Source of the DNA: Maridesulfovibrio hydrothermalis AM13 = DSM 14728
Lineage (GTDB): Bacteria > Desulfobacterota > Desulfovibrionia > Desulfovibrionales > Desulfovibrionaceae
Assembly (NCBI RefSeq): GCF_000331025.1
Contig: NC_020055.1
Location: 2,451,370 to 2,515,369, forward strand
Reading direction: 5' to 3'
DNA length: 64,000 nucleotides
Shown here: positions 1 to 64,000 of the stretch, piece by piece
Position numbering within the stretch: position 1 is the first letter of the stretch
How the letters are laid out: each line of letters starts with the position of its first letter
Made by a program: the position numbers and the translations under genes
The notes under the pieces: model-generated
What the model was told of the DNA's origin: nothing
The model's input: only the letters and a program-made list of their open reading frames with translations
Database searches by the model: none

Positions 1-89
1 AGATGATTCTCAGGCGGGCTTAATTTTTTTAGAGAGGTACGTAATCCGGCTGTGTCTGGAAAAGTACTCATTTAATTCTTTGTCTCAGA

Positions 90-1067
90 TTAACCCAGTT
101 GCATGTAGTAATTACGCAGCATTTCAAGTGGGTATGGAGAATCCCAGTGGTTGGTGTATTTGGCTGCTGCATAGTATATAAGCAGAATGAATATTGATCC
201 TGCGGCTATGACGTACCACGGCAGCTTTATGCGGCTGAGTCTGTCTGTCACAGTCAGGCAGTTGTCGACCGGACAGGTTCCGATACATTGTGTACAGCCG
301 ACGCATTCTGCTGAGTTGATGGTCTGCTTGATGTCTACCTCTATTCCGCCGGGGCAGACTTTGCTGCACCTGCCGCAATTGATACAGCTGTTTTCGTCTC
401 GCTTGATGGCAACGGGGGATGCTTTGGATATTATACCGAGCAGTGCTCCGTATGGACACAAAAAACGGCACCAGAAGTAGGGAATGATAATTCCAAGTAT
501 GAGTAGCCCTGCGACAATCAAGGCCGCAGTTTGGCTCATATTGGTGAAAAAGAGCATCATCTTCGCTTCAGCTGTAAAGTTGTATGGTGAGTGGATGAAT
601 GCATCAATTTCGCGTCCGCCCATTTTGACGAAAACGGTGTATACAAAAAAAGTCATGGCAATGTATTTGGGGATAAGCATCCCGAATTCTACTTTGCCTT
701 TAATGGTAACGGTTTTGCCGAGCTTTCTGCCAATCTTGTTAAGTAAATTGTGAATAAAGCCAACCGGGCATAGATAACCGCAGAATCCTTTGCGTACGAT
801 CAAGCTCATGACTATTACGGCGATGAAGATAGTCAGCCCTGCCGGGTGGACCTCGTCGAAGATGCCTTTGGTCACTAATTGTTTAAGTGAGAGCAGAGAG
901 CTGATTGGGAGAAATCCTTCAACTGCGCCGGGTTTGGCTACGGCCAGATCTGATTTTCCTATCATCCATTGGTAGAAAAGGTAAAAGCGGTAGCCTACCC
1001 AGATGCAAAACAGAGTCATTGCAAATTGAATAGAATCCCGCGCTGTCTCAGGGGATATTTTTTTCAT
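90..1067 (-). CDS. 4Fe-4S polyferredoxin-type membrane protein (NapH/CcoG-like)
   Basis: A membrane iron-sulfur protein of 325 residues that should pass electrons at the inner membrane; its partner is not shown. Several hydrophobic segments span residues 12 to 220. Two CxxxCP motifs (CGYLCPVG and CRFLCPYG) follow membrane segments, as in the NapH/NosR/CcoG group. Two ferredoxin-type [4Fe-4S] motifs follow (CINCGRCSKVCP and CVGCTQCIGTCP), then a last membrane segment. It starts 14 bases after the stop of rmlD on the same strand, so it may be the distal gene of that operon, although the functions look unrelated. The ribosome site is weak. The family assignment is firm; the substrate is unknown. 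Confidence 0.85.
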   Translation of the reverse strand: MKKISPETARDSIQFAMTLFCIWVGYRFYLFYQWMIGKSDLAVAKPGAVEGFLPISSLLSLKQLVTKGIFDEVHPAGLTIFIAVIVMSLIVRKGFCGYLCPVGFIHNLLNKIGRKLGKTVTIKGKVEFGMLIPKYIAMTFFVYTVFVKMGGREIDAFIHSPYNFTAEAKMMLFFTNMSQTAALIVAGLLILGIIIPYFWCRFLCPYGALLGIISKASPVAIKRDENSCINCGRCSKVCPGGIEVDIKQTINSAECVGCTQCIGTCPVDNCLTVTDRLSRIKLPWYVIAAGSIFILLIYYAAAKYTNHWDSPYPLEMLRNYYMQLG

Positions 1068-1081
1068 GCTATTCTTTGAGA

Positions 1082-1966
1082 TTAATCTTCTAGATGGTTT
1101 TTAAGATCATTGTAGATGTAATCCCTGAGGGCTTGTACCCACGGGCGTGGAGTTATTCCGGTCACCTCGGTCAGTTTTGAGGTATCCAGAACAGAGTAGG
1201 GCGGTCTTTTCGCTTTGGTGGGGTAAGCACTAGTGGGGACGGGATCTACGCGGCAGTTGATGGCGGAACAGCTGATAGCTTCATCAGCAAGTTCGCACCA
1301 GCTGGCCTTGCCTGAGTTAACAACATTAAAAATTCCTTTGGCCTCGTTTTTGAGCAGTGCGATGGTATATTCTGCAAGGTCGGGAGTATAGGTTGGAGAA
1401 CCGCTCTGATCATGAACAACGGTCAGATTTTCACGTTCTCTGGCAAAGTTCAAAATTTTATGTATGAAATTTGTTTTATAAGGTCCGAAAAGCCATGCTG
1501 TACGGATGATGAGGATGTTTTCGTAACCGGATTCCAGAAGTTTTTCTTCACCTGAAAGCTTGGTGTCACCGTAAACAGATTGAGGATTGGTGGGATCTGT
1601 TTCGGTATAGGGGGAGTCTTTTTTGCCGTCGAATACAAAATCAGTGCTGAAATGGATCAGCTTGCAGTTCTGCGACTTGGCCAGTCTTGCGAGCATTGCC
1701 GGAAAAGTTGTGTTCAGCAGGTGGGCTTTATTTTCCTCATCTTCAGCCTGATCTACCTTGGTGTAGGCTATGGTGTTAAATATCAGGTCCGGCTTTTTTC
1801 TTTCCAGCAGTGCTGAAAGAGATTCTTCATTTAGCGGATCAAAGTCATTACGGGACAAGGGGATTGTTACGATATCATGTTCTTGCAGCTTCTCAGTCAA
1901 AGTTCGCCCGAGAAGGCCGGTTCTTCCACCTAAAATAATAGCTTTTTTGCCTGCCAGATCAATCAT
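1082..1966 (-). CDS. rfbD: dTDP-4-dehydrorhamnose reductase
   Basis: Reduces dTDP-4-dehydro-L-rhamnose to dTDP-L-rhamnose with NAD(P)H, the last step of rhamnose precursor synthesis for surface polysaccharide. The N-terminal nucleotide-binding loop reads GGRTGLLG, a variant of GxxGxxG, and the SDR catalytic pair is visible as YGDTK. I start at ATG 1966 rather than the longer 1984 frame, because 1966 makes an ATGA overlap with the stop of rmlB and has a GGAGAG ribosome site just upstream. Length (about 294 residues) is typical. The overlap implies translational coupling with the dehydratase. The epimerase and thymidylyltransferase genes of the pathway are not in the window. Confidence 0.9.
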   Translation of the reverse strand: MIDLAGKKAIILGGRTGLLGRTLTEKLQEHDIVTIPLSRNDFDPLNEESLSALLERKKPDLIFNTIAYTKVDQAEDEENKAHLLNTTFPAMLARLAKSQNCKLIHFSTDFVFDGKKDSPYTETDPTNPQSVYGDTKLSGEEKLLESGYENILIIRTAWLFGPYKTNFIHKILNFARERENLTVVHDQSGSPTYTPDLAEYTIALLKNEAKGIFNVVNSGKASWCELADEAISCSAINCRVDPVPTSAYPTKAKRPPYSVLDTSKLTEVTGITPRPWVQALRDYIYNDLKNHLED

Positions 1967-2985
1967 TTTCGCTCTCCGTACCATTGGTCCATAAATTCGC
2001 GGTAAGATCCGCTCAGTACTTCTTCAAGCCAGGGGCCATTGTTTTGATACCACTTGATGGTTTTGCGTATGCCTTCATTAAAAGTCACAGCCGGCGTAAA
2101 TCCTAACTCTTTTTCAGCAAGGGCGTAATTCATGGCGTAGCGCATGTCATGGCCGGGTCTGTCTTTCACATAGGTGATCAAGGATTCATCACTGCCGAGG
2201 ATGGCAATAAGTTCATGCACCAGTTCAAGGTTGGTTTTTTCCGCTGCCCCGCCGAAGTTGTAGACTTTGCCGGGTTGCCCTTTAAGCAGGGTAAGCTCAA
2301 CTCCGGTGCAGTGGTCATCAACATAAATCCAGTCGCGAATATTTGAACCGTCTCCATAAATGGGGAGTTTTTCCCCTGCTTGGGCTTTTAAAAACATGAG
2401 GGGGATTAGTTTTTCCGGAAACTGGTAGGGACCGTAGTTGTTGGAACATCTGGTGATGGATACCGGGAATTTGTAAGTTTCAAAATAGGCTCGCGCCATA
2501 AGGTCTGCTCCAGCTTTGGATGCGGAGTAGGGGCTGTTGGGTTCCATCGGATGTGCTTCAGTGAAAGCAGGGTCATCGGGGCCGAGAGTCCCGTAGACTT
2601 CATCTGTAGAAACGTGGACGAATTTTTCAATACCGGCACTACGTGCGCATTCCATGATGTTTTGCGCGCCCAGAGTGTTGGTTGTCAGAAAAGGGGCCGG
2701 ATCATTGATAGACCTGTCCACGTGAGATTCAGCTGCGAAGTTCACCACTGCATCAATTTTATGATCATTCAGAACAGAGGTGACCAGCTTTTTATCGCAG
2801 ATATCGCCGTGAATAAATGTGTATCCTGAGTTTTCATCTTGTTCCAGTTTCAGTAGATTTTTGCGATTTCCGGCGTAAGTAAGCTTGTCAAGATTGAATA
2901 TTTTCCAGTCAGGATGTCTTTCCTGCATGAGGTAAATGAAATTTGTTCCGATAAAGCCGCATCCACCGGTAATGAGAAGTCGCAT
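1963..2985 (-). CDS. rfbB: dTDP-glucose 4,6-dehydratase
   Basis: Converts dTDP-D-glucose to dTDP-4-keto-6-deoxy-D-glucose, the second step towards dTDP-rhamnose. The extended SDR features are all present: GGCGFIG nucleotide-binding loop at residues 7-13, the STDEVYG segment carrying catalytic Thr, Asp and Glu, and the YSASKAG motif with catalytic Tyr and Lys. The protein has 340 residues, normal for RmlB. A GGAG ribosome site lies just before ATG 2985. Its stop overlaps the rmlD start by four bases. About 120 bases separate it from trmL upstream, so a promoter probably lies there. Confidence 0.94.
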   Translation of the reverse strand: MRLLITGGCGFIGTNFIYLMQERHPDWKIFNLDKLTYAGNRKNLLKLEQDENSGYTFIHGDICDKKLVTSVLNDHKIDAVVNFAAESHVDRSINDPAPFLTTNTLGAQNIMECARSAGIEKFVHVSTDEVYGTLGPDDPAFTEAHPMEPNSPYSASKAGADLMARAYFETYKFPVSITRCSNNYGPYQFPEKLIPLMFLKAQAGEKLPIYGDGSNIRDWIYVDDHCTGVELTLLKGQPGKVYNFGGAAEKTNLELVHELIAILGSDESLITYVKDRPGHDMRYAMNYALAEKELGFTPAVTFNEGIRKTIKWYQNNGPWLEEVLSGSYREFMDQWYGERK

Positions 2986-3105
2986 ATAATCTCCAGAAAT
3001 AATTAAATGTAAGACAGCAATATACTGTTTGCTAACATGTTATGCAAGAAAGTGCAGGGTTCTACTTTGTGTGCAGAATATATGATAGTTTGTTTGCACA
3101 AAAAG

Positions 3106-3591
3106 TTACTTGAAAGAAATATCCCCATCAAGGCAGGACAGTGCTTGATAAAGAATAATTCCTGCTGATGTGGAGAGGTTCAGACTTCTGACATTGTCAG
3201 TAATTGGTATATTCACAGCATGTTCAAACTCATCAAACATCCAGTTCGGCAGGCCGCGTGTTTCCGGTCCGAACACAAGATGGTCGCCGGGCATGAACTT
3301 GAATTTAAAAAGAGAGGAACCGCGTTTGGCGCTTGTAGTTATCAGTCTGCCTGATTGAACATTATCTTTGAATTCCTGCCAGTTTTTCCAGACAGAAAGT
3401 TTGACGCTGGGCCAGTAATCAAGTCCCGCCCGTTTGAGATGCTTATCAGATATAGAGAATCCAAGCGGCTCAATTAAATGCAGCGCGGTATCTGTTCCGG
3501 CGCAGAGTCTGGCTATGTTTCCGGTATTTGGTGGTATTTCAGGCTCAAAAAGTACGATGCTGAACGGATTGATAAATTTTTCCTGCTTCAT
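3106..3591 (-). CDS. trmL: tRNA (cytidine/uridine(34)-2'-O)-methyltransferase, TrmL-type SPOUT enzyme
   Basis: Methylates the 2'-hydroxyl of the wobble nucleotide of tRNA-Leu isoacceptors in characterised members. The protein has 161 residues, the usual size for this minimal SPOUT methyltransferase. The three SPOUT knot motifs are readable: EPEIPPNTGNIARLC near the N terminus, the FGPETRGLP segment near residue 112, and the C-terminal IPITDNVRSLNLSTSAG stretch that binds AdoMet. The gene stands alone on the minus strand, and a 570-base gene-free region lies upstream. No convincing Shine-Dalgarno precedes the ATG. The family call is secure; the exact tRNA substrate is by analogy. Confidence 0.88.
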   Translation of the reverse strand: MKQEKFINPFSIVLFEPEIPPNTGNIARLCAGTDTALHLIEPLGFSISDKHLKRAGLDYWPSVKLSVWKNWQEFKDNVQSGRLITTSAKRGSSLFKFKFMPGDHLVFGPETRGLPNWMFDEFEHAVNIPITDNVRSLNLSTSAGIILYQALSCLDGDISFK

Positions 3592-4161
3592 GGGGGAATC
3601 GATAGCAGGAGAATTTATTCAGGGCAATGGTTTGTTTTAAGACATTGGAAAAAGAGCTGCCTTATAGCGGAAGGATTTAGAAAAATAAAAAAATGTCCGG
3701 ATTAATCGCGGGAGGGAGGCAGAATCGCTTTTGTATAATTTATTTCTAAGCTGTTCGGTTCTACCGGTTCCTGCACTCGCCTATCAGTCCAGAACATTTT
3801 TTTATGACGGGGAGAAGAACGACTCTTATGTTAGTGGCTTTCGCCTAAATTTTTGTTTGTTTAGTCTGTTCTTGTTTTCGTCATCTTAATTTCTATTAAG
3901 CATTTTATATGCCAAGATAGCACTGTTTTGTATCTGTTTAATATAACAGGGCTATTTTCAGGTGGCTTATGCTTTACAAAATGCAAAAGCGAGGGAAGTC
4001 AGAAAAACGACAGTTCGTAAGTGTTTTTTTATAGCGTGGCAGGTTTGATGGAGAACGGTAGCAACAGGCGGGGCAAAGAGGATAATCAATCTCTTTCATC
4101 CATATCCGTAAGGAGGGAGATATTTTCTCGAACCTTACGGATATGGTTTTTTAACAAAGCT
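3592..4161. other. Gene-free region between trmL and ridA
   Basis: About 570 bases with no convincing coding frame on either strand. The only clear structure is the hairpin and T-run at 4100-4152. Because the T-run is on the plus strand and no plus-strand gene precedes it, an unannotated plus-strand transcript is possible. A TATAAT lies at about 3735 but lacks a recognisable -35 element. Confidence 0.5.
4100..4152 (+). terminator. Intrinsic terminator without an assigned upstream gene
   Basis: Perfect 14-base arms (CCATATCCGTAAGG at 4100-4113 and its complement at 4133-4146) are followed by six T residues on the plus strand. Read on the minus strand there is no T-run after the stem, so it is not an obvious terminator for ridA, which ends at 4162. 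Confidence 0.75.
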
Positions 4162-4542
4162 TTAAATGGCTGCAATGCACTTGATTTCAACAAGGCCGCC
4201 TTTGGGGAGCGCGCTGACTTCTATGGCGGCTCTTGCTGGTTTGTGAGATGAAAAATATTCAGCATATACGTTGTTGACAGTTGCGAAATCTTCCATGCTG
4301 GTCAGAAATACATCAACGCTGATTACCTTGTTTAAAGAGCTTCCGCATGCTTCAAGGATTGCTTTGAGGTTTACAAGGGCCTGTCTGGTCTGTGCTTCAA
4401 CATCTTCGGAAACAAATTCGCCCGTTTTAGGAGAAAGTCCAAGCTGGCCGCTGACGAAAGCCTGACCATTGTAGATGGTTGCCTGAGAATACGGACCGAT
4501 TGCAGCGGGTGCGTTTTCGGTATTTACGGTAGTTACGATCAT
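4162..4542 (-). CDS. ridA: RidA family reactive-intermediate deaminase
   Basis: Hydrolyses reactive enamine/imine intermediates released by PLP enzymes such as threonine dehydratase. The 126-residue protein covers the family from the N-terminal IGPYSQA motif to the C-terminal VEIKCIAAI strand that carries the conserved Glu. An Arg in KPARAAIEVSALPKGG matches the substrate-carboxylate Arg of the family. I use ATG 4542, preceded by AAGGA, instead of a 34-residue-longer frame that runs back into the upstream gene. It starts 4 bases after the stop of the Gate-domain membrane protein, so the two are probably one operon. Confidence 0.9.
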   Translation of the reverse strand: MIVTTVNTENAPAAIGPYSQATIYNGQAFVSGQLGLSPKTGEFVSEDVEAQTRQALVNLKAILEACGSSLNKVISVDVFLTSMEDFATVNNVYAEYFSSHKPARAAIEVSALPKGGLVEIKCIAAI

Positions 4543-4546
4543 GATT

Positions 4547-5545
4547 CTATCCTTTTTCGGTATTAAGATTTTTGGGGAGTCCCCACAAATATTTATCGGA
4601 GAAGCTCTCCGGTATAATTTTAGTAAGCTGAACAATGGCTGCAACGATGGCGATCGAAAATATCAATCTGCCCCAGAACAGACCGGAAATGTGTCCGCCT
4701 ATCATCATGAGCAGCAGCGTGTCTTCAATGACACTGTGGCACAGGCTCATGAGTGTTAACGAGTAGAACACATCTTTTTTATCGATGCGTCCAGATCTGG
4801 TTTCATGGATAATCATGCCGCCGCCGTATGAAAGGCCCATAGTAAGCCCTACAACGGTAAGAGCGGAAGCCTTTGAACCTATTCCCATGAGGGTCAGCAG
4901 GGGGCGTAATAGAAAATCCATAGCCGCAATAACTCTGATTTTAGTCAGAATTTTCATGACTGTCAGCAGGGTCAAAATGATGCCGAAAATGGAGAGCAGG
5001 TTTCTTGCTTCTCCCAAGGCCCATTCCAGAACAGTTTTTTCTACAGCTGAGTTATCGGGAGTAAGAATAATATTGGCCTGACCTTGCAGGATGTCAAGAT
5101 TGTCATATGCCAGATGAAGTATAAGCCCTATGAGAAATGCTCCAAGCAGTCTGACTGTCAGCTGGAAGATTAACTTGGGGCCGGAGCTTTGCACGACCCG
5201 CAGTTCAACAGGCATGGAGTGGGCAACAAGGATCATCGTGCCCAGCACTGTGGCCTGTGCTGAGGTCAGAGGTTGATCCTGAACAAGGCTTAGAAAAACG
5301 ATCAATCCGCTGTAAATATTATTGATCAGTGCTGTGGCCCAGACAAGTCCCATCTCACCGGGAAGGCCGACCAGCTCCATTATCGGGGCCAGCGGAGCAG
5401 CCAGATAGCCGATCAGGTCAAGTTCCTGTAAAATTTTGACGACAACAACAACCGGAATCATAATTTTAAATAGATCCAGTGAGATACGCGCAGCATCTTT
5501 AACGGTAGAAATGACGGGGGATAGCAGTGATTTTTTATCAGTCAT
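4547..5545 (-). CDS. Nucleoside-recognition (Gate) domain membrane protein
   Basis: A polytopic inner-membrane protein of about 332 residues with two Gate-type repeats, related to SpmA/SpmB and nucleoside-transporter gates. Roughly eight hydrophobic segments are visible, with the polar glycine-rich SYGGGMIIHETRSG stretch near the second repeat. Substrate unknown. The open frame extends back to a TTG at 5593, but that would translate the terminator hairpin at 5576-5612, so ATG 5545 is chosen although no good Shine-Dalgarno precedes it. It lies just downstream of the STAS gene's terminator and is closely followed by ridA. Confidence 0.72.
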   Translation of the reverse strand: MTDKKSLLSPVISTVKDAARISLDLFKIMIPVVVVVKILQELDLIGYLAAPLAPIMELVGLPGEMGLVWATALINNIYSGLIVFLSLVQDQPLTSAQATVLGTMILVAHSMPVELRVVQSSGPKLIFQLTVRLLGAFLIGLILHLAYDNLDILQGQANIILTPDNSAVEKTVLEWALGEARNLLSIFGIILTLLTVMKILTKIRVIAAMDFLLRPLLTLMGIGSKASALTVVGLTMGLSYGGGMIIHETRSGRIDKKDVFYSLTLMSLCHSVIEDTLLLMMIGGHISGLFWGRLIFSIAIVAAIVQLTKIIPESFSDKYLWGLPKNLNTEKG

Positions 5546-5575
5546 GGTGAGGGATGCGCTTGGTCTTGGAAAAAT

Positions 5576-5612
5576 AAAAACCGGGCAAAGCAAATATGCC
5601 AGCCCGGTTTTT
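5576..5612 (-). terminator. Bidirectional-type terminator after the STAS gene
   Basis: Eleven-base arms (AAAAACCGGGC and its complement) flank a 15-base loop. On the minus strand the stem is followed by TTTTTATTTTT. It separates the STAS gene from the Gate-domain gene. Confidence 0.85.
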
Positions 5613-5625
5613 GCCGCTTAATAAG

Positions 5626-5979
5626 CTAAGCCAGCATTTGCTGTTTTAAGCCTTCTACAGCGTCTTCTTCTGTGCCGTAAAGCTCGAAGATTTTGTGCAG
5701 GGCGGCAATATCGATGATTTTTTTAACCCGGTCGGTGATGTTGAACATGGCAATACAGCCTTTTTCTTTCATCAGTTTGTTGCGCAGGGTTATTAGAGTT
5801 CCGATTCCCATACTGTCCATAAAATCTACACTGCTCATATCGAGAGCTATATTAAATTTCTTCTCATCAAAAAGAGGAGCAATCTGGCGCTGAAAATCAT
5901 GGCTTACGACATGGTTCAGTTCCTGAGAGTTGATTTTAACGACAGTGACTTCGTCGATCTGATTAAAACTAATTTCCAT
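5626..5979 (-). CDS. STAS-domain anti-sigma-factor antagonist-like protein
   Basis: A 117-residue stand-alone STAS protein of the SpoIIAA/RsbV type. These proteins act in partner-switching by binding a kinase or anti-sigma factor when a conserved serine is unphosphorylated. The signature region reads VDFMDSMGIGTL, with the candidate phospho-serine in DSMG near residue 57. AAGGAAG precedes the ATG. No RsbW-like kinase or anti-sigma factor lies next to it; the upstream neighbour is a receiver/histidine-kinase protein on the same strand 85 bases away, which could be a signalling partner, but that is inference. Confidence 0.85.
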   Translation of the reverse strand: MEISFNQIDEVTVVKINSQELNHVVSHDFQRQIAPLFDEKKFNIALDMSSVDFMDSMGIGTLITLRNKLMKEKGCIAMFNITDRVKKIIDIAALHKIFELYGTEEDAVEGLKQQMLA

Positions 5980-6064
5980 TTTTCTTCCTTATTATGATGT
6001 GGTTCTACTAAAAGGATCACGCGTAGGAAGCTACACCGCCTTTCAAGTTCTAGCAAGTGATGAG

Positions 6065-7183
6065 TTAGCCCGGAAAAGTAATTTGTATTGTCGCTCCGTT
6101 ATTATTGCAGAAATCTACTTTCCCGCTAAGTTGCTGGGCAAGTGTCTCGACTAATGTCATGCCCAGTGTTTTGGTGCTTCCTATTGTGAACTCTTCAGGC
6201 ATTCCTATTCCGTTGTCAGATACTACCAGTTTGATATATCCATCGGTGCGGTTCATGGAAATACTTAACGTACCTACGCCTTCTTCAGGGTAGGCATGGC
6301 GTAGAGCATTGGAAACCAGTTCATTAATAATGAGTCCGCATGGAATTGCTGAGTCAATGCCCAGATGAACATTATTAATATCAAATGTAGGAGTGACTTT
6401 GCCGTCAACAGAGTATGAACGCAGTAAAAAGTTGATAAGAGTTAGCGCATACTCATTCATGTCAATGCGTGAAAGGTCTTCTGAACGGTAGAGCTTTTCA
6501 TGCAGCATGGACATTGAGCGAACCCGGTGCTGACATTCTCGCAGCAGGTTGCTTGCTTCAATATCGTCGGTGTATCCGCTTTGCAGACTTAAAAGGCTTG
6601 AAATAACTTGCAGATTATTTTTTACGCGATGGTGGATCTCTTTAAGCATGACTTCTTTTTCAGCAAGTGATGCTCGAACCATTTTTTCAGATGTTTTGCG
6701 GGCAGATATTTCTTCGGAGAGGACTTTGTTCATCTGCTGCAACTCTTCAGTGCGTTGCCGGATTTTGATTTCCAGTTCTTCTTTGTATCTTTCGTTTTCT
6801 ACCAGAAGTCTGGCTCTTTCTCTGGTACGGATGATTGCGCATTCCAGATCATTCAAATCTGTGATGGGTTTGGGAATATAGTCCCATGATCCCAGTCTGA
6901 CGGTAGCAATAACGTCGTCAAAGGAACCTGTTCCGGAAACCACAATGACGGGTGTTTGAGGTGCCTCCTGTCCTAATGTTTTCAGAACTGAAAGACCGTC
7001 CATTTCCGGCATACGGAGGTCAAGCAGGACGACATCAGGCTTATGCTCTCTGAATATGTCCAAACCTTCTGAACCGTTTCCGGCTTGTAGTACTTCATAA
7101 CCGCTATCTTCCAGAAAGTGGGCAATGGAAAGTCTGACACTTTCGTCATCATCAATAGTCAGTACTTTTGGGGAATCATCCAT
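6065..7183 (-). CDS. Receiver-histidine kinase fusion (REC - coiled coil - HisKA_2 - HATPase)
   Basis: A soluble 372-residue signalling protein. Residues 5-120 form a CheY-like receiver with phospho-acceptor Asp55 in VVLLDLRMPEMDG and conserved Lys in IPKPI. Residues 120-175 look like a coiled coil. A HisKA_2 segment follows (EIHHRVKNNLQVISSLL, His184/His185), then an ATPase domain with NELVSNALRHA and the DNGIGMP G-box. There is no membrane segment, so a separate sensor kinase must phosphorylate the receiver. The HisKA_2 type often feeds partner-switch or general-stress pathways, which fits the STAS gene just downstream. No strong ribosome site is visible. Confidence 0.88.
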   Translation of the reverse strand: MDDSPKVLTIDDDESVRLSIAHFLEDSGYEVLQAGNGSEGLDIFREHKPDVVLLDLRMPEMDGLSVLKTLGQEAPQTPVIVVSGTGSFDDVIATVRLGSWDYIPKPITDLNDLECAIIRTRERARLLVENERYKEELEIKIRQRTEELQQMNKVLSEEISARKTSEKMVRASLAEKEVMLKEIHHRVKNNLQVISSLLSLQSGYTDDIEASNLLRECQHRVRSMSMLHEKLYRSEDLSRIDMNEYALTLINFLLRSYSVDGKVTPTFDINNVHLGIDSAIPCGLIINELVSNALRHAYPEEGVGTLSISMNRTDGYIKLVVSDNGIGMPEEFTIGSTKTLGMTLVETLAQQLSGKVDFCNNNGATIQITFPG

Positions 7184-7401
7184 ATGCTAGTATACTCGGC
7201 TTGTGTTAGAGTCGCTTGGGGAGGTTTTAAAACAGCCTCATTGCGAAAACTGTTGTTTCAAGTCAATCCATCTGATGTAAATATTATATAAAAATGAACA
7301 TCTGAGAGTTTCAATAATGATGCCTTTTTTTTATTTTAGGAGTATATATGGATATTAGTAATTAGCCAAGTACAGAATTTGTTTTCGGAGGTGCGTTCTA
7401 A

Positions 7402-8088
7402 GTGGACAATGTCAGGGTTATTCTTGTAGCTTCTCAGGGGGCAAGTCGAATGGCGTATATTAAGGCTTTACGCAGCTTTGATATTCAATTTGATGTTGCT
7501 GAATCTTTGAGCGATATTTCTAAAAATTATAATAAAGTTAAATATAATGGGTTTATTATAGATGTCCCGACTTTACTCCGGGCTGGTGCTGCCGATAAAG
7601 CTGAGGCAAATCTTTTGATTGATAACTTTCCGGTTTTAAGGCTTAACTACAAAGCATCAGACGGGATCAGGTGTCTTCCTACCGGAAAATATTCCGGACA
7701 TGGAAATACACTGGAAGAATTTTTATGGGAGAATTGTTCGAAGTTTGCTCCCCGGTCATTGCGTGGAACCAAGAAAGGAACCAGAGTACTCAATGTGCTT
7801 TTGAACCGTGATCTTAATTCCCCTGCAAGAGGGGGAGAGAAAAGTGTCACCATTAATTTTTCTTCAGAGGGGGCGTTCTTTTTTTCTGTGGCGGGGTGGA
7901 AAAAAGGAGATTCTCTCTGGGTGCTGATAAAAGAATTGTCTGATAAAACCCCCATCAAGGCAGAAGTCATGAGAGTAATTCCCTGGGGGAAGACGCAAGC
8001 TATTCCGGGAATCAGTGTTAATTTTTTAAATTTGTCAGAAGGGCAAGCCGATCAGATTGAAGAGCTGATTCAGGAAGAGAAGGTATAA
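7402..8088 (+). CDS. PilZ-like domain protein with N-terminal receiver-like region
   Basis: A 228-residue protein, first in a two-gene run. Its N-terminal half (MDNVRVILVASQGASRMAYI) resembles the start of a receiver fold without the usual acidic pocket. The C-terminal half, from about residue 117, looks like a PilZ domain: RGTKKGTR and then VTINFSSEGAFFFS, where PilZ proteins normally have D/N-x-S-x-x-G. Cyclic-di-GMP binding is therefore possible but unproven. The start is GTG, with CGGAGG about 10 bases upstream. The stop is 2 bases before the next gene. Confidence 0.65.
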   Translation: MDNVRVILVASQGASRMAYIKALRSFDIQFDVAESLSDISKNYNKVKYNGFIIDVPTLLRAGAADKAEANLLIDNFPVLRLNYKASDGIRCLPTGKYSGHGNTLEEFLWENCSKFAPRSLRGTKKGTRVLNVLLNRDLNSPARGGEKSVTINFSSEGAFFFSVAGWKKGDSLWVLIKELSDKTPIKAEVMRVIPWGKTQAIPGISVNFLNLSEGQADQIEELIQEEKV

Positions 8089-8090
8089 TT

Positions 8091-8300
8091 ATGAATGATA
8101 AGAAAGTAGATAAAAATTTTGAAAGGCTGCTTGAGTGTATGGCTCGCGGAATTCTTGTCGGCGGTTCTATTGGAGCTATTGCCGGTTGGTTTTTTATGGA
8201 CCTTCAGCGCGCTCTTTTACTTGGAATGCTGATCGGCTGTGTTGCCGGATTGACCATGAAGAATGTAAAAGATAAAAAAGATGCTGAAGCTGAGAAATAA
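8091..8300 (+). CDS. Small two-helix membrane protein
   Basis: A 69-residue protein with two hydrophobic segments (GILVGGSIGAIAGWFF and ALLLGMLIGCVAGL) rich in small residues, flanked by charged tails. No family is recognised. It follows the PilZ-like gene by 2 bases, so it is almost certainly co-transcribed with it and may be its membrane partner. A strong bidirectional terminator lies just downstream. Confidence 0.7.
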   Translation: MNDKKVDKNFERLLECMARGILVGGSIGAIAGWFFMDLQRALLLGMLIGCVAGLTMKNVKDKKDAEAEK

Positions 8301-8323
8301 AATCCGCAATTAACTTTTTTTGA

Positions 8324-8366
8324 AAAGACAAAGCCGCTCTGTGATTAACAGGGCGGCTTTGTCTTT
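8324..8366. terminator. Bidirectional terminator between convergent genes
   Basis: AAAGACAAAGCCGC at 8324-8337 pairs with GCGGCTTTGTCTTT around a short loop, giving a U-rich 3' side in both directions. It serves the small membrane protein gene (plus) and the ABC ATPase gene (minus). Confidence 0.85.
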
Positions 8367-8382
8367 GTCTGGCCTAAGTATA

Positions 8383-9114
8383 TTACAGGATCTGGTTCAG
8401 GAATTTTTTGGTTCTGTCAGATTCGGGGTTTGTGAAGAAATGTTCAGGAGTTCCTTTTTCAATGATCATACCCTGATCCATGAAAAGGACTTCATCGGCA
8501 ACTTCACGTGCAAAGCCCATTTCGTGGGTGACAACGACCATGGTCATGCCGTCTTTGGCCACTGTTTTCATAACATCAAGTACCTCGCCGATCATTTCCG
8601 GGTCCAGAGCTGATGTCGGTTCATCAAAAAGAAGCACTTTAGGTTCCATTGCCAGAGAACGGGCAATGGCAACGCGCTGTTGCTGCCCGCCTGAAAGCTG
8701 AGCCGGATAAACTCCTGCCTTATCATGGATGCCTACTTTTTTAAGCAGCTGCATGGCTATCTCGCCAGCTTCCTTCTTGGATCTTTTGCGGACAACTGTC
8801 TGGGCGACGGTCAGATTTTCAAGCACAGTCTTATGGGGAAAAAGGTTGAATGATTGAAAAACCATTCCGACTTCTTCTCTGATTTTATTGATATTAGTCT
8901 TAGGCGAAAGAATATTCACCCCATCAATAAAGATATGACCTGAGTCTGCATACTCCAGCCTGTTAAGGCAGCGCAGGAAGGTTGATTTACCGGAGCCGGA
9001 AGGTCCGATTACAACAACCACTTCTCCCTGATTAACAGTATGAGACACGTCAGACAGAGCCTGAACTTCATGCGGGACATAAAATGTTTTGTATATATTT
9101 TTTACTTCTATCAT
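8383..9114 (-). CDS. Polar amino-acid ABC transporter ATPase (GlnQ-like)
   Basis: The cytoplasmic ATPase of an amino-acid importer, 243 residues. Walker A is GPSGSGKST, the signature is [16 protein letters not shown], Walker B is [13 protein letters not shown], and the switch His is in VVTHEMGFA. Its ATG shares one base with the TAA of the permease gene (TAATG), so translation is coupled. With the permease (9114-10127) and binding protein (10224-11042) it forms one transporter. The specificity cannot be read from the ATPase. Confidence 0.93.
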
Positions 9115-10127
9115 TATCTCTGCACCATTCTTCTTTCAAGGTACTGGACAAACATTGAGAAGGTAAATGTCAGGATCAGGTAAAGTATCGCGCACAGAAA
9201 CCATAGTTCAAAGGGCTGTAAGCTTGTTGAAACAGCTTCACGTGTTCCCTTGGTCAACTCTCTGATGGCGATAACTCCCAGCAGCGATGAGTCTTTGATC
9301 ATGCTGATGAACTGTCCTGCAAGTGGAGGGAGAATCCTTCTGAATGCCTGCGGAAGAATAATCTGTTTCATGGCATTGTACTTGGACATGCCCAGAGAGC
9401 GGGCCGCCTCCATCTGTCCTTTGTGCACGGATTGGATACCGGCGCGGACAATTTCGGCCACATATGCTCCTGCAAAAATAGCAAGGGAGGCAATACCGAA
9501 CCAAAGCGGCGGTACTTGTGGAATATCATATTTAGCAAGCATGCTGTTTATGAGTGTTCCAAGTACAAAGTACCAGATGAAAATCTGTACTAACAGTGGG
9601 GAACCGCGGATGAGTTCAATATAAGTGATGGCGGAAAGCTTGAGTGCCGGGTTTTCTGAAATACGGGCTAAGCCGGTGAACAGGCCGAGAATAATCGCGA
9701 AGACAATCGCAATAGCACTGACTTTGAGGGTAACAATAAGCCCTTCAAGTATAAGTCCTGTTCGCCATTCTTTTTTATAGCCTATGGTGTCGCCGACGAA
9801 GACAGTGTCATCCTCATATACCTGCAGGCTGTCGACAGGGACTTCATACTGCTCAGACTCATTATCTTCACCGCTGATCAATACTAGTGCATTTGCACCG
9901 TTTTCTTTAATCGAAGAGATATGACCTTCAATTCCGGTGGTGATATTTTCTTCATGTTCGTAGTAGAAATAGCTGGGAATGCGTTCCCATCGCCAGACGT
10001 AATCTACCTGTTTAGTAGCGTAAAATAGCCCTGCAATCAGTGTAAAGAGGCCTACGAAAAATACTGTTTTCCAGAAAAGTTCGTATCCACGCCCCTTGCC
10101 GGGGGCTCTTAAAGATGTTCCGCTCAT
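9114..10127 (-). CDS. Amino-acid ABC transporter permease with an extra N-terminal domain
   Basis: Membrane subunit of a polar amino-acid importer (HisM/GlnP group), 337 residues; the family's usual length is about 220-260. The first hydrophobic segment (residues 18-38) is followed by a soluble insert at about 40-120 rich in charged and beta-prone sequence, before the standard permease core begins near residue 128. The EAA loop is visible as [29 protein letters not shown] without a break. The insert should lie on the periplasmic side and might interact with the binding protein; that is inference. The gene is separated from the binding-protein gene by an intrinsic terminator. Confidence 0.9.
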
Positions 10128-10166
10128 AATAATTCAGCCGATTTTAAAATTATACAATTAACAAAA

Positions 10167-10204
10167 AAACTTCAGGAAGCGGGAATTTTCGCTTCCTGAA
10201 GTTT
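10167..10204 (-). terminator. Internal terminator between binding-protein and permease genes
   Basis: A 15-base stem (AAACTTCAGGAAGCG and complement) is followed on the minus strand by TTTTTTTG. Partial termination here would give more binding protein than permease and ATPase, a common ABC-operon design. Confidence 0.85.
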
Positions 10205-10223
10205 GGAATTACAATAGCATCTA

Positions 10224-11042
10224 CTACTGAATTTTACTACGCCAGTTGGTGCTTTCGAACCATTTTTTGTAAAATTTCTGGTAGCGTCCGTCATTCTTGG
10301 TCTGAGTCAGAAAGTTGTTTAGGAAGTTGATGAAATCAGGATCGCCTTTACGGATACCCCAGGCCAGAGGCTCGTAGGTGAATGGTTTGTCGAGGAAGAA
10401 AAGTTTTCCTTTACCCTGTTCTGCCATGAAGATGGCGCAGAAGGGGAGGTCGTAAACCATAGCGGATGCTTTACCGTTGAGAACTTCAAGAGCTGCGTCA
10501 GTTTCAGTCTCGAAAGATTTATACTGTGCTTTAGGCAGAAGACGTTTAACGGCCTGTTCACCTGTTGTGCCCAGTTTGGAAACGATGGTGTACTCAGGAC
10601 TGTTCAGATCTTTGTAGGATTTGATTTTGTCTTTGAGTTTTTTATTAACTAAAGCAGTCTGGCCGACAACAATCATGGGGTCGGCAAAGTTGATTTTGAG
10701 ATTGCGTTCCTGTGTTACGGTCATACCGGCGGTGATGATGTCAATCTTATCGGTAAGGAGAGCGGGGATGATTCCGTCAAAGGACATGTTTACGGGAACA
10801 AATTTTACTCCCATAGCTTTGGCCAGTTCGCGAGCCATATCCATTTCAAAGCCGACGAATTTGCCGTTCTTGTCAGTCATTTCAAAAGGCATGTACCCTG
10901 AATCAAGACCGCAACGAAGCTCGCCTCTTTTGAGGATGGAGTTGATGGTGGATTTTTTAGCAAGGTCGATGTCAGATGCATTTGCACTGAAAGCGAAGCA
11001 GAGCACGAATGACAAGGCGAGCATTAGGCAAATTCTTTTCAT
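10224..11042 (-). CDS. Periplasmic amino-acid-binding protein of the ABC transporter
   Basis: A 272-residue family-3 solute-binding protein that captures the substrate in the periplasm. A signal peptide is clear (MKRICLMLALSFVLCFAFSANA, cleavage probably after ANA near residue 22). The family signature follows: GELRCGLDSGYMPFEM, FVGFEMDMARELAKAMG and DIITAGMTVTQERNLKINFADP. It starts the transporter transcript, with the permease and ATPase downstream past the terminator at 10167-10204. The ligand is probably a polar amino acid, but this is not resolved. Confidence 0.9.
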   Translation of the reverse strand: MKRICLMLALSFVLCFAFSANASDIDLAKKSTINSILKRGELRCGLDSGYMPFEMTDKNGKFVGFEMDMARELAKAMGVKFVPVNMSFDGIIPALLTDKIDIITAGMTVTQERNLKINFADPMIVVGQTALVNKKLKDKIKSYKDLNSPEYTIVSKLGTTGEQAVKRLLPKAQYKSFETETDAALEVLNGKASAMVYDLPFCAIFMAEQGKGKLFFLDKPFTYEPLAWGIRKGDPDFINFLNNFLTQTKNDGRYQKFYKKWFESTNWRSKIQ

Positions 11043-11100
11043 AGCTTTCTCCTTTGTATTAATGTGAGTTCAGATCAAATCAGTTATCAGCCGGGCGGGC

Positions 11101-11268
11101 TTAACCGTATTTTCCTTCAGTAAGGACTTCCTTGACAATCATTTCGACTTTGCACAGGGGGCAGGTCGGCATGGATTCTCCAGGAAAGTAAACAATACGG
11201 GTTTCCCTGCATTTGGGACAGATTACCTCGACGGCTTCCTGTCTTTCTGTTTTGGTCTTTTTTTTCAT
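11101..11268 (-). CDS. 55-residue zinc-ribbon microprotein
   Basis: A small frame with clear features: a lysine-rich start (MKKKTKTERQ), then two CxxC knuckles, CPKC at residues 17-20 and CPLC at 36-39, spaced as in a rubredoxin-like or zinc-ribbon fold, and a stop after residue 55. An AGGGG ribosome site lies upstream of ATG 11268. It lies on the minus strand in the region between the two divergent ABC cassettes, 58 bases before the first binding-protein gene, so it could be the first gene of that transcript. The overlapping longer frame at 11117-11329 is not the coding frame. Function unknown; metal binding is inferred from the cysteines. Confidence 0.75.
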   Translation of the reverse strand: MKKKTKTERQEAVEVICPKCRETRIVYFPGESMPTCPLCKVEMIVKEVLTEGKYG

Positions 11269-11467
11269 CGTATATTGCCCCTTTTAAAAAATAATTTGTA
11301 AATGTACCGTTTTTGTGAATAAAGTTCAAGAAATCATTTTTTTTACAAACATAATAATGCTCAAGGTACAGTATTGTCTATGTAAACCCTTATTGACATG
11401 GTTCGCGAATTATATAATTTTCATCTTTGTTATTTAAGGGTGTTTTAACTTTTTTTGGAGGAATATT

Positions 11468-12220
11468 ATGTTGAAAAAGATTGTCGTCGTCTTGATGCTT
11501 TCATTATTTGTAGCTTTACCTGCTTTTGCCGGCAGTAAAGCTCCCGTAATTACAATTGCTTCTGACTGCACATGGCCCCCTATGGAGTTTGTTAATAAAG
11601 ATAAACAGGTAGTTGGTTTTTCTGTTGATCTTATGAAAGCTTGTGCAAAGGCTGCCGGTTATGAAGTAAAGATCAAGAACGTTGCATGGGACGGCATCTT
11701 TGCCGGACTTGCCGGCGGAAGGTACGATGCAATCTGTTCCTCCGTTACTATTAATGAAAAACGTAAAAAAATTATGGACTTCTCTGTTCCTTATTTTGAA
11801 GTTCAGCAGTCTGTAGTTACTAATAAAGATTCCGATGCAAAAACTCTTTCCGACTTGAAAGGCCGTAATGTTGGTGCTCAGATCGGTACAACCGGATATT
11901 TTGCTATTAAAGGCGCAGAAGGTGTTACCCCGAAGTCTTATGATGAAATCGGTCTTGCTATAGAAGATCTTTACAACGGCCGTCTTGCCGCGGTTGTTTG
12001 TGATGACCCTATCGCAGCTGACTTTGCTTTGCAGCAGGAAGATTACTCAAAGAGACTCAAGATTGCTTTTGTTGTTAAAAGCGATAAAGCCGAGTACCTC
12101 GGCGTTGCTGTAAAAAAAGGCAATACTGAAATTATTAATCTCATCAACAAGGGTCTCGCTGCTGTTAGAGCTGACGGCACTTATGATAAAATTAAAGCTA
12201 AGTGGTTCGGTAGCAACTAG
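11468..12220 (+). CDS. Periplasmic amino-acid-binding protein, second ABC cassette
   Basis: A 250-residue family-3 binding protein with a signal peptide ending near AFAG (residue 22). The fold signature is seen in TIASDCTWPPMEFVNKDK, VVGFSVDLMKACAKAAG and YDAICSSVTINEKRKKIMDFS. GGAGG precedes the ATG. It begins a plus-strand cassette (binding protein, permease, ATPase) that mirrors the minus-strand cassette on the other side of the 11269-11467 spacer. A TTGACA at 11393 with TATAAT at 11413 (14-base spacing) or TAATTT at 11415 (16-base spacing) may be its promoter. Substrate unknown; lysine/arginine or cystine-type ligands are typical of the family. Confidence 0.9.
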   Translation: MLKKIVVVLMLSLFVALPAFAGSKAPVITIASDCTWPPMEFVNKDKQVVGFSVDLMKACAKAAGYEVKIKNVAWDGIFAGLAGGRYDAICSSVTINEKRKKIMDFSVPYFEVQQSVVTNKDSDAKTLSDLKGRNVGAQIGTTGYFAIKGAEGVTPKSYDEIGLAIEDLYNGRLAAVVCDDPIAADFALQQEDYSKRLKIAFVVKSDKAEYLGVAVKKGNTEIINLINKGLAAVRADGTYDKIKAKWFGSN

Positions 12221-12254
12221 CTCCATGAACCAGCAGGCTTGATTAACAAGTTCG

Positions 12255-12288
12255 GGCCGGGATCGGGCAAAATAGACCGATCCCGGCC
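12255..12288 (+). terminator. Intercistronic hairpin after the binding-protein gene
   Basis: A 12-base GC-rich stem (GGCCGGGATCGG and complement) followed only by TTCT. With no real T-run it is more likely an mRNA-stabilising or partial terminator element between binding-protein and permease genes. Confidence 0.6.
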
Positions 12289-12315
12289 TTCTCATGCAAG
12301 CCGGGTAAATAAAGT

Positions 12316-13098
12316 ATGACAGATAAACAAATCAAAATTGAAGTTACTGACGGGGCCAGTATTCCCGACAGCGAAGACCGGGGAATTTTCAATGCATGGT
12401 GGGTCTCCTTCATCGGTGCGGTAGGAACCATTGCCTATCTGGTTATCACAAAGCCTGAGCCGTATAGAGAGATTTTAATGTTTGTGCCGGATGGAATTTT
12501 AGTGACTTTTGAGGTTACTATCTGTTCTATTCTGGGGGCTTTGGTGATTGGCCTTTTTGCCGGACTGGGAAGAATTTCGAGCAACTCACTGATTAATCTC
12601 ATTGCGTCAACTTATATTGAGATTGTCAGGGGTATTCCGCTTCTCGTTCAACTTTTTTACATTTACTATGCAATGGGCAGGGTGTTTCAGGTTCCCGATA
12701 TGCTTTCGGCTATTATTGCCATGAGCGTATGTTACGGAGCATATATGGGTGAAGTGTTCCGGGCCGGTATTGAGTCGATTGACCCCGGCCAGACCGAGGC
12801 GGCAAGGTCGCTTGGATTTAACAAAAATGAGACTATGTTTCTTGTTATTTTGCCTCAGGCATGGAGAACTATCCTGCCGCCGGTCGGGAATGAATTTATT
12901 GCGCTTTTAAAAGATTCTTCTCTTGTTTCCATTCTGGCTGTAGCTGATATCTTAAGGCGCGGTCGTGAATTTGCCGCTGAAAGTTTTCAGTATTTTGAAA
13001 CTTACACAATGATCGCTCTTTTGTACCTTTTGATCACACTGATCCTTTCAAAGGGCGTAAGCCACATGGAAGAGAGGTTGAACCATTATGACCGCTAG
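12316..13098 (+). CDS. Amino-acid ABC transporter permease, second cassette
   Basis: A 260-residue HisM/GlnP-type inner-membrane permease. After a polar N-terminal tail of about 30 residues come hydrophobic segments, the [20 protein letters not shown] stretch, and the EAA loop [24 protein letters not shown]. Unlike the first-cassette permease (9114-10127) there is only a short gap between the first segment and the core, so no large periplasmic insert. Its end overlaps the ATPase gene by 11 bases. Confidence 0.92.
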
Positions 13099-13825
13099 TC
13101 CCATTATCGAAATTAAAAATGTCTACAAGTTTTTCGGTGATCTGGCTGCACTGAGTGATGTGTCTCTGGATATAAAACCCGGTGAAAAAGTTGTAATCAT
13201 CGGTCCTTCTGGGTCCGGTAAAAGTACACTTCTGCGCTCTATCAACCGTCTGGAAGAGATCAATAAGGGAACTATTATTGTTGACGGTCTTGATGTGCAT
13301 GACAAAGAAAATGATATCAATACCATCCGTCAGGAACTGGGGATGGTGTTTCAGTCATTTAATTTGTTTCCGCATAAGACAGTCCTTGAGAATTTGACTA
13401 TGGCTCCTATCAAGCTCAAAGGGCTTGATAAAGAGGAAGCCAAAGCGGTGGCGGTTGATCTGCTTAAGAAAGTAGGGATCAGGGAGAAGGCTAATGTCTA
13501 TCCTTCAAAGCTTTCCGGTGGTCAGCAGCAGAGGGTTGCCATTGCACGCGCTTTGGCGATGAATCCTAAGATAATGCTTTTTGACGAACCGACTTCCGCT
13601 CTTGATCCTGAAATGATCGGTGAAGTTCTTGATGTTATGAAGAATCTTGCCCGTGAAGGGATGACTATGGTGGTTGTAACGCATGAAATGGGTTTTGCCA
13701 GAGAAGTAGCTGACAGGATCATTTTTATGGAAGACGGTCGTATCATTGCCTCCGAGGCTCCAGAAGAGTTTTTCAGCTGTACAGATCATCCTCGTTTAAA
13801 GCAGTTTTTGGATCAGATTCTGTAA
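13088..13825 (+). CDS. Amino-acid ABC transporter ATPase, second cassette
   Basis: A 245-residue GlnQ-like ATPase closely similar to the one at 8383-9114. Walker A is GPSGSGKST, signature [16 protein letters not shown], Walker [14 protein letters not shown], switch His in VVTHEMGFA. Both ATPases share the same [15 protein letters not shown]-loop segment, so the two cassettes are paralogues. It overlaps the permease gene by 11 bases and is followed by an intrinsic terminator. Confidence 0.93.
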
Positions 13826-13861
13826 TGCGGTTGAGTTTACTCAATAAAATACTCGTAATCG

Positions 13862-13890
13862 ACCGGGCCTTTTTCAGGTCCGGTTTTTTT
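13862..13890 (+). terminator. Intrinsic terminator of the second ABC cassette
   Basis: ACCGGGCC pairs with GGTCCGGT (one G-U pair) and seven T residues follow. Confidence 0.8.
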
Positions 13891-13986
13891 GTGTAAAAAA
13901 AGCGCAGATGCTGTTTGCAATATTGAAATATTTTATTATATATACAGGTATTATTTATTTTAATACTAAGTTGAACGGGGTTATTA

Positions 13987-15957
13987 ATGGCCGGCAAGCG
14001 GATTCTTGTTGTTGATGATGAACGTATTGTAAATCTTGATATTCAGGCAACCCTGAAACGTTTGGGATATATAATTGTCGGAGATGCGGTCTCCGGTGAT
14101 GAAGCTATTGAGAAGGCAGCTAAATTCAAGCCTGATCTGGTTCTGATGGACATTAAACTCCGTGGTGAGATGGACGGGGTTGAAGCTGCCAATTTTATTA
14201 TTAAAAGTTATGATGTTCCCGTTGTATTTCTTACCGCTTATTCTGACGATCAGACTCTGAACAGAGCAAAACTGTCCGGACCTTTCGGGTATCTTTTGAA
14301 ACCTTTTGAGGAGCGCGATTTGCGCTCTGCTATTGAAATCGCTCTGTATAAACATGGGATGGAGCAGGAATTCCGGCAGGCTGTTTATGACGCTGAGGCT
14401 GCCAATGAAGCAAAAAGCTCGTTTCTGGCAACCATAAGTCATGAGCTGAGAACCCCTATGAACGGAATTCTGGGGCTTAGTGAAATTCTTCTGGGAACCG
14501 GCCTTGATAATGAGCAGCTTGAATATGTGGAGCTGATTAAAGGCTCTGCTACTTCTCTACTGCGCGTGCTGAATGATATGCTTGATTATTCAAAGATTGA
14601 GCGTCGTATTCTAGAACTGCGGGAAGGAACATTTGATGTACGCCAGACTCTGGGGATGATCATGAGCACTCATCATGAGGTGGCTGCTAAAAAAGGCCTT
14701 CAGATGGAGTGTTTTGTGCATCCTGATGTTGCAGGGGAATTGCAGGGGGATTCCGGCAGATTGACTCAGATACTTAATAATCTGGTCAGTAACGGTATCA
14801 AATATACCGACAAAGGTGGTGTCACCATTGAGGTTATGCCTGACGATTTTGAAGCCGATCCTTATCCTGAAGGGTGTATGAGGTTGCTTTTCATCGTGAG
14901 CGATACCGGACTCGGGATTTCCAGAGATAAAGCTGACTGTATTTTTGACAGTTTTACCCAGCTTGAAGATTATATGACCAGAAAGCATGGGGGAATAGGT
15001 TTGGGGCTGACCATTTCCTATAACCTTGTGAACATGCTGCAAGGATCAATGTGGCTGGAAACCGCTCCAAGTAACGGCAGCAGCTTCTTTTTCACGGCTG
15101 TTTTTAAAAGAACACGCAGCATTGCAAGCAGTGATGCACCCAGTGATAATGTTTATGAATCAGCGGCATTTAACAGCCTTAAACGCATTTTGCTGGCTGA
15201 TGATAATATTATTACCCGCCGGGTGGTTTCAGCTTTTCTGGAAAATGCTAATTGCGAACTGGAGATTGTTGAAAATGGTCGGGACGCAATTAATGTATTG
15301 CAGGAGAAAGATTTTGATCTGGTCATAATGGATGTTCAAATGCCGGTGATGGATGGACTGGAAGCAACTAGAGTGATTCGTTCCGGTCAAGTTGCCAATA
15401 TTGATCAGAATACACCCATTTTGGCGTTGACAGCTCATGCTATGAAAGGAGACAGGGAGCGATGCCTTGAGGTTGGAATGAACGGTTATCTGTCTAAACC
15501 TTTTAGATCCTCCAGTCTTATCGAAGCAATGCGTTCTGTCTTAAAAGGAGCGGGCAGCGGCCAGTCTGCAATTTCAATATCATCTGATTTAGACGAAACT
15601 TCTTATCTTGATCTCAAGGGTACAATTGCAAGGCTTGACGGAAATGATGGCTTGGTTCGAGAAATTTACAGCCATTTTTTAAAGCTGGTCCCTAAGCATA
15701 TTTCAGCCATAGAGAAATTGGTGGATAAGTGTGATGTTGACGCTTTAAGCCATGAAATCTTGATTCTTCGCGGTCTGGCCCTTGATGTGGGAGCGCACAA
15801 GATTTGTAGTTTGACCGATGAAATCGAAAGGCATTTAAAACAGGGAAGTCTAGCAACCGTTGAAGGTCTGGTCGCACGTATGAGAAGCGAAGCAGACAAT
15901 ACTCTGGCGGTGATGTCAGATTACATTTTCAAGTCATCTGATTTTAATTGTGTTTGA
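13987..15957 (+). CDS. Hybrid histidine kinase: REC - HisKA - HATPase - REC - degenerate Hpt
   Basis: A soluble 656-residue phosphorelay protein. Residues 4-120 are a receiver (Asp55 in [10 protein letters not shown]). HisKA carries His152 in [10 protein letters not shown]. The ATPase domain spans about 220-375, with N-box [11 protein letters not shown] and G-boxes DTGLG and GIGLGL. A second receiver spans 398-520 (Asp449 in [13 protein letters not shown]). Residues 540-650 are Hpt-like, but the family's HxxKG site reads ILILRG, so the phosphorylatable His is not in register; the nearest is His589. There are no membrane segments. The gene stands between an upstream terminator and the AI-2E permease gene, 65 bases downstream. 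Confidence 0.9.
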
Positions 15958-16022
15958 GCTGTTTATCTGGGAAAATAAGTTCTGTTTTTTCAAATTTACT
16001 AATACGCTCGAAGGACCGGTTA

Positions 16023-17117
16023 ATGACTCCTCCTGATAAAGAGATTATTAAATCTCCTGCCATCTACACTTTCTTTCTGATTTTGTTGCTTATCTCGGCT
16101 ATCGCGCTGGGGTATTCGGTTGCTAAGCCGTTTATAAATACAATTGTCATTTCAGTTGTTTTGAGCGGAATATTTTATCCTTTAACCAGTCGTATCAGCC
16201 GGCGCATAGGAAACAGGAATGGTCTGGCTGCATTTCTTACTGTCTGCATAATTGTATTTGCTATTATCATTCCTGCCATAATTTTCTTTTTCGGTCTGAT
16301 AGGTCAAGGGGTGTCTTCGGTTTCTGCCATCAATGAATGGCTCAGAACAACTGATTTTTCGACTCTTTTTAATTCAGATCAATACAGCAGCTATATACAG
16401 TGGGTTGAAGAGCATTTTCCATTTTTAGAAATCAGTTCTATGGATATTCAGTCAAAAGTGCTTGAGATTTCCAGAACTTTCGGCCAGATGATGTTAACTT
16501 CCGGAACTTGGCTTGCCGGGAATATGGCGAGTCTGGTTGCCCATTTTCTGATAATGTTCTTTCTTGTTTTTTCATTTCTGCGTGATGGAAAACAATTTCT
16601 TGCCCGTATAAGATATCTTTCTCCTCTCAAAGTTGAGCAGGAAGATTTTATTCTATCCAGTTTACGCAAGGTTTCAAAATCTGTCCTTTTCGGAAGTCTT
16701 TTTGTTGCTTTTCTGCAAGGAGTTGTCGGAGGAATCGGGCTGGCGATCGTAGGCGTTCCTGCTCTTTTCTGGGGTACGATGATGAGTTTTACTTCTCTTA
16801 TCCCCGTTCTGGGGACAGGTCTTATCTGGGTTCCGGCAACGGTTTATCTGTTGATCATCGGTAAAACTAAAATGGCGATATTTCTGCTGCTTTGGTGTGG
16901 TGTCTTAGTTACCGGAATCGATACAGTTATCAGACCCATTATTGTCAGAGAGGCTTCTCGTGTCTCGACGATCTATGTCTTTTTAGCCATACTTGGCGGT
17001 ATCAGTGCTTTCGGGCCATTAGGTATTCTTTACGGCCCGCTGACTCTTACTTTTCTACTGGTTATGCTTCATATCTATGGTCTTGAATTTCAGGATGTGC
17101 TTAAAAATAAAAAGTGA
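16023..17117 (+). CDS. AI-2E family transporter (PerM-like permease)
   Basis: A 364-residue inner-membrane protein of the AI-2 exporter/PerM family. Paired hydrophobic segments at the N terminus, a soluble stretch around 110-165, and several C-terminal segments with the family's glycine/proline-rich VPALFWGTMMSFTSLIPVLG sequence. I use ATG 16023, which follows AAGGACC, rather than the frame starting at 15948 that would overlap the kinase gene. The cargo is unknown; family members include an AI-2 exporter and a sodium/proton antiporter. A 24-base perfect inverted repeat terminates it. Confidence 0.86.
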   Translation: MTPPDKEIIKSPAIYTFFLILLLISAIALGYSVAKPFINTIVISVVLSGIFYPLTSRISRRIGNRNGLAAFLTVCIIVFAIIIPAIIFFFGLIGQGVSSVSAINEWLRTTDFSTLFNSDQYSSYIQWVEEHFPFLEISSMDIQSKVLEISRTFGQMMLTSGTWLAGNMASLVAHFLIMFFLVFSFLRDGKQFLARIRYLSPLKVEQEDFILSSLRKVSKSVLFGSLFVAFLQGVVGGIGLAIVGVPALFWGTMMSFTSLIPVLGTGLIWVPATVYLLIIGKTKMAIFLLLWCGVLVTGIDTVIRPIIVREASRVSTIYVFLAILGGISAFGPLGILYGPLTLTFLLVMLHIYGLEFQDVLKNKK

Positions 17118-17137
17118 TTTTAAAAGTATATTTAATT

Positions 17138-17196
17138 GGAAAACGCAAAATCCCCCGTGTAACTATTTTAGATACACGGGGGATTTTGCGTTTTCC
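17138..17196. terminator. Bidirectional terminator, 24-base perfect arms
   Basis: Arms at 17138-17161 and 17173-17196 are exact complements, with an 11-base loop. The A-rich and T-rich outer parts let it stop transcription from both convergent genes (16023-17117 plus and 17217-18845 minus). Confidence 0.9.
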
Positions 17197-17216
17197 GGCT
17201 CTCTTAAATAAAACGG

Positions 17217-18845
17217 TTATTCAAAAAAAGGTTGCCCCGCGGTATCAAAAATATTCGGCTTTGAGTTTATATTGACTTCTTTCATATCAAGCAGACCGGA
17301 TTTTATAACGTCGCGAACTTTAATGAAAGTTTCAACTTTTTCGGGTGATTTACCGAGCATAATGTATCCGTCACCACCTCTTGTCAGGTAGGAGTTTGTA
17401 GCTATTGAATATTTTTGATCTGGTTTTATTTTACGAAACTTACCGGATTCATCTTTGATTTTTATATTTGAAATTCTGCTTCCAGGAACCTTGATCTTAA
17501 CCGGCTTGCCGATTGAGTTGATTTCAAGGGACTGCGGTGTTTTTTTAAGGTCCAGAGTATAGTGCAGTCCTGAAGTTTGTAAAAAAGCTCCAGAGGGTTC
17601 CGGGAGTTTATGCACTGAGCGTTCAAGAATCTGTTTAATGGTTTTGCCAGTCACCTTCAGCACGGTGACGGTATTGCCAAAGGGAAACATTGCGTTAATA
17701 TCTTCTCCATTTACAGGGCCGGCTGGAATTATGTTGTCTCCGCGAATTCCACCGCTATTTTGAAAAGCTATATCTGTTTTGAATTTGTCTCGTATTATAG
17801 AACTTACCAGCTGACCTATGGGGGCTGTGCGGGTGCGGATGAATCCTACCTTGGTATCCAGTGCAATTTTTGAAGTTGCGACAATTTGGTGTGAATTTTT
17901 ACCCTCAAGTTGTGAGTTGATATAATCTAGAATTTCTTTTTTCGGTTTTGTCTGGTCGGTGATGGGGATCATAGTCCATTCATGTTCACCGATAGCATCG
18001 TTTGCCATTTTAATTTTAAGAATGCCTACATACCGTCCATGATCTCCGCACTGGACCATAAGCCCGGGGGTGGGGGCATCCCGTGCAATAATTTCCTGTC
18101 CGGGAAAGATGTCTTTGTGGCTTTGCCCGCCGCAGATGATGTCAATTTCAGGAACTGCTTCCAGTATCTTTTTCTGATCTTTTAAAGTCAGATGGCTTAG
18201 CAATATAATTAAATCTGCATTATCTTCCCGTTTAAGTTTAAGGGCTGTAGTTCTGGCTGATTTTATGATGTCGGGATTAATCGATATACCGGAACCGGGA
18301 TTTGAGATCATTGTTAAGTCGGGCAGCATCATTCCCATAAACCCGACTTTAAGGAAATTTTTTTCAATAATGATGGATTTCTGAATATATTTTTGTAGAC
18401 GGTTGTTTTGAGCAATATTAATATTGCTCAAAACGGTGGGGAATTTTTTGTTATTCAAACATTTTACGAGAAAATTTGACCCCCGGTCGAATTCATGATT
18501 TCCCAGTGTGGAGACGTCAAAACCCATCATATTCATTGTGCCGAAAACAACTTTACCTTGCTGGTTGGTCAAGGATTCGCCCATGAGGTCATCACCGGTG
18601 GCAACAGTGAAAGTAATATCCGGATATTTTTTTCTATATGATTCAAATATTGAGTGAATTCTTGCAAATCCTCCGAAAGTCCGTACCATCGCAGGATTGT
18701 TCCGGTCACCTTCCTCTTTGGCAGGGAGCAGCTGACCATTTAATCCAGATGTTGTCAGAAAGACAAGATCCCATCTGGCGGCAAATCCTGAGGAAGGAGT
18801 TAGTAAGATAGTAAAGATTGCTGTTATTATGATGTAGTACCGCAT
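17217..18845 (-). CDS. 5'-nucleotidase/UshA-like periplasmic protein with altered first metal motif
   Basis: A 542-residue exported protein of the calcineurin-like phosphoesterase plus 5'-nucleotidase C-terminal family, which normally removes phosphate from nucleotides in the periplasm. A signal peptide ends near GFAA (residue 23). Metal-site motifs are visible as GDDLMGES, GNHEFDRG and GGQSHKD, and the substrate domain as FQNSGGIRGD and TRGGDGYIML. The first motif, normally NDxHG, reads TSGLNG (residues 32-37), so the first Asp and His ligands are replaced by Gly and Asn. The DNA codons (tct gga tta aat ggt) confirm this. The enzyme may be altered or inactive. Monocistronic. Confidence 0.85.
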   Translation of the reverse strand: MRYYIIITAIFTILLTPSSGFAARWDLVFLTTSGLNGQLLPAKEEGDRNNPAMVRTFGGFARIHSIFESYRKKYPDITFTVATGDDLMGESLTNQQGKVVFGTMNMMGFDVSTLGNHEFDRGSNFLVKCLNNKKFPTVLSNINIAQNNRLQKYIQKSIIIEKNFLKVGFMGMMLPDLTMISNPGSGISINPDIIKSARTTALKLKREDNADLIILLSHLTLKDQKKILEAVPEIDIICGGQSHKDIFPGQEIIARDAPTPGLMVQCGDHGRYVGILKIKMANDAIGEHEWTMIPITDQTKPKKEILDYINSQLEGKNSHQIVATSKIALDTKVGFIRTRTAPIGQLVSSIIRDKFKTDIAFQNSGGIRGDNIIPAGPVNGEDINAMFPFGNTVTVLKVTGKTIKQILERSVHKLPEPSGAFLQTSGLHYTLDLKKTPQSLEINSIGKPVKIKVPGSRISNIKIKDESGKFRKIKPDQKYSIATNSYLTRGGDGYIMLGKSPEKVETFIKVRDVIKSGLLDMKEVNINSKPNIFDTAGQPFFE

Positions 18846-19001
18846 AAATGTTCTCTACTTTATTTGTATGAGGTTGGTGTAAAACTGAAAGTATATATCA
18901 AGTAGACACTAGTATTTTGTATATATATAGTTTTGTATGTCACTTTTAGAATTTTTTCCACCCCTGTGTGGATAATATATCATACTTGAGGTTTATTTTA
19001 T

Positions 19002-20234
19002 ATGAAATTGATCGTGAGAAGCGTAAAGTTACTGTTGTTTTTGATTGTATTAATGGTGGCGTTTATAGTATCAGGTTGTGCAACAAGAACTTCCACCAGA
19101 ATTCCGGCAACTCCAGTCAAAGACTTTGTAAAGATCGACAGTTCTCAGGTTAAGGGGTTGATAAATAGAGTTTACGCACAAAGCGGTTCTGATTTTTCCT
19201 GGATGGATTTGCAAAAGGGTGTGGAGTATAATTTAAAATATCTATCCCGCAAATCCGGAAACAAAGTTGCAGCCAGATATGGCAAAACGGAAATTACCTG
19301 GGAGATGTTGCGTCGAACCAATGAAGAATTTTTAGATATTCTTCCTCGCCTTGAAACTTCCCCTGAGCTTCTGGAAGAAAATTTTGTCTGGTTTGAACTT
19401 TCTCCGCGTACTCTTTTGACTGGTTATTATGAACCGTATCTTGAGGCATCACTTACGCCGGACCCGGCTTATCCATACCCGCTTTACAGCGTGCCTTCCG
19501 ATCTGAAAAAATTGGATCTCGGAAAGTTTCACCATCGCTGGAAGGGGCAGCAGCTATTGTATCGCGTTGAGAATGAGAAGGTTATGCCCTATCATGATCG
19601 TGAAGCAATTGATTTCAATGGCGCATTAGAAGGACAGGGGCTTGAAGTTGCCTGGGTCAAGGATCTTGTTGACGTTTTTATTTTACAGATTCAAGGCTCG
19701 GGGCGGCTGATTCTTCCTGACGGAACAGTCAAGCATGTTCTCTATGCAGGTAAAAACGGATTGAAGTATGTCTCGCTTGGAAAAGTTCTGATTCAGCGTG
19801 GCCTGCTCTCCAAAGAAGGCATGAGTATGCAGAAGATCAGGTCTTTCCTCAAAGAGAATCCACAATATGTTGAAGACCTGCTGAAAACTAATCCGAGTTA
19901 TGTATTTTTCAGAATTGATGATGAAGGACCATTCGGTTCTATGAATGCTCCGCTTACGCCTATGATAAGCGTAGCGACTGACAGTAAAGTACTGCCTCTC
20001 GGCACGCTTGCTCTGCTGACAACGCGACTCCCTGAACAGGGGGAGAAGGGCAAAACTCCGTTCGCCGGAATTGTAATGGCTCAGGATAGGGGCGGGGCCA
20101 TCAAGGGAACACGGGTGGATCTGTTTTGCGGTTCCGGAAGCGATGCGGAATTTCTCGCCGGGCATCTTACTTCGTGGTCACATATTTATGTTCCCGTCAG
20201 TCGCAAGTATTTTGAGGAAAAAGAAGAGCAGTAA
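19002..20234 (+). CDS. mltA: Membrane-bound lytic murein transglycosylase A
   Basis: Cleaves peptidoglycan glycan strands with formation of 1,6-anhydromuramic acid, at the outer membrane. The 410-residue precursor has a lipoprotein signal with lipobox VSGC at about residues 23-26. The MltA domain begins around LTGYYEPYLEASL. The C-terminal 3D domain holds the catalytic Asp in AQDRGGAIKGTRVDLFCGSG. The next gene starts 5 bases downstream, so they are co-transcribed. No plus-strand gene lies immediately upstream, so the promoter should be in 18846-19001. Confidence 0.93.
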   Translation: MKLIVRSVKLLLFLIVLMVAFIVSGCATRTSTRIPATPVKDFVKIDSSQVKGLINRVYAQSGSDFSWMDLQKGVEYNLKYLSRKSGNKVAARYGKTEITWEMLRRTNEEFLDILPRLETSPELLEENFVWFELSPRTLLTGYYEPYLEASLTPDPAYPYPLYSVPSDLKKLDLGKFHHRWKGQQLLYRVENEKVMPYHDREAIDFNGALEGQGLEVAWVKDLVDVFILQIQGSGRLILPDGTVKHVLYAGKNGLKYVSLGKVLIQRGLLSKEGMSMQKIRSFLKENPQYVEDLLKTNPSYVFFRIDDEGPFGSMNAPLTPMISVATDSKVLPLGTLALLTTRLPEQGEKGKTPFAGIVMAQDRGGAIKGTRVDLFCGSGSDAEFLAGHLTSWSHIYVPVSRKYFEEKEEQ

Positions 20235-20239
20235 AAGAA

Positions 20240-20983
20240 ATGAAAGTCTGTATTACCCATATTTTTCATAATTGCTTTGTGCTGGACGCAGGGACTTCAA
20301 GTTATGTTTTTGATATTCCGGCAAAAAGGTTCAGAACCGGACGGGCGTTTGAAGCCTTACAGAAAACTATAGCAGATCAAGATGTGACGGTTTTTTTTAC
20401 CCACAGTCATTTAGATCATTTTGCGCCTGATTATGTAGAAGTATGTAGTACGGCAAAATCTCTTAAAGCAGTCATATCAGATGATATAGAAGAGATGTAT
20501 CCAGAGCTTTCATTTCGCAATGCACTCATAGTAGAGCCTGACGAAAAGTATTCTTATGGTGATGTAGAAATAGAGACACTTATGTCCAATGATTTAGGTG
20601 TGGCCTTTATTTTTAAAACTAGAGAAGGTCTTAAAGTATATAATGGCGGAGACCTTGCCTGCTGGGACTGGGAAACGGCATCTCCTGCCGAGCGGAATTT
20701 TACCCGTATTTTTTTTGAAGAGGCAGTAAACAGGATCGCCGACCGGCAGGTTCAAATTGCTTTTTCAAATGTTGATAGACGGTTGCAGAATCTTGCAGGC
20801 GGCCCGCAATTTATTGATAAAGTACAGCCGCAGGTCTTTGTACCTACTCACGCATTTGGCAGAACACAGTGGCTCGAAGGTATTCATGAAAAGCTCGGTT
20901 TAGATAAAGAAAGGTGTTTTATTTATCGAAGGCCGGGAGATTCAATGTGTTTCGAGGTGGATATATCCAGGAAAGGCCAATAA
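20240..20983 (+). CDS. Metallo-beta-lactamase-fold hydrolase
   Basis: A 247-residue cytoplasmic MBL-fold protein. The zinc motif is THSHLDHF near residue 55, followed by a GGDLACWDW region and a late His in FVPTHAFGRTQW. The UlaG-like group is the nearest type I can suggest, but no substrate is evident. It follows mltA by 5 bases and ends before an intrinsic terminator. RNA-processing signatures of RNase J/CPSF type are absent. Confidence 0.8.
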   Translation: MKVCITHIFHNCFVLDAGTSSYVFDIPAKRFRTGRAFEALQKTIADQDVTVFFTHSHLDHFAPDYVEVCSTAKSLKAVISDDIEEMYPELSFRNALIVEPDEKYSYGDVEIETLMSNDLGVAFIFKTREGLKVYNGGDLACWDWETASPAERNFTRIFFEEAVNRIADRQVQIAFSNVDRRLQNLAGGPQFIDKVQPQVFVPTHAFGRTQWLEGIHEKLGLDKERCFIYRRPGDSMCFEVDISRKGQ

Positions 20984-21007
20984 GGATCAAAAAACTGTTG
21001 ATTACAT

Positions 21008-21043
21008 AAAAGCCCGGTTACTCTAAGTAACCGGGCTTTTTTT
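21008..21043 (+). terminator. Intrinsic terminator of mltA and the MBL gene
   Basis: AAAGCCCGGTTAC pairs with GTAACCGGGCTTT around a 4-6 base loop, followed by a run of seven T. Confidence 0.9.
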
Positions 21044-21205
21044 CTCACGATCAGCAGTGCTTATGCTTGCAGCATTCGTTTCAAACCAAAAGTTTCGGGA
21101 TTCCTGTGTTAGTCCTTTGGCAAGCAGTTTTCCTGCTAGTTTCAAGGATAATGACAGTGGAACCTTTTTCAAATGGTTTGAGCTGCCGGATGCACAGCCT
21201 GTTTT

Positions 21206-21901
21206 CTACTCAGGATAACTTGAAACACCGCCATGAGCAGCAGACCACTCAACGGGGTTGTTCAGGAACTTCTCAACTTCGTCAATAGTCTTGGCATCGA
21301 AGTAGCTTTCCTTTTTGCAAACTTCCAGAATATCCCACCATGTTGCAAGAGAGAGCATTTCCAGTCCTGCTTCGGCAAGGGTTTCTTTAGTATTGGGGAA
21401 AATTCCGTAGTGGAACAGCACGAATGTGTGGGTGCACTCTGCTCCGGCACGGCGCAGAGCCTGTGCAAAGTTGATTTTACTGCGTCCGTCTGTGGTTAAG
21501 TCTTCAACCAGCAGAACCTTGGAACCTTCAGCGAAATCACCTTCGATCTGAGCGTCACGTCCGAATCCTTTTGGTTTTTTGCGCACGTACTGCATCGGCA
21601 GCATGAGACGGTCAGACAACCATGCGGCGAAGGGGATACCTGCGGTTTCCCCACCGGCTACGCAGTCGATGGATTCGAACCCGCATTCTCTGACGATAAC
21701 GGACGCGCCGAAATCCATCAGTGTCTGGCGGACACGGGGAAATGAAATAAGTTTACGGCAGTCGATGTAGACAGGACTGGCCCAGCCGGAAGTGAACTTG
21801 AAAGGTTCATCAGCTCTGAAGTGAACAGCTTCAACTTCAATGAGCATCTTCGCTGTGATTTCAGCGATAATCTTTTTGTCAGGAAAACTGGTAGGAACCA
21901 T
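21206..21901 (-). CDS. pyrE: Orotate phosphoribosyltransferase
   Basis: Joins orotate and PRPP to make orotidine 5'-phosphate, the fifth step of UMP synthesis. The PRPP motif reads [15 protein letters not shown], a normal PRTase loop. The N-terminal half has [20 protein letters not shown], which binds orotate in the family. I start at ATG 21901, after AAAGGAG, not at the longer 21970 frame that runs through a terminator hairpin. The protein has 231 residues. It is the last gene of a run with TRAP, M20 hydrolase and pyrC, behind the hairpin at 21935-21963. Confidence 0.92.
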
Positions 21902-21929
21902 TTTTTCTCCTTTGTTGTTTTTATAGCGG

Positions 21930-21963
21930 AAAAAAGGCTGAACCGAATATAACGGCTCAGCCT
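21930..21963 (-). terminator. Terminator/attenuator between pyrC and pyrE
   Basis: On the minus strand AGGCTGAGCCG pairs with CGGTTCAGCCT (one mismatch), followed by six T. It lies in the 65-base gap between pyrC stop (21967) and pyrE start (21901) and would reduce pyrE expression unless read through. Confidence 0.8.
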
Positions 21964-21966
21964 CTA

Positions 21967-23010
21967 TCAATCAACCAATTCCCAATAAAGGGGAGTATCC
22001 GGTTTGAATATCTTAACGACATCATTTCCGGCTACAATCTGCCCTTCCATTTCAACAGGGTGTTCTCGTTTGGCCAAAGTAACAGTGCTGCCATTGGGAG
22101 AAAGCCCATAGAATCTGGCTCCGTAAATGGAAGCGAATCCTTCAAGTTTATCAAGAGCCTTAAGCTCATCAAAAACCTGAGTCACGTAACCAATTGATGT
22201 GGGGGCATTAAAAATACCGGCCGCTGCGCCTGCTTTTTCCTTGCTTCTTGAAGGATGCGGGGCGGAGTCTGTGCCGAGGAAAAATCTTTCATCTCCTGAA
22301 GTTGCTGCTTCACGGATGGCGTTTCGATCTTCAAATGTTTTGGCAACGGGCAGGCAGTACATATATGGATTCATGCCGCCTTTAAACAGGTCGTTGCGGG
22401 TCAGAAGAAGGTGGTGAGGGGTTATGGTCGCAACCATATTTTCATCCTGATCAAAAACATAATCAACAGCTATTTTACTGGTCAGGTGTTCAAAGATGAT
22501 TTTCAGTTCTGGAAAATCCTGATGTACCGGCTCCAGTACTCTGTCAATGAAAACTGCTTCGCGGTCAAAAACATCGACATCCGGATCAACTACTTCACCG
22601 TGTACAGAAAGGGGAAGTCCAATTTCCTGCATGGCTTCCAGCACCGGATATACATTTTTGATGTCTGTAACTCCGCTGGCGGAATTTGTAGTGGCCCCTG
22701 CCGGGAAAAGTTTTACGGCATGAAATGCTTTGACCGCGTAGGCGGCATGAATATCTTCAGGAGAAGTTGAATCTGTGAGATAGCAGGTCATAAGCGGTTC
22801 AAAACGGGAACCTTCAGGCCGTACTTCTATGATGCGTTTGCGATATTCTTCAGCCATAACGGCGTTGGTGACCGGGGGCATGAGGTTCGGCATGATGATA
22901 GCACGCCCGTAGATTCTGGAAGTAGCAGGAAGCACAGCCGCAAGCATTTCTCCATCGCGCAGATGAAGATGCCAGTCATCAGGTCTTATGATGGTGATTT
23001 CAGTGTTCAT
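21967..23010 (-). CDS. pyrC: Dihydroorotase (type II, E. coli-like)
   Basis: Interconverts N-carbamoyl-L-aspartate and dihydroorotate. The 347 residues match the homodimeric E. coli type. The zinc-binding start is [10 protein letters not shown] (residues 11-20), with further ligands expected from KLFPAGAT (carboxylated Lys), HGEVVD and FEHLTS, and the catalytic Asp in GTDSAPHPS. Its start overlaps the end of the M20 hydrolase gene by four bases (ATGA), so the two are translationally coupled. That coupling to a carbamoylase-type enzyme is unusual for a purely biosynthetic pyrC. Confidence 0.94.
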
Positions 23011-24335
23011 TTTTTGAACTCCGTTATTGTGCGGTAAAGTACTGATATGCCCCTCATGAAGTCTTCTATGTCCATTTCTTCTTCGGGGTTGTGGGAGCCA
23101 TTGCGGTTTCTCACAAAAATCATTCCGGTAGAAACTCCGGCATTGGCAAAAAGTGATGCGTCATGTCCTGCTCCGCTAGGAATAGCTTCTACAGGTAACC
23201 CTTCTTCTAGGCAAGCATTGTTTATGCGTTCCACAATATCTTGATCCAGAACAGCTGGCGGAGTCTTGACCGGTTTGTCAAATTCAAAGTCAACTCTGCG
23301 CTCATAGGTGATGGTTGCACATTCTGAATGAAGCAGTGCTTCGATAGCTGCAAGAGTATGTTCATACTGGCTTCGTGCTTCAAAGCTGAAAGTCACTTCG
23401 CCGGGAATACGGGACATTGCATGGTTTTGCGGATTGGTGGACAGAATTCCGGTTGTGGCAACCAGATCTCCGCCGTGTTGAAGAATTGTTGTCCAGTGGT
23501 CATCTATGCGGGTGATGAGTTCTGCTGTGGCAAAAACAGCATCATGACGCAACCAGCGCGGAACAGCACCGGAATGTCCGGCTTCACCGACACAGTGGAT
23601 TTCGCGATGACGAATATTGCCGCGAATTCCTGTAACTGCCGCAACAGGTAGATTGCGGGCAATCATCACCGGCCCCTGCTCAATGTGCAGTTCGAAAAAG
23701 GCTTTTATTTTGGAAGTGTCAATCAGAACTTCATTTGCCCCTATTCGTTCAACCTGCGCGCCGCAATCCGCCATATGTTCTTTAAGTGTGCGGCCGTCAT
23801 CACGCTGAGTAAGCTTTTGTTCCGACTCATCAAGCTTACCAAGAAGAGCTTTCGAACCTAGATAACAGGCACCAAACCATGCACTTTCTTCGCCGCGTAA
23901 AGCAATTACTTTAACAGGGATCTCGGGAGTTATGCCTGATCTTTTAAGCTCTATCAGACAGAGAAGTCCGGCAATGACTCCGGCTGCTCCATCGTAGTTT
24001 CCGCCTTGAGGCACGGAGTCAAGATGTGATCCAATCAAAATATATTCCTGATCCGCATCAATCTGTACCAGTTCAATGACAAGGTTCGCTGCTTCATCGC
24101 GTGAAGTTAGAAGTCCTTCTCCCTTTGCAAATTCTTCGATCATATCAAAAGCTTTGCTTTCCGCATCACCGTAAGAGGGGCGGGACACTCCGGCCTTGTC
24201 TCTGGACAGGGCTTCAAGGTCGGCAAATAGTTTTTCCGCTTCAGCTGTTAAGTGTCCAAGACTTGGTTGCGTCTGAGGCACAGGGTGCGGGGTCATGCTT
24301 TTGCCGGATGTATGGTCGTTGGCTCGTATGTTCAT
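23007..24335 (-). CDS. M20-family Zn hydrolase (N-carbamoyl-amino-acid hydrolase / allantoate amidohydrolase type)
   Basis: A 442-residue two-zinc hydrolase of the amidase/carbamoylase (AtzC/HyuC/AllC) group, which removes ureido or carbamoyl groups. Visible motifs are GSHLDSVPQGGNYDGAAGV (zinc His and bridging Asp), ALRGEESAWFG (catalytic Glu pair), FFELHIEQGPV, and the C-terminal SGAGHDASLFA. It lies between dctM and pyrC and overlaps pyrC by four bases, so its substrate is likely tied to N-carbamoyl-aspartate or another ureido acid. A ureidosuccinase role is my inference. The start at 24335 has a weak AGGT site. Confidence 0.87.
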   Translation of the reverse strand: MNIRANDHTSGKSMTPHPVPQTQPSLGHLTAEAEKLFADLEALSRDKAGVSRPSYGDAESKAFDMIEEFAKGEGLLTSRDEAANLVIELVQIDADQEYILIGSHLDSVPQGGNYDGAAGVIAGLLCLIELKRSGITPEIPVKVIALRGEESAWFGACYLGSKALLGKLDESEQKLTQRDDGRTLKEHMADCGAQVERIGANEVLIDTSKIKAFFELHIEQGPVMIARNLPVAAVTGIRGNIRHREIHCVGEAGHSGAVPRWLRHDAVFATAELITRIDDHWTTILQHGGDLVATTGILSTNPQNHAMSRIPGEVTFSFEARSQYEHTLAAIEALLHSECATITYERRVDFEFDKPVKTPPAVLDQDIVERINNACLEEGLPVEAIPSGAGHDASLFANAGVSTGMIFVRNRNGSHNPEEEMDIEDFMRGISVLYRTITEFKK

Positions 24336-24357
24336 ATGCGTTACCTAAACTATAGTT

Positions 24358-25635
24358 TTAGGGAGCAAGCAGGTTAGGCAAAAATGTTGCCAGTCCGGGG
24401 ACGTAGGTAACCAGAATCAATACCAGAATATTGATAAACAAAAATGGCCAAACACCGTTAATGATGGACATAACCGGTTTTTCCAGAGTGGAGGAAGCTA
24501 CAAAAATATCCAGTCCGAAGGGCGGAGTGATCATGCCGATACATATATTAAGGCAGACAATCTGACCGAAATGAATAGGATCGACACCCATGCTCAGTGC
24601 AACGGGGTAAAGAGGCGGTACCAGAATTAAAAGAGCCGAGTTAGGATCGATAAACATACCGGCAAGAAAGAAGGCGATGTTGACGATCATAAGAAAAGTA
24701 ATGGGGCCTGCGTCAATGGCTGTCAGAAAGTCGGTGATCAGCACCGGAACCTGAGCCAGAGTTACAAAGTAGGAAAGTACGCTGCCCATTGCCAGCAGGA
24801 TAAAAATGATGGTGGTTGATATTGCAGCACGTTCTGTGGTGCTGATTAGTCTGGAGAAGCTTAAATTTTTGTAAACAAAAGCTTCAATAATGATGGCGTA
24901 AACAACTGAAACAGCAGCCGCCTCAGTCGGAGTGAACAGGCCGGAGTAAATACCGCCGAGAATAATAACCGGAAGGCCAAGTGCCCAGGCGGCAGACCTG
25001 AAAACAGACAAGAAGGGGACTGTTGATTTTTCGCCTCTGCCGACACCTTTGCGGATGCTTTCAAAAATTACCAGACCGGCGAAAGCAAGGCCCAGAGTAA
25101 TACCGACGCCAAGGCCACCGATAAAAAGTCCGGTGATAGAAGTTCCGGTCATCCAGCCATAAATAATGAGAGTGATACTGGGCGGAATGAGTAGAGCTGT
25201 TTCCGCGCTAGAAATAATAAGGCCGAGGCTGAATTTTTCGCTGAATCCGGTTTTTCGCAGTTCGGGGTACATAAGTTTACCCATTGCCGCTACCGTTGCC
25301 GGAGCAGAACCGGAAACTGAACCAAAAGCCATAGAGCCGGCGATAGTTGTGTGGCCGATGCCGCCGAGCCTGTGCGCTGTGAAATGTTTGATCAGGTCAG
25401 TGAGTCTTTTGGCTATCTGTCCTGAGGCCATAAGTTCTGCGGCAAATATAAAAAAAGGAATTGCCAGCAAAGTGGAAAAGTTGATTCCGCCGACCAGTTT
25501 CTGAACAAGTACCGGATCAGGGATACGGGGAAAAAGAAAAGCTTTGGTCAGAAATGCAGGTACACCAAGCACCAGCAGCATTTCAAAACCGCAAACGAGC
25601 ATTGTGAGGGCGATAAGGATAATTACAGAAGTCAT
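24358..25635 (-). CDS. TRAP transporter large permease (DctM)
   Basis: The 12-helix large membrane subunit of a sodium-driven TRAP importer, 425 residues, typical length. Hydrophobic segments run throughout; the family stretch GSMAFGSVSGSAPATVAAMG is near residue 97 and the PPSITLIIYG segment near 151. Nothing is truncated. It follows dctQ by 19 bases and precedes the M20 hydrolase by 22 bases, so all are probably one transcript. AGG precedes the ATG. Confidence 0.93.
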   Translation of the reverse strand: MTSVIILIALTMLVCGFEMLLVLGVPAFLTKAFLFPRIPDPVLVQKLVGGINFSTLLAIPFFIFAAELMASGQIAKRLTDLIKHFTAHRLGGIGHTTIAGSMAFGSVSGSAPATVAAMGKLMYPELRKTGFSEKFSLGLIISSAETALLIPPSITLIIYGWMTGTSITGLFIGGLGVGITLGLAFAGLVIFESIRKGVGRGEKSTVPFLSVFRSAAWALGLPVIILGGIYSGLFTPTEAAAVSVVYAIIIEAFVYKNLSFSRLISTTERAAISTTIIFILLAMGSVLSYFVTLAQVPVLITDFLTAIDAGPITFLMIVNIAFFLAGMFIDPNSALLILVPPLYPVALSMGVDPIHFGQIVCLNICIGMITPPFGLDIFVASSTLEKPVMSIINGVWPFLFINILVLILVTYVPGLATFLPNLLAP

Positions 25636-25654
25636 TTTTTGCTACCTGCCTTTA

Positions 25655-26173
25655 CTACTTGGTCTGGGTGAGGATCGGGCGATTGTGACGGTCATTAATT
25701 CCGGCCAGTTCAAGGCCGTAGCGTAGAGCCAGCAGCAGAAATCCTATTGTGGGCGCAACATAAAGCCAGTACATGGGCAATCCCAGAGTCGGGCTGACCT
25801 GACCTGTGCGCATGACGAATTTGACAAGGGCAACTCCCAGCCATGAAAGGTAACAGCTGAAAACTATTCCGGTAAGGTTGATCAATGTCTGGATTATTTT
25901 GCGGGGCAGATCCGGCATTCTCTCAAGCAAAGTGGTAACTGCAACCTGACGGCCCCGTTCAAGAGCAAGACCCAGAGCCAGAAACACTGCCCAGACCATG
26001 AGCAGACGTGTAGCTTCATCTATCCATGCGAAAGTGCTTGAGTACTGGGGCATCATTTCACGAATCAGTACATTGAAAGTATAAAGGCCGACCATGATCA
26101 GATTTATGGATATGATCAAAGCCCGTTCAACAATTCGAATCCCGTCAAGCAGGGAACTCAGCAACTTACGCAT
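25655..26173 (-). CDS. TRAP transporter small permease (DctQ)
   Basis: The four-helix small membrane subunit of the TRAP importer, 172 residues. Four hydrophobic segments are visible, with the family motif region FAWIDEATRLLMVWAVFLAL near residues 42-61. The expected order dctP-dctQ-dctM is intact. A terminator-like hairpin separates it from dctP, so transporter subunits may be made in smaller amounts than the binding protein. Confidence 0.9.
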   Translation of the reverse strand: MRKLLSSLLDGIRIVERALIISINLIMVGLYTFNVLIREMMPQYSSTFAWIDEATRLLMVWAVFLALGLALERGRQVAVTTLLERMPDLPRKIIQTLINLTGIVFSCYLSWLGVALVKFVMRTGQVSPTLGLPMYWLYVAPTIGFLLLALRYGLELAGINDRHNRPILTQTK

Positions 26174-26190
26174 GACTTACTCCTAAAGAA

Positions 26191-26221
26191 AAAATACGGC
26201 GGGAAAATAAATTCCCGCCGT
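26191..26221 (-). terminator. Internal terminator between dctP and dctQ
   Basis: ACGGCGGGAA pairs with TTCCCGCCGT around a 6-base loop; on the minus strand ATTTTTTC follows. It likely gives partial termination after dctP. Confidence 0.8.
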
Positions 26222-26234
26222 TAATAAACAACAA

Positions 26235-27251
26235 TTATTTTACAATCTTATTGTATTCAGCTTCGTAAAGCTTAATGAGAGCCTGTCCTTCAGCACCTGC
26301 GCGCTCAAGATAAGCCGCTGTGGTTTTGGGGTACATGAGTTTACGCATTGCAGCACGGTCTTCATCGGAAAGAGGGGAAACTTTTGTTCCGGCTTTTTCG
26401 ATAACAACCAGAGCATCCTTCTGAGCCTGCTCTTTGTTTGCTTCAACGCTAGGCATAACTTCCATGAAAGTATCAACGATTACTTTCTGGTATTTAGCAG
26501 GGAGAGAATCCCAGAACATGGGGTTGAAAAGGATGAAGTCTTCCATTGCGCCATGCTCGGAAAGTACGAGGTATTTCTGTACTTCGTAGAATTTCATGCG
26601 CTGGATGGTATCGAGGGGGTTTTCTTCACCGTCAACAACACCGTTCTGAAGAGCTGTGTAGAGTTCACCGAAAGGCAGTGCAATCGCAGATGCGCCGATT
26701 GCTGCAAACTGCTCGATAAGGATTTTGGAATCCATTACACGGAAAGACTGGCCTTTATAGTCGGCAAGGGTTGTAAGGGGCTTGTTGGAGGTAAAGTTTT
26801 TACGTCCGTTAGGCCATGCTGCAATTGCTTTGAATCCTCTGGAATCGAAGCTCTTGAGCAGTGCTTTACCGAATGCACCCTGACGCAACTGCTGTGCTTT
26901 TGCACGGTCAGCCGGAAGGATGAAAGGGATGTCCATAATAGATACTGCGGGGTTGAATCCGCCGAGGAAAGCTGCGGGAGAAACAGTACCTTCAATAGTA
27001 CCGAACTGAACACCTTCGTTCATCTGACGCTGGTTGCCGAGCTGGGAGGATGGGAAAAGTTTGAATTCAACTTCACCGCCGGTACGCTCTTTAACAAGCT
27101 TGGCGACTTTTTCCAGACCCTGATGACGGGGCTGTAAAGGAGATTCAAGGTGACCGATACGAGCTTCGTACTTAGCGGCGCCAGCGGATACAACTCCGCC
27201 GATAACCATGCACAAAGCCAGTGCAATAGTGACAATACGAGAAAATTTCAT
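26235..27251 (-). CDS. TRAP transporter substrate-binding protein (DctP/TAXI-unrelated DctP family)
   Basis: The periplasmic binding protein of a DctP-type TRAP importer, 338 residues with a signal peptide cleaved near SAGAAK (residue 25). The carboxylate-binding region is readable: KGQSFRVMDSKI contains the conserved Arg near residue 146, and LPFGELYTALQNGVVDGEENP follows. These features point to a carboxylate ligand. GGAGG precedes the ATG. It begins the operon that continues through dctQ, dctM, the M20 hydrolase, pyrC and pyrE, and is divergent from the XRE gene. Because pyrC and pyrE are downstream, orotate or N-carbamoyl-aspartate are the candidates I favour. Confidence 0.92.
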   Translation of the reverse strand: MKFSRIVTIALALCMVIGGVVSAGAAKYEARIGHLESPLQPRHQGLEKVAKLVKERTGGEVEFKLFPSSQLGNQRQMNEGVQFGTIEGTVSPAAFLGGFNPAVSIMDIPFILPADRAKAQQLRQGAFGKALLKSFDSRGFKAIAAWPNGRKNFTSNKPLTTLADYKGQSFRVMDSKILIEQFAAIGASAIALPFGELYTALQNGVVDGEENPLDTIQRMKFYEVQKYLVLSEHGAMEDFILFNPMFWDSLPAKYQKVIVDTFMEVMPSVEANKEQAQKDALVVIEKAGTKVSPLSDEDRAAMRKLMYPKTTAAYLERAGAEGQALIKLYEAEYNKIVK

Positions 27252-27785
27252 TTGAGGAAGCCTCCTGATGTGGTGAAGGTGAACCGCAATTAGCCGGTTT
27301 CACCTGATCAAGCCTGACCGGAACCGCGCATTCCGGCAGGGGTTTTCCCGACTGGCAAGCGGGATTAATTCCAAATTAAGCTGCTGCTGTCTTAACTTGT
27401 ATCAGCCAAAACAAGTTTGCAGCTGTGATTTGATAAGTCTAAAATGGACGATAAAATCGATTGTTGTCAAGAAAAATCTCATTTTTGAATCAAGCAAAAA
27501 AAATGTTCACAAAAATGAGATTTTGAGTCAGTATTAATAACGAAGATGGTAAATAAGATTTATTCAGGGTAGTCTATCATATATAATAGGCAGCTTAAAT
27601 TTTGAATCATTAGGTTCAATCTCAGCAAAAGATTAACAATCGCATAAGAAAGTGTTGTCTTTTCAAGCCAGTTTGTGAAACCCTTCCTGCTAAAAGTTTT
27701 GTCAGAGTTTCAGATGGAGATTCTTTTACTTAAAGCGCAGAGCGCAACAAGTTATAAAGCGTAGCAGATTCGTCGGAGGTTGCAT
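27252..27785. promoter_or_regulatory. Divergent regulatory region between the TRAP operon and the XRE regulator
   Basis: A 534-base AT-rich spacer without a gene. It holds the operator-like inverted repeat at 27473-27524. Promoters for both directions must lie here, but no element is clear enough to mark. Confidence 0.6.
27473..27524. promoter_or_regulatory. Paired operator-like dyads
   Basis: AAAATCTCATTTTTG at 27473-27487 is repeated as its exact complement at 27510-27524. Each copy is itself a dyad, AAAAT-3-ATTTT, so the region holds two likely dimer sites with centres 37 bases apart. They are probably bound by the XRE regulator encoded at 27802; that link is inference. Confidence 0.6.
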
Positions 27786-27809
27786 ATGGAGAAGATTAAA
27801 AATGGGTGA
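27786..27809 (+). CDS. Seven-codon leader frame overlapping the XRE start
   Basis: ATG at 27786 lies 6 bases after GGAGG (27775-27779) and encodes MEKIKNG before TGA at 27807-27809. The stop region overlaps the XRE start codon (27802-27804) in another frame. The leader may couple or tune translation of the regulator, or the GGAGG may simply be a distant site; unproven. Confidence 0.4.
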   Translation: MEKIKNG

Positions 27810-28689
27810 ACTTTGTCCAAAAGAGATAGGCCAAAGACTGAAAGCATTCAGACTTGGCAGTCACTACAGCACTGAGGAGATCGCCTCTCGAATAGGCATT
27901 TCCCGGGCTGCACTTTACCGTTACGAAAAAGGTGATCCACCAAAGCTTGAAACGCTGGAAAGCATTGCGGAACTGCTCGGGGTCTCTCTTACTTCGCTTA
28001 TGGGCGTCGGCGTTGAGTATCTTTCCTCAGCGGTCAGCTTCTTTGAGAGGATGCGTCAGGTGGAGGCTTCCTCCGAGCATCTTTCGGTTATGTTCGGGCT
28101 GGTTTCATATCTCCTGACAACTGACGATTTTGATGAATACCTGACTGTTGCGATAAGGGAAGGACTGCCGGAGTGCATCGCGGATTCTGAAAAAACGGAT
28201 AAGCATATCGCAGAAGTTCTTTCCATTCTTAAAGAACGCAAAAAGGGGTATCTTAAACGCCGTCCGGGTATTGTTAACCTTGCATCTGCAACAGATTTTG
28301 AAAAGTTTCTGCGCAATGGATTTGTCGGTACATATGATTTGCCGGAAAATGTTCTGAACGAACGGCGCGAGGTAGCAAGGCGTGAAGTTGAAAACGTTGC
28401 TTCCATGCTTGAAGAACAGCCTATCGGAGTTCAGATAGGTATTCTGGTTGATTCAGTGCCGAGCACATGTTTTCAGATTTTTCGTCAGCCAGAAAGATCA
28501 ACGCTTTGTATCAGCCCTTATAAATTATCTGACTTTCCAAATATACGACTCGGTGTAGGCATGATAACATCCGCTCCTGAAGCTCTTGAGCTGCATGAAA
28601 AAATGGTAGTAGAGCTTTGGGGAAAAGCATTGAAAGGCGGCAGGGCGGCAGATTATTTAAGAAAAATGATCAAAGAAAGTGGATTATAG
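27802..28689 (+). CDS. XRE-family transcriptional regulator
   Basis: A 295-residue DNA-binding regulator. Residues 7-62 form a Cro/CI-type helix-turn-helix (IGQRLKAFRLGSHYSTEEIA, then SRIGISRAALYRYEKGDPP). The remaining 220 residues form a large C-terminal domain of no family I recognise, possibly sensing a ligand. It is divergent from the TRAP-M20-pyrC-pyrE operon, which is its most likely target. The GGAGAAG before its ATG lies inside a seven-codon leader frame. A bidirectional terminator separates it from the U32 gene. Confidence 0.85.
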   Translation: MGELCPKEIGQRLKAFRLGSHYSTEEIASRIGISRAALYRYEKGDPPKLETLESIAELLGVSLTSLMGVGVEYLSSAVSFFERMRQVEASSEHLSVMFGLVSYLLTTDDFDEYLTVAIREGLPECIADSEKTDKHIAEVLSILKERKKGYLKRRPGIVNLASATDFEKFLRNGFVGTYDLPENVLNERREVARREVENVASMLEEQPIGVQIGILVDSVPSTCFQIFRQPERSTLCISPYKLSDFPNIRLGVGMITSAPEALELHEKMVVELWGKALKGGRAADYLRKMIKESGL

Positions 28690-28695
28690 GTTAAA

Positions 28696-28731
28696 ATAAT
28701 CCCGACAGAAGAGTATTCCTGCCGGGATTAT
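28696..28731. terminator. Bidirectional terminator between XRE and U32 genes
   Basis: ATAATCCCG pairs with CGGGATTAT around an inner imperfect stem; the convergent genes end on each side. Confidence 0.7.
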
Positions 28732-28755
28732 ATTTAAATTATAGCTCTTTTACAG

Positions 28756-30735
28756 TTACAGCAGAGCCAGATCCCAGTTGAAATTACTGGTTCTGACAGG
28801 CTCGGGAACATCTTTGGGCCACGGTTCCTGAATATCCAGAAACATAGCATAGCCTGCATTTTCGAGCACTTTGCGTTCTTCTGAGAAATCAAGGGGCCAT
28901 CCGGGGTAAACCCAGTAGTTCTGCCCATATTGGCGTACCCAGCAGATTTCTTTTTTCTGGCTGTACATGGGACTCATAAGGTTTGCCTCATCGGCGATGA
29001 TCCTTGAAATGCCAAGGGGCCACATTCCGGTCAGCACAACTCCCAGCGGAAGTGGGCTGGCAGAGGGCAGGGCCAGAAAGTCCTCACGGGCAAGTTCCGG
29101 ACTGACGTAAGCTGATGAAAAGCCCATGTCTTCAAGTTCGGCCACTGCGAGTGGATTGGAGACATTGCAGAATGGTCCGGCGTGAAAACGCAGACGGTCA
29201 TCTTTTGGAAAAAGTGACTTCTGCCACGGGGCGTTAAGAACAAAATTCCGGCCACCGCCGCTTAGGCAGATGTCGATGGTTTTCTGCACTTCAGCTTCCT
29301 CGTCGGGCCAGATGACCGGAGGCAGATGCCACCAGATTTTTGAAACAGCCGGGCGGGGAGTACGCTTAAGTGCGTTTAGTGAAAGCCAGATATTAGTTCC
29401 GAATTTTGTCTTACCTTTCGGCGGATTGCGTTGCAGGGTATGACGGGCAACACGCTCAGTATGCTGATAAACATATTGTGGAAGTTTAACCTGCAAAGAA
29501 CTGGATGTTTTATCAGCGACTTTGATCTTTGAAAGTTTTGATTCTAATTTTTTAAGAGCCTGAACAAGGCCTTCTTCGCGGCGGTCAATAAGGAAAACCT
29601 TAGTACCTGATTTCAGACGGGTTTTACTTTTGACTGGAATAGACACTCTTCCGCGTTTAGGAACTGATTTTCTGATTTTCAGCATCTGGTGACCGGGCTG
29701 GTCCTGATAACCTATGCGTAGGAAATCGCCGTTAAGCAGTTCCTGCCGACAGTTGAAGTAAGGCTTGCCGTTCTTCTCCTGCTTGGTAATTCCGATGAGG
29801 AAGCCTGAGCCTGTTTCGTTGGAAGGATCAAGCGGGGTAAAAGGACGCTGCGGCAGAAATACCGAATGAGAAGACGGCCTGCCGAGTGCCAGTTCGAGCA
29901 GTTCCATAGCATTTTTGCGCTTCTGGGCATCATTCGGATTGTCGCGCAGCATGCGGTAAGCTGTTACAGTATAGTATACGTAATGCGGACCTTTTTTACG
30001 GCCTTCGATTTTCCATGAAGTCACTTCTGGAATGGAAAGGGTCGGCTTGGTCAGTACGTCCAGACTCAGGTCAAGGCACGAGAATAAACGTTTAGGCTGT
30101 TCTTTGCGTTTGGCTCCGCCGTAAAGTCTGCGGCATGGCTGTACGCATCGACCGCGCAGGCTGCTCTTGCCTCCGAAAAAGGAGCTCCAGTAGCAGCGTC
30201 CTGAAACAGAGTAGCAAAGTGCGCCGTGGACAAACATTTCAAGGGACATGTTTTCCGGACAGGCAGCAGCCATTTCTTTGATCTCGTCCAGATTAAGTTC
30301 TCTGGGCACGACAACGCGGTTGATACCAAGCTCGGCGGCAGTTTTAAGTGCCTTTGGATGGCTGACGTTGGCGAGGGTGGAAAGATGCAGTTCACCTTCA
30401 AAACCGGCCTGATGTGCAATTTCGATCATTGCAATATCCTGAATAATCAGGGCGTCAGGCTTGACGGTACGGGCTACCCTGTCTATCAGACGGGCGGCTG
30501 AGTCCATATCGTCCGGCTTAACAAGGGTGTTCATGGGAATATAGGTCTTAACGCCGTTTTTCCGGCCCAGCTGGGCAAGAGCTGCAAGCTCACCGGTAGA
30601 GAAGTTATACGCTTCCATACGGGCGGAAAAATGTTTAAGTCCGGCGTAGACGGCATCTGCACCTGCGGCTATAGCCGCAAGAAAGGATTGTTTGTCGCCT
30701 GCCGGAGCAAGAATTTCTGGTTTATGTTCATTCAT
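28756..30735 (-). CDS. Peptidase U32 family protein (RlhA/YhbU-like)
   Basis: A 659-residue cytoplasmic protein of the U32 family, whose better-studied members modify RNA or take part in hydroxylation rather than act as simple peptidases. The N-terminal TIM-barrel begins with EILAPAGDKQSFLAAIAAGADAVYAG as separate recognisable blocks. The cysteine cluster expected for a [4Fe-4S] site is CYSVSGRCYWSS followed by GRCVQPCR near residues 175-205. The C-terminal half (from about 380) is longer than in minimal U32 proteins. It is divergent from pyrK with only 56 bases between starts. Which substrate it acts on cannot be told. Confidence 0.85.
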   Translation of the reverse strand: MNEHKPEILAPAGDKQSFLAAIAAGADAVYAGLKHFSARMEAYNFSTGELAALAQLGRKNGVKTYIPMNTLVKPDDMDSAARLIDRVARTVKPDALIIQDIAMIEIAHQAGFEGELHLSTLANVSHPKALKTAAELGINRVVVPRELNLDEIKEMAAACPENMSLEMFVHGALCYSVSGRCYWSSFFGGKSSLRGRCVQPCRRLYGGAKRKEQPKRLFSCLDLSLDVLTKPTLSIPEVTSWKIEGRKKGPHYVYYTVTAYRMLRDNPNDAQKRKNAMELLELALGRPSSHSVFLPQRPFTPLDPSNETGSGFLIGITKQEKNGKPYFNCRQELLNGDFLRIGYQDQPGHQMLKIRKSVPKRGRVSIPVKSKTRLKSGTKVFLIDRREEGLVQALKKLESKLSKIKVADKTSSSLQVKLPQYVYQHTERVARHTLQRNPPKGKTKFGTNIWLSLNALKRTPRPAVSKIWWHLPPVIWPDEEAEVQKTIDICLSGGGRNFVLNAPWQKSLFPKDDRLRFHAGPFCNVSNPLAVAELEDMGFSSAYVSPELAREDFLALPSASPLPLGVVLTGMWPLGISRIIADEANLMSPMYSQKKEICWVRQYGQNYWVYPGWPLDFSEERKVLENAGYAMFLDIQEPWPKDVPEPVRTSNFNWDLALL

Positions 30736-30791
30736 AATGTATCACGCTAAAGCCGCGAGTCGGCGGCAGCAAAAATCTACAGGATTAAATC

Positions 30792-31586
30792 ATGAGTGCA
30801 AACAATTGCAGGGCTGTTAAAGTTATTGACATCAAGGCCCTCGGACTTTCTTCACCCGGTGAGGAAATTGTCGAACTTAAGCTCGAATACCCGGACTGGA
30901 AACCGGGCTGGCGCGCAGGACAGTTCGTCATGATCAGACCAGTTTCATGGCCTCTGGACCTAGTCTGGGGCCGCCCTTTTTCTATCTGTAATGCAGACGA
31001 TAGCAGTCTGACTATTCTTTTTCAGGTGGTAGGGCGCGGCACCGAGCGGCTGTTTGAGCTTAAAGAGGGGGATAAGGTGAATGTCTGGGGTCCGCTGGGT
31101 ACATTTTTCAGCAAACCGGCAGACCGTCCCGTACTCATGCTCGCCGGAGGAATGGGCATAGCTCCCTTTTGCGGATATGTCGACACCCATTCGCAGCCTG
31201 AAAACCTGAAACTTTTCTTTGCGCATCGTCCTGCATTGGAAAATTATCCTTATAAATCCCTTTCTGACAAGGTTGAAGTGGAGGATATCCGCGAAACCAA
31301 GCCGGAAGATATTCCTGCTATTATCACAAGAGTAGATGAATTGGTTAAAGAATATGCGGAAAAAGACGGACTAATCACCGCATGTGGTCCTATGCCTTTT
31401 TTGCGCACCATCTGGAATGCAGCAAATAAATATGGTGCAGATGCGGAGCTTTCTCTTGAAAACCGCATGGCCTGCGGCATCGGGGCCTGTCTGGGGTGCG
31501 TAGCCAAAGATGGCGACGGGCATCATACTCAGGTTTGCACCACCGGTCCTGTGTTCAAAGCAACTGATCTCAGTCTGGAGGGATAG
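30792..31586 (+). CDS. pyrK: Dihydroorotate dehydrogenase electron-transfer subunit
   Basis: Carries FAD and a [2Fe-2S] cluster and passes electrons from the PyrD subunit to NAD+ in class 1B dihydroorotate dehydrogenase. The 264 residues include the FAD-binding RPFSICNAD segment, the NAD-binding MLAGGMGIAPF segment, and the C-terminal cluster motif CGIGACLGCVAKDGDGHHTQVC with four cysteines. AGGA precedes the ATG. It lies 3 bases before pyrD, the usual order. NAD-linked enzymes of this class can run in either direction, which matters for the orotate idea. Confidence 0.94.
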   Translation: MSANNCRAVKVIDIKALGLSSPGEEIVELKLEYPDWKPGWRAGQFVMIRPVSWPLDLVWGRPFSICNADDSSLTILFQVVGRGTERLFELKEGDKVNVWGPLGTFFSKPADRPVLMLAGGMGIAPFCGYVDTHSQPENLKLFFAHRPALENYPYKSLSDKVEVEDIRETKPEDIPAIITRVDELVKEYAEKDGLITACGPMPFLRTIWNAANKYGADAELSLENRMACGIGACLGCVAKDGDGHHTQVCTTGPVFKATDLSLEG

Positions 31587-31589
31587 ATT

Positions 31590-32504
31590 ATGGATATGTC
31601 AGTAGATTTTGCAGGACTGAAGCTTAAAAATCCAATTTTAACAGCATCAGGAACTTTCGGTTTCGGTCTTGAGTTTAAAAGATTCGGTGATCTGGAATCC
31701 TTAGGTGGTATCGTTGTAAAGGGCCTTTCTTTGAAACCAAGAGAAGGTAATCCTATGCCGCGTATCGCTGAAACTCCATGCGGAATGCTTAATGCCATTG
31801 GAATTCAGAATCCCGGTGTCGAAGTTTTTCTTACCAAGAAACTGCCTAAGCTGCCGTGGAAAACTCTGCCGGTACTGGTCAATCTGTATGCCACCGATGC
31901 ACCTGAATTCGGAGAATTGGCAGGGGTCTTGTCTGGAGAGGAGGGCGTTGCAGCTCTTGAGGTCAACGTATCCTGTCCCAACGTAAAAGAGGGCGGTATC
32001 GCTTTTGGTCAGGATCCGCGTCAGATCACCAAAGTTGCTGAGGCCGTTAAGAAAAATGCTGGAAACAAGCCGGTGATCATTAAGCTTTCTCCCAATGTAA
32101 CCGACATAGCCACCTGTGCCAAAGCTGCTGAAGATGGCGGCGCGGACGGTATTTCTCTAATTAATACTTTATCAGGTATGGCGGTCGATATTGAAAGGCG
32201 TACGCCGCGTCTGGCCAATGTGATCGGAGGTTTGTCCGGTCCGGCAGTGAAGCCTGTAGCACTCAGGTGTGTTTATCAGGCTGTAAACGCGGTCAAGATT
32301 CCGGTAATTGGTCTTGGCGGCATAACCACAGCCGAAGATGCCGCAGAGTTTCTGCTGGTAGGGGCCACAGCGGTTCAGATTGGCACAGGTAATTTCATCA
32401 GTCCTGATACTGCATTCAATGTAGCTAAGGAACTGCCCAAAGTGCTCGAAAGGGTTAAAGCAGAGTCTTTAGCTGAGTTTACCGGAAGCTTGAAATTGCC
32501 ATGA
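31590..32504 (+). CDS. pyrD: Dihydroorotate dehydrogenase, class 1B catalytic subunit
   Basis: Oxidises dihydroorotate to orotate with FMN; electrons go through PyrK to NAD+. The 304 residues contain ILTASGTFGFG at the N terminus, the substrate segment NAIGIQNPG, and the active-site base in EVNVSCPNVKEGG, where Cys replaces Ser as in class 1B enzymes. The FMN phosphate site GLGGITTAEDA and the ATAVQIGTG segment follow. GGAGGG precedes the ATG. The next gene on this strand is a tRNA, about 100 bases away. Confidence 0.95.
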   Translation: MDMSVDFAGLKLKNPILTASGTFGFGLEFKRFGDLESLGGIVVKGLSLKPREGNPMPRIAETPCGMLNAIGIQNPGVEVFLTKKLPKLPWKTLPVLVNLYATDAPEFGELAGVLSGEEGVAALEVNVSCPNVKEGGIAFGQDPRQITKVAEAVKKNAGNKPVIIKLSPNVTDIATCAKAAEDGGADGISLINTLSGMAVDIERRTPRLANVIGGLSGPAVKPVALRCVYQAVNAVKIPVIGLGGITTAEDAAEFLLVGATAVQIGTGNFISPDTAFNVAKELPKVLERVKAESLAEFTGSLKLP

Positions 32505-32558
32505 TAAGTTGGTTTTTAGATTTTATTTAGAATAATTAGTATAAAGTTGAAAAAGTAC

Positions 32559-32587
32559 TTGCCAAGCGGGTCTGATTTAGCTAAATC
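32559..32587 (+). promoter_or_regulatory. Promoter of tRNA-Ser copy 1
   Basis: TTGCCA at 32559-32564, 17-base spacer, TAAATC at 32582-32587. The tRNA begins 16 bases further. The same arrangement precedes copy 2. Confidence 0.65.
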
Positions 32588-32602
32588 CTTTTTCACCCAA
32601 GC

Positions 32603-32692
32603 GGAGAGGTGTCCGAGTCCGGCTTAAGGAGCACGCCTGGAAAGCGTGTATAGTTAACGCTATCGGAGGTTCGAATCCTCTCCTCTCCGCCA
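32603..32692 (+). tRNA. tRNA-Ser (anticodon GGA), copy 1
   Basis: A 90-base class II tRNA with acceptor arms GGAGAGG and CCTCTCC, encoded CCA end, a long variable arm, the T-loop TTCGAAT and anticodon GGA at 32639-32641. It decodes UCC and UCU codons. It differs from copy 2 at one D-loop base (C at 32619). Confidence 0.96.
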
Positions 32693-32707
32693 GTTTGGTT
32701 ATATATA

Positions 32708-32737
32708 CCCCTTACAACGAAAGTTGTGAGGGGTTTT
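32708..32737 (+). terminator. Terminator of tRNA-Ser copy 1
   Basis: CCCCTTACAAC pairs with GTTGTGAGGGG around a GAAA tetraloop, then TTTT. Confidence 0.85.
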
Positions 32738-32807
32738 CGTGTTTGTCTCGGGGCTTATTTTAGGAAGCAGTTGAGTTTGATTTATGAGTTACCTGCTTTG
32801 TGGATAA

Positions 32808-32921
32808 TTGAAGCCGCTATATAAAATTATATATGAATGGGAGCCGCTCGGCAGGGAGGATGAATTTGTTGATGAGATCATCCGATTATTGAAAAGGTGT
32901 TATCAAGGGCTGTCTAATTAA
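32808..32921 (+). pseudogene. Possible gene remnant or very small gene between the tRNA copies
   Basis: A 37-codon frame from TTG 32808 to TAA 32919. Its product (KPLYKIIYEWEPLGREDEF onward) reads like folded protein and faintly recalls the DUF1871 pattern WxPxG, but it has no Shine-Dalgarno and no clear start, so a decayed fragment is more likely than an expressed gene. Family assignment is a guess. Confidence 0.25.
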
Positions 32922-33027
32922 GCTTGCCGTGTGAGAAAAAGTCTTTATGGATTGAGTTTTTTGGTGGTGTTTTTTGATAGAGTTTTAATGGTTTTCCATG
33001 TTTAACTATTTATAATTAAAAAAAGAC

Positions 33028-33056
33028 TTGCCAAGCTAGTTCGATTTAGCTAGATA
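33028..33056 (+). promoter_or_regulatory. Promoter of tRNA-Ser copy 2
   Basis: TTGCCA at 33028-33033, 17-base spacer closely matching copy 1, TAGATA at 33051-33056. Confidence 0.65.
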
Positions 33057-33070
33057 CGTATCTCCCAAGC

Positions 33071-33160
33071 GGAGAGGTGTCCGAGTTCGGCTTAAGGAGC
33101 ACGCCTGGAAAGCGTGTATAGTTAACGCTATCGGAGGTTCGAATCCTCTCCTCTCCGCCA
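33071..33160 (+). tRNA. tRNA-Ser (anticodon GGA), copy 2
   Basis: Identical to the copy at 32603-32692 except for T instead of C in the D-loop at 33087. Same 90-base length, encoded CCA, anticodon at 33107-33109. The promoter and terminator are also duplicated. Confidence 0.96.
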
Positions 33161-33175
33161 GTTTGGTTATATAGA

Positions 33176-33207
33176 CCCCTTACAACGAAAGTTGTGAGGG
33201 GTTTTTT
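33176..33207 (+). terminator. Terminator of tRNA-Ser copy 2
   Basis: The same stem and GAAA loop as after copy 1, with a longer run of six T. Confidence 0.85.
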
Positions 33208-33331
33208 CGTGTTTGAAGGATCTTTGTCAAATGTTCATTCGTTGTGTGTTGAGAATCTTTCCAGTTCAGTGCTGCCTGAACGCCGAATTTTTTACTATAT
33301 ATAGTGATAGTTATTCTTGTAGTTTTCCCAT

Positions 33332-33359
33332 TTGACATTCCCCCTCACACCATTATGAT
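33332..33359 (+). promoter_or_regulatory. Sigma-70 promoter of the 89-residue protein gene
   Basis: TTGACA at 33332-33337, 16-base spacer, TATGAT at 33354-33359, about 40 bases before the ATG. CCTCACAC inside the spacer (33343-33350) is the exact complement of GTGTGAGG (33384-33391), which covers the ribosome site; this may be a regulatory dyad or chance. Confidence 0.65.
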
Positions 33360-33398
33360 AGTGCGGTTCAATTACCCAATAAAGTGTGAGGAAATATA

Positions 33399-33668
33399 AT
33401 GATTTTACCCGGTATGGCTAAAGATAACGTTACCCTTGTAAAAGCAAACGGCGAACGTTTTGAAGGGCTTAAGGCTGTTGTGAATCTGCGCAGGATTGTT
33501 ACTTTTAATACTGATGTTAAAATGGAGTCTAAGGACTTGATTATTAAACATCTTGCTGATGGCGGGCAGGAAGCATACTTACTGCTTGATGTCGTTCTGA
33601 ATAAAGCAGAGGACGGAATTCCGGAAAATTATCAGATTGCTGTTCGTAAGGTTGCTGTTCCTGAATAG
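33399..33668 (+). CDS. Hypothetical 89-residue protein
   Basis: No family recognised. The protein is soluble, with alternating beta-prone stretches (DNVTLVKANGERFEGLKAVV, then AYLLLDVVLNK and NYQIAVRKVAVPE), suggesting a small beta-rich fold. It has a good ribosome site (GAGGAA) and its own promoter and terminator, so it is probably a monocistronic, well-expressed gene. It lies just after the duplicated tRNA-Ser units, a typical insertion place for mobile DNA, but nothing else here looks mobile. Confidence 0.7.
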   Translation: MILPGMAKDNVTLVKANGERFEGLKAVVNLRRIVTFNTDVKMESKDLIIKHLADGGQEAYLLLDVVLNKAEDGIPENYQIAVRKVAVPE

Positions 33669-33693
33669 CATACGGAACTCTTCAAAGATTTCT

Positions 33694-33728
33694 AAAAGCG
33701 CTGCCTGAGTTGCTCCGGCGGCGCTTTT
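33694..33728 (+). terminator. Terminator of the 89-residue protein gene
   Basis: AAAGCGCTGCC pairs with GGCGGCGCTTT (one mismatch), followed by T residues. Confidence 0.8.
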
Positions 33729-33840
33729 TGGGGTTCAGGGAAAAATCGGTCCGACTTTAGCGTTTGGATTTGTATGAAATTGATAGCCAAAAAAATTGAA
33801 TTTACTGTTGCCGCTCTGGCTTAATTATATAGGAGATTTC

Positions 33841-35187
33841 ATGCTTGTTCGTATATCAAATGACCTGATATTAAGTGGCATTCCTTTGGATTTGATGAAG
33901 ACGCTTAAAGAATCTCTGACTCTGACAAATCCTGAGTACGTTAAGGCTCTTAAGTACAGGGGAAGATCCGGACGCATTGCAAAATATATAAAAATGTTTT
34001 CTGGGGATAAAAAAGGCCGGTTACATTGTCCCCGTGGATTCGGGCTTGAACTTCATCAGCTTGTTAAAGATGCCGGTGAGGATATTGAATACAAGGACTG
34101 CAGGCGGGAGCTTGAGCCTGTGGATTTTGTTTTTAAAGGAGAATTGCGGAACTATCAAAAGCAGGCGTTGAATAGTTTTACTCAACGTTCTCAAGGTATT
34201 CTCGAGGCTGGAACAGGAGCAGGGAAAACGGTTATGGCGCTGGCTTTGATTGCCGAACGCAAGCAGCCTTGTCTGGTGATCGTGCATACAAAAGAATTGC
34301 TTCTTCAATGGGTGGACAGAATCCATCAGTTTACGGGTGAGATGGCCGGGCAGGTCGGTAACGGCAAGTTCGATATCCAGCCTCTAACTGTTGCCACGAT
34401 CCAGACTGCACGCAACCGTTTAGATGAACTGGTTCCGGCTTTCGGACATATTGTTGTTGATGAATGTCACCGCACACCGGCAAGTACTTTTCAGGAAGTT
34501 GTTACTTGCTTTGACGCAAAATATCTGACTGGACTTTCAGCCACCCCGTATCGGGCAGATGGTCTTGACCGGATGATAAAGTTAACTCTGGGTGATGTGA
34601 TTCATCGGGTGGACCCGGGATTGCTACGGGAAACCGGAGCTATCCTTAAGCCGGAAATAATCACGGTAAACACAAGCTTTACTTTTGCCGGGAATCCATC
34701 AAACGAATACCCTCTTATGATGACAGCACTTGCTGAGGATTGGAATCGCAATAATCTTATAGCTGAGTGTGTTGCTAGTGAACTTGAAAAGGAAAAGGGG
34801 ACTCTGCTACTTGTTGCGGACAGGACCGCTCACCTTTTTGCGCTGGCGGATATCCTTTTGGAGCAGGGGATAGATGTGGCCGTTTTGACCGGAAAGACAC
34901 CTGCAAGAGAGCGTGGAACAATCGTTGAGGACCTTAACGCAGGGAAAATTAAAGTTCTGGCCAGCACCGCTTCACTTATAGGTGAAGGCTTTGACTGTCC
35001 CGGACTGTCGACTCTTTTTCTCTGTTCTCCTATTAAGTCAAAGGGACGTCTGGTGCAGATGGTCGGACGTATATTAAGGCCTGCTGACGATAAAATTCCC
35101 AGACTTTATGATTTTATCGATGGCAAGGTCGGAGTGCTGGAATATAGCGCAGGAATCAGACAAAGGATTTATGAAGAAATAGTTTAA
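33841..35187 (+). CDS. DEAD/DEAH-box helicase of the XPB/SSL2-like group
   Basis: A 448-residue superfamily-2 helicase or translocase. Walker A is GTGAGKT, motif II is DECH in VVDECHRTPAS, motif III LSATPYRADGLD, and motif VI QMVGRILRP. An N-terminal domain of about 95 residues precedes the core (LRNYQKQALNSF begins it). I start at ATG 33841, after AGGAG, rather than an upstream frame. Proteins of this shape are often linked to DNA repair or restriction, but no nuclease or methylase is adjacent, so the role is open. Confidence 0.85.
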   Translation: MLVRISNDLILSGIPLDLMKTLKESLTLTNPEYVKALKYRGRSGRIAKYIKMFSGDKKGRLHCPRGFGLELHQLVKDAGEDIEYKDCRRELEPVDFVFKGELRNYQKQALNSFTQRSQGILEAGTGAGKTVMALALIAERKQPCLVIVHTKELLLQWVDRIHQFTGEMAGQVGNGKFDIQPLTVATIQTARNRLDELVPAFGHIVVDECHRTPASTFQEVVTCFDAKYLTGLSATPYRADGLDRMIKLTLGDVIHRVDPGLLRETGAILKPEIITVNTSFTFAGNPSNEYPLMMTALAEDWNRNNLIAECVASELEKEKGTLLLVADRTAHLFALADILLEQGIDVAVLTGKTPARERGTIVEDLNAGKIKVLASTASLIGEGFDCPGLSTLFLCSPIKSKGRLVQMVGRILRPADDKIPRLYDFIDGKVGVLEYSAGIRQRIYEEIV

Positions 35188-35334
35188 AGGAAAACTGATT
35201 TCTTTGGGGTAAGCAATTTGAGGCGTTAAATTCTTTTACGTAGACGCGCTACTAAGTAGTATATCTGACTTTTTAGTTTATTTTGACAATTGCAGTACGC
35301 ATGTTATTGCGCTTCAAAAAAAAGGAGACTAGAG

Positions 35335-35811
35335 TTGTTAAAATTAAGGTTGTTATTTGTACTTATGCTTTTGACTGTTATTTCCGGTTGTGGAAAGTTT
35401 GATGTGATTAACAGGCCTACACCTGATATTGTGCAAGCCAAGCAAGTTTGCATCATCAACCATCCTGAGACCCGGGAAGGTTTTTTGAATGCCATCACGA
35501 GTTGGATGCGTAAGGAGAATATTTCTTACAAAGTTATTCCTGCTTTTTCCGGTAATGAAGCTTGTGATTGGACAATGAGATATTACGGCAGATGGTCTTG
35601 GGATCTTGCAGTTTTCTTATCTGATGCTGAGATTTCGGCTTATCATTTTGGTAAGGAAGTTGGAAAGGTCAGCTTGCGGGTAGGGCAGTGGGATTCTTAT
35701 AAGTTTGAAAGTGGCGAGCAACGGGTCGGTAAAATGCTGGATATGCTTTCCGGTAAAATCGATCATTATAGGCTTAAAAAACCTAAAACTAAAAAACTTG
35801 GTGCTGAATAG
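35335..35811 (+). CDS. Lipoprotein, Sbal_3080-like
   Basis: A 158-residue exported lipoprotein. The start is probably TTG 35335, 7 bases after AAGGAG, giving a short hydrophobic signal and lipobox VISGC with the modified Cys about residue 19. An upstream TTG frame would add 15 residues without a ribosome site. The remainder resembles the Sbal_3080 lipoprotein family of unknown function, including the WDLAVFLSDAEI stretch. It is followed by a 40-base perfect palindrome acting as terminator. Confidence 0.75.
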   Translation: MLKLRLLFVLMLLTVISGCGKFDVINRPTPDIVQAKQVCIINHPETREGFLNAITSWMRKENISYKVIPAFSGNEACDWTMRYYGRWSWDLAVFLSDAEISAYHFGKEVGKVSLRVGQWDSYKFESGEQRVGKMLDMLSGKIDHYRLKKPKTKKLGAE

Positions 35812-35868
35812 TATTCCTGCTTTAAAATTTGATTTATTAAAAACCGCTTTTTATTTTTGATTGCATAT

Positions 35869-35908
35869 AAAAATCCGTAACCTTATCTAGATAAGGTTAC
35901 GGATTTTT
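35869..35908. terminator. Perfect 40-base palindromic terminator
   Basis: Each half (35869-35888 and 35889-35908) is the exact complement of the other, with A-run and T-run ends. It lies between the convergent lipoprotein and chemoreceptor genes. Confidence 0.85.
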
Positions 35909-35939
35909 GTTTGTTAAAGTAGTGTGTTATGGTTGTGTG

Positions 35940-38711
35940 TTAAAATTTTTCAAATTCTCCATGATCGTCGCCTGTCGGCAGTTCCGCAATGGCACTTGGA
36001 CGTTGCGACTGGTGACCAAAGGATATTTGGTCACTTAACTGGAAGAAGGATATTGACTGTTGAAGCGTCTCGGCTTGACTTGCAAGCTCTTCTGAGGTTG
36101 AGGCCATCTCTTCTGAAGCCGATGCATTGACCTGTACTGTCTGGTCCAGCTCTTGAACAGCTTTGTTGATTTGGCTTGCTCCGATATTTTGCTCTTCACT
36201 GGCGGCAGCTATCTCCTGAACCAGTTCTGCCGTTTTCTTGATGTCCGGGACAAGAGCTTGCAGCATTTGTCCCGCTTCATCCGAAACGTTTACAGTATGG
36301 TTCGAAAGATCGCTGATTTCAGCGGCAGCGATTCCTGAGCGTTCTGCAAGTTTGCGCACTTCTGCCGCTACGACTGCAAATCCCTTGCCGTGTTCTCCGG
36401 CTCTGGCTGCTTCAATTGCTGCGTTCAGGGCCAGCAGGTTGGTCTGTCTGGCTATATCTTCGATGATGGATATTTTTTCAGCAATGGATTTCATTGACTC
36501 CAAAGCTCCTGATATTGCATCACCGCTTTTCTCTGCATCTTCTGCCGCTTTGCGGGAGATGGATTCTGTGGTTTTAGCATTGTCTGCGCTTTGCTGAATA
36601 TTGCCAAGCATTTCTTCAACCGCAGCTGAGACTTCTTCAATGGCGGCTGCCTGTTCCGTTGCACCTTGAGAAAGGCTTTCAGCAGATGCGGACAACTCCT
36701 CACTGCCGGACGATACGTTTTCAGCCGCAGATTGAACTTCACCTACAATTTGAGCAACGTTACGAACCATCGTTTCAAGGCTGTTGGCCAGATCTCCAAC
36801 TTCATCTTTTTGGTCAACGTTCAGGTTCGCTGAAAGGTTGCCGTCTGAAACCTGTCTGGAGAATTCTACTCCGAGTTTTAGCGGTTTGGTTATGGAATTT
36901 GCCACCATAAGAGCAACAATCGCAACGATTCCAGCCAAAATTAAAGCTAGAACGGCCACGGCATTTCTGAGTTCTATTGATGGAACAGTCACTTCCGCTT
37001 CATCAATTTCCGCCAGCAGTGCCCATGTAGAGTCGAAAACCTGAATAGGAGTGTAAGCTGAAAGCACATGGTTATTATTATAGTCCAGAATGATTTCAGA
37101 TCCACTTTTTCCTGACAAAGCCGCATTTGCAGCTTTGGTATCAACTCCGTTTTGCTGAATCGTTCCTGAGAATGAAGCAGAAACCGAGTGATCTTTGGGA
37201 TCTAAAAATGAGTCTGAGCGCATTCTTTTGTCCGATCCGATGAGGTAGGTTTCGCCAGTTTCCCCCATGCCGCTGCGTTCCTGCATAATGGTGTTGATCT
37301 CATTAAGTGGAAGCTGTAGTGCGATGACAAGCTCTGTGCGGCCATCAACAACCAGAGGTTGAGCAATAAAAGCAGCAGCTTCACCTTTACTCGGTGCGTA
37401 GGGCTTAAAATCAGCAAAGCCGAATTTGCCGTTGCTGAGAACCTTGCGGACCAGATCTCCCAAATTAGAACGGGAATATTTTCCTTTAACAAAATTGGTC
37501 TGATAATCCGCTTCCTTGGCTACTGTATAGAAACAATAGCCGTCGGGGTTCATAAGAAACAAGTCATAGTATCCATATGCTTCTTTGTATTTTTTGAAAA
37601 AGAATTCGCCGGATGCGTCTTTTGGACAGAATGCTTCGGCCACATCAACTTCCGCAAGAATAGCCCAGGTATTATCCCCGACTTTTATCGGGGCATATGA
37701 TGAAAGAACCGGATTTCCGTTATAGTCTTGGATTACTTCTGTACCGGTATTTCCGGATAGAGCCTTTCTGCTTGCTTCGGTATCCGCCTTGCCTTTTAAA
37801 GGATTAGCAAATGACGCTGTGACGGAGTGACTTTCAGGATCTAAAAATGAATCTGACCGCATAAGCATATCAGGGCCGACCAGATAAGTCTCACCTGTTT
37901 CACCTTGGCCTGTTCGTTCGGTCATAATAGCATTGATGGCATCATTGGAAATTTGCAGAGCTATAATACCTAAAACTGAATTTCCGGACATGATCGGGCT
38001 GGCTACAAACTGCGCCGGAGCATTGTTTGAAGGAGAGTATGGCTTCATATCTGAAAGTACAGTGCGTTTTTCGCTTGCAGCAGTTTTCCAGACATCCCGG
38101 AGAGGTGAATCTATATCAGCAGTGCGTTGAGCAAAATCTGTTTCTTTGGCTACAGAGAAAATGACAGCCCCGCTGGAAGGGTCCATCAGGAAGATATCAT
38201 AATATCCGTATTGATCCATGTAGTGCTTAAAATAGCTGAAGTAGCGGTCATGTACAGTTCTGTATCCTTGCGGGGCTTCATATTTTCCGTTTGCCAAACC
38301 TTTGAAGTTTCCGCCTTCTTTGAATGAACTGTCGAGAAACTTCATAGCTTCTTTAACATATGGATCAGCTGCCAGTACTCTTGAATCACCCATCCTTTCA
38401 TTAAAGAAGTTTTCGATTTGAATTCGTTTGATGCTGGTGATTGCATTAAGTTTGCTTATAGCTTGATTGCGCAGAGTGTTGACTGTTTCAACCAAAACAC
38501 CCATGTCTCCCTGCCGGGCTTCGAAATATGATTCAATTTGTTTCTTTTTAATTTCACGTATGCCTTCCAGCTGTTCATATGATTTTTCCATCAAGGCATC
38601 ACTTGCAGTTCTTACTGACCACCATCCGGCCATTATAAGCGGTATTAACCCCACCAAAAGAAATAGAGCAATAAGCTTTGGTTTAAGCCGTATGTCTTTA
38701 AATTTAACCAT
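35940..38711 (-). CDS. Methyl-accepting chemotaxis protein with tandem duplicated Cache-type sensory modules
   Basis: A 923-residue chemoreceptor. One N-terminal membrane segment (residues 12-30) is followed by a long periplasmic region and a second segment at about 583-605, then a HAMP domain and a signalling domain with the hairpin tip [20 protein letters not shown] spread over residues near 740-770. Residues 170-358 and 380-570 are copies of one module: both contain [17 protein letters not shown] and a late TWA-LAE strand. The C terminus ends DDHGEFEKF, whose FEKF loosely resembles a CheR tether. The ligand is unknown. It is monocistronic with its own promoter. Confidence 0.93.
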
Positions 38712-38756
38712 CTTAACCTCCGATGATACTGAACAGCTATTAGTAGTATTCTCATA

Positions 38757-38784
38757 AAGATATCACAACATGTGTGTCTGTCAA
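38757..38784 (-). promoter_or_regulatory. Sigma-70 promoter of the chemoreceptor gene
   Basis: On the minus strand TTGACA (38784-38779), 16-base spacer, TATCTT (38762-38757), about 45 bases before the ATG. Confidence 0.65.
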
Positions 38785-38871
38785 ATAATTAGTTGGACAT
38801 AGTTTAACGGACAAGCTGATTGTTTAAATAGGGGTGGTGCTTGTTGTGGAAACTATTTTTTTAAAACACGC

Positions 38872-38900
38872 TTGACATTGAGAATCGTTTTCAATATTAA
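38872..38900 (+). promoter_or_regulatory. Promoter overlapped by a Fur-box-like dyad
   Basis: TTGACA at 38872-38877, exact 17-base spacer, TATTAA at 38895-38900. The spacer holds ATTGAGAA-TCG-TTTTCAAT, one mismatch from perfect symmetry and typical of iron-responsive Fur sites. Fur with iron should block RNA polymerase here. Confidence 0.7.
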
Positions 38901-38956
38901 GTGAGGCAACGGGAATGGGAAAGAGTTTTGAAACGTTAATATATTCGGAGTCAATT

Positions 38957-39268
38957 ATGTGTGGATTCAGCAAGGCATGGCAGCTCAGCAGAGAAGGGAT
39001 GGCGGCGTGTAATAAGGGTGATTTTGATAAAGCAGAAAACAATCTGAAAACAGCGATTGAACTTTCCAGGTGCAAGTCCAAAAAAATTCACAGGGCAACT
39101 ATGTATAATAATCTGGCCGTAGTATATTTAATGTCCGGCAAAAAAAATGAGGCACTGAGTGCTTACGACAGGGCGGTCAGTTTTCTAAATCCGGATCATA
39201 AGGGGCAGGCTGCGTTGATTGACCGGATTACGTCAAAAATAAGCGGGTTGCGGCAGGAAGTCGCTTAA
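38957..39268 (+). CDS. TPR-repeat protein, probably Fur-regulated
   Basis: A 103-residue protein with tetratricopeptide-type helices (KAWQLSREGMAACNKGDFDK, then IHRATMYNNLAVVYLMSGK). Such proteins mediate protein contacts. I choose ATG 38957, after CGGAG, over the 38915 frame: the promoter at 38872-38900 would start transcription near 38906, leaving the earlier ATG with almost no leader and its ribosome site outside the RNA. The Fur box predicts expression under iron limitation. The partner is unknown; no iron transporter is adjacent. Confidence 0.75.
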   Translation: MCGFSKAWQLSREGMAACNKGDFDKAENNLKTAIELSRCKSKKIHRATMYNNLAVVYLMSGKKNEALSAYDRAVSFLNPDHKGQAALIDRITSKISGLRQEVA

Positions 39269-39293
39269 TATTTTTTGCATGCTTATCCTCCTG

Positions 39294-39338
39294 ACAGGGT
39301 GATGATCCGGTATGGATTGTCACCCTGTTCCTTTTTTT
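39294..39338 (+). terminator. Terminator of the TPR gene
   Basis: ACAGGGTGA pairs with TCACCCTGT across a 17-base loop; CC and then eight T follow shortly after. Confidence 0.75.
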
Positions 39339-39571
39339 TGGTGTGCTTTACGGGGATTCCATGAAGTCAATAACTCTGATAGAAGCAAATAAATTATCTT
39401 TATTTATTGAGGAATGCCTTTCTGAGCTTGACTTTGTGTGGAAACTGCCTAAATAATCCCAGTTCTTTTGTAGAGGAAATGTGAAACTCTTCACTTTCCC
39501 GCAATCAAGCCAAAGTACACAACTGCTGCACTCATTTGGGGGTGGCGGATATATTTTAGGAGGATGCTGAA
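39339..39571 (+). other. Spacer before tig with a 31-codon frame
   Basis: ATG 39361 to TAA 39454 could encode 31 residues (MKSITLIEANKLSLFIEECL onward) after a weak GGGGA. No conservation can be judged, so it is not called as a gene. TTGACT at 39430 with AAATAA 17 bases later may be a tig promoter. Otherwise nothing. Confidence 0.3.
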
Positions 39572-40879
39572 ATGGAATTTAATATTGAAGAAATTTCTCA
39601 AGTCGAAAGAGAGATCAAAGTTAAAGTACCTGCTGAGGAAGTAGGCGCTGCACTGGATGCAACCATTGCCCTTTATAAGGTGCAGACACCTGTTAAAGGA
39701 TTCAGAAAGGGCAAAGTTCCAGCTTCTGTCATTCAGTCCAAGTACAAAAAACAGATCATCAGTGAAGCAACTACCGATCTGATTAACTACCAGATCAACG
39801 AAATTCTCAACGAGCAGACCTTCGTTCCTGTTTCAAAAATCGATGTTGATGCTAAGGAACTCGTAAGAGACGAAGATTTCGAATATGTGATCAAATTTGA
39901 AGTTGTTCCTGAGTTTGAAACTCCCGTCTACCTCGGCCTTAGTGTTGAAGAAGAACGTGCAGAAGTTTCCGAAAAAGAACTGAAAGATGTTGAAGACAGA
40001 CTTCTCCAGTCTATGGCAAAAATTGCTCCCATTGAAGATGATCGTCCTGCAAAAGACGGTGAACTTGCATGTGTGACTTTCTCTGCTGAAATGGACGGCG
40101 AACCCATCCCCGGTGTACAGGCTGACAACTTTGACCTGCCCATCGGTGAAGGCCATTCCCTCGTTGAATTTGAAGAGTTTGTAAAAACTCTCAAATCCGG
40201 TGAGTCCGGCGAAACTGAAATTACTTTTCCAGAAGATTTCATCAACAGCGATCTAGCCGGCAAAGTAGCAACCATGAAGGTTACTGTTCACGCCGTTAAA
40301 GAACGCAAAATGCCTGAGCTGACTGACGATATCGTTAAGCAGGCTGGTGGTTTTGAAAGCGTTGAAAAAATGCGTGAAGTTGTTAAGCAGTCTTACATGG
40401 CAAACCGTAAACAGCTTTGCAAGAGTGCCGCTCAGACAAAACTGATCAAGGGTATTGCAGAAAATCTTGACTTCCCGCTTCCTCCGTCCCTGCTTGAAGA
40501 TCGCCTGCAGCGCATGGTAACTGACGTTATCAGTCGTACTGAGCGTTCCGGACGCAGCTTTGAGTCTCTGGGTAAAACCATTGAAGAACTTCGTGAAGAG
40601 CAGCGTCCTATGGCTGAAGAGTCTGTTCGCACAGAAATCTTCCTGCTTACTGTAGCTCAGCGTGAAGAAATCACCGTTGATCCTCAGGAAGTTGAAGGCG
40701 CTCTGTATCAGATTGCACAGCAGTCTCAGCAGGATCTCAGCTCCGTGAAATCTTACTATGAAGAAAATAATCTTCTTATTCCTCTTAAAGACAGACTGCT
40801 TGCTGACAAAGCCGCAGAATTCATCTACGAAAATGCAGATGTAACTGAAATTGATCCAGTTACTCCGACTGAGCAGTAG
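39572..40879 (+). CDS. tig: Trigger factor chaperone
   Basis: Ribosome-bound chaperone and prolyl isomerase that folds nascent chains. The 435 residues match the family. The N-terminal ribosome-binding segment is VKGFRKGKVPASVI near residue 46-59. A PPIase domain spans about 155-240, and the C-terminal helical part contains the substrate-binding arms. AGGAGG-type site precedes the ATG. It is followed by an intrinsic terminator and then, 270 bases later, by clpP and clpX, the standard bacterial block for protein quality control. Confidence 0.95.
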   Translation: MEFNIEEISQVEREIKVKVPAEEVGAALDATIALYKVQTPVKGFRKGKVPASVIQSKYKKQIISEATTDLINYQINEILNEQTFVPVSKIDVDAKELVRDEDFEYVIKFEVVPEFETPVYLGLSVEEERAEVSEKELKDVEDRLLQSMAKIAPIEDDRPAKDGELACVTFSAEMDGEPIPGVQADNFDLPIGEGHSLVEFEEFVKTLKSGESGETEITFPEDFINSDLAGKVATMKVTVHAVKERKMPELTDDIVKQAGGFESVEKMREVVKQSYMANRKQLCKSAAQTKLIKGIAENLDFPLPPSLLEDRLQRMVTDVISRTERSGRSFESLGKTIEELREEQRPMAEESVRTEIFLLTVAQREEITVDPQEVEGALYQIAQQSQQDLSSVKSYYEENNLLIPLKDRLLADKAAEFIYENADVTEIDPVTPTEQ

Positions 40880-40904
40880 TCTCGCTGTCATTAGATAAGT
40901 TTAT

Positions 40905-40942
40905 GGCGGCACGGTTCTACTGAGACTGTGCCGCCTTTTCTT
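40905..40942 (+). terminator. Terminator of tig
   Basis: GGCGGCACGGT pairs with ACTGTGCCGCC (one G-U pair) and TTTTCTTTT follows. Confidence 0.85.
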
Positions 40943-41151
40943 TTAAGATTTTTATTGGTGTTGACTTTATCGTAAGCGGCTATATTTAACTGAATTGAAT
41001 CCATATGCTGATGCTGCCGGATTTATGCTTGTACTCAAGCCTTCAAATGATTAGGATGTGTCATCCAAAAATGTCAGTTTGAAGGTAATTATTAATTATT
41101 TGAAATTTGTACCCTCATTTTATACTTCAATGTTCTCTTTGGGAGATATAG

Positions 41152-41760
41152 ATGTCTGGAACTATACCTATTGTTATTGAGACTACCGGGCGTACAGAAC
41201 GCGCTTACGATATTTATTCTCGTCTTCTTAAAGACAGAATTATTCTTCTCAGTGGAGAAGTGAATGATCATGTCGCCAGTGTGATTTGTGCACAGCTTCT
41301 TTTTCTGGAATCTGAAGATCCTGAGAAAGAAATTTATATGTATATCAATTCCCCCGGCGGTGTGGTTACAGCTGGAATGGCCATATATGATACTATGCAG
41401 TATATTTCGGCCCCTGTTTCAACTTTGTGTATGGGACAGGCTGCAAGCATGGGCGCGTTTTTGCTCAGTGCAGGTGAGAAAGGGCATCGTTATTCCCTTC
41501 CGCATAGCCGCATCCTCATTCATCAGCCTCTTGGCGGTGCACAGGGACAGGCTACCGATATCGGCATTCAGGCTAAAGAAATTTTAAGACTTAAAAAATC
41601 TCTCAATTCTATCATGGCCGCTAATACCGGCAAGAGTCTTGAAGAAGTTGAAAAAGATACTGATCGTGATTATTTCATGTCTGCAGCAGAAGCTGTTGAA
41701 TACGGCCTCATTGACAAAATTCTAAAATCACGTGGAAAACTTGAATCCAAGGAAGGTTAG
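41152..41760 (+). CDS. clpP: ATP-dependent Clp protease proteolytic subunit
   Basis: Serine protease subunit that degrades proteins fed by ClpX or ClpA. The 202 residues contain the catalytic Ser in [14 protein letters not shown] and His in SRILIHQP. The first residues ([20 protein letters not shown]) match the usual ClpP N terminus, which forms the axial pore loops. GGGAG precedes the ATG. It lies 6 bases before clpX and they must be one operon. Confidence 0.96.
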
Positions 41761-41766
41761 TTCCTG

Positions 41767-43020
41767 ATGAGTAATGACAATCAAGGTTCAGGACAGGACC
41801 TTAATTGCTCCTTTTGTTCCAAATCGCAAGACGAGGTTCAGAGACTGATTGCCGGACCTGATGTTTATATCTGTGACGAATGTGTGCAGCTCTGTAATGA
41901 CATTATGGCACAGGAGGCTGTCGGTGAGGAGTTTGATGCAGGGAAGCTCCTGTCACCGCGGGAAATAAAAGAATTGCTTGATGAATATGTAATCGGACAG
42001 GATCATCCTAAAAAGATTCTGGCTGTTGCAGTTCATAATCATTATAAGCGTGTTTTTTACACCCAGTCCGGTGCTGCTGACGATATTGAAATTGATAAAA
42101 GTAATATTCTCCTTATCGGGCCGACCGGTTCCGGTAAGACCCTGCTGGCCCAGACTCTGGCTAGAGTACTGAAAGTTCCTTTTGCCATTGCAGATGCCAC
42201 CACGCTGACCGAAGCAGGATATGTGGGCGAGGATGTGGAAAATATCCTTGTGCAGCTTCTTCAGAATGCGGATTATGATATTGACTCAGCTTCGCGCGGG
42301 ATCATTTACATTGATGAAATCGATAAAATCTCCCGTAAGGGCGACAGTGCTTCCATCACACGTGATGTTTCAGGTGAAGGTGTTCAGCAAGCCCTGCTCA
42401 AGATAATTGAGGGCACTGAAGCCAATATTCCTCCAAAGGGAGGGCGTAAGCATCCGCAGCAGGAGTTTATCAGGCTGGATACTTCCAATATCCTTTTTAT
42501 TCTCGGCGGAGCGTTCATCGGTCTTGATTCCATCGTTCAGCAGAGAATACAGGGCGCCGGCATCGGCTTCGGTGCAAAGGTTGAAGTCAAAGCTGATAAA
42601 GGTATTGGTGAATTGTTCAAAGAAGCAGAACCTGCTGATTTGGTCAAATTCGGCTTGATTCCTGAATTTGTTGGCCGTATTCCGGTTCAGACAGCTCTTT
42701 CTGAGCTTTCGGAGGAAGATCTTGTACGTATTCTTCAGGAGCCTAAGAATGCTCTTGTTAAGCAGTATAAGAAGATGTTTGAGCTTGATGGAGTGCGTTT
42801 AACCTTTACCGCTAATGCGCTTAATGCTGTTGCTGCTCTGGCTGTGAAGAGGAAAACAGGGGCACGCGGGCTTAGAAATGTTCTTGAGTCAATCATGCTT
42901 GATATTATGTACAAGCTTCCATCTCTTAGCGGAGTGAAGGAGTGCGTCATTAATAAAAGCGTAGTTGAAAATGGTATTGAGCCACTGTTGTTTTTTCATA
43001 ATGAAGTGAAAAGTGCTTAA
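41767..43020 (+). CDS. clpX: Clp protease ATP-binding subunit ClpX
   Basis: AAA+ unfoldase that delivers substrates to ClpP. The 417 residues have the N-terminal zinc-binding domain with four cysteines ([11 protein letters not shown] and CDECVQLC), Walker A GPTGSGKT, Walker [11 protein letters not shown], and the sensor-2 region GARGLR. The tripeptide loop contacting ClpP should be within the family's usual position. It ends at 43020 and is followed by a strong terminator, so the sensor kinase downstream is separate. Confidence 0.96.
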
Positions 43021-43444
43021 TAATTAGTCGGTTATAGTCTAAAGACTTAGCCCCCGGTTGTAGTGACCGGGGGCTTTTTTGTGTTTTACGAAACATTATT
43101 TTGGATGTAAGGCTGATTTGCCGGATAATCTGTATTTCTTTTGTGGTCGTTAGATTAATTACGCTTTTTGGCTATGCGAACTCAGCAATATTGTTCCGTT
43201 TTTTTGTTAGTTTATCTTGGCAAAATTCAGGCGATAACGTATGTGTTATAAAATTATATAATCTATGATTTCTGTATGTTGAATATTGTTAAAATTAATT
43301 GTTATTCGAGTCTGTCATTTTTAAAAATGACTTAAATAATGCTGGCGTTATTTTGTGCATAGATTGAATTGTTAGCAGAGGTAGGTTTAAGCATATTGTG
43401 TTTAAGCAAGCTTCTGTTTCCCATTGGAGAAGTAGATAGTCATT
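43021..43444. other. Spacer between clpX and the sensor kinase gene
   Basis: 424 AT-rich bases. The clpX terminator is at 43049-43080. No RNA gene or convincing frame is seen; a promoter for the kinase must be in the last 250 bases but is not clear. Confidence 0.6.
43049..43080 (+). terminator. Terminator of clpP-clpX
   Basis: AGCCCCCGGT pairs with ACCGGGGGCT, followed by six T. Confidence 0.9.
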
Positions 43445-46120
43445 ATGCAAAGGATTTTCGTGTTTCTCATATTTCTGTTGTCTATGCTTGGATTCTTTAA
43501 TCCCGGGGTAGCTTTTTCTGCTGAGAAAAGAGTTTTGCTGATTAGTTCTTATCATCCGGGGTTTCCAACTTTTTTCCAGCAGATTGACGGGATAAAATCG
43601 GCATTTTCATCTGCGAAGGTTAAGCTTGATGTCGAGTTTATGGACAGTAAAAGATTTTATGACGAACAGCACCTTATTGCATTTCATGGCTTGATAAAGA
43701 TGAAGCTTTCTTCTGTTCCTCCTTATGACGTTATTATTACTTCAGATGATAATGCTCTTCAGTTCGCTCTTCAGTTTCGCAGTGAACTGTTTCCGAAGAC
43801 TCCGGTTGTATTTTGCGGAGTTAATAAGCAGGAAAGGGCTAACTCATTAAATAGCAATAGTAATTTCACAGGGGTTATCGAAGCGGTCTCTATGAGAGAA
43901 ACTTTAGAGCTTGCCTGGAAACTGTTTCCTGAGCTGACCAAAGTATTTGTGATTGTTGATTCCACTCCCAGCGGTCAGGGCGATTTAAAAGTTTTCAATC
44001 AAGTTAAAAAAAATAATCCCGGCATTGAGTTTGAAGAGTTGTCTCTGGGAGAAATGGACTGGGTCGAGTTTAGAGGGCGGTTGGAAACGCTTCCAGATAA
44101 TAGTGTAATTGTTCTGCTCTCCGCATTCAGGGATCATAATTTAATTGCAAAAACTTTTGAAAAAAGTCTTGAGTTTATCCTTTCATATAGTGATGTACCT
44201 GTTCTTCATCCTTATGAACATGGGCTTGGAAAAGGAATTCTTGGCGGAAAGGTTATATCTCATTTTGAGCAGGGTAGAATCGCCGGACAACTTGCTTTAG
44301 ATGTTATGAAGGGCAAATCTATTCTTGAAATGCCGATCATTGAAGGCGGGTGTGCCAATAAATATGTTTTTGACCGTAAAGTCCTTAACAGGTTCAACGT
44401 CGATGATTCTTTTTTGCCTGCTGGTAGCAAAATTATCAATGAGCCATCTTCATTATTGAAGACTTACTTTTCTGAAATAGTCTGTGCATTTCTTTTTATG
44501 CTTATTTTGACGCTATTTTCAGTTATTCTTCTTTTTTACTATATGAGACTTCGTAAAACCGAGGAAAAAGTCCGGGAAAGTGAAAAGCGATTTGCTTTGG
44601 CAATGGAAGCAAATAAAGACGGGGTATGGGATTGGAATATCGAAACGAATGACGTTTATTATAGTCCGGGTTATAAAGCCATGCTCGGTTACAAAGACGA
44701 TGAAATACCTTTTAATGTTAATACATGGCTTGATCTAGTCCACAAAAATGACCGTAAACATACCTTTGAAGCAAATAAGGATTGTATTGAGAACCGCAGT
44801 TCCGGCTTTGAAGTAGAATTTCGCATGCGCGCTAAGAATGGTGAATGGCGGTGGATATTGGGCCGTGGGAACGCTGTTGAGCGTGATGAAAACGGACGCG
44901 CACTTCGGATGATCGGGACTCATACCGATATTACTGAGCGGAAAAGATCTGAAGAGGAAATTCGGAAACTTCGTAATTATCTAAAAAGTATAATTGATTC
45001 CATGCCGTTTATTTTGATCGGTCTTGATAGTGATGGCATAGTAACGCAGTGGAATGCAAAAGCGGTGGAAATTACCGGTTTGAGTTCTTTTGATGCTGTA
45101 GGGAAGCCGCTTGAAGAAGTTTTTCCCCGTCTTTCACCCCAGATGGAACGGGTTAGGGAGTCTTTACTTAATCAGAAGATTCACATTGGGTCGAGGATGA
45201 GTCGTTGTGATTGCGGGCAGCAGCGTTATGATGATATTACCATTTACCCCTTGTTTGCTGAAGATGAACAGGGAGCTGTCGTTTTAATTGATGATGTGAC
45301 AGAGCGGGTGCGGCTTGAAGAGATGGTAGTGCAAAGTGAGAAGATGCTTTCTGTTTGTGGGCTGGCTGCCGGAATGGCGCACGAAATCAATAATCCGCTT
45401 GGAGCTATTATTCAAGGTGCTCAAAATATTCAACGTCGTGCCTTCGGAAATTTGTCTGCCAATTTTAAAGCGGCCGAAAGCAGAAATATATCTCTGGCGG
45501 ATGTTCAAGGTTATCTGGCCGATAGAGATATTCCCAAGATTCTTGAAGGAGTCAACTCTGCGGCAGTCAGAGCGGCTGAGATCGTAAGCAATATGCTCAG
45601 TTTCAGCCGAAAGGATGAAACTAATTTTATGGAGCATGATATATCTGTATTGCTTGATGAAGTGGTTGAGCTTGCTGCTACTGAATATGACCTCCCGACC
45701 AAGTATGATTTTAAAAAAATTGAAATTGAACGCGAGTATGGAAAAACCATGCCTGTTTATTGCGAACGCAATGAAATTCAGCAAGTTTTTTTAAATCTGT
45801 TTAAAAACGGTGTTCAGTCAATGTATGGCAAGGATTATTCTTCGGAGGGACCAAAGTTTAACTTAAAAATTTATGAACAGGATGATAATGTTGTTGTCGA
45901 AATAGAAGACAACGGACAGGGCATGGATAAAGATGTCAGCAAGAGAGTTTTTGAGCCGTTTTATACCACCAAACAGGTTGGAGAAGGGACGGGCCTCGGG
46001 CTTGCGATTTCCTATTTTATCATTACCGACCTCCATAAAGGTAAGATGGAAGTATCCTCTTTGCCTGGGTATTGGACCCGATTTATTATCACTCTGCCTT
46101 CAGGTAATGTGAGGAAGTGA
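43445..46120 (+). CDS. Sensor histidine kinase with periplasmic ABC-substrate-binding-like domain and two PAS domains
   Basis: An 891-residue membrane kinase. A signal/membrane segment ends near residue 25. Residues 27-310 form an ABC_sub_bind-type periplasmic domain (ISSYHPGFPTFFQQIDGIK is the start). A membrane helix lies at about 338-365. Two PAS domains follow (about 380-500 and 505-620), then HisKA with His646 in MAHEINNPLGA, and an ATPase domain with DNGQGMD and GEGTGLGLAIS. No response regulator is next to it. It lies between clpX and lon; whether it controls these stress proteases is unknown. Confidence 0.9.
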   Translation: MQRIFVFLIFLLSMLGFFNPGVAFSAEKRVLLISSYHPGFPTFFQQIDGIKSAFSSAKVKLDVEFMDSKRFYDEQHLIAFHGLIKMKLSSVPPYDVIITSDDNALQFALQFRSELFPKTPVVFCGVNKQERANSLNSNSNFTGVIEAVSMRETLELAWKLFPELTKVFVIVDSTPSGQGDLKVFNQVKKNNPGIEFEELSLGEMDWVEFRGRLETLPDNSVIVLLSAFRDHNLIAKTFEKSLEFILSYSDVPVLHPYEHGLGKGILGGKVISHFEQGRIAGQLALDVMKGKSILEMPIIEGGCANKYVFDRKVLNRFNVDDSFLPAGSKIINEPSSLLKTYFSEIVCAFLFMLILTLFSVILLFYYMRLRKTEEKVRESEKRFALAMEANKDGVWDWNIETNDVYYSPGYKAMLGYKDDEIPFNVNTWLDLVHKNDRKHTFEANKDCIENRSSGFEVEFRMRAKNGEWRWILGRGNAVERDENGRALRMIGTHTDITERKRSEEEIRKLRNYLKSIIDSMPFILIGLDSDGIVTQWNAKAVEITGLSSFDAVGKPLEEVFPRLSPQMERVRESLLNQKIHIGSRMSRCDCGQQRYDDITIYPLFAEDEQGAVVLIDDVTERVRLEEMVVQSEKMLSVCGLAAGMAHEINNPLGAIIQGAQNIQRRAFGNLSANFKAAESRNISLADVQGYLADRDIPKILEGVNSAAVRAAEIVSNMLSFSRKDETNFMEHDISVLLDEVVELAATEYDLPTKYDFKKIEIEREYGKTMPVYCERNEIQQVFLNLFKNGVQSMYGKDYSSEGPKFNLKIYEQDDNVVVEIEDNGQGMDKDVSKRVFEPFYTTKQVGEGTGLGLAISYFIITDLHKGKMEVSSLPGYWTRFIITLPSGNVRK

Positions 46121-46549
46121 ATAGAAGGGGTGCTTCTTCGGGACTCAGGCTTAATTTAAATGCAGGGGCAGTATATTTAATGTAGGGTAAGTATATTTCT
46201 TGTTTGTCCGATAAGGCGGAAGAGATAATGAGTTGTTCTGTTTGGTCTTCTAACAAAGCTGACTTTTAAACTGTTTTTACTAATATGATAAAAACTGTAT
46301 TTGCGGTTTGACAAACCGGATTCAAGCATTATTTCATGGTTCTGTAGGTTTATCATGCTCAGGAGTTGCGAAACTTGAATGTGAATTAAGTTTCCTTTTA
46401 AGGCGGCCTGCATTTGATAATAATGATTTTCAGGTTTTAAATTCAACATAACTTTTTTGATTTCTTTTGACATGCATTTGCGAGCAGACATTTGGTTTAT
46501 GCTGCATTAAGATTAAAAAGCCGTAGCCGGGTTAAAAGCAGGAGGATAA
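46121..46549. other. Spacer before lon
   Basis: About 430 bases without a supported gene. A minus-strand frame at 46177-46491 lacks a ribosome site and is rejected. CTTGAA at 46374 followed 14 bases later by CCTTTTAA weakly resembles a heat-shock promoter for lon, too weak to call. Confidence 0.4.
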
Positions 46550-49003
46550 ATGTCGTCCACAATTAATGAAAGTGGCAACACATCCGCTGATCAGAATATT
46601 CTTCCAATGATGTCTTTGCGGGAAGTTGTAATGTTTCCGCGCTCAATTGTACCTTTGTTTGTAGGTCGTGAGTCTTCTATTAAGGCCATTGAGGAAGCTA
46701 TTGCCGAATATGATAAGAAAATTTTTCTTGTAACTCAGGAATTTCCTGAGAAAGAAAAGCCCAGCCCTGAAGACTTGTTCCAAGTTGGAACTGTAAGCAA
46801 GATCTTGCAGATGCTCAGACTCCCTGATGGAACAATCAAAGTCCTTTTTGAAGGGTTGAGCCGTGCCCGCTGGAGTCCTGAAGTAGACGGGATTACCTTT
46901 AATGATGATTTTCCTCTCGTAAATCTCGAACCTGTTGAAGAACTGGGTGCAGATGTTAATACAACTGAAGCATTAGTCCGTTCTGTCCATGAAGCTCTTG
47001 AAAAATTCGGCAAGGTCAATAAAAAAATAGCGCCTGAAACCATTCTGGCTATTTCCACCATCCGGGTTGCAGGAAAGCTGGCTGACTCTATCATGCCGCA
47101 CCTTAAAGTGGAGTTTCTCAAGAAACAGACAATCCTTGAAATGGTTGATCCTCTTGAGAGGCTTGAAGCTGTTTACGAACTGCTGCTGGGTGAAATTGAG
47201 ATCGTGTCCATTGAGAAGCGGGTAAAAAACCGCGTCAAAGGGCAGATGGAGAAGAACCAGCGCGAATATTATCTCAACGAGCAGCTTAAGGCTATCAACA
47301 AGGAGATGGGCCGTGAGGATGACCCTCAGGCGGAAGCTCATGATCTTGAAGAACAGCTCGATAAAAAGAATATGGCGGAAGAATTACGGGAGAGAGTGCG
47401 CAAAGAAATTAAAAAATTGCGCCAGATGGCTCCTTCTTCGGCAGAATATACTGTTGTCCGCAACTATGTTGACTGGGTAATGGATCTTCCGTGGGATAAA
47501 TACAAAAAAATTGAACTTGATATAGCCGAAGCACGCAGAATACTTGATGAAGATCATTATGGTCTGGAAAAGCCGAAAGAACGTATTCTTGAATACATGG
47601 CTGTTCAGTCACTGGTTGAAACTATCAAGGGACCTATTCTCTGTTTTGCCGGCCCTCCCGGTGTTGGTAAAACATCCATTGCCCGTTCTATTGCAAGAGC
47701 TATGGGGCGTGAATTTGTACGCCTTTCTCTCGGTGGCGTGCGTGATGAGGCCGAAATAAGAGGGCATCGCCGTACTTACGTAGGCGCACTTCCCGGTAAA
47801 ATTATTCAGTCCATGAGGCGTTGTGAATTCAGCAATCCGGTTATCTGCCTTGATGAAGTGGACAAGATGAGTACTGATTTCAGGGGTGATCCTTCAGCGG
47901 CATTGCTTGAGGTTCTTGATCCTGAGCAGAATGGTACTTTCAACGATCATTACCTTGATCTTGATTATGATTTGTCCAAGGTGTTTTTTATAACCACGGC
48001 AAACGATCTCCATTCTATTCCATTGCCGTTGCAGGACAGAATGGAAATTATTCATCTTCCCGGTTATCTTGAGACTGAAAAGATGCATATTGCCAAGGAA
48101 TTTCTGCTGCCTAAGCAGGTTGAGGAGCACGGTCTTAAAGAGGAGAACCTCGCCGTTTCAGATAATGCCATGATTGAGATTATCCGCACCTATACCAAAG
48201 AGGCCGGAGTTCGTAATCTTGAGCGTGAACTTGCCAGAGTCTGTAGAAAGACAGCCATGCAAATTGTTGAATCCGGAGATAGGAAAAAAAATATGCATGT
48301 CACCAGAACCAATCTATCAAAGGTTCTTGGGGTGCATAAATTCCGTTACGGGTCCAGTGAAGAATCTTCGCTGGTCGGCGTTGCTACCGGCCTTGCCTAT
48401 ACTCAGGTGGGCGGAGAGATGCTGATTGTAGAAGTGGTGCTAATGCCCGGTAAGGGGAAAGTTGTCATTACCGGTAAGCTTGGAGATGTAATGCAGGAGT
48501 CTGCGCAGGCGGCCCTTTCGTACATCCGCTCCCGTTCTGATCTCTTCGGGCTGAAATCTGATTTTCATGAGCGTATTGACGTGCACGTACATGTTCCTGA
48601 TGGGGCAACTCCTAAAGATGGACCTTCTGCGGGGATTACGCTTTGCACTGCCATCGCTTCCGCTTTCCTGAATGTTCCGGTACGCCATGATCTTGCTATG
48701 ACCGGCGAGATAACATTACGTGGTAGAGTTCTGCCTATTGGCGGACTGAGGGAAAAGCTTCTTGCCGCGCACAGAGGGCTTTCTAAAACTGTACTTATTC
48801 CCATCGATAATAAGAAGGATCTGAAAGATGTTCCAGATGAAATTCTGCAAGACCTTGAGATTATTCCGGTGGAAAATATGGATGAAGTTCTGAGTAACGC
48901 TTTGGACAGTCTGACAGCAGAAGAGTTGTTCAGAGGGAAAAATAATGTAACTCCTGTTGCCTTGAATTTAATCAAGGAAGAATATCAGAGTCAGCCGCAT
49001 TAG
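46550..49003 (+). CDS. lon: ATP-dependent protease Lon
   Basis: Cytoplasmic AAA+ serine protease that removes damaged and regulatory proteins. The 817 residues have an N-terminal substrate-binding domain ([20 protein letters not shown]), Walker A GPPGVGKT, Walker [10 protein letters not shown], and the protease domain with catalytic Ser in [11 protein letters not shown] and Lys in [14 protein letters not shown] lies just before the ATG. It is followed by a terminator and completes the tig-clpP-clpX-lon set, here interrupted by a sensor kinase. Confidence 0.97.
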
Positions 49004-49026
49004 TTTTTTGATAACTATACTTACTG

Positions 49027-49063
49027 AAAGGGATGTCCGGTTAATGGACATCCCTTTTTTTAT
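49027..49063 (+). terminator. Terminator of lon
   Basis: AAAGGGATGTCC pairs with GGACATCCCTTT, followed by a T-run. Confidence 0.9.
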
Positions 49064-49145
49064 TGTATGTATTTATCGCAACTGAATAATATGTTAAGTT
49101 TATTTTTTGCTGGAATGATTTTAACTTAACGGCTTTTGCGTGATT

Positions 49146-50255
49146 ATGAGAGTAGACAAAAAGAAATCTGTGCTGATTGCGCTCATTCTATTTATCCTTG
49201 CACTTCCGGCATGGGCAAAAGGGAGCGGCAGAGATAATTTAAGGAATGAATTCGCCAAAGCAATACGGGCGCTTAACATTCCCGGCGGAATTATGATTGT
49301 GCAGAATCCCAAAGGAGAAAGGTGGACGGTCACTGCCGGAGTACGAAAATTAGGGGGAAACAGTCCTATTCGCGAGGAATTAAAGTTCAGGCTGGGGAGT
49401 ATTACAAAAACTTATGTAGCCTCTGTCGTGCTCATGCTGGTCAAGGAGGGGGAGCTGAGTTTAGATACAAAGGTTCATGCTGTATTACCAGATATAGTCG
49501 GTTCAGATGATCCGGTTACGGTGCGTAATTTGCTTCAGATGCGCAGTAATTTAGGAAACTTTGCTACGGACAAAAAATTTCTTAAAGAATTCAGGCATAA
49601 ACCATGGAAAAAATGGTCAGCAAAAGCTTTGCTTAAATTCAAACCGGATCGACTGAAAGCAGCAGGGATTTCATTTGAATACAATAATTCTAATTATGTG
49701 CTTTTGGGGATGATAATTGAAAAGGTGACAAAAGATACATTTGAGAATCAGGTTCGTAAGCGAATATTGAGGCCTTTGAAATTAAAGCATACCTCATTTC
49801 CTGTCACAATGGTTGGAATGCCTAAACCTTTTGCCAGAGGATATGATTACAATCCCGTATCGGATAAAATCAAAGATTTTACTTTCAGAATTAATCCTTC
49901 CTGGGCCTGGTGTTCCGGAAACGCTATTTCAACAGCCCCGGATGTGATGGAGTGGATTGTTGCTTATTTAGACGGATATGGTCTTAATGAGCAGCTTCGA
50001 GCTGAGCAGATGAGTTTTAAACCTGCTCTGCATTATGGATCGTCTTACGGCTTAGGGGTGATGAATAAATATGGTGCTGTGGGACATAACGGTAATTATG
50101 CAGGAATATACACGGCCTTGGCTTTTAAATTTAAAGGATATTATTTTGTTATTTTAACCAATGGGCAATCCCGTGGTGGAATGCATAATGCCACAGCAGA
50201 GGTTGTATTCTGGCGTATAATCGGAAAATTACCATTATTTGATGCTGCCGAGTAA
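49146..50255 (+). CDS. Beta-lactamase-fold serine hydrolase (class C/DD-carboxypeptidase type)
   Basis: An exported serine hydrolase of about 369 residues with a signal peptide cleaved near ALPAWA (residue 23). The catalytic SxxK is SITK in LGSITKTYV, the YxN motif is YNN in FEYNNSNYVLLG, and the third motif is HNG in GHNGNYAG. Such proteins act as DD-peptidases, esterases or beta-lactamases; which is not told by the sequence. The ATG at 49146 is used; a GTG two codons earlier is possible and no Shine-Dalgarno is clear. It is convergent with the small envelope-protein gene, one base apart. Confidence 0.85.
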   Translation: MRVDKKKSVLIALILFILALPAWAKGSGRDNLRNEFAKAIRALNIPGGIMIVQNPKGERWTVTAGVRKLGGNSPIREELKFRLGSITKTYVASVVLMLVKEGELSLDTKVHAVLPDIVGSDDPVTVRNLLQMRSNLGNFATDKKFLKEFRHKPWKKWSAKALLKFKPDRLKAAGISFEYNNSNYVLLGMIIEKVTKDTFENQVRKRILRPLKLKHTSFPVTMVGMPKPFARGYDYNPVSDKIKDFTFRINPSWAWCSGNAISTAPDVMEWIVAYLDGYGLNEQLRAEQMSFKPALHYGSSYGLGVMNKYGAVGHNGNYAGIYTALAFKFKGYYFVILTNGQSRGGMHNATAEVVFWRIIGKLPLFDAAE

Positions 50256-50256
50256 T

Positions 50257-50550
50257 TTAAAAGCTGAAACTTAGTCCTAATCCAATTCCAAATCCTTTAG
50301 ATTTATCAGTAGGCCCTTCATGGGAGTCTTGTTTTTCTTTATCCAGCCCGAATACAAATCCTGCATTAATATCATCACTTATGCTTAGTCCGGTGATCAT
50401 TTCATTATAAGATATTCTATGCTCCAGTATTGTATTTCTTTCGGACCTATCTCTTAAAGTTATCCGTTGTCCGGATTCAAGCCCGGCGGCGTGAATAGTT
50501 GATGCACCAAATGCTAAAAGTGCTGTCGTTATGATTAATGATTTCCACAT
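50257..50550 (-). CDS. Small exported, possibly outer-membrane protein
   Basis: A 97-residue protein with a signal peptide (MWKSLIITTALLAFGASTIHA, cleavage near residue 21) and AAGGTG before the ATG. The mature part ends GIGLGLSFSF, an alternating C-terminal strand finishing in Phe, typical of beta-barrel assembly signals, yet only about 75 residues are present, too short for a complete barrel. It may oligomerise or be a shortened family member. No family recognised. Confidence 0.7.
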   Translation of the reverse strand: MWKSLIITTALLAFGASTIHAAGLESGQRITLRDRSERNTILEHRISYNEMITGLSISDDINAGFVFGLDKEKQDSHEGPTDKSKGFGIGLGLSFSF

Positions 50551-51335
50551 GGTTCACCTTCCCGTTATTTTGTGTGGAAAACTTCCCCTTGGTTTACGTT
50601 ATACAAAAATCAGACCGGAAAGGTATAAAGTACAAAAATTAGATGGATAGCTTTTTTCCTGATTGAAATTTATAGCGAAGAAGGAAAAATATTCGATTTT
50701 TGGAATAAAAATCGAATTTTTCTAACAGCTGACAACTGGTTCCTGCTTTTATAGGCGATGGATAAGTCCTTATTTGGGTATTAATAAGGGCCATATTTAT
50801 ATTTTAAAGTAAGATAATGGCTATATGGTGTTGAACGGTTTTTTTCAAATGAACAATTGTTTTAATGAAGGTTTTGTTTTTCCGTTTTCACAAACAATCA
50901 AAATTTGCAGAAAACAAAATAAATAGCATTAAAATGAAAATATATGCATTTCCTCTAAAAAAACTTTTTCTAAATAATAGCACAATTCTAGATTGTTACA
51001 GTTGTGTTACAATTTATTTTTATTATACTCGCATAAAATCCCTATTGACAATGATGTGAATTATTCTACGGTGACATTATATTTTTGCAAAAGAGCAAGA
51101 ATACTGTGTTGTTGCTGCGGGTTTGAGAAGGTTTCTCAACAGAGAAACGGAGGATCACAGTGGCGAGGTTTGATTCTGCCTGTCTTCACAATTACCTATA
51201 TGCAATGTTGCATTGTGAACTTCTGATCGGTATGTGGCATGGGGTGATGCTACGGGGGCCGATGAAGTTAGCATGACAGCTTTCATTTCCGGTTTTCCGG
51301 TATGAAGCATAACTTAAACGGTAAGGGATGTGACT
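50551..51335 (+). promoter_or_regulatory. Long upstream region of the alkaline phosphatase gene
   Basis: A 785-base AT-rich spacer. An AU-rich hairpin with T-run (TTCGATTTTT and complement) lies at 50692-50720. The Pho box is at 50994-51011. From about 51035 the transcript would have a leader near 300 bases with two readable hairpins: GTTTCTC-AACA-GAGAAAC at about 51129-51146, and ATGCAA-TG-TTGCAT near 51200. It matches no riboswitch class I recognise. Confidence 0.55.
50994..51011 (+). promoter_or_regulatory. Pho box (PhoB-type direct repeat)
   Basis: TGTTACA at 50994-51000 is repeated at 51005-51011 with a 4-base spacer, the 7-4-7 arrangement bound by PhoB. A -10-like TATTAT/TATACT lies 9-12 bases further at 51021-51029, as expected when the box replaces the -35 element. 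Predicts phosphate-starvation induction of the phosphatase. Confidence 0.75.
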
Positions 51336-52889
51336 ATGTTTAAAAGGATTGTTCGTTCAATGGTTTTGGCTGTCTGTCTGGTGATGATTGCGGTGACCGC
51401 ATTTGCCGGTGCACCCAAGTATGTATTTTATTTTATCGGGGATGGTCTTGGTCCCACACAGCGTATGGCTGCCGAGCTGTATAACAAATTGGAAAAGAAT
51501 GATGCAGACGCACGTCTGGTTATGAACACTTTTCCTCAGGCTGCACTGGTTACCACTTACTCTGACAACACCCTGATTACTGACTCTGCTGCCGGCGGTA
51601 CTGCTTTGGCCTGTGGTTACAAAACCACTAACGGTTATATCGGCAAGCTGCCTGATGGAACCGATGTTAAGTCCATTGCTGAGGCTGCAAAGGAAAATGG
51701 TTATGCTGTCGGTATTGTTACCACCACTCGTTTGACTCACGCAACTCCAGCTTCTTTCTCCGCACATAATCCTGACCGCAACGCAGCAAATGATATTGCC
51801 GTTGATCAGGCTGATTCCGGATTTGATTTCTTTGCAGGTGGTGGCTACCGTCACTTTGTTGCTAAAAATAACGCTCAGGGTTTAAAGTCCAAGCGTAAGG
51901 ACAATGTTGATGTTGTAAAGATGTTCACAGACCAAGGTTACAAGGTCTTCGTTGGTGATTCCACTCGCGATGCTTTCCGCGCTTATAAGCCAAAGAAAGG
52001 CGAAAAAGTTTTTGCTGCTCTGACTTATAGCCATCTTCCCTACGAGGTGGAGCGCCGTAACAGTAAAGTTGAAAAAAACAAGCTTCCTTCTCTCTGTGAA
52101 CTGACTGAAAAGGCTGTTGAGTCTCTTTCCGCTCAGGAAACTCCTTTCTTCCTGATGGTCGAAGGCGGACGTATTGACCACGCAGCTCATGCTCACGATC
52201 CCAAGTCCACCATTCTGGACACAATTGCTTTGGATGAAGCTGTTGAAGTTGCATATAACTTCTACAAAAAGCATCCTGAAGACACTCTCATCGTAACTGC
52301 CGCCGACCATGAAACAGGTGGTGTTGCACTGGGAATCTCTATGGATTCCAAAGGGTATTTCCTTAACCTTAAGGAACTTGAAAACGTTAACGTTTCCGCT
52401 GAAGATAATCTTGATAAATACTACAATAAGCTGGCAAAAAAAGAGTCCAATCTTAAAAAACGCCACGCTGCTTTCATTGCTTATCTTGAAAAAGAGTGGG
52501 GCCTGACCGATCGTACCCCTGCTGAAGATAAAGTTCTTGTTAATGCAATGAACGTTCAGGACAAGAACCAGCATCTGCCGACAGATAAGCAGGTCAGTTA
52601 TGGTTATGCTTACACCCCGACAATGGTTGCTGTAACCGATCTGATTTCTCAGAGAGCGCGTATCTTCTGGACTTCTTTTGTTCATACCGGAACATTTATT
52701 CCTGCGACCTCTATTGGTGTGGGAGCAGAGAAGTTCACCGGCTTTATCGATAACACCGATATTCCTAACCGTATGGCCGAAATTATGGAAGTGAACCTTT
52801 CTGACATCAAACACATCGATTCCAAGGCTCTGCTGGGTAAAACTTACGGACCTCAGGAAAAATACGCTAAGATTCCTTACAATAAATAA
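51336..52889 (+). CDS. phoA: Alkaline phosphatase
   Basis: Periplasmic metal-dependent phosphomonoesterase that releases phosphate from organic esters. The 517 residues start with a signal peptide cleaved near VTAFAGA (about residue 25). The nucleophile Ser is in ITDSAAGGTALACGYKT; metal ligands are seen in FYFIGDGLGPTQ (Asp), EGGRIDHAAHAHD and TAADHETGG. ATG 51336 follows AAGGGA by 7 bases and is preferred to GTG 51330. The Pho box upstream and a long leader suggest strict phosphate control. A terminator follows. Confidence 0.93.
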   Translation: MFKRIVRSMVLAVCLVMIAVTAFAGAPKYVFYFIGDGLGPTQRMAAELYNKLEKNDADARLVMNTFPQAALVTTYSDNTLITDSAAGGTALACGYKTTNGYIGKLPDGTDVKSIAEAAKENGYAVGIVTTTRLTHATPASFSAHNPDRNAANDIAVDQADSGFDFFAGGGYRHFVAKNNAQGLKSKRKDNVDVVKMFTDQGYKVFVGDSTRDAFRAYKPKKGEKVFAALTYSHLPYEVERRNSKVEKNKLPSLCELTEKAVESLSAQETPFFLMVEGGRIDHAAHAHDPKSTILDTIALDEAVEVAYNFYKKHPEDTLIVTAADHETGGVALGISMDSKGYFLNLKELENVNVSAEDNLDKYYNKLAKKESNLKKRHAAFIAYLEKEWGLTDRTPAEDKVLVNAMNVQDKNQHLPTDKQVSYGYAYTPTMVAVTDLISQRARIFWTSFVHTGTFIPATSIGVGAEKFTGFIDNTDIPNRMAEIMEVNLSDIKHIDSKALLGKTYGPQEKYAKIPYNK

Positions 52890-52916
52890 TTGTAACCGGT
52901 TTCTGTAGTAATTGAT

Positions 52917-52945
52917 AAGGTCCCCGCTTTTGCGGGGGCCTTTTT
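52917..52945 (+). terminator. Terminator of the alkaline phosphatase gene
   Basis: GGTCCCCGC pairs with GCGGGGGCC around TTTT, then TTTTT. The yibE/F gene starts 19 bases later. Confidence 0.9.
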
Positions 52946-52963
52946 CCATATTAAGAGGTTGGC

Positions 52964-54094
52964 ATGAAGAAATTTGCATCCCCTGTTTTTTTTGTTCTGA
53001 TGATCGCTGGCATTGTCGGTCTGCTTAAATATGAAAATGTCGGACCTGATCCATATTCCGGAATGCATGAGTTACGCGCTACGGTGATTTCTGTTGATAA
53101 TGCCGCATTGGTTGAAATGGGCACGGCCCGAATCGGTGGACAACACATAACCGCCATTTTATTGGAAGGTGAGGCTAAAGGGCAGACCGTGGTCGGAGCG
53201 AATCAGTTGACCGGTCAGCCTGAAATGGATGAGATTTTCCATCCCGGGGATACCATTCTCATGGCTGTCCGTGTTAAAGACGGAAAAGCTGTGGAGGCCC
53301 GCGCGGTTAATCAATATCGTCAGGGGTGGGAACTCGCGCTGTTCGGCTTGTTTGTGATTATTTTACTGGTTTATGCCCGCTTAACCGGTTTAAAGGCATT
53401 GTTCAGTTTTATAACCAGTTTTTATATCCTCTGGAAATTTTTTATTCCGGGGTTGCTTAGCGGGGGCAGTCCTATCCTGCTGACTGTGATAACCCTTTCG
53501 CTGCTGACTGTGGTGATAATCACTTCTGTAGCTGGATTTTCACGGGTTACTGTGGTGGCTATCATGGGCACGCTCTGTGGATTGTTTCTTGCCCTGATCC
53601 TAACCCTTTATTTCGGTGAAAAACTCAAGATGGCGGGAATGACCGCGCCATTTGCTACCATGCTGGTCTTTTCCGGACATTATACTCTTGATCTGCTTGA
53701 TATTTTTTATGCATCAGTAATTCTGGGTGCTTCCGGTGCAGCTATGGATATTGCAATGGACGTTGCCGCTTCCATGAATGAAGTGCTTGATAAAAAGCCG
53801 GATATCACCCGCAATGAGCTAATCAGTTCGGGGTTTAATGTGGGGCGTATGGTTACCGGAACCATGACTACAACTTTGCTGCTTGCTTATTCTGGCGGTT
53901 ATCTGACCATGTTTATGCTGTTTGTGACAAAGGGGACTTCATTTACACGGATGCTCAACTTCAAGCTGGTTGCTGCGGAAATTTTCCGTACACTGGTCGG
54001 GAGCGTGGGACTGGTGATGGTGGCCCCCATAACAGCTATACTGGCAGGATTTATTTTGTGCGGATATAAGGAGATAAAAAGACCCGGAGATTAA
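52964..54094 (+). CDS. YibE/F family membrane protein
   Basis: A 376-residue inner-membrane protein of the YibE/YibF family, function unknown. After one N-terminal segment comes a soluble domain of about 100 residues with a beta-rich pattern, then about seven hydrophobic segments; the family core region LLDIFYASVILGASGAAMDIA is near residues 247-267. It follows the alkaline phosphatase terminator, so it is probably transcribed from read-through or its own promoter. The stop codon lies inside the palindromic terminator at 54076-54109. Confidence 0.85.
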   Translation: MKKFASPVFFVLMIAGIVGLLKYENVGPDPYSGMHELRATVISVDNAALVEMGTARIGGQHITAILLEGEAKGQTVVGANQLTGQPEMDEIFHPGDTILMAVRVKDGKAVEARAVNQYRQGWELALFGLFVIILLVYARLTGLKALFSFITSFYILWKFFIPGLLSGGSPILLTVITLSLLTVVIITSVAGFSRVTVVAIMGTLCGLFLALILTLYFGEKLKMAGMTAPFATMLVFSGHYTLDLLDIFYASVILGASGAAMDIAMDVAASMNEVLDKKPDITRNELISSGFNVGRMVTGTMTTTLLLAYSGGYLTMFMLFVTKGTSFTRMLNFKLVAAEIFRTLVGSVGLVMVAPITAILAGFILCGYKEIKRPGD

Positions 54095-54109
54095 TCTCCG
54101 GGTCTTTTT
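54076..54109. terminator. Perfect 34-base palindromic terminator
   Basis: AAAAAGACCCGGAGATT and its exact complement adjoin each other. The structure includes the yibE/F stop codon and ends 6 bases before the M23 gene's stop, so it serves both convergent genes. Confidence 0.88.
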
Positions 54110-54115
54110 ACTTTT

Positions 54116-55432
54116 TTATTTAAGTTTGCTGGAGATATTGTTCCTGATCCAGGTACTGTCCCACCATTCGACAGGGTTGACCGGAATACCGGAACATATG
54201 ACACCGTAATGCAGGTGATCACCACCGGCCATGCCTGTTGCTCCCGTTTTACCGATGATCTGACCGCGTTCAACCATGTCACCGGGTTCGACATCAATCT
54301 GGCTGAGATGAGAGTAGAGTGTCTGCAAACCAAGCCCATGATCAATGATAATAGCGTTGCCGTAAATGCCGAAATTATTTTCAGCAAGGACAACGCGCCC
54401 GTGGTTGGCTGCCGGAATCGGAGCCTGTCTGGTGCTGGCCAGATCTATACCGAGGTGGGTTTGCTTATCTATCACTTTGCCGTTGTGCAGGTAGCTGCGT
54501 CTGTCACCGAATCCAGCTCGTGGTGCGGCGTTAGGCAGACGAAGAAACCTGCCTTCGAAAAGGAAAGTGGGGGAGGTGTCTTTTGCAACTCTGTGGAGTT
54601 CAGCCCTGTTTTTTTTGCGCAGCTCACGGTTTACCTTGAGGAATAAGGCTACCTGACTTGGCAGGCCCGGGAAATCCGCTTCGAACTGAGGCATCTTGCT
54701 GGCAAGAAAACGGTTCGAGATATTAATTTTATCGTGCCTGTATTTTTTGGTATTGGCATGGAACCAGAAAGTCCCGGTGCGTTTGTTTCCAGCTTCGTCC
54801 TCTGCAACCAGAATCGGGTTAAAATCCTTTGATTCTGTATAGTAAGGCATTGCAAACAGGCAGGCATAGCTACCGTCAGGCTGCTTGTAGCCGGGGAAAA
54901 AATCATCGCCTACTTGTACGCCTGTTTTGCTTGGTTTTTCATTTAGTGTGTACAAAACAAGCGCGCATCCACCTTGATTAAGGTTATGGGTGCTGGTTTG
55001 TACGGTCAATTTAGGTGCCATAGTGTCCAGAGTATAATTTCCTCTGGCAATAAAAGCATTTCCGCTGCCAAATCCGGCAAGCGAGGTGTCGACTGCCCAT
55101 ACGGCAATTTCAAACGGCCCCTGTTTAATCTGCCTTTTCTTGATCAGAATATCCTGATTGTAATCAAAGCTTCCTTTGGGGAGAGTTTTTTCCGCCAGAG
55201 TCAACTTTTTTTTGCCTTGAGTAAGCACTATCTTAACTGCTTTGAGGCCGGAATGAGTGTCACTTACATTTATATTAATAGGCGTTTTGAAGGTCACATA
55301 ACCTTTGTCAGGGGTAAGACTTATCTGCGGGGCAGTAGTGTCCTTATATAACAGGTAAGCTCCAGCCCCTATTATTGCGACGATGATAATTATTAATATA
55401 AAGTTGCCGAGGCGGCTTTTCTTTTTTGCCAT
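54116..55432 (-). CDS. M23-family metallopeptidase, membrane anchored
   Basis: A probable cell-wall endopeptidase of 438 residues. One N-terminal membrane anchor (residues 10-28) is followed by about 280 residues of periplasmic, beta-rich sequence. The LytM/M23 domain has the first zinc His and Asp in HLGIDLAS and the His-x-His in GGDHLHYG. AAGGA precedes the ATG. It is convergent with yibE/F. Division- or remodelling-related roles are typical of the family; nothing here decides. Confidence 0.9.
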   Translation of the reverse strand: MAKKKSRLGNFILIIIIVAIIGAGAYLLYKDTTAPQISLTPDKGYVTFKTPININVSDTHSGLKAVKIVLTQGKKKLTLAEKTLPKGSFDYNQDILIKKRQIKQGPFEIAVWAVDTSLAGFGSGNAFIARGNYTLDTMAPKLTVQTSTHNLNQGGCALVLYTLNEKPSKTGVQVGDDFFPGYKQPDGSYACLFAMPYYTESKDFNPILVAEDEAGNKRTGTFWFHANTKKYRHDKINISNRFLASKMPQFEADFPGLPSQVALFLKVNRELRKKNRAELHRVAKDTSPTFLFEGRFLRLPNAAPRAGFGDRRSYLHNGKVIDKQTHLGIDLASTRQAPIPAANHGRVVLAENNFGIYGNAIIIDHGLGLQTLYSHLSQIDVEPGDMVERGQIIGKTGATGMAGGDHLHYGVICSGIPVNPVEWWDSTWIRNNISSKLK

Positions 55433-55550
55433 TCTTTATCCTTAAGTTGTTTGTGTAAATTGTATTCGTATAACGCTGTTAAGATGGGGAGACCCTAACA
55501 ATAAAATGCATCATGATTCAATACACAACATTGTTAAATTTATTTTTGCC

Positions 55551-55632
55551 TATAGCTGCTATAGATATAGGTTATAGATATGACACTTTTGTATCAGTTA
55601 TTGTTGACGTAAAACTTTGGAGTGTGTATTTG
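55551..55632 (+). promoter_or_regulatory. Upstream region of the hydrogenase operon
   Basis: TATAG occurs four times at 55551, 55560, 55566 and 55573, just before TTGACG (55604-55609), a 17-base spacer and TATTTG (55627-55632). The promoter match is moderate. The repeats could be a regulator site or simple AT-rich sequence. Confidence 0.4.
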
Positions 55633-55719
55633 AGTTTAAAAAATATCGTCGCCGTGGCGGTGTTTTTTATTTAGTAAGGACAGTGCCTTACTACGCCGGC
55701 AACTACCAAGGAGGTAGGG

Positions 55720-56667
55720 ATGAGTTTGACCAGGCGAGATTTTGTCAAAATGTGTACAGGAACTGTGGCTGGATTTGGGATTTCCCAAGTGTTCAACCCC
55801 AGTGTTGTACATGCTCTGAAGAAGTTTGTACCACATGTATTCTGGTTGCAGGGACAGGGCTGCACCGGATGTTCGGTATCTATTCTTAATTCAGTGCACC
55901 CCTCTATTGCAGAGGTTCTTTTGGAAGTAATTACTCTTGATTATCACCCGACCATTATGGGGTCCGAAGGCGCACAGGCCTGGGATCATATGATGGGCGT
56001 TGCTGGTAAAGAACAGGGTAAGTACATCCTTATTGTTGAGGGTTCCGTTCCCACTGCGGAGAACGGTCACTACTGTATCGTCGGTGCTGGTGCCGATCAT
56101 AAAGAATACACCATGTCTGAGGCCACTCTCGAGATGGCTAAGAATGCTGCAGTAGTTGTTAACGTAGGAACATGCGCCGCTTACGGTGGTATTCCTGCTG
56201 CTGAAGGAAACCTTACTGGCTCTATGTCGGTTACAAATTTCCTTGCTGAGAATGGAGTGAAGACTCCCGTTGTTAACATTCCGGGCTGTCCCCCCCATCC
56301 TGACTGGATGGTTGGTACTCTCGTTGTTGCCATCAATGCTATCGAAGAGAAAGGTCTGCAGGGCGGGCTTGCTGAAATTGTCACTATTCTTGACGATGAA
56401 GGCCGTCCCACACCTTTCTTTGGCGAAAACATTCATGACAATTGCCCCTATCTTGAGGCATTCGACAACGATGAATATGCTGAAGTTTTCACCGATCCCG
56501 AAAAATGCCGTTACGAACTGGGCTGTAAAGGCCCCAGTGCGAACTCCGACTGCTTCAAACGTAAGTGGAACGGCGGCGTTAACTGGTGTGTTGAAAACTC
56601 AGTATGCCTTGGCTGTGTAGAACCGGGATTCCCGGATGAAATGTCTCCCTTCTACGAAGCCGGTTAA
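55720..56667 (+). CDS. hysB: Periplasmic [NiFeSe] hydrogenase small subunit
   Basis: Carries the three iron-sulfur clusters that take electrons from the HysA active site. The 315-residue precursor begins with a twin-arginine signal (TRRDFVKM at residues 4-11), so the folded heterodimer is exported by Tat. The proximal cluster starts at CTGCSVS; further ligand cysteines are in GTCAAYGG, PGCPPHPDW and the C-terminal CVENSVCLGCVEPGFPD region. GGAGG lies 6 bases before the ATG. It is 24 bases from hysA, the same order as in Desulfovibrio species. Confidence 0.95.
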   Translation: MSLTRRDFVKMCTGTVAGFGISQVFNPSVVHALKKFVPHVFWLQGQGCTGCSVSILNSVHPSIAEVLLEVITLDYHPTIMGSEGAQAWDHMMGVAGKEQGKYILIVEGSVPTAENGHYCIVGAGADHKEYTMSEATLEMAKNAAVVVNVGTCAAYGGIPAAEGNLTGSMSVTNFLAENGVKTPVVNIPGCPPHPDWMVGTLVVAINAIEEKGLQGGLAEIVTILDDEGRPTPFFGENIHDNCPYLEAFDNDEYAEVFTDPEKCRYELGCKGPSANSDCFKRKWNGGVNWCVENSVCLGCVEPGFPDEMSPFYEAG

Positions 56668-56691
56668 CCGGAAAAAGGAGTACTAATCCTT

Positions 56692-58230
56692 ATGTCTTCA
56701 AAATCTCATGCACCCGCCAGTAAAGACGGGAAAATTAAGATTGCCATTGATCCGGTAACCCGTATCGAAGGCCACCTCAAAGCTGAGGTTGTTGTTAAGG
56801 ACGGAAAGGTTGTAGATGCATGGTTGTCAGGCGGCATGTACCGTGGCTTTGAGAATATTCTGGTTGGTCGCGATCCTCGCGATGCAGCTCAGTTGACTCA
56901 GAGACTTTGCGGTGTCTGTCCTACTGCCCACTCTACAGCTTCCTGTCTCGCACTTGATGATGCTTTTGGCGCCAAGATCACCACAAATGGTCGTGTAACC
57001 AGAAACCTCATCTTCGGTGCTAACTATTTGCAGTCACATATTCTGCATTTTTATCATCTCACAGCTCTGGACTTCGTAAGAGGGCCCGGCAAAGCTCCAT
57101 TTGTCCCCCGCTTCGAACAACCTGATCTGCGTCTTGATGAAAAAACAAATGCCGTAGCTGTTGACCAGTATATCAAGGCTCTTGAAATCCGTCGCATCTG
57201 CCATGAAATGGTAGCTCTGTTCGGTGGTAAAATGCCTCATATCTCTGGTCAGGTTGTCGGTGGTACAACTGAAATTCCTACAAAAGAAAAGCTTGCAGAA
57301 TATGCCAGCCGCTTTAAGGACGTTCAGAAGTTCATCGCAGAAGTTTACGTTCCTACCGTTTATCTTATCGGTTCCGTATACAAGGATCTGTTCAAGATCG
57401 GCGGTGGTTACAAAAACTGTATGGCTTACGGTGTTTTCCCGATGAGCGACGGCGGAGATGATTTCCTCATCAAGTCCGGCGTTTATGTTGACGGAAAAGA
57501 CGAAAAGTTTGATCCCAAGCTTATCAAAGAATTCACTAAGTACTCCTGGTACACTGATGAATGCTCTGATCTGCACCCAAGCGAAGGTAAAACAATTCCT
57601 GACGTTCACAAGAAAGACGCTTACAGCTTCTGTAAAGCTTCCCGCTACAACGGCAATGCTGTTGAAGTTGGTCCTCTTGCACGTATGTGGATTCATAACC
57701 CTGAGCTTAGCCCTATGGGTAAAAAGCAGCTTAAAGACCTCTACGGCATCACCGCGAAGAACTTCCGTGATCTCGGCGAAGATATGGCATTCTCCCTTAT
57801 GGGACGCCATGTTGCCCGCGCAGAGGAATCATATTTGGTTGCCAATGCTATTGGCGATATATGGCTCGGCGAAGTTAAAGAAGGCGAAGAAACCTACGTT
57901 AAGACTACCATGCCGGAGTCCGGCGAAGGTGTCGGCCTTACCGAAGCTCCCCGTGGCTCATTGCTGCACTACATCAACATCAAGGACTCCAAGACAGCGA
58001 ATTACCAGATGATTCCCGCTACTCTCTGGAACAGCACCCCCCGCGATGACAAAGGCATGCGCGGAACCATCGAGGAAGCCCTCGTAGGTTGTCCTGTTCC
58101 GGATCCTTCAAGTCCTGTAGATATATCAAGGATCATTAGATCCTTTGATCCATGACTGGGCTGTGCCGTGCACGTGCTGCACGCAGAGACCGGTGAAGAG
58201 CATGTTTACCACGTGGGAGAAGGCTGCTAG
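56692..58230 (+). CDS. hysA: Periplasmic [NiFeSe] hydrogenase large subunit, selenoprotein
   Basis: Large subunit with the Ni-Fe site that splits or makes hydrogen. A standard reading stops at TGA 58153, after 487 residues. The frame continues in register for 24 more codons to TAG 58228, encoding DP-Sec-LGCAVH and then the peptide VLHAETGEEHVYHVGEGC, which HysD should remove after His494. The N-terminal ligands are RLCGVCPTAHS. So the Cys of DPCxxC is replaced by selenocysteine 488. A SECIS-like hairpin follows the TGA. The full product is 512 residues. Without this reading the nickel site would be missing. Confidence 0.93.
58158..58191 (+). promoter_or_regulatory. SECIS-like hairpin of hysA
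   Basis: CGTGCA (58167-58172) pairs with TGCACG (58178-58183) around the loop CGTGC; a lower stem (GGG-CTGTG against CAGAG-CC) with two mismatches and one bulge extends it. The loop is 18-22 bases after the TGA, the usual bacterial spacing for SelB binding. Folding was done by eye. Confidence 0.65.
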
Positions 58231-58554
58231 GTTTATCTGGAAACCTACGCCACGGACCTCATGGTCCGTATTCACCGTGAAAACGTATCTTATTATATAG
58301 CAACTCCCGGACGCAGGATTCATTCCAGTGTCTGGGAGTTGTCTTTTCAGGGCGCTTTAAAACAGCTGGCTGCTCCTGAGTAATGGAAAATGGAATTCGC
58401 ACAGCTAAGTCTGTGTCGGTTTTGTATTTTTTCCTGCTTATCGCACTTTACTGTTTTGAACAGCCTGATCAAATGACTTTTTGATGGTCAACTAAGACGG
58501 GAATTTACCCGCCGAACCAACAGGGAAGAGTATGCTTTTCCCAAAGGATCGAAA
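58231..58554 (+). other. Spacer between hysA and hysD
   Basis: Contains two small hairpins (AGGTTT..AAACCT and ACGGACC..GGTCCGT) and the terminator at 58301-58346. A 33-codon frame at 58383-58484 (MENGIRTAKSVSVLYFFLL onward) has no ribosome site and is not called. Confidence 0.5.
58301..58346 (+). terminator. Terminator-like hairpin after hysA
   Basis: CAACTCCCGGAC pairs with GTCTGGGAGTTG (one G-U pair), then TCTTTTC. It should set hysA and hysB apart from hysD, so hysD may rely on read-through or its own promoter. Confidence 0.75.
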
Positions 58555-59028
58555 ATGAAGAAGCTTCTTGTATTAGGAATTGGTAATATCCTGCTTGGAG
58601 ACGAAGGCGTAGGTGTTCACGCTGTTGAAGAACTCAAGAAAGAAGAATGGCCCGAAAATGTCCACTTAGTGGACGGCGGAACATTTACACACGATATTTT
58701 TCATATTCTCGAAGGGTATGACGGACTGCTGGTTCTGGATATAGTTCATGGTAATAAGGAGCCTGGAACTATGTACTATCTGGAAGAGAAAGACATCATC
58801 CAAAATGATAAGCAGCGTTTATCTCTGCATGATATCGATCTGATTGATTCACTCAATATGGCAGGTGCAGTAGGAAAACGCCCGGACTTGCGCATTCTCG
58901 GCATGGAACCGGAAAATTACACCGAGTGGTCTATGGAAATGACAGATACGATTAAAGCTGTGTTTCCTGAATTTCTCGAAGGCGCACGGATTGAGATTAA
59001 AAAGTATATTGAAGAATTTAAAAAGTAG
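58555..59028 (+). CDS. hysD: Hydrogenase maturation protease
   Basis: Endopeptidase of the HyaD/HybD family that removes the C-terminal peptide of the large subunit after nickel insertion. The 157 residues begin with GIGNILLGDEGVGVHAVEEL, where the Glu/Asp nickel ligands lie, and continue with VDGGTFTHD. AAGGA is just before the ATG. It lies 324 bases after hysA on the same strand, and the 18-residue tail of HysA is its expected substrate. Length is normal. Confidence 0.92.
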   Translation: MKKLLVLGIGNILLGDEGVGVHAVEELKKEEWPENVHLVDGGTFTHDIFHILEGYDGLLVLDIVHGNKEPGTMYYLEEKDIIQNDKQRLSLHDIDLIDSLNMAGAVGKRPDLRILGMEPENYTEWSMEMTDTIKAVFPEFLEGARIEIKKYIEEFKK

Positions 59029-59063
59029 TTATCTGCTCTGGTATATTATTTTAAAATTACATC

Positions 59064-59097
59064 AAAAACGGCAGCCCCTGAAGGAGTTGCCGTTTTT
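59064..59097. terminator. Terminator after hysD
   Basis: AAAAACGGCA pairs with TGCCGTTTTT around a 14-base loop; the A/T ends allow use from both sides. Confidence 0.8.
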
Positions 59098-59194
59098 GTT
59101 TAGGTTCAGCTGAAAAAAATTTCCAGTGCTGGACAGGAATAGATAAGTTGGCTTTATTTACAGCAGTGTTGTATTTTTTATCTGCTGTTTTTGC

Positions 59195-59626
59195 CTAATT
59201 AGGCTCAAGGGCTTCCATCAGGCTGATGGTGAGTTTCATAAAATCTGCTTCAGTCAGGATTCCTTCAAGGCCGTTCATCTCGTTTACTACCGGCAGGCAT
59301 CCGTATTTATGGTTGAGCAGCAGATATGCTGCATCTTTCAGAAGTGTTTCCGGTGAAATGGTTTTGATACCTGTCTGCATGATTTCGCTGACCGGGATTC
59401 CGGCATCTATTTCGCCCTGCGTGGCGGGATCAATATCGGCCAGTTGTGAAATGGTTGCGCGTAGAATATCACGGTGCGTTACAAGTGCGATGAATTCTCT
59501 TTTATCGTTTACTATGGGGATATGGCGAATTCTTTGGAGATCCATCAGAGATCTGGCCATCTTCAGATTGTCGTCTTCATTAAGTGTGAATATTTCTTTT
59601 GTCATGAGATCATCAACTTTCAGCAT
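59195..59626 (-). CDS. CBS-domain pair protein
   Basis: A 143-residue protein made of two CBS repeats (LKVDDLMTKEIFTLNEDDNL and VSEIMQTGIKTISPETLLKD start them), which bind adenine nucleotides or S-adenosyl-methionine and sense energy state. There is no attached effector domain. GGAGG precedes the ATG. It is monocistronic and convergent with hysD. Partner unknown. Confidence 0.9.
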   Translation of the reverse strand: MLKVDDLMTKEIFTLNEDDNLKMARSLMDLQRIRHIPIVNDKREFIALVTHRDILRATISQLADIDPATQGEIDAGIPVSEIMQTGIKTISPETLLKDAAYLLLNHKYGCLPVVNEMNGLEGILTEADFMKLTISLMEALEPN

Positions 59627-59887
59627 GTGGTCCTCCTTTTTCCTTACTTATAATCTCTCTTTATGTCGCTTTTGTGTCAAGTCGTATGTGGAAAAACAAG
59701 TTTAATGCTCATTTTGGACCATTCAGGTTGACTTGCCCGCTAAAATCTGATTTGCAACTGCAAACAATGTATTAATATATGCAACCCTTGTTGCCGCCTA
59801 AAAAGTTCATTGTTCAAATAAATTTCAGACGAAAACGGGCTTGTGACGTATTTTGCATCATGACCAGTGGAATCTGACGGGGGATTT

Positions 59888-60532
59888 GTGCGGATTGATC
59901 CAAAGCGTTCAAGATTAAAAATGGTAGAAGAACAGATTGCGGCGCGCGGCGTGTCCGATCAAACTGTTCTGGATGCCATGCGTAAAGTGCCCAGACACCT
60001 TTTTGTGCAGGACGCTCTTGCTTCACGTGCTTATTCAGACAGCGCGCTTCCCATCGGTGAAGGACAAACTATTTCCCAGCCGTTTATTGTGGCTTTTATG
60101 TCTGAGCTTTTGCAGATCAAACCCGGACATAAGGTGCTTGAGATAGGGACCGGCTCGGGTTATCAAGCTTCTGTGCTCGCGGAGATGGGAGCTGATGTCT
60201 TTTCCGTGGAAAGAATCCGTAAGCTTTTTATTGCGGCCCGCAAGCTGCTGTTTGATATGAGATATTTCAATATCCAGCTTAAGCTGGATGACGGTACTAT
60301 GGGGTGGCCTGATCATGCGCCTTATGACCGCATTATTGTCACTGCCGGTGGACCTGAGATTCCGCAATACCTTGTGGAACAACTTGCTGATTCGGGGAGA
60401 CTTGTCATTCCTGTTGGCGGGAAAAAAAGGGCACAGCGGTTAATGCTGGTGACGAAAAATGATGGAAAAGTTGAGACCACTGATATGGGCGGTTGCGCCT
60501 TTGTTGACCTTGTCGGTAAGCAGGGCTGGTAA
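59888..60532 (+). CDS. pcm: Protein-L-isoaspartate O-methyltransferase
   Basis: Repairs isoaspartyl residues in aged proteins with AdoMet. Motifs: RVPRHLFV-type segment [19 protein letters not shown], post-[22 protein letters not shown], and [17 protein letters not shown] 59888 (after GGGGG) gives 214 residues, near the family norm; the longer GTG frame from 59867 has no ribosome site. It starts a run of plus-strand genes with DUF368 and Mrp genes, 21 bases before the next. Confidence 0.92.
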
Positions 60533-60553
60533 TCCCGGTTCTCGGAGATATTG

Positions 60554-61513
60554 ATGAATTTTATTGATGCTTGGAAAAAAGGGCCTGGGCCTGAATCTGC
60601 TCGTGACTACTGCGTCTTGATGCTCAAGGGGCTGTGCATGGGCGTTGCTGATATTATTCCCGGTGTTTCCGGTGGCACGATGGCCTTTATTACTGGAATT
60701 TATGATAATCTGATTGATTCCATCCGTTCTTTTAATGGAACATTTTTCAAGCGTCTGCTGAAATTTGACCTGAGCGGGGCTGTTGCCGAAGCTCATTTAA
60801 AATTTTTGATTCCACTTCTGACCGGAATTGTTTTAGCTATGGTTTCTATGGCACGGGTGATTCACACATTATTAAACAGTCATCCTGTTCAGGTCTGGTC
60901 TTTGTTTTTCGGACTGATAGCCGCTTCTATTTTGGTGGTCGGCAGACGGGTGGGGAAGTTTTCGCTTAAAAATGTTATGGCAGGTGTTCTGGGGGCGGTA
61001 TTCAGCTTTATTCTGGTCGGGCTGATTCCGGTTACTACTCCAAATGCTTTGTGGTTTGTTTTTATCTGCGCTTCCATTTCTATCTGTGCCATGATTTTAC
61101 CGGGCATCAGCGGGGCTTTTATTCTGCTCTTGCTCGGGAAGTATGAATATATCACCGGGGCTTTGCGCAATCCTACCACGCCGGAAAATGCTGCGATCCT
61201 TGTAGCTTTTGTTTGCGGATGTGCAGTGGGTATTTCTCTTTTTTCCCGCGTGCTTCACTATTTTCTTGAAAGGCATCACGCTGTCACTATCAGTATGCTT
61301 ACCGGATTTATGGCCGGGGCTATGCGTAAAATATGGCCCTGGAAGGAAGTGCTTGATTCGGTTGTAATCCGGGGCAAAACTCATGTTTTAAGTGAGGTAA
61401 ATGTGCTTCCTCCGGCTTTTGACGGAGAATTAGGCATGGCCGTGCTTTTAATGCTTGCAGGATTCGCAGCAGTGATTATTTTGGAATGGGTATCTTCAGC
61501 GCAAAAGGGCTGA
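60554..61513 (+). CDS. DUF368 membrane protein (PopT/DedA-unrelated)
   Basis: A 319-residue inner-membrane protein of the DUF368 family, whose members have been linked to undecaprenyl-phosphate recycling. The signature GVADIIPGVSGGTMAFITGI is at residues about 30-49 and a matching GISGAFILLLLGKYEYI repeat occurs later. Eight or so hydrophobic segments are visible. CGGAG precedes ATG 60554. The transport role is established knowledge for the family only; the sequence shows the fold. Confidence 0.88.
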   Translation: MNFIDAWKKGPGPESARDYCVLMLKGLCMGVADIIPGVSGGTMAFITGIYDNLIDSIRSFNGTFFKRLLKFDLSGAVAEAHLKFLIPLLTGIVLAMVSMARVIHTLLNSHPVQVWSLFFGLIAASILVVGRRVGKFSLKNVMAGVLGAVFSFILVGLIPVTTPNALWFVFICASISICAMILPGISGAFILLLLGKYEYITGALRNPTTPENAAILVAFVCGCAVGISLFSRVLHYFLERHHAVTISMLTGFMAGAMRKIWPWKEVLDSVVIRGKTHVLSEVNVLPPAFDGELGMAVLLMLAGFAAVIILEWVSSAQKG

Positions 61514-61566
61514 ATCGGGGATTGTACATTTCCCCTTCGTTTTTAATATACAACAAAGGCATAGAT

Positions 61567-62460
61567 ATGAGTTCATCATGTGGTTCCTGTTCTTCTGCTC
61601 CCAAGAAGGACGGAGGTAAAACTAGTGCTGCCCATGCTTTGCAGGATGAGTTAATTACTTCCACTCTGCAAAAGATTAAATACAAAATTTTTGTAATGAG
61701 CGGTAAAGGCGGCGTCGGCAAAAGCTCTGTGGCTGTGAATATCGCCGCTGCTCTTGCTGATAAAGGGTTCAAAGTGGGCATTCTGGACGTTGATATTCAT
61801 GGTCCAAGTGTACCTCATCTGCTCGGAATCACCGGACAGCTTGAAGTTGAACGCGGTAATCTTGTAGTTCCCAAAAAAGTCAACGACAACCTGCATGTGG
61901 TCTCCATGGAATCGCTGCTCAAAGACCCCGATCAGGCTGTTCTCTGGCGCGGTCCTATGAAAACTTCTGCAATCAGACAGTTTATCTCAGACGTTCAATG
62001 GGGCGAGCTTGATTTTCTGGTTGTAGATTCCCCCCCCGGAACCGGTGATGAGCCTATGACTGTGCTTAAGACTATCCCTGAATCTTTGGCTGTTGTTGTT
62101 ACAACTCCTCAGGAAGTGTCTCTGGCTGATGTTAGAAAGGCGATCAATTTTCTACAGTACGCTAAAGCAAATATTATGGGCGTTGTCGAAAATATGAGCG
62201 GACTTGTTTGTCCTCATTGTTCAGAGCATATTGATCTGTTCAAAAAGGGCGGCGGCAAAAAACTGGCTGAAAAATATGGACTGCCTTTTCTCGGGGCGAT
62301 TCCTCTTGATCCCACAACTGTTGTTGCCGGTGATCTCGGTAAGCCCGTTGTTCTTCTTGAAGAAAATTGTCCGGCAAAGGTTGCATTCAGGGCCGTTGCA
62401 GATGAGATTGCAGCAGCAGCTGAAAGCAGTCTTGAAGTTGCTTCGAGCACTCATACCTAA
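61567..62460 (+). CDS. Mrp/NBP35-type iron-sulfur cluster carrier ATPase
   Basis: A 297-residue P-loop ATPase that carries and transfers [4Fe-4S] clusters to target proteins. Deviant Walker A is GKGGVGKSSVAVN, Walker B VDSPPGTGDEP. A cysteine-rich start (SSSCGSCSSA) and the late CPHCSEH pair supply cluster ligands; the latter is the family's CxxC. ATG 61567 is used in place of a longer frame overlapping the DUF368 gene. The hydrogenase and many FeS proteins of this genome are possible clients. Confidence 0.92.
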   Translation: MSSSCGSCSSAPKKDGGKTSAAHALQDELITSTLQKIKYKIFVMSGKGGVGKSSVAVNIAAALADKGFKVGILDVDIHGPSVPHLLGITGQLEVERGNLVVPKKVNDNLHVVSMESLLKDPDQAVLWRGPMKTSAIRQFISDVQWGELDFLVVDSPPGTGDEPMTVLKTIPESLAVVVTTPQEVSLADVRKAINFLQYAKANIMGVVENMSGLVCPHCSEHIDLFKKGGGKKLAEKYGLPFLGAIPLDPTTVVAGDLGKPVVLLEENCPAKVAFRAVADEIAAAAESSLEVASSTHT

Positions 62461-62641
62461 GCCGCGACTGTTATATTTATAGCAGAGATAAATGCCGGGT
62501 TGACATATAGTCCGCCTGAGCAGAGAATCATGCAGCATCGGCAAGGGGTCTGCAATACGGCTCCTTGCTTATTCAATCTGAATTCAGGCATTCAGAGTAT
62601 CTTGCTCTGATTAAACGAATATTTCCGACCCGGGACAATTT

Positions 62642-63187
62642 ATGTTCAATTTTGCAAATTCCCTGACTTTTGGACGCATCTTAACTATACCTCTTATCGT
62701 TGCGCTTCTTTGCTTTCCAAGCAAGATCACGATGTTTCTGGCGGCTTTTCTTTTTTTTATAGCCGGTCTTACAGATTTTTTTGACGGGTATATTGCCCGC
62801 AGAACTAATCAGGTAACCAACCTTGGCAAATTTCTTGATCCACTGGCGGATAAGCTTCTTATCTGTTCGGTTCTGATTATGCTTACCGAACTGGGGCTGG
62901 TCAGCGGCTGGATTACCGTGGTGATTGTTTGCAGGGAGCTTGCAGTTACAGGGCTGAGGGCCATTGCTTCCGATATGGGGATGGTGCTTGCAGCTGATAA
63001 GCTTGGCAAATTAAAAACACTTATGCAGAGCCTTGCCCTTGGTCCGCTTTTGCTCCATTATCAGTACATCGGTATGGATATGCATCAGGTCGGAACGATG
63101 ATTCTTTACGTGGCAGTTGTTTTAACTGTGGTTTCAGGTGCTAATTATATGTACAATTTGCACAAAGTCTGGTTAACTAGCGAATAA
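62642..63187 (+). CDS. pgsA: CDP-diacylglycerol-glycerol-3-phosphate phosphatidyltransferase
   Basis: Makes phosphatidylglycerophosphate, the committed step to phosphatidylglycerol. The CDP-alcohol motif is complete: DGYIARRTNQVTNLGKFLDP, followed by LADK, which fits D-G-x2-A-R-x8-G-x3-D-x3-D. Five or so hydrophobic segments; 181 residues, typical. It starts 181 bases after the Mrp gene and leads into a short run of cell-envelope or division genes. Confidence 0.93.
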   Translation: MFNFANSLTFGRILTIPLIVALLCFPSKITMFLAAFLFFIAGLTDFFDGYIARRTNQVTNLGKFLDPLADKLLICSVLIMLTELGLVSGWITVVIVCRELAVTGLRAIASDMGMVLAADKLGKLKTLMQSLALGPLLLHYQYIGMDMHQVGTMILYVAVVLTVVSGANYMYNLHKVWLTSE

Positions 63188-63224
63188 ATTTTATTGTGTT
63201 AGTAAAAAAACATACAGGTACATC

Positions 63225-63503
63225 ATGAACGGCAACGAACAACAAAATCTTGTGATCAGACTTAATAATTGCCTTGAGACAATTCTTGAGTTGGAACAGG
63301 AGCTTGAAAAACTGGATTTGAGCCGGAATTTTATTGATGAACTTGAAGTCCTTAAAGGGTTTATGCGCAAAATGGAAAAAATTCAGGTAAGTGAGGACGA
63401 AGTTGAAAGAATTGAGTCCGCTACCGGAAATTTTTTGCAGGAGCTTAAACTCCCGCTGGGTCAAGCTGATTCATCCAGCAGAATGTTCATGCGATTGCAG
63501 TAG
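63225..63503 (+). CDS. Small coiled-coil hypothetical protein
   Basis: A 92-residue soluble protein with a leucine-rich heptad pattern (CLETILELEQELEKLDLSR, then VLKGFMRKMEKIQV), so likely alpha-helical and oligomeric. No family recognised. It lies 37 bases after pgsA and 8 bases before the FtsB-like gene, so it probably shares their transcript and may belong with division proteins. Confidence 0.7.
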   Translation: MNGNEQQNLVIRLNNCLETILELEQELEKLDLSRNFIDELEVLKGFMRKMEKIQVSEDEVERIESATGNFLQELKLPLGQADSSSRMFMRLQ

Positions 63504-63511
63504 GGGTTTTC

Positions 63512-63838
63512 ATGCTGCTGCGTAGATTTTTGCTGGGACTTCTGGTTCTCATCAACCTTGTGCTTCTTATGCGTCTGGGACTCAGCGAGCAGGGAGTGTT
63601 CGGTTACCTTGATCTGGATGAAAAGGTTCAGGCACTGGATCATAAAATAAAAGTAGCGGACAACCGCACTATTGAACTGAGCAGGGAAATCAGGCGTTTA
63701 AAGTCTGATCGTGCTTATCAGGAAAAGATCATCCGCAGTCGGATGAATTATGTTAAGGAAAATGAATTACTTTATATCTTCCCTGATACAGGGAAAGTAA
63801 AGAATCCGGGAGCAGGTGCAGATGCAAAGCAAAATTGA
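63512..63838 (+). CDS. ftsB: FtsB/DivIC-type septum formation initiator
   Basis: A bitopic division protein of 108 residues: short cytoplasmic start, one membrane helix (residues 6-22), then a coiled coil and the conserved YVKENELLYIFPD end seen in FtsB. It would bridge FtsL and FtsQ at the divisome. The 3' end overlaps the next gene by 17 bases. Length fits. Confidence 0.85.
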   Translation: MLLRRFLLGLLVLINLVLLMRLGLSEQGVFGYLDLDEKVQALDHKIKVADNRTIELSREIRRLKSDRAYQEKIIRSRMNYVKENELLYIFPDTGKVKNPGAGADAKQN

Positions 63839-64000
63839 GTGGTATCAGGAAGTTCTGGCCCTTGAACCAAGCTCTAAAGTTTTTTTCCCTTTAGCACGTC
63901 TTTACGTGGAAATCGGGAGTCATGAAAAAGCTGTCACCACTCTCAGGATGGGGCTTGATCGCCATCCTGACTATCTTGAAGCCCGCCTGCTTCTTGTAGA
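63822..64000 (+). CDS. TPR-repeat protein (5' part, cut by window end)
   Basis: ATG 63822 begins an open frame to the window edge, 59 full codons: MQSKIEWYQEVLALEPSSKV and later RLYVEIGSHEKAVTTLRMGL. The pattern matches tetratricopeptide helices. It overlaps ftsB by 17 bases and has AGG/GGAG before the ATG, so it is translationally coupled. The rest of the gene lies outside the window. Confidence 0.75.
   Translation, partial: MQSKIEWYQEVLALEPSSKVFFPLARLYVEIGSHEKAVTTLRMGLDRHPDYLEARLLLV

Follow-up and report, generated by a model that had tools for sequence, protein, structure and literature searches.

The hysA gene of the window (the whole stretch of 64,000 nucleotides from Maridesulfovibrio hydrothermalis AM13 that was analyzed) lies at 56692 to 58230 on the forward strand and encodes a [NiFeSe] hydrogenase large subunit; we are close to certain that the locus is an ordinary one of its kind, in which the UGA at 58153 would be read as selenocysteine (Sec) through SelB and a hairpin downstream. 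In frame from ATG 56692, the codons for Asp486 and Pro487 are followed directly by a TGA at 58153 to 58155, and the same frame continues open up to TAG 58228 to 58230, the true stop of hysA, as the first-pass annotation of this DNA had described. With the TGA translated as U, the product is a HysA of 512 residues in which U488 is followed by LGCAVH and the 18-residue tail (VLHAETGEEHVYHVGEGC) that had been proposed. The mechanical open reading frame stops at 58155 with 487 amino acids and is 75 bases too short, stop included, which bears out the warning that an automatic call ending there would be wrong by that length. The 25 hidden codons that had been counted hold when U488 is included, since 24 residues follow it. 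Indeed, the first-pass annotation was right in every particular that could be checked, and its central claim, that hysA is a selenoprotein gene with Sec at residue 488, is supported by the family model, by the Sec genes of the genome and by the conservation of the TGA among relatives.

NCBI's HysA model NF045518 matched residues 14 to 499, across the TGA, with 876.8 bits against a cut-off of 780, and in the C-terminal CxxC motif the TGA stands where the first Cys would be (DPULGCAVH). The best solved relative was 5jsu_B, a [NiFeSe] large subunit to which residues 12 to 506 were aligned with 784 bits, the alignment running past the TGA through FDPCLGCAVHVLHAE. We take 5jsu to be the HysAB [NiFeSe] hydrogenase of Desulfovibrio vulgaris Hildenborough, whose HysA has the same DP(U/C)LGCAVHVLHAE end, with Sec presumably at residue 489 rather than 488. 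Unlike in that protein, the tail in the window is 18 residues long and ends in GC, a form shared by all 15 same-genus rows that pass the cut-off, 9 of which end in GEGC, and by L097, a row from another genus. The tail corresponds to codons 495 to 512 (58174 to 58227, forward strand) and would be removed after His494; the last residue of the solved chains 2wpn_B, 3ze6_B and 1cc1_L is the one that aligns with His494, which fits chains that have lost the tail. The 5jsu_B alignment through this region, together with the TGA found at the Sec codon in every relative over the cut-off (see below), argues that the reading beyond the TGA is not due to chance. When phage records were searched with the 1539 bases of hysA, no match was found.

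To place the codon among relatives, we read the C-terminal motif at each hysA locus recovered from the taxonomic family. HysA exceeded the NF045518 cut-off in 59 of 288 genomes, at 60 places (30 loci, 29 further loci and the window), and the Sec codon was TGA in 60/60. These come from 64 rows that bear the TGA, after exclusion of L051 (the window itself), L018 (L088 again), L019 (a metagenome bin) and L113 (partial and below the cut-off). The gene of G024 (L102) was counted as TGA, its match stopping short of the codon and its motif lying in another frame, and it carries a frameshift shortly upstream of the motif. Another 28 rows with the motif had a Cys codon (TGC or TGT) in 25 cases and TGA in three (L018, L019 and L113). 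In one set of 30 loci, the motif had TGA in two and a Cys codon in 19; nine showed no motif, of which L020 and L046 are cut short. The closest Cys-codon relative of this set, at 45%, was L021 from a Spirochaetes bin, with TGC at this place (5492 onward) and a tail that also terminates in Cys.

The first-pass annotation had asked whether selA, selB, selC and selD occur elsewhere in the genome, with an absence of all such machinery counting against Sec, and all four were found in the genome (3,708,362 bases in two contigs). The genome search gave 601.6 bits for selA (cut-off 267.9), 389.7 for selB (cut-off 242.25) and 330.8 for selD (cut-off 125), while a single tRNA-Sec exceeded its Rfam cut-off (83.3 bits against 47) and was also called by ARAGORN as tRNA-SeC with anticodon tca. 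The selD gene (L048) has itself one TGA inside its matched part (VKAAGUAAK) and terminates with another, 333 codons away, so that the genome already has one gene that uses UGA both as Sec and as stop. Furthermore, three molybdopterin genes (PF00384; L119, L122 and L123) each contain one TGA within the matched part of a long frame, in the contexts ARLUHAPTV, ARIUHSATV and ARIUHSATV. This setting is, we assume, formate dehydrogenase-like, and the three are probably formate dehydrogenase genes. Counting selD and these three, which likewise carry a TGA, the genome has at least five candidate selenoprotein genes, hysA among them.

A Cys-coded hysA in the same strain had also been put forward as a finding that would speak against Sec, and the genome search with the large-subunit model detected none. 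Apart from the hysA of the window, its matches were a long relative (L052) and a short, partial one (L053). L052 is an ordinary [NiFe]-type large subunit, with 564.2 bits to the broader model NF033181 (cut-off 600), that likewise has a tail, after a DPCIACGVH end, but TGT (Cys) at the codon, and only three of the five stem pairs of the hairpin discussed below. Its counterparts in four kindred genomes scored 382.8 to 398.7 bits with the HysA model (cut-off 780).

Bacterial SECIS elements are hairpins located immediately 3' of the UGA with G-U in the apical loop. A SECIS-like hairpin was predicted at 58155 to 58194 on the forward strand, with a core stem pairing 58168-58172 with 58178-58182 around the loop 58173-58177 (CGUGC). 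The 45 bases from 58151 fold with a minimum free energy of -20.4 kcal/mol (z -1.84), but 8 of 200 shuffled sequences reach a fold at least as stable, and folding energy taken by itself was therefore set aside as weak evidence for a SECIS. An Rfam scan of 57900 to 58600, with E values up to 10, retrieved no SECIS family; its six matches (snoZ103, BSnc120, mir-281, mir-8515, SorX and TtnuCD4) were at chance level and were discarded. Counted from the T of the TGA, the core stem (16-20 with 26-30) is paired in all 60 rows, and GT occupies loop positions 2 and 3 in all of them (CGTGC in 30, CGTGA in 12, CGTGT in 11 and TGTCA in 7). Four stem pairs are invariant, in part because the protein motif V-H-V-[LM]-H imposes them. 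The fifth, 18-28, joins the third base of Val493 to the first base of residue 497 (His, Asn or Asp) and is G-C in 53 rows, U-A in 6 and C-G in 1. None of the 25 Cys rows kept all five pairs (range, 0 to 4).

We initially considered the variation at pair 18-28 as strong covariation, and dropped this after checking the Val codons of each gene. All seven rows with a changed pair (six from one genus and one other, i.e., about two events) use for Val493 the commonest Val codon of their own gene, and the changes could thus reflect codon habit. A figure of 10 to the -26.2 from the stem comparison assumes that 38 related sequences are independent and was likewise set aside. We consequently gave weight instead to the rows in which GTG is kept despite the codon preference of the gene. 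Over the 440 codons upstream, the window hysA has 29 Val codons and none of them is GTG, while Val493 and Val495 both are. All 15 same-genus rows have GTG at Val493, although this codon makes up 0 to 19% of their upstream Val codons. Among the 53 rows with GTG, another Val codon is commoner in 22, and GTG accounts for less than 10% in 12. Taken from sequence comparison, the evidence that the predicted hairpin is a SECIS element is good but not overwhelming.

Two other readings of the TGA have to be weighed. If it were a real stop, produced by a nonsense mutation or a sequencing error, the true codon would be Cys. One relative, G151, does show a sense codon replaced by TGA: its hysA (L070) has a second, upstream in-frame TGA at 2806 to 2808 that takes the place of the Trp of ATLWN at residue 436 and looks like a nonsense change or a sequencing error. 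However, the codon at issue here is TGA in 60/60 hysA places over the cut-off, the reading frame downstream is conserved and the Sec machinery is complete, which together make a real stop extremely improbable; a nonsense mutation at 58153 in particular is in effect ruled out by the conservation of the TGA in independent genomes. Alternatively, the UGA might be read through with Cys or Trp inserted by a misacylated or near-cognate tRNA, above all under selenium scarcity, and the enzyme would then often be of the [NiFe] form. We consider this very unlikely, as the tRNA-Sec, SelB and the conserved hairpin point to programmed insertion of Sec. With selenocysteine as the preferred reading, tRNA-Sec carried by SelB would decode UGA 58153, with SelB bound to the predicted hairpin directly downstream (58155 to 58194). 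Sec488 would then be the terminal nickel ligand, in place of the Cys of [NiFe] enzymes, and HysD would cut off the 18 residues past His494 once nickel is in place. For the window protein we infer these steps (Sec insertion, nickel ligation and tail cleavage) from the known family. The sequence itself lends support to the decoding of the UGA as Sec, and the later two steps follow what is described for the family in PMC12134894 (C-terminal cleavage) and PMC9961374.

The neighborhood is that of an ordinary hysB-hysA-hysD cluster for a periplasmic [NiFeSe] hydrogenase, in which the cognate small subunit and the maturation protease, both over their cut-offs, flank hysA on the forward strand. HysB (55720 to 56667) scored 555.3 bits with NF045520 (cut-off 470) and has a twin-arginine signal (TIGR01409, 24.4 bits; cut-off 16.7), and HysD (58555 to 59028) scored 255.6 bits with NF045519 (cut-off 190). 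A search of 58200 to 59200 gave two terminator-like hairpins, against 0.8 expected, and both (58323-58337 and 58399-58416) lie in the gap of 324 bases between hysA and hysD (58231 to 58554). Because of these intervening hairpins, hysD may be transcribed less than hysA.

A recoded TGA in hysA is the norm of the [NiFeSe] family and is already published, so that it is known rather than new. In the available text of Tamura et al. (2016; PMC4730141), [NiFeSe] large subunits are described as truncated by an in-frame opal codon that is read through as Sec, SECIS elements are reported downstream of that codon, and Desulfovibrio hydrothermalis DSM 14728 is named among the species with [NiFeSe] enzymes. 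The enzyme named there is very probably the product of the window hysA, and we infer that exactly this sequence is the one depicted. The accessible text of the genome announcement of D. hydrothermalis AM13 (PMC3587943) contains neither "hydrogenase" nor "seleno-", and the available part of PMC4287179 does not mention NiFeSe. For the recombinant D. baculatum enzyme, PMC10362691 states that the SECIS was impossible to recreate in E. coli unless the protein was altered. As regards annotation, hysA should be lengthened by 75 bases and labeled as a selenoprotein gene. It adds nothing new to the biology of the family, in which Sec at this position is structurally known for [NiFeSe] hydrogenases.

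The tails of the relatives differ in length. Past the final His, they range from 4 to 25 residues across the 60 rows, mostly 15 or 18, and the short ones are VLHA (L101 from genome G008 and L103 from G010), VMHGSRA (L110), VMHAKSGA (L107), VMHAKAGA (L112) and VMHGKNEA (L108). The stop codon of hysA, in the 59 rows where it is readable, is TGA in 10, TAG in 22 and TAA in 27. In L101 and L103 the 11th codon after the Sec UGA is a UGA stop, three bases past the core stem. It may be the hairpin, and not the protein, that limits how short a tail can become. Among the literature matches listed, none of the titles or abstract openings refers to short-tailed [NiFeSe] enzymes, which is no proof that they are unpublished.

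We also compared the maturation proteases, choosing 27 genomes, of which 23 could be compared after leaving out G000 (the genome itself), G286 (no match) and G188 and G195, whose best matches group with a second, HynD-like protease. In the 11 genomes with the usual tail start (pattern V[LM][HND]A[EQNKD][ST]G), HysD is 51 to 86% identical to that of the window, whereas in the 12 with another tail it is 36 to 42% identical in nine and 52 to 57% in three (G177, G179 and G184). The nine diverged proteases (L140 to L148, from G008, G010, G178, G187, G193, G192, G191, G190 and G189) fall below the family cut-off. In all of them the LD and LH blocks retain their Asp and His. In a tree of 30 protease rows they sit on long branches, whose joins may be false according to a warning of the program. 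The HysA tails of these nine genomes are 4 to 8 residues long in four and 14 to 25 in five; seen from the other side, the six genomes with tails of at most 8 residues have a sharply diverged HysD in four cases and no clear HysD in two. Much of the difference in HysD must nevertheless be plain divergence, because HysA identity to the window is also lower in the 12 genomes with another tail (49 to 58%, versus 60 to 89% in the 11 with the usual start) and the two identities rise together over all 23 genomes (Spearman 0.86). There is still a contrast between G008 and G010 (HysA 53 to 54%, HysD 39%) and G184 (HysA 53%, HysD 52%).

These observations suggest, as a tentative proposal to which we give somewhat less than an even chance, that the HysA tail has been worn down in part of the family, with enzymes heading to minimal-tail or protease-free maturation and providing a natural test of Sec and stop UGA codons at close range. 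If this is true, genes of the L101 and L103 type would show how SelB and the release factor divide the UGA codons within one gene, and natural variants that combine worn tails, a near UGA stop and a diverged protease could offer a way to test what the cleaved peptide does in maturation.
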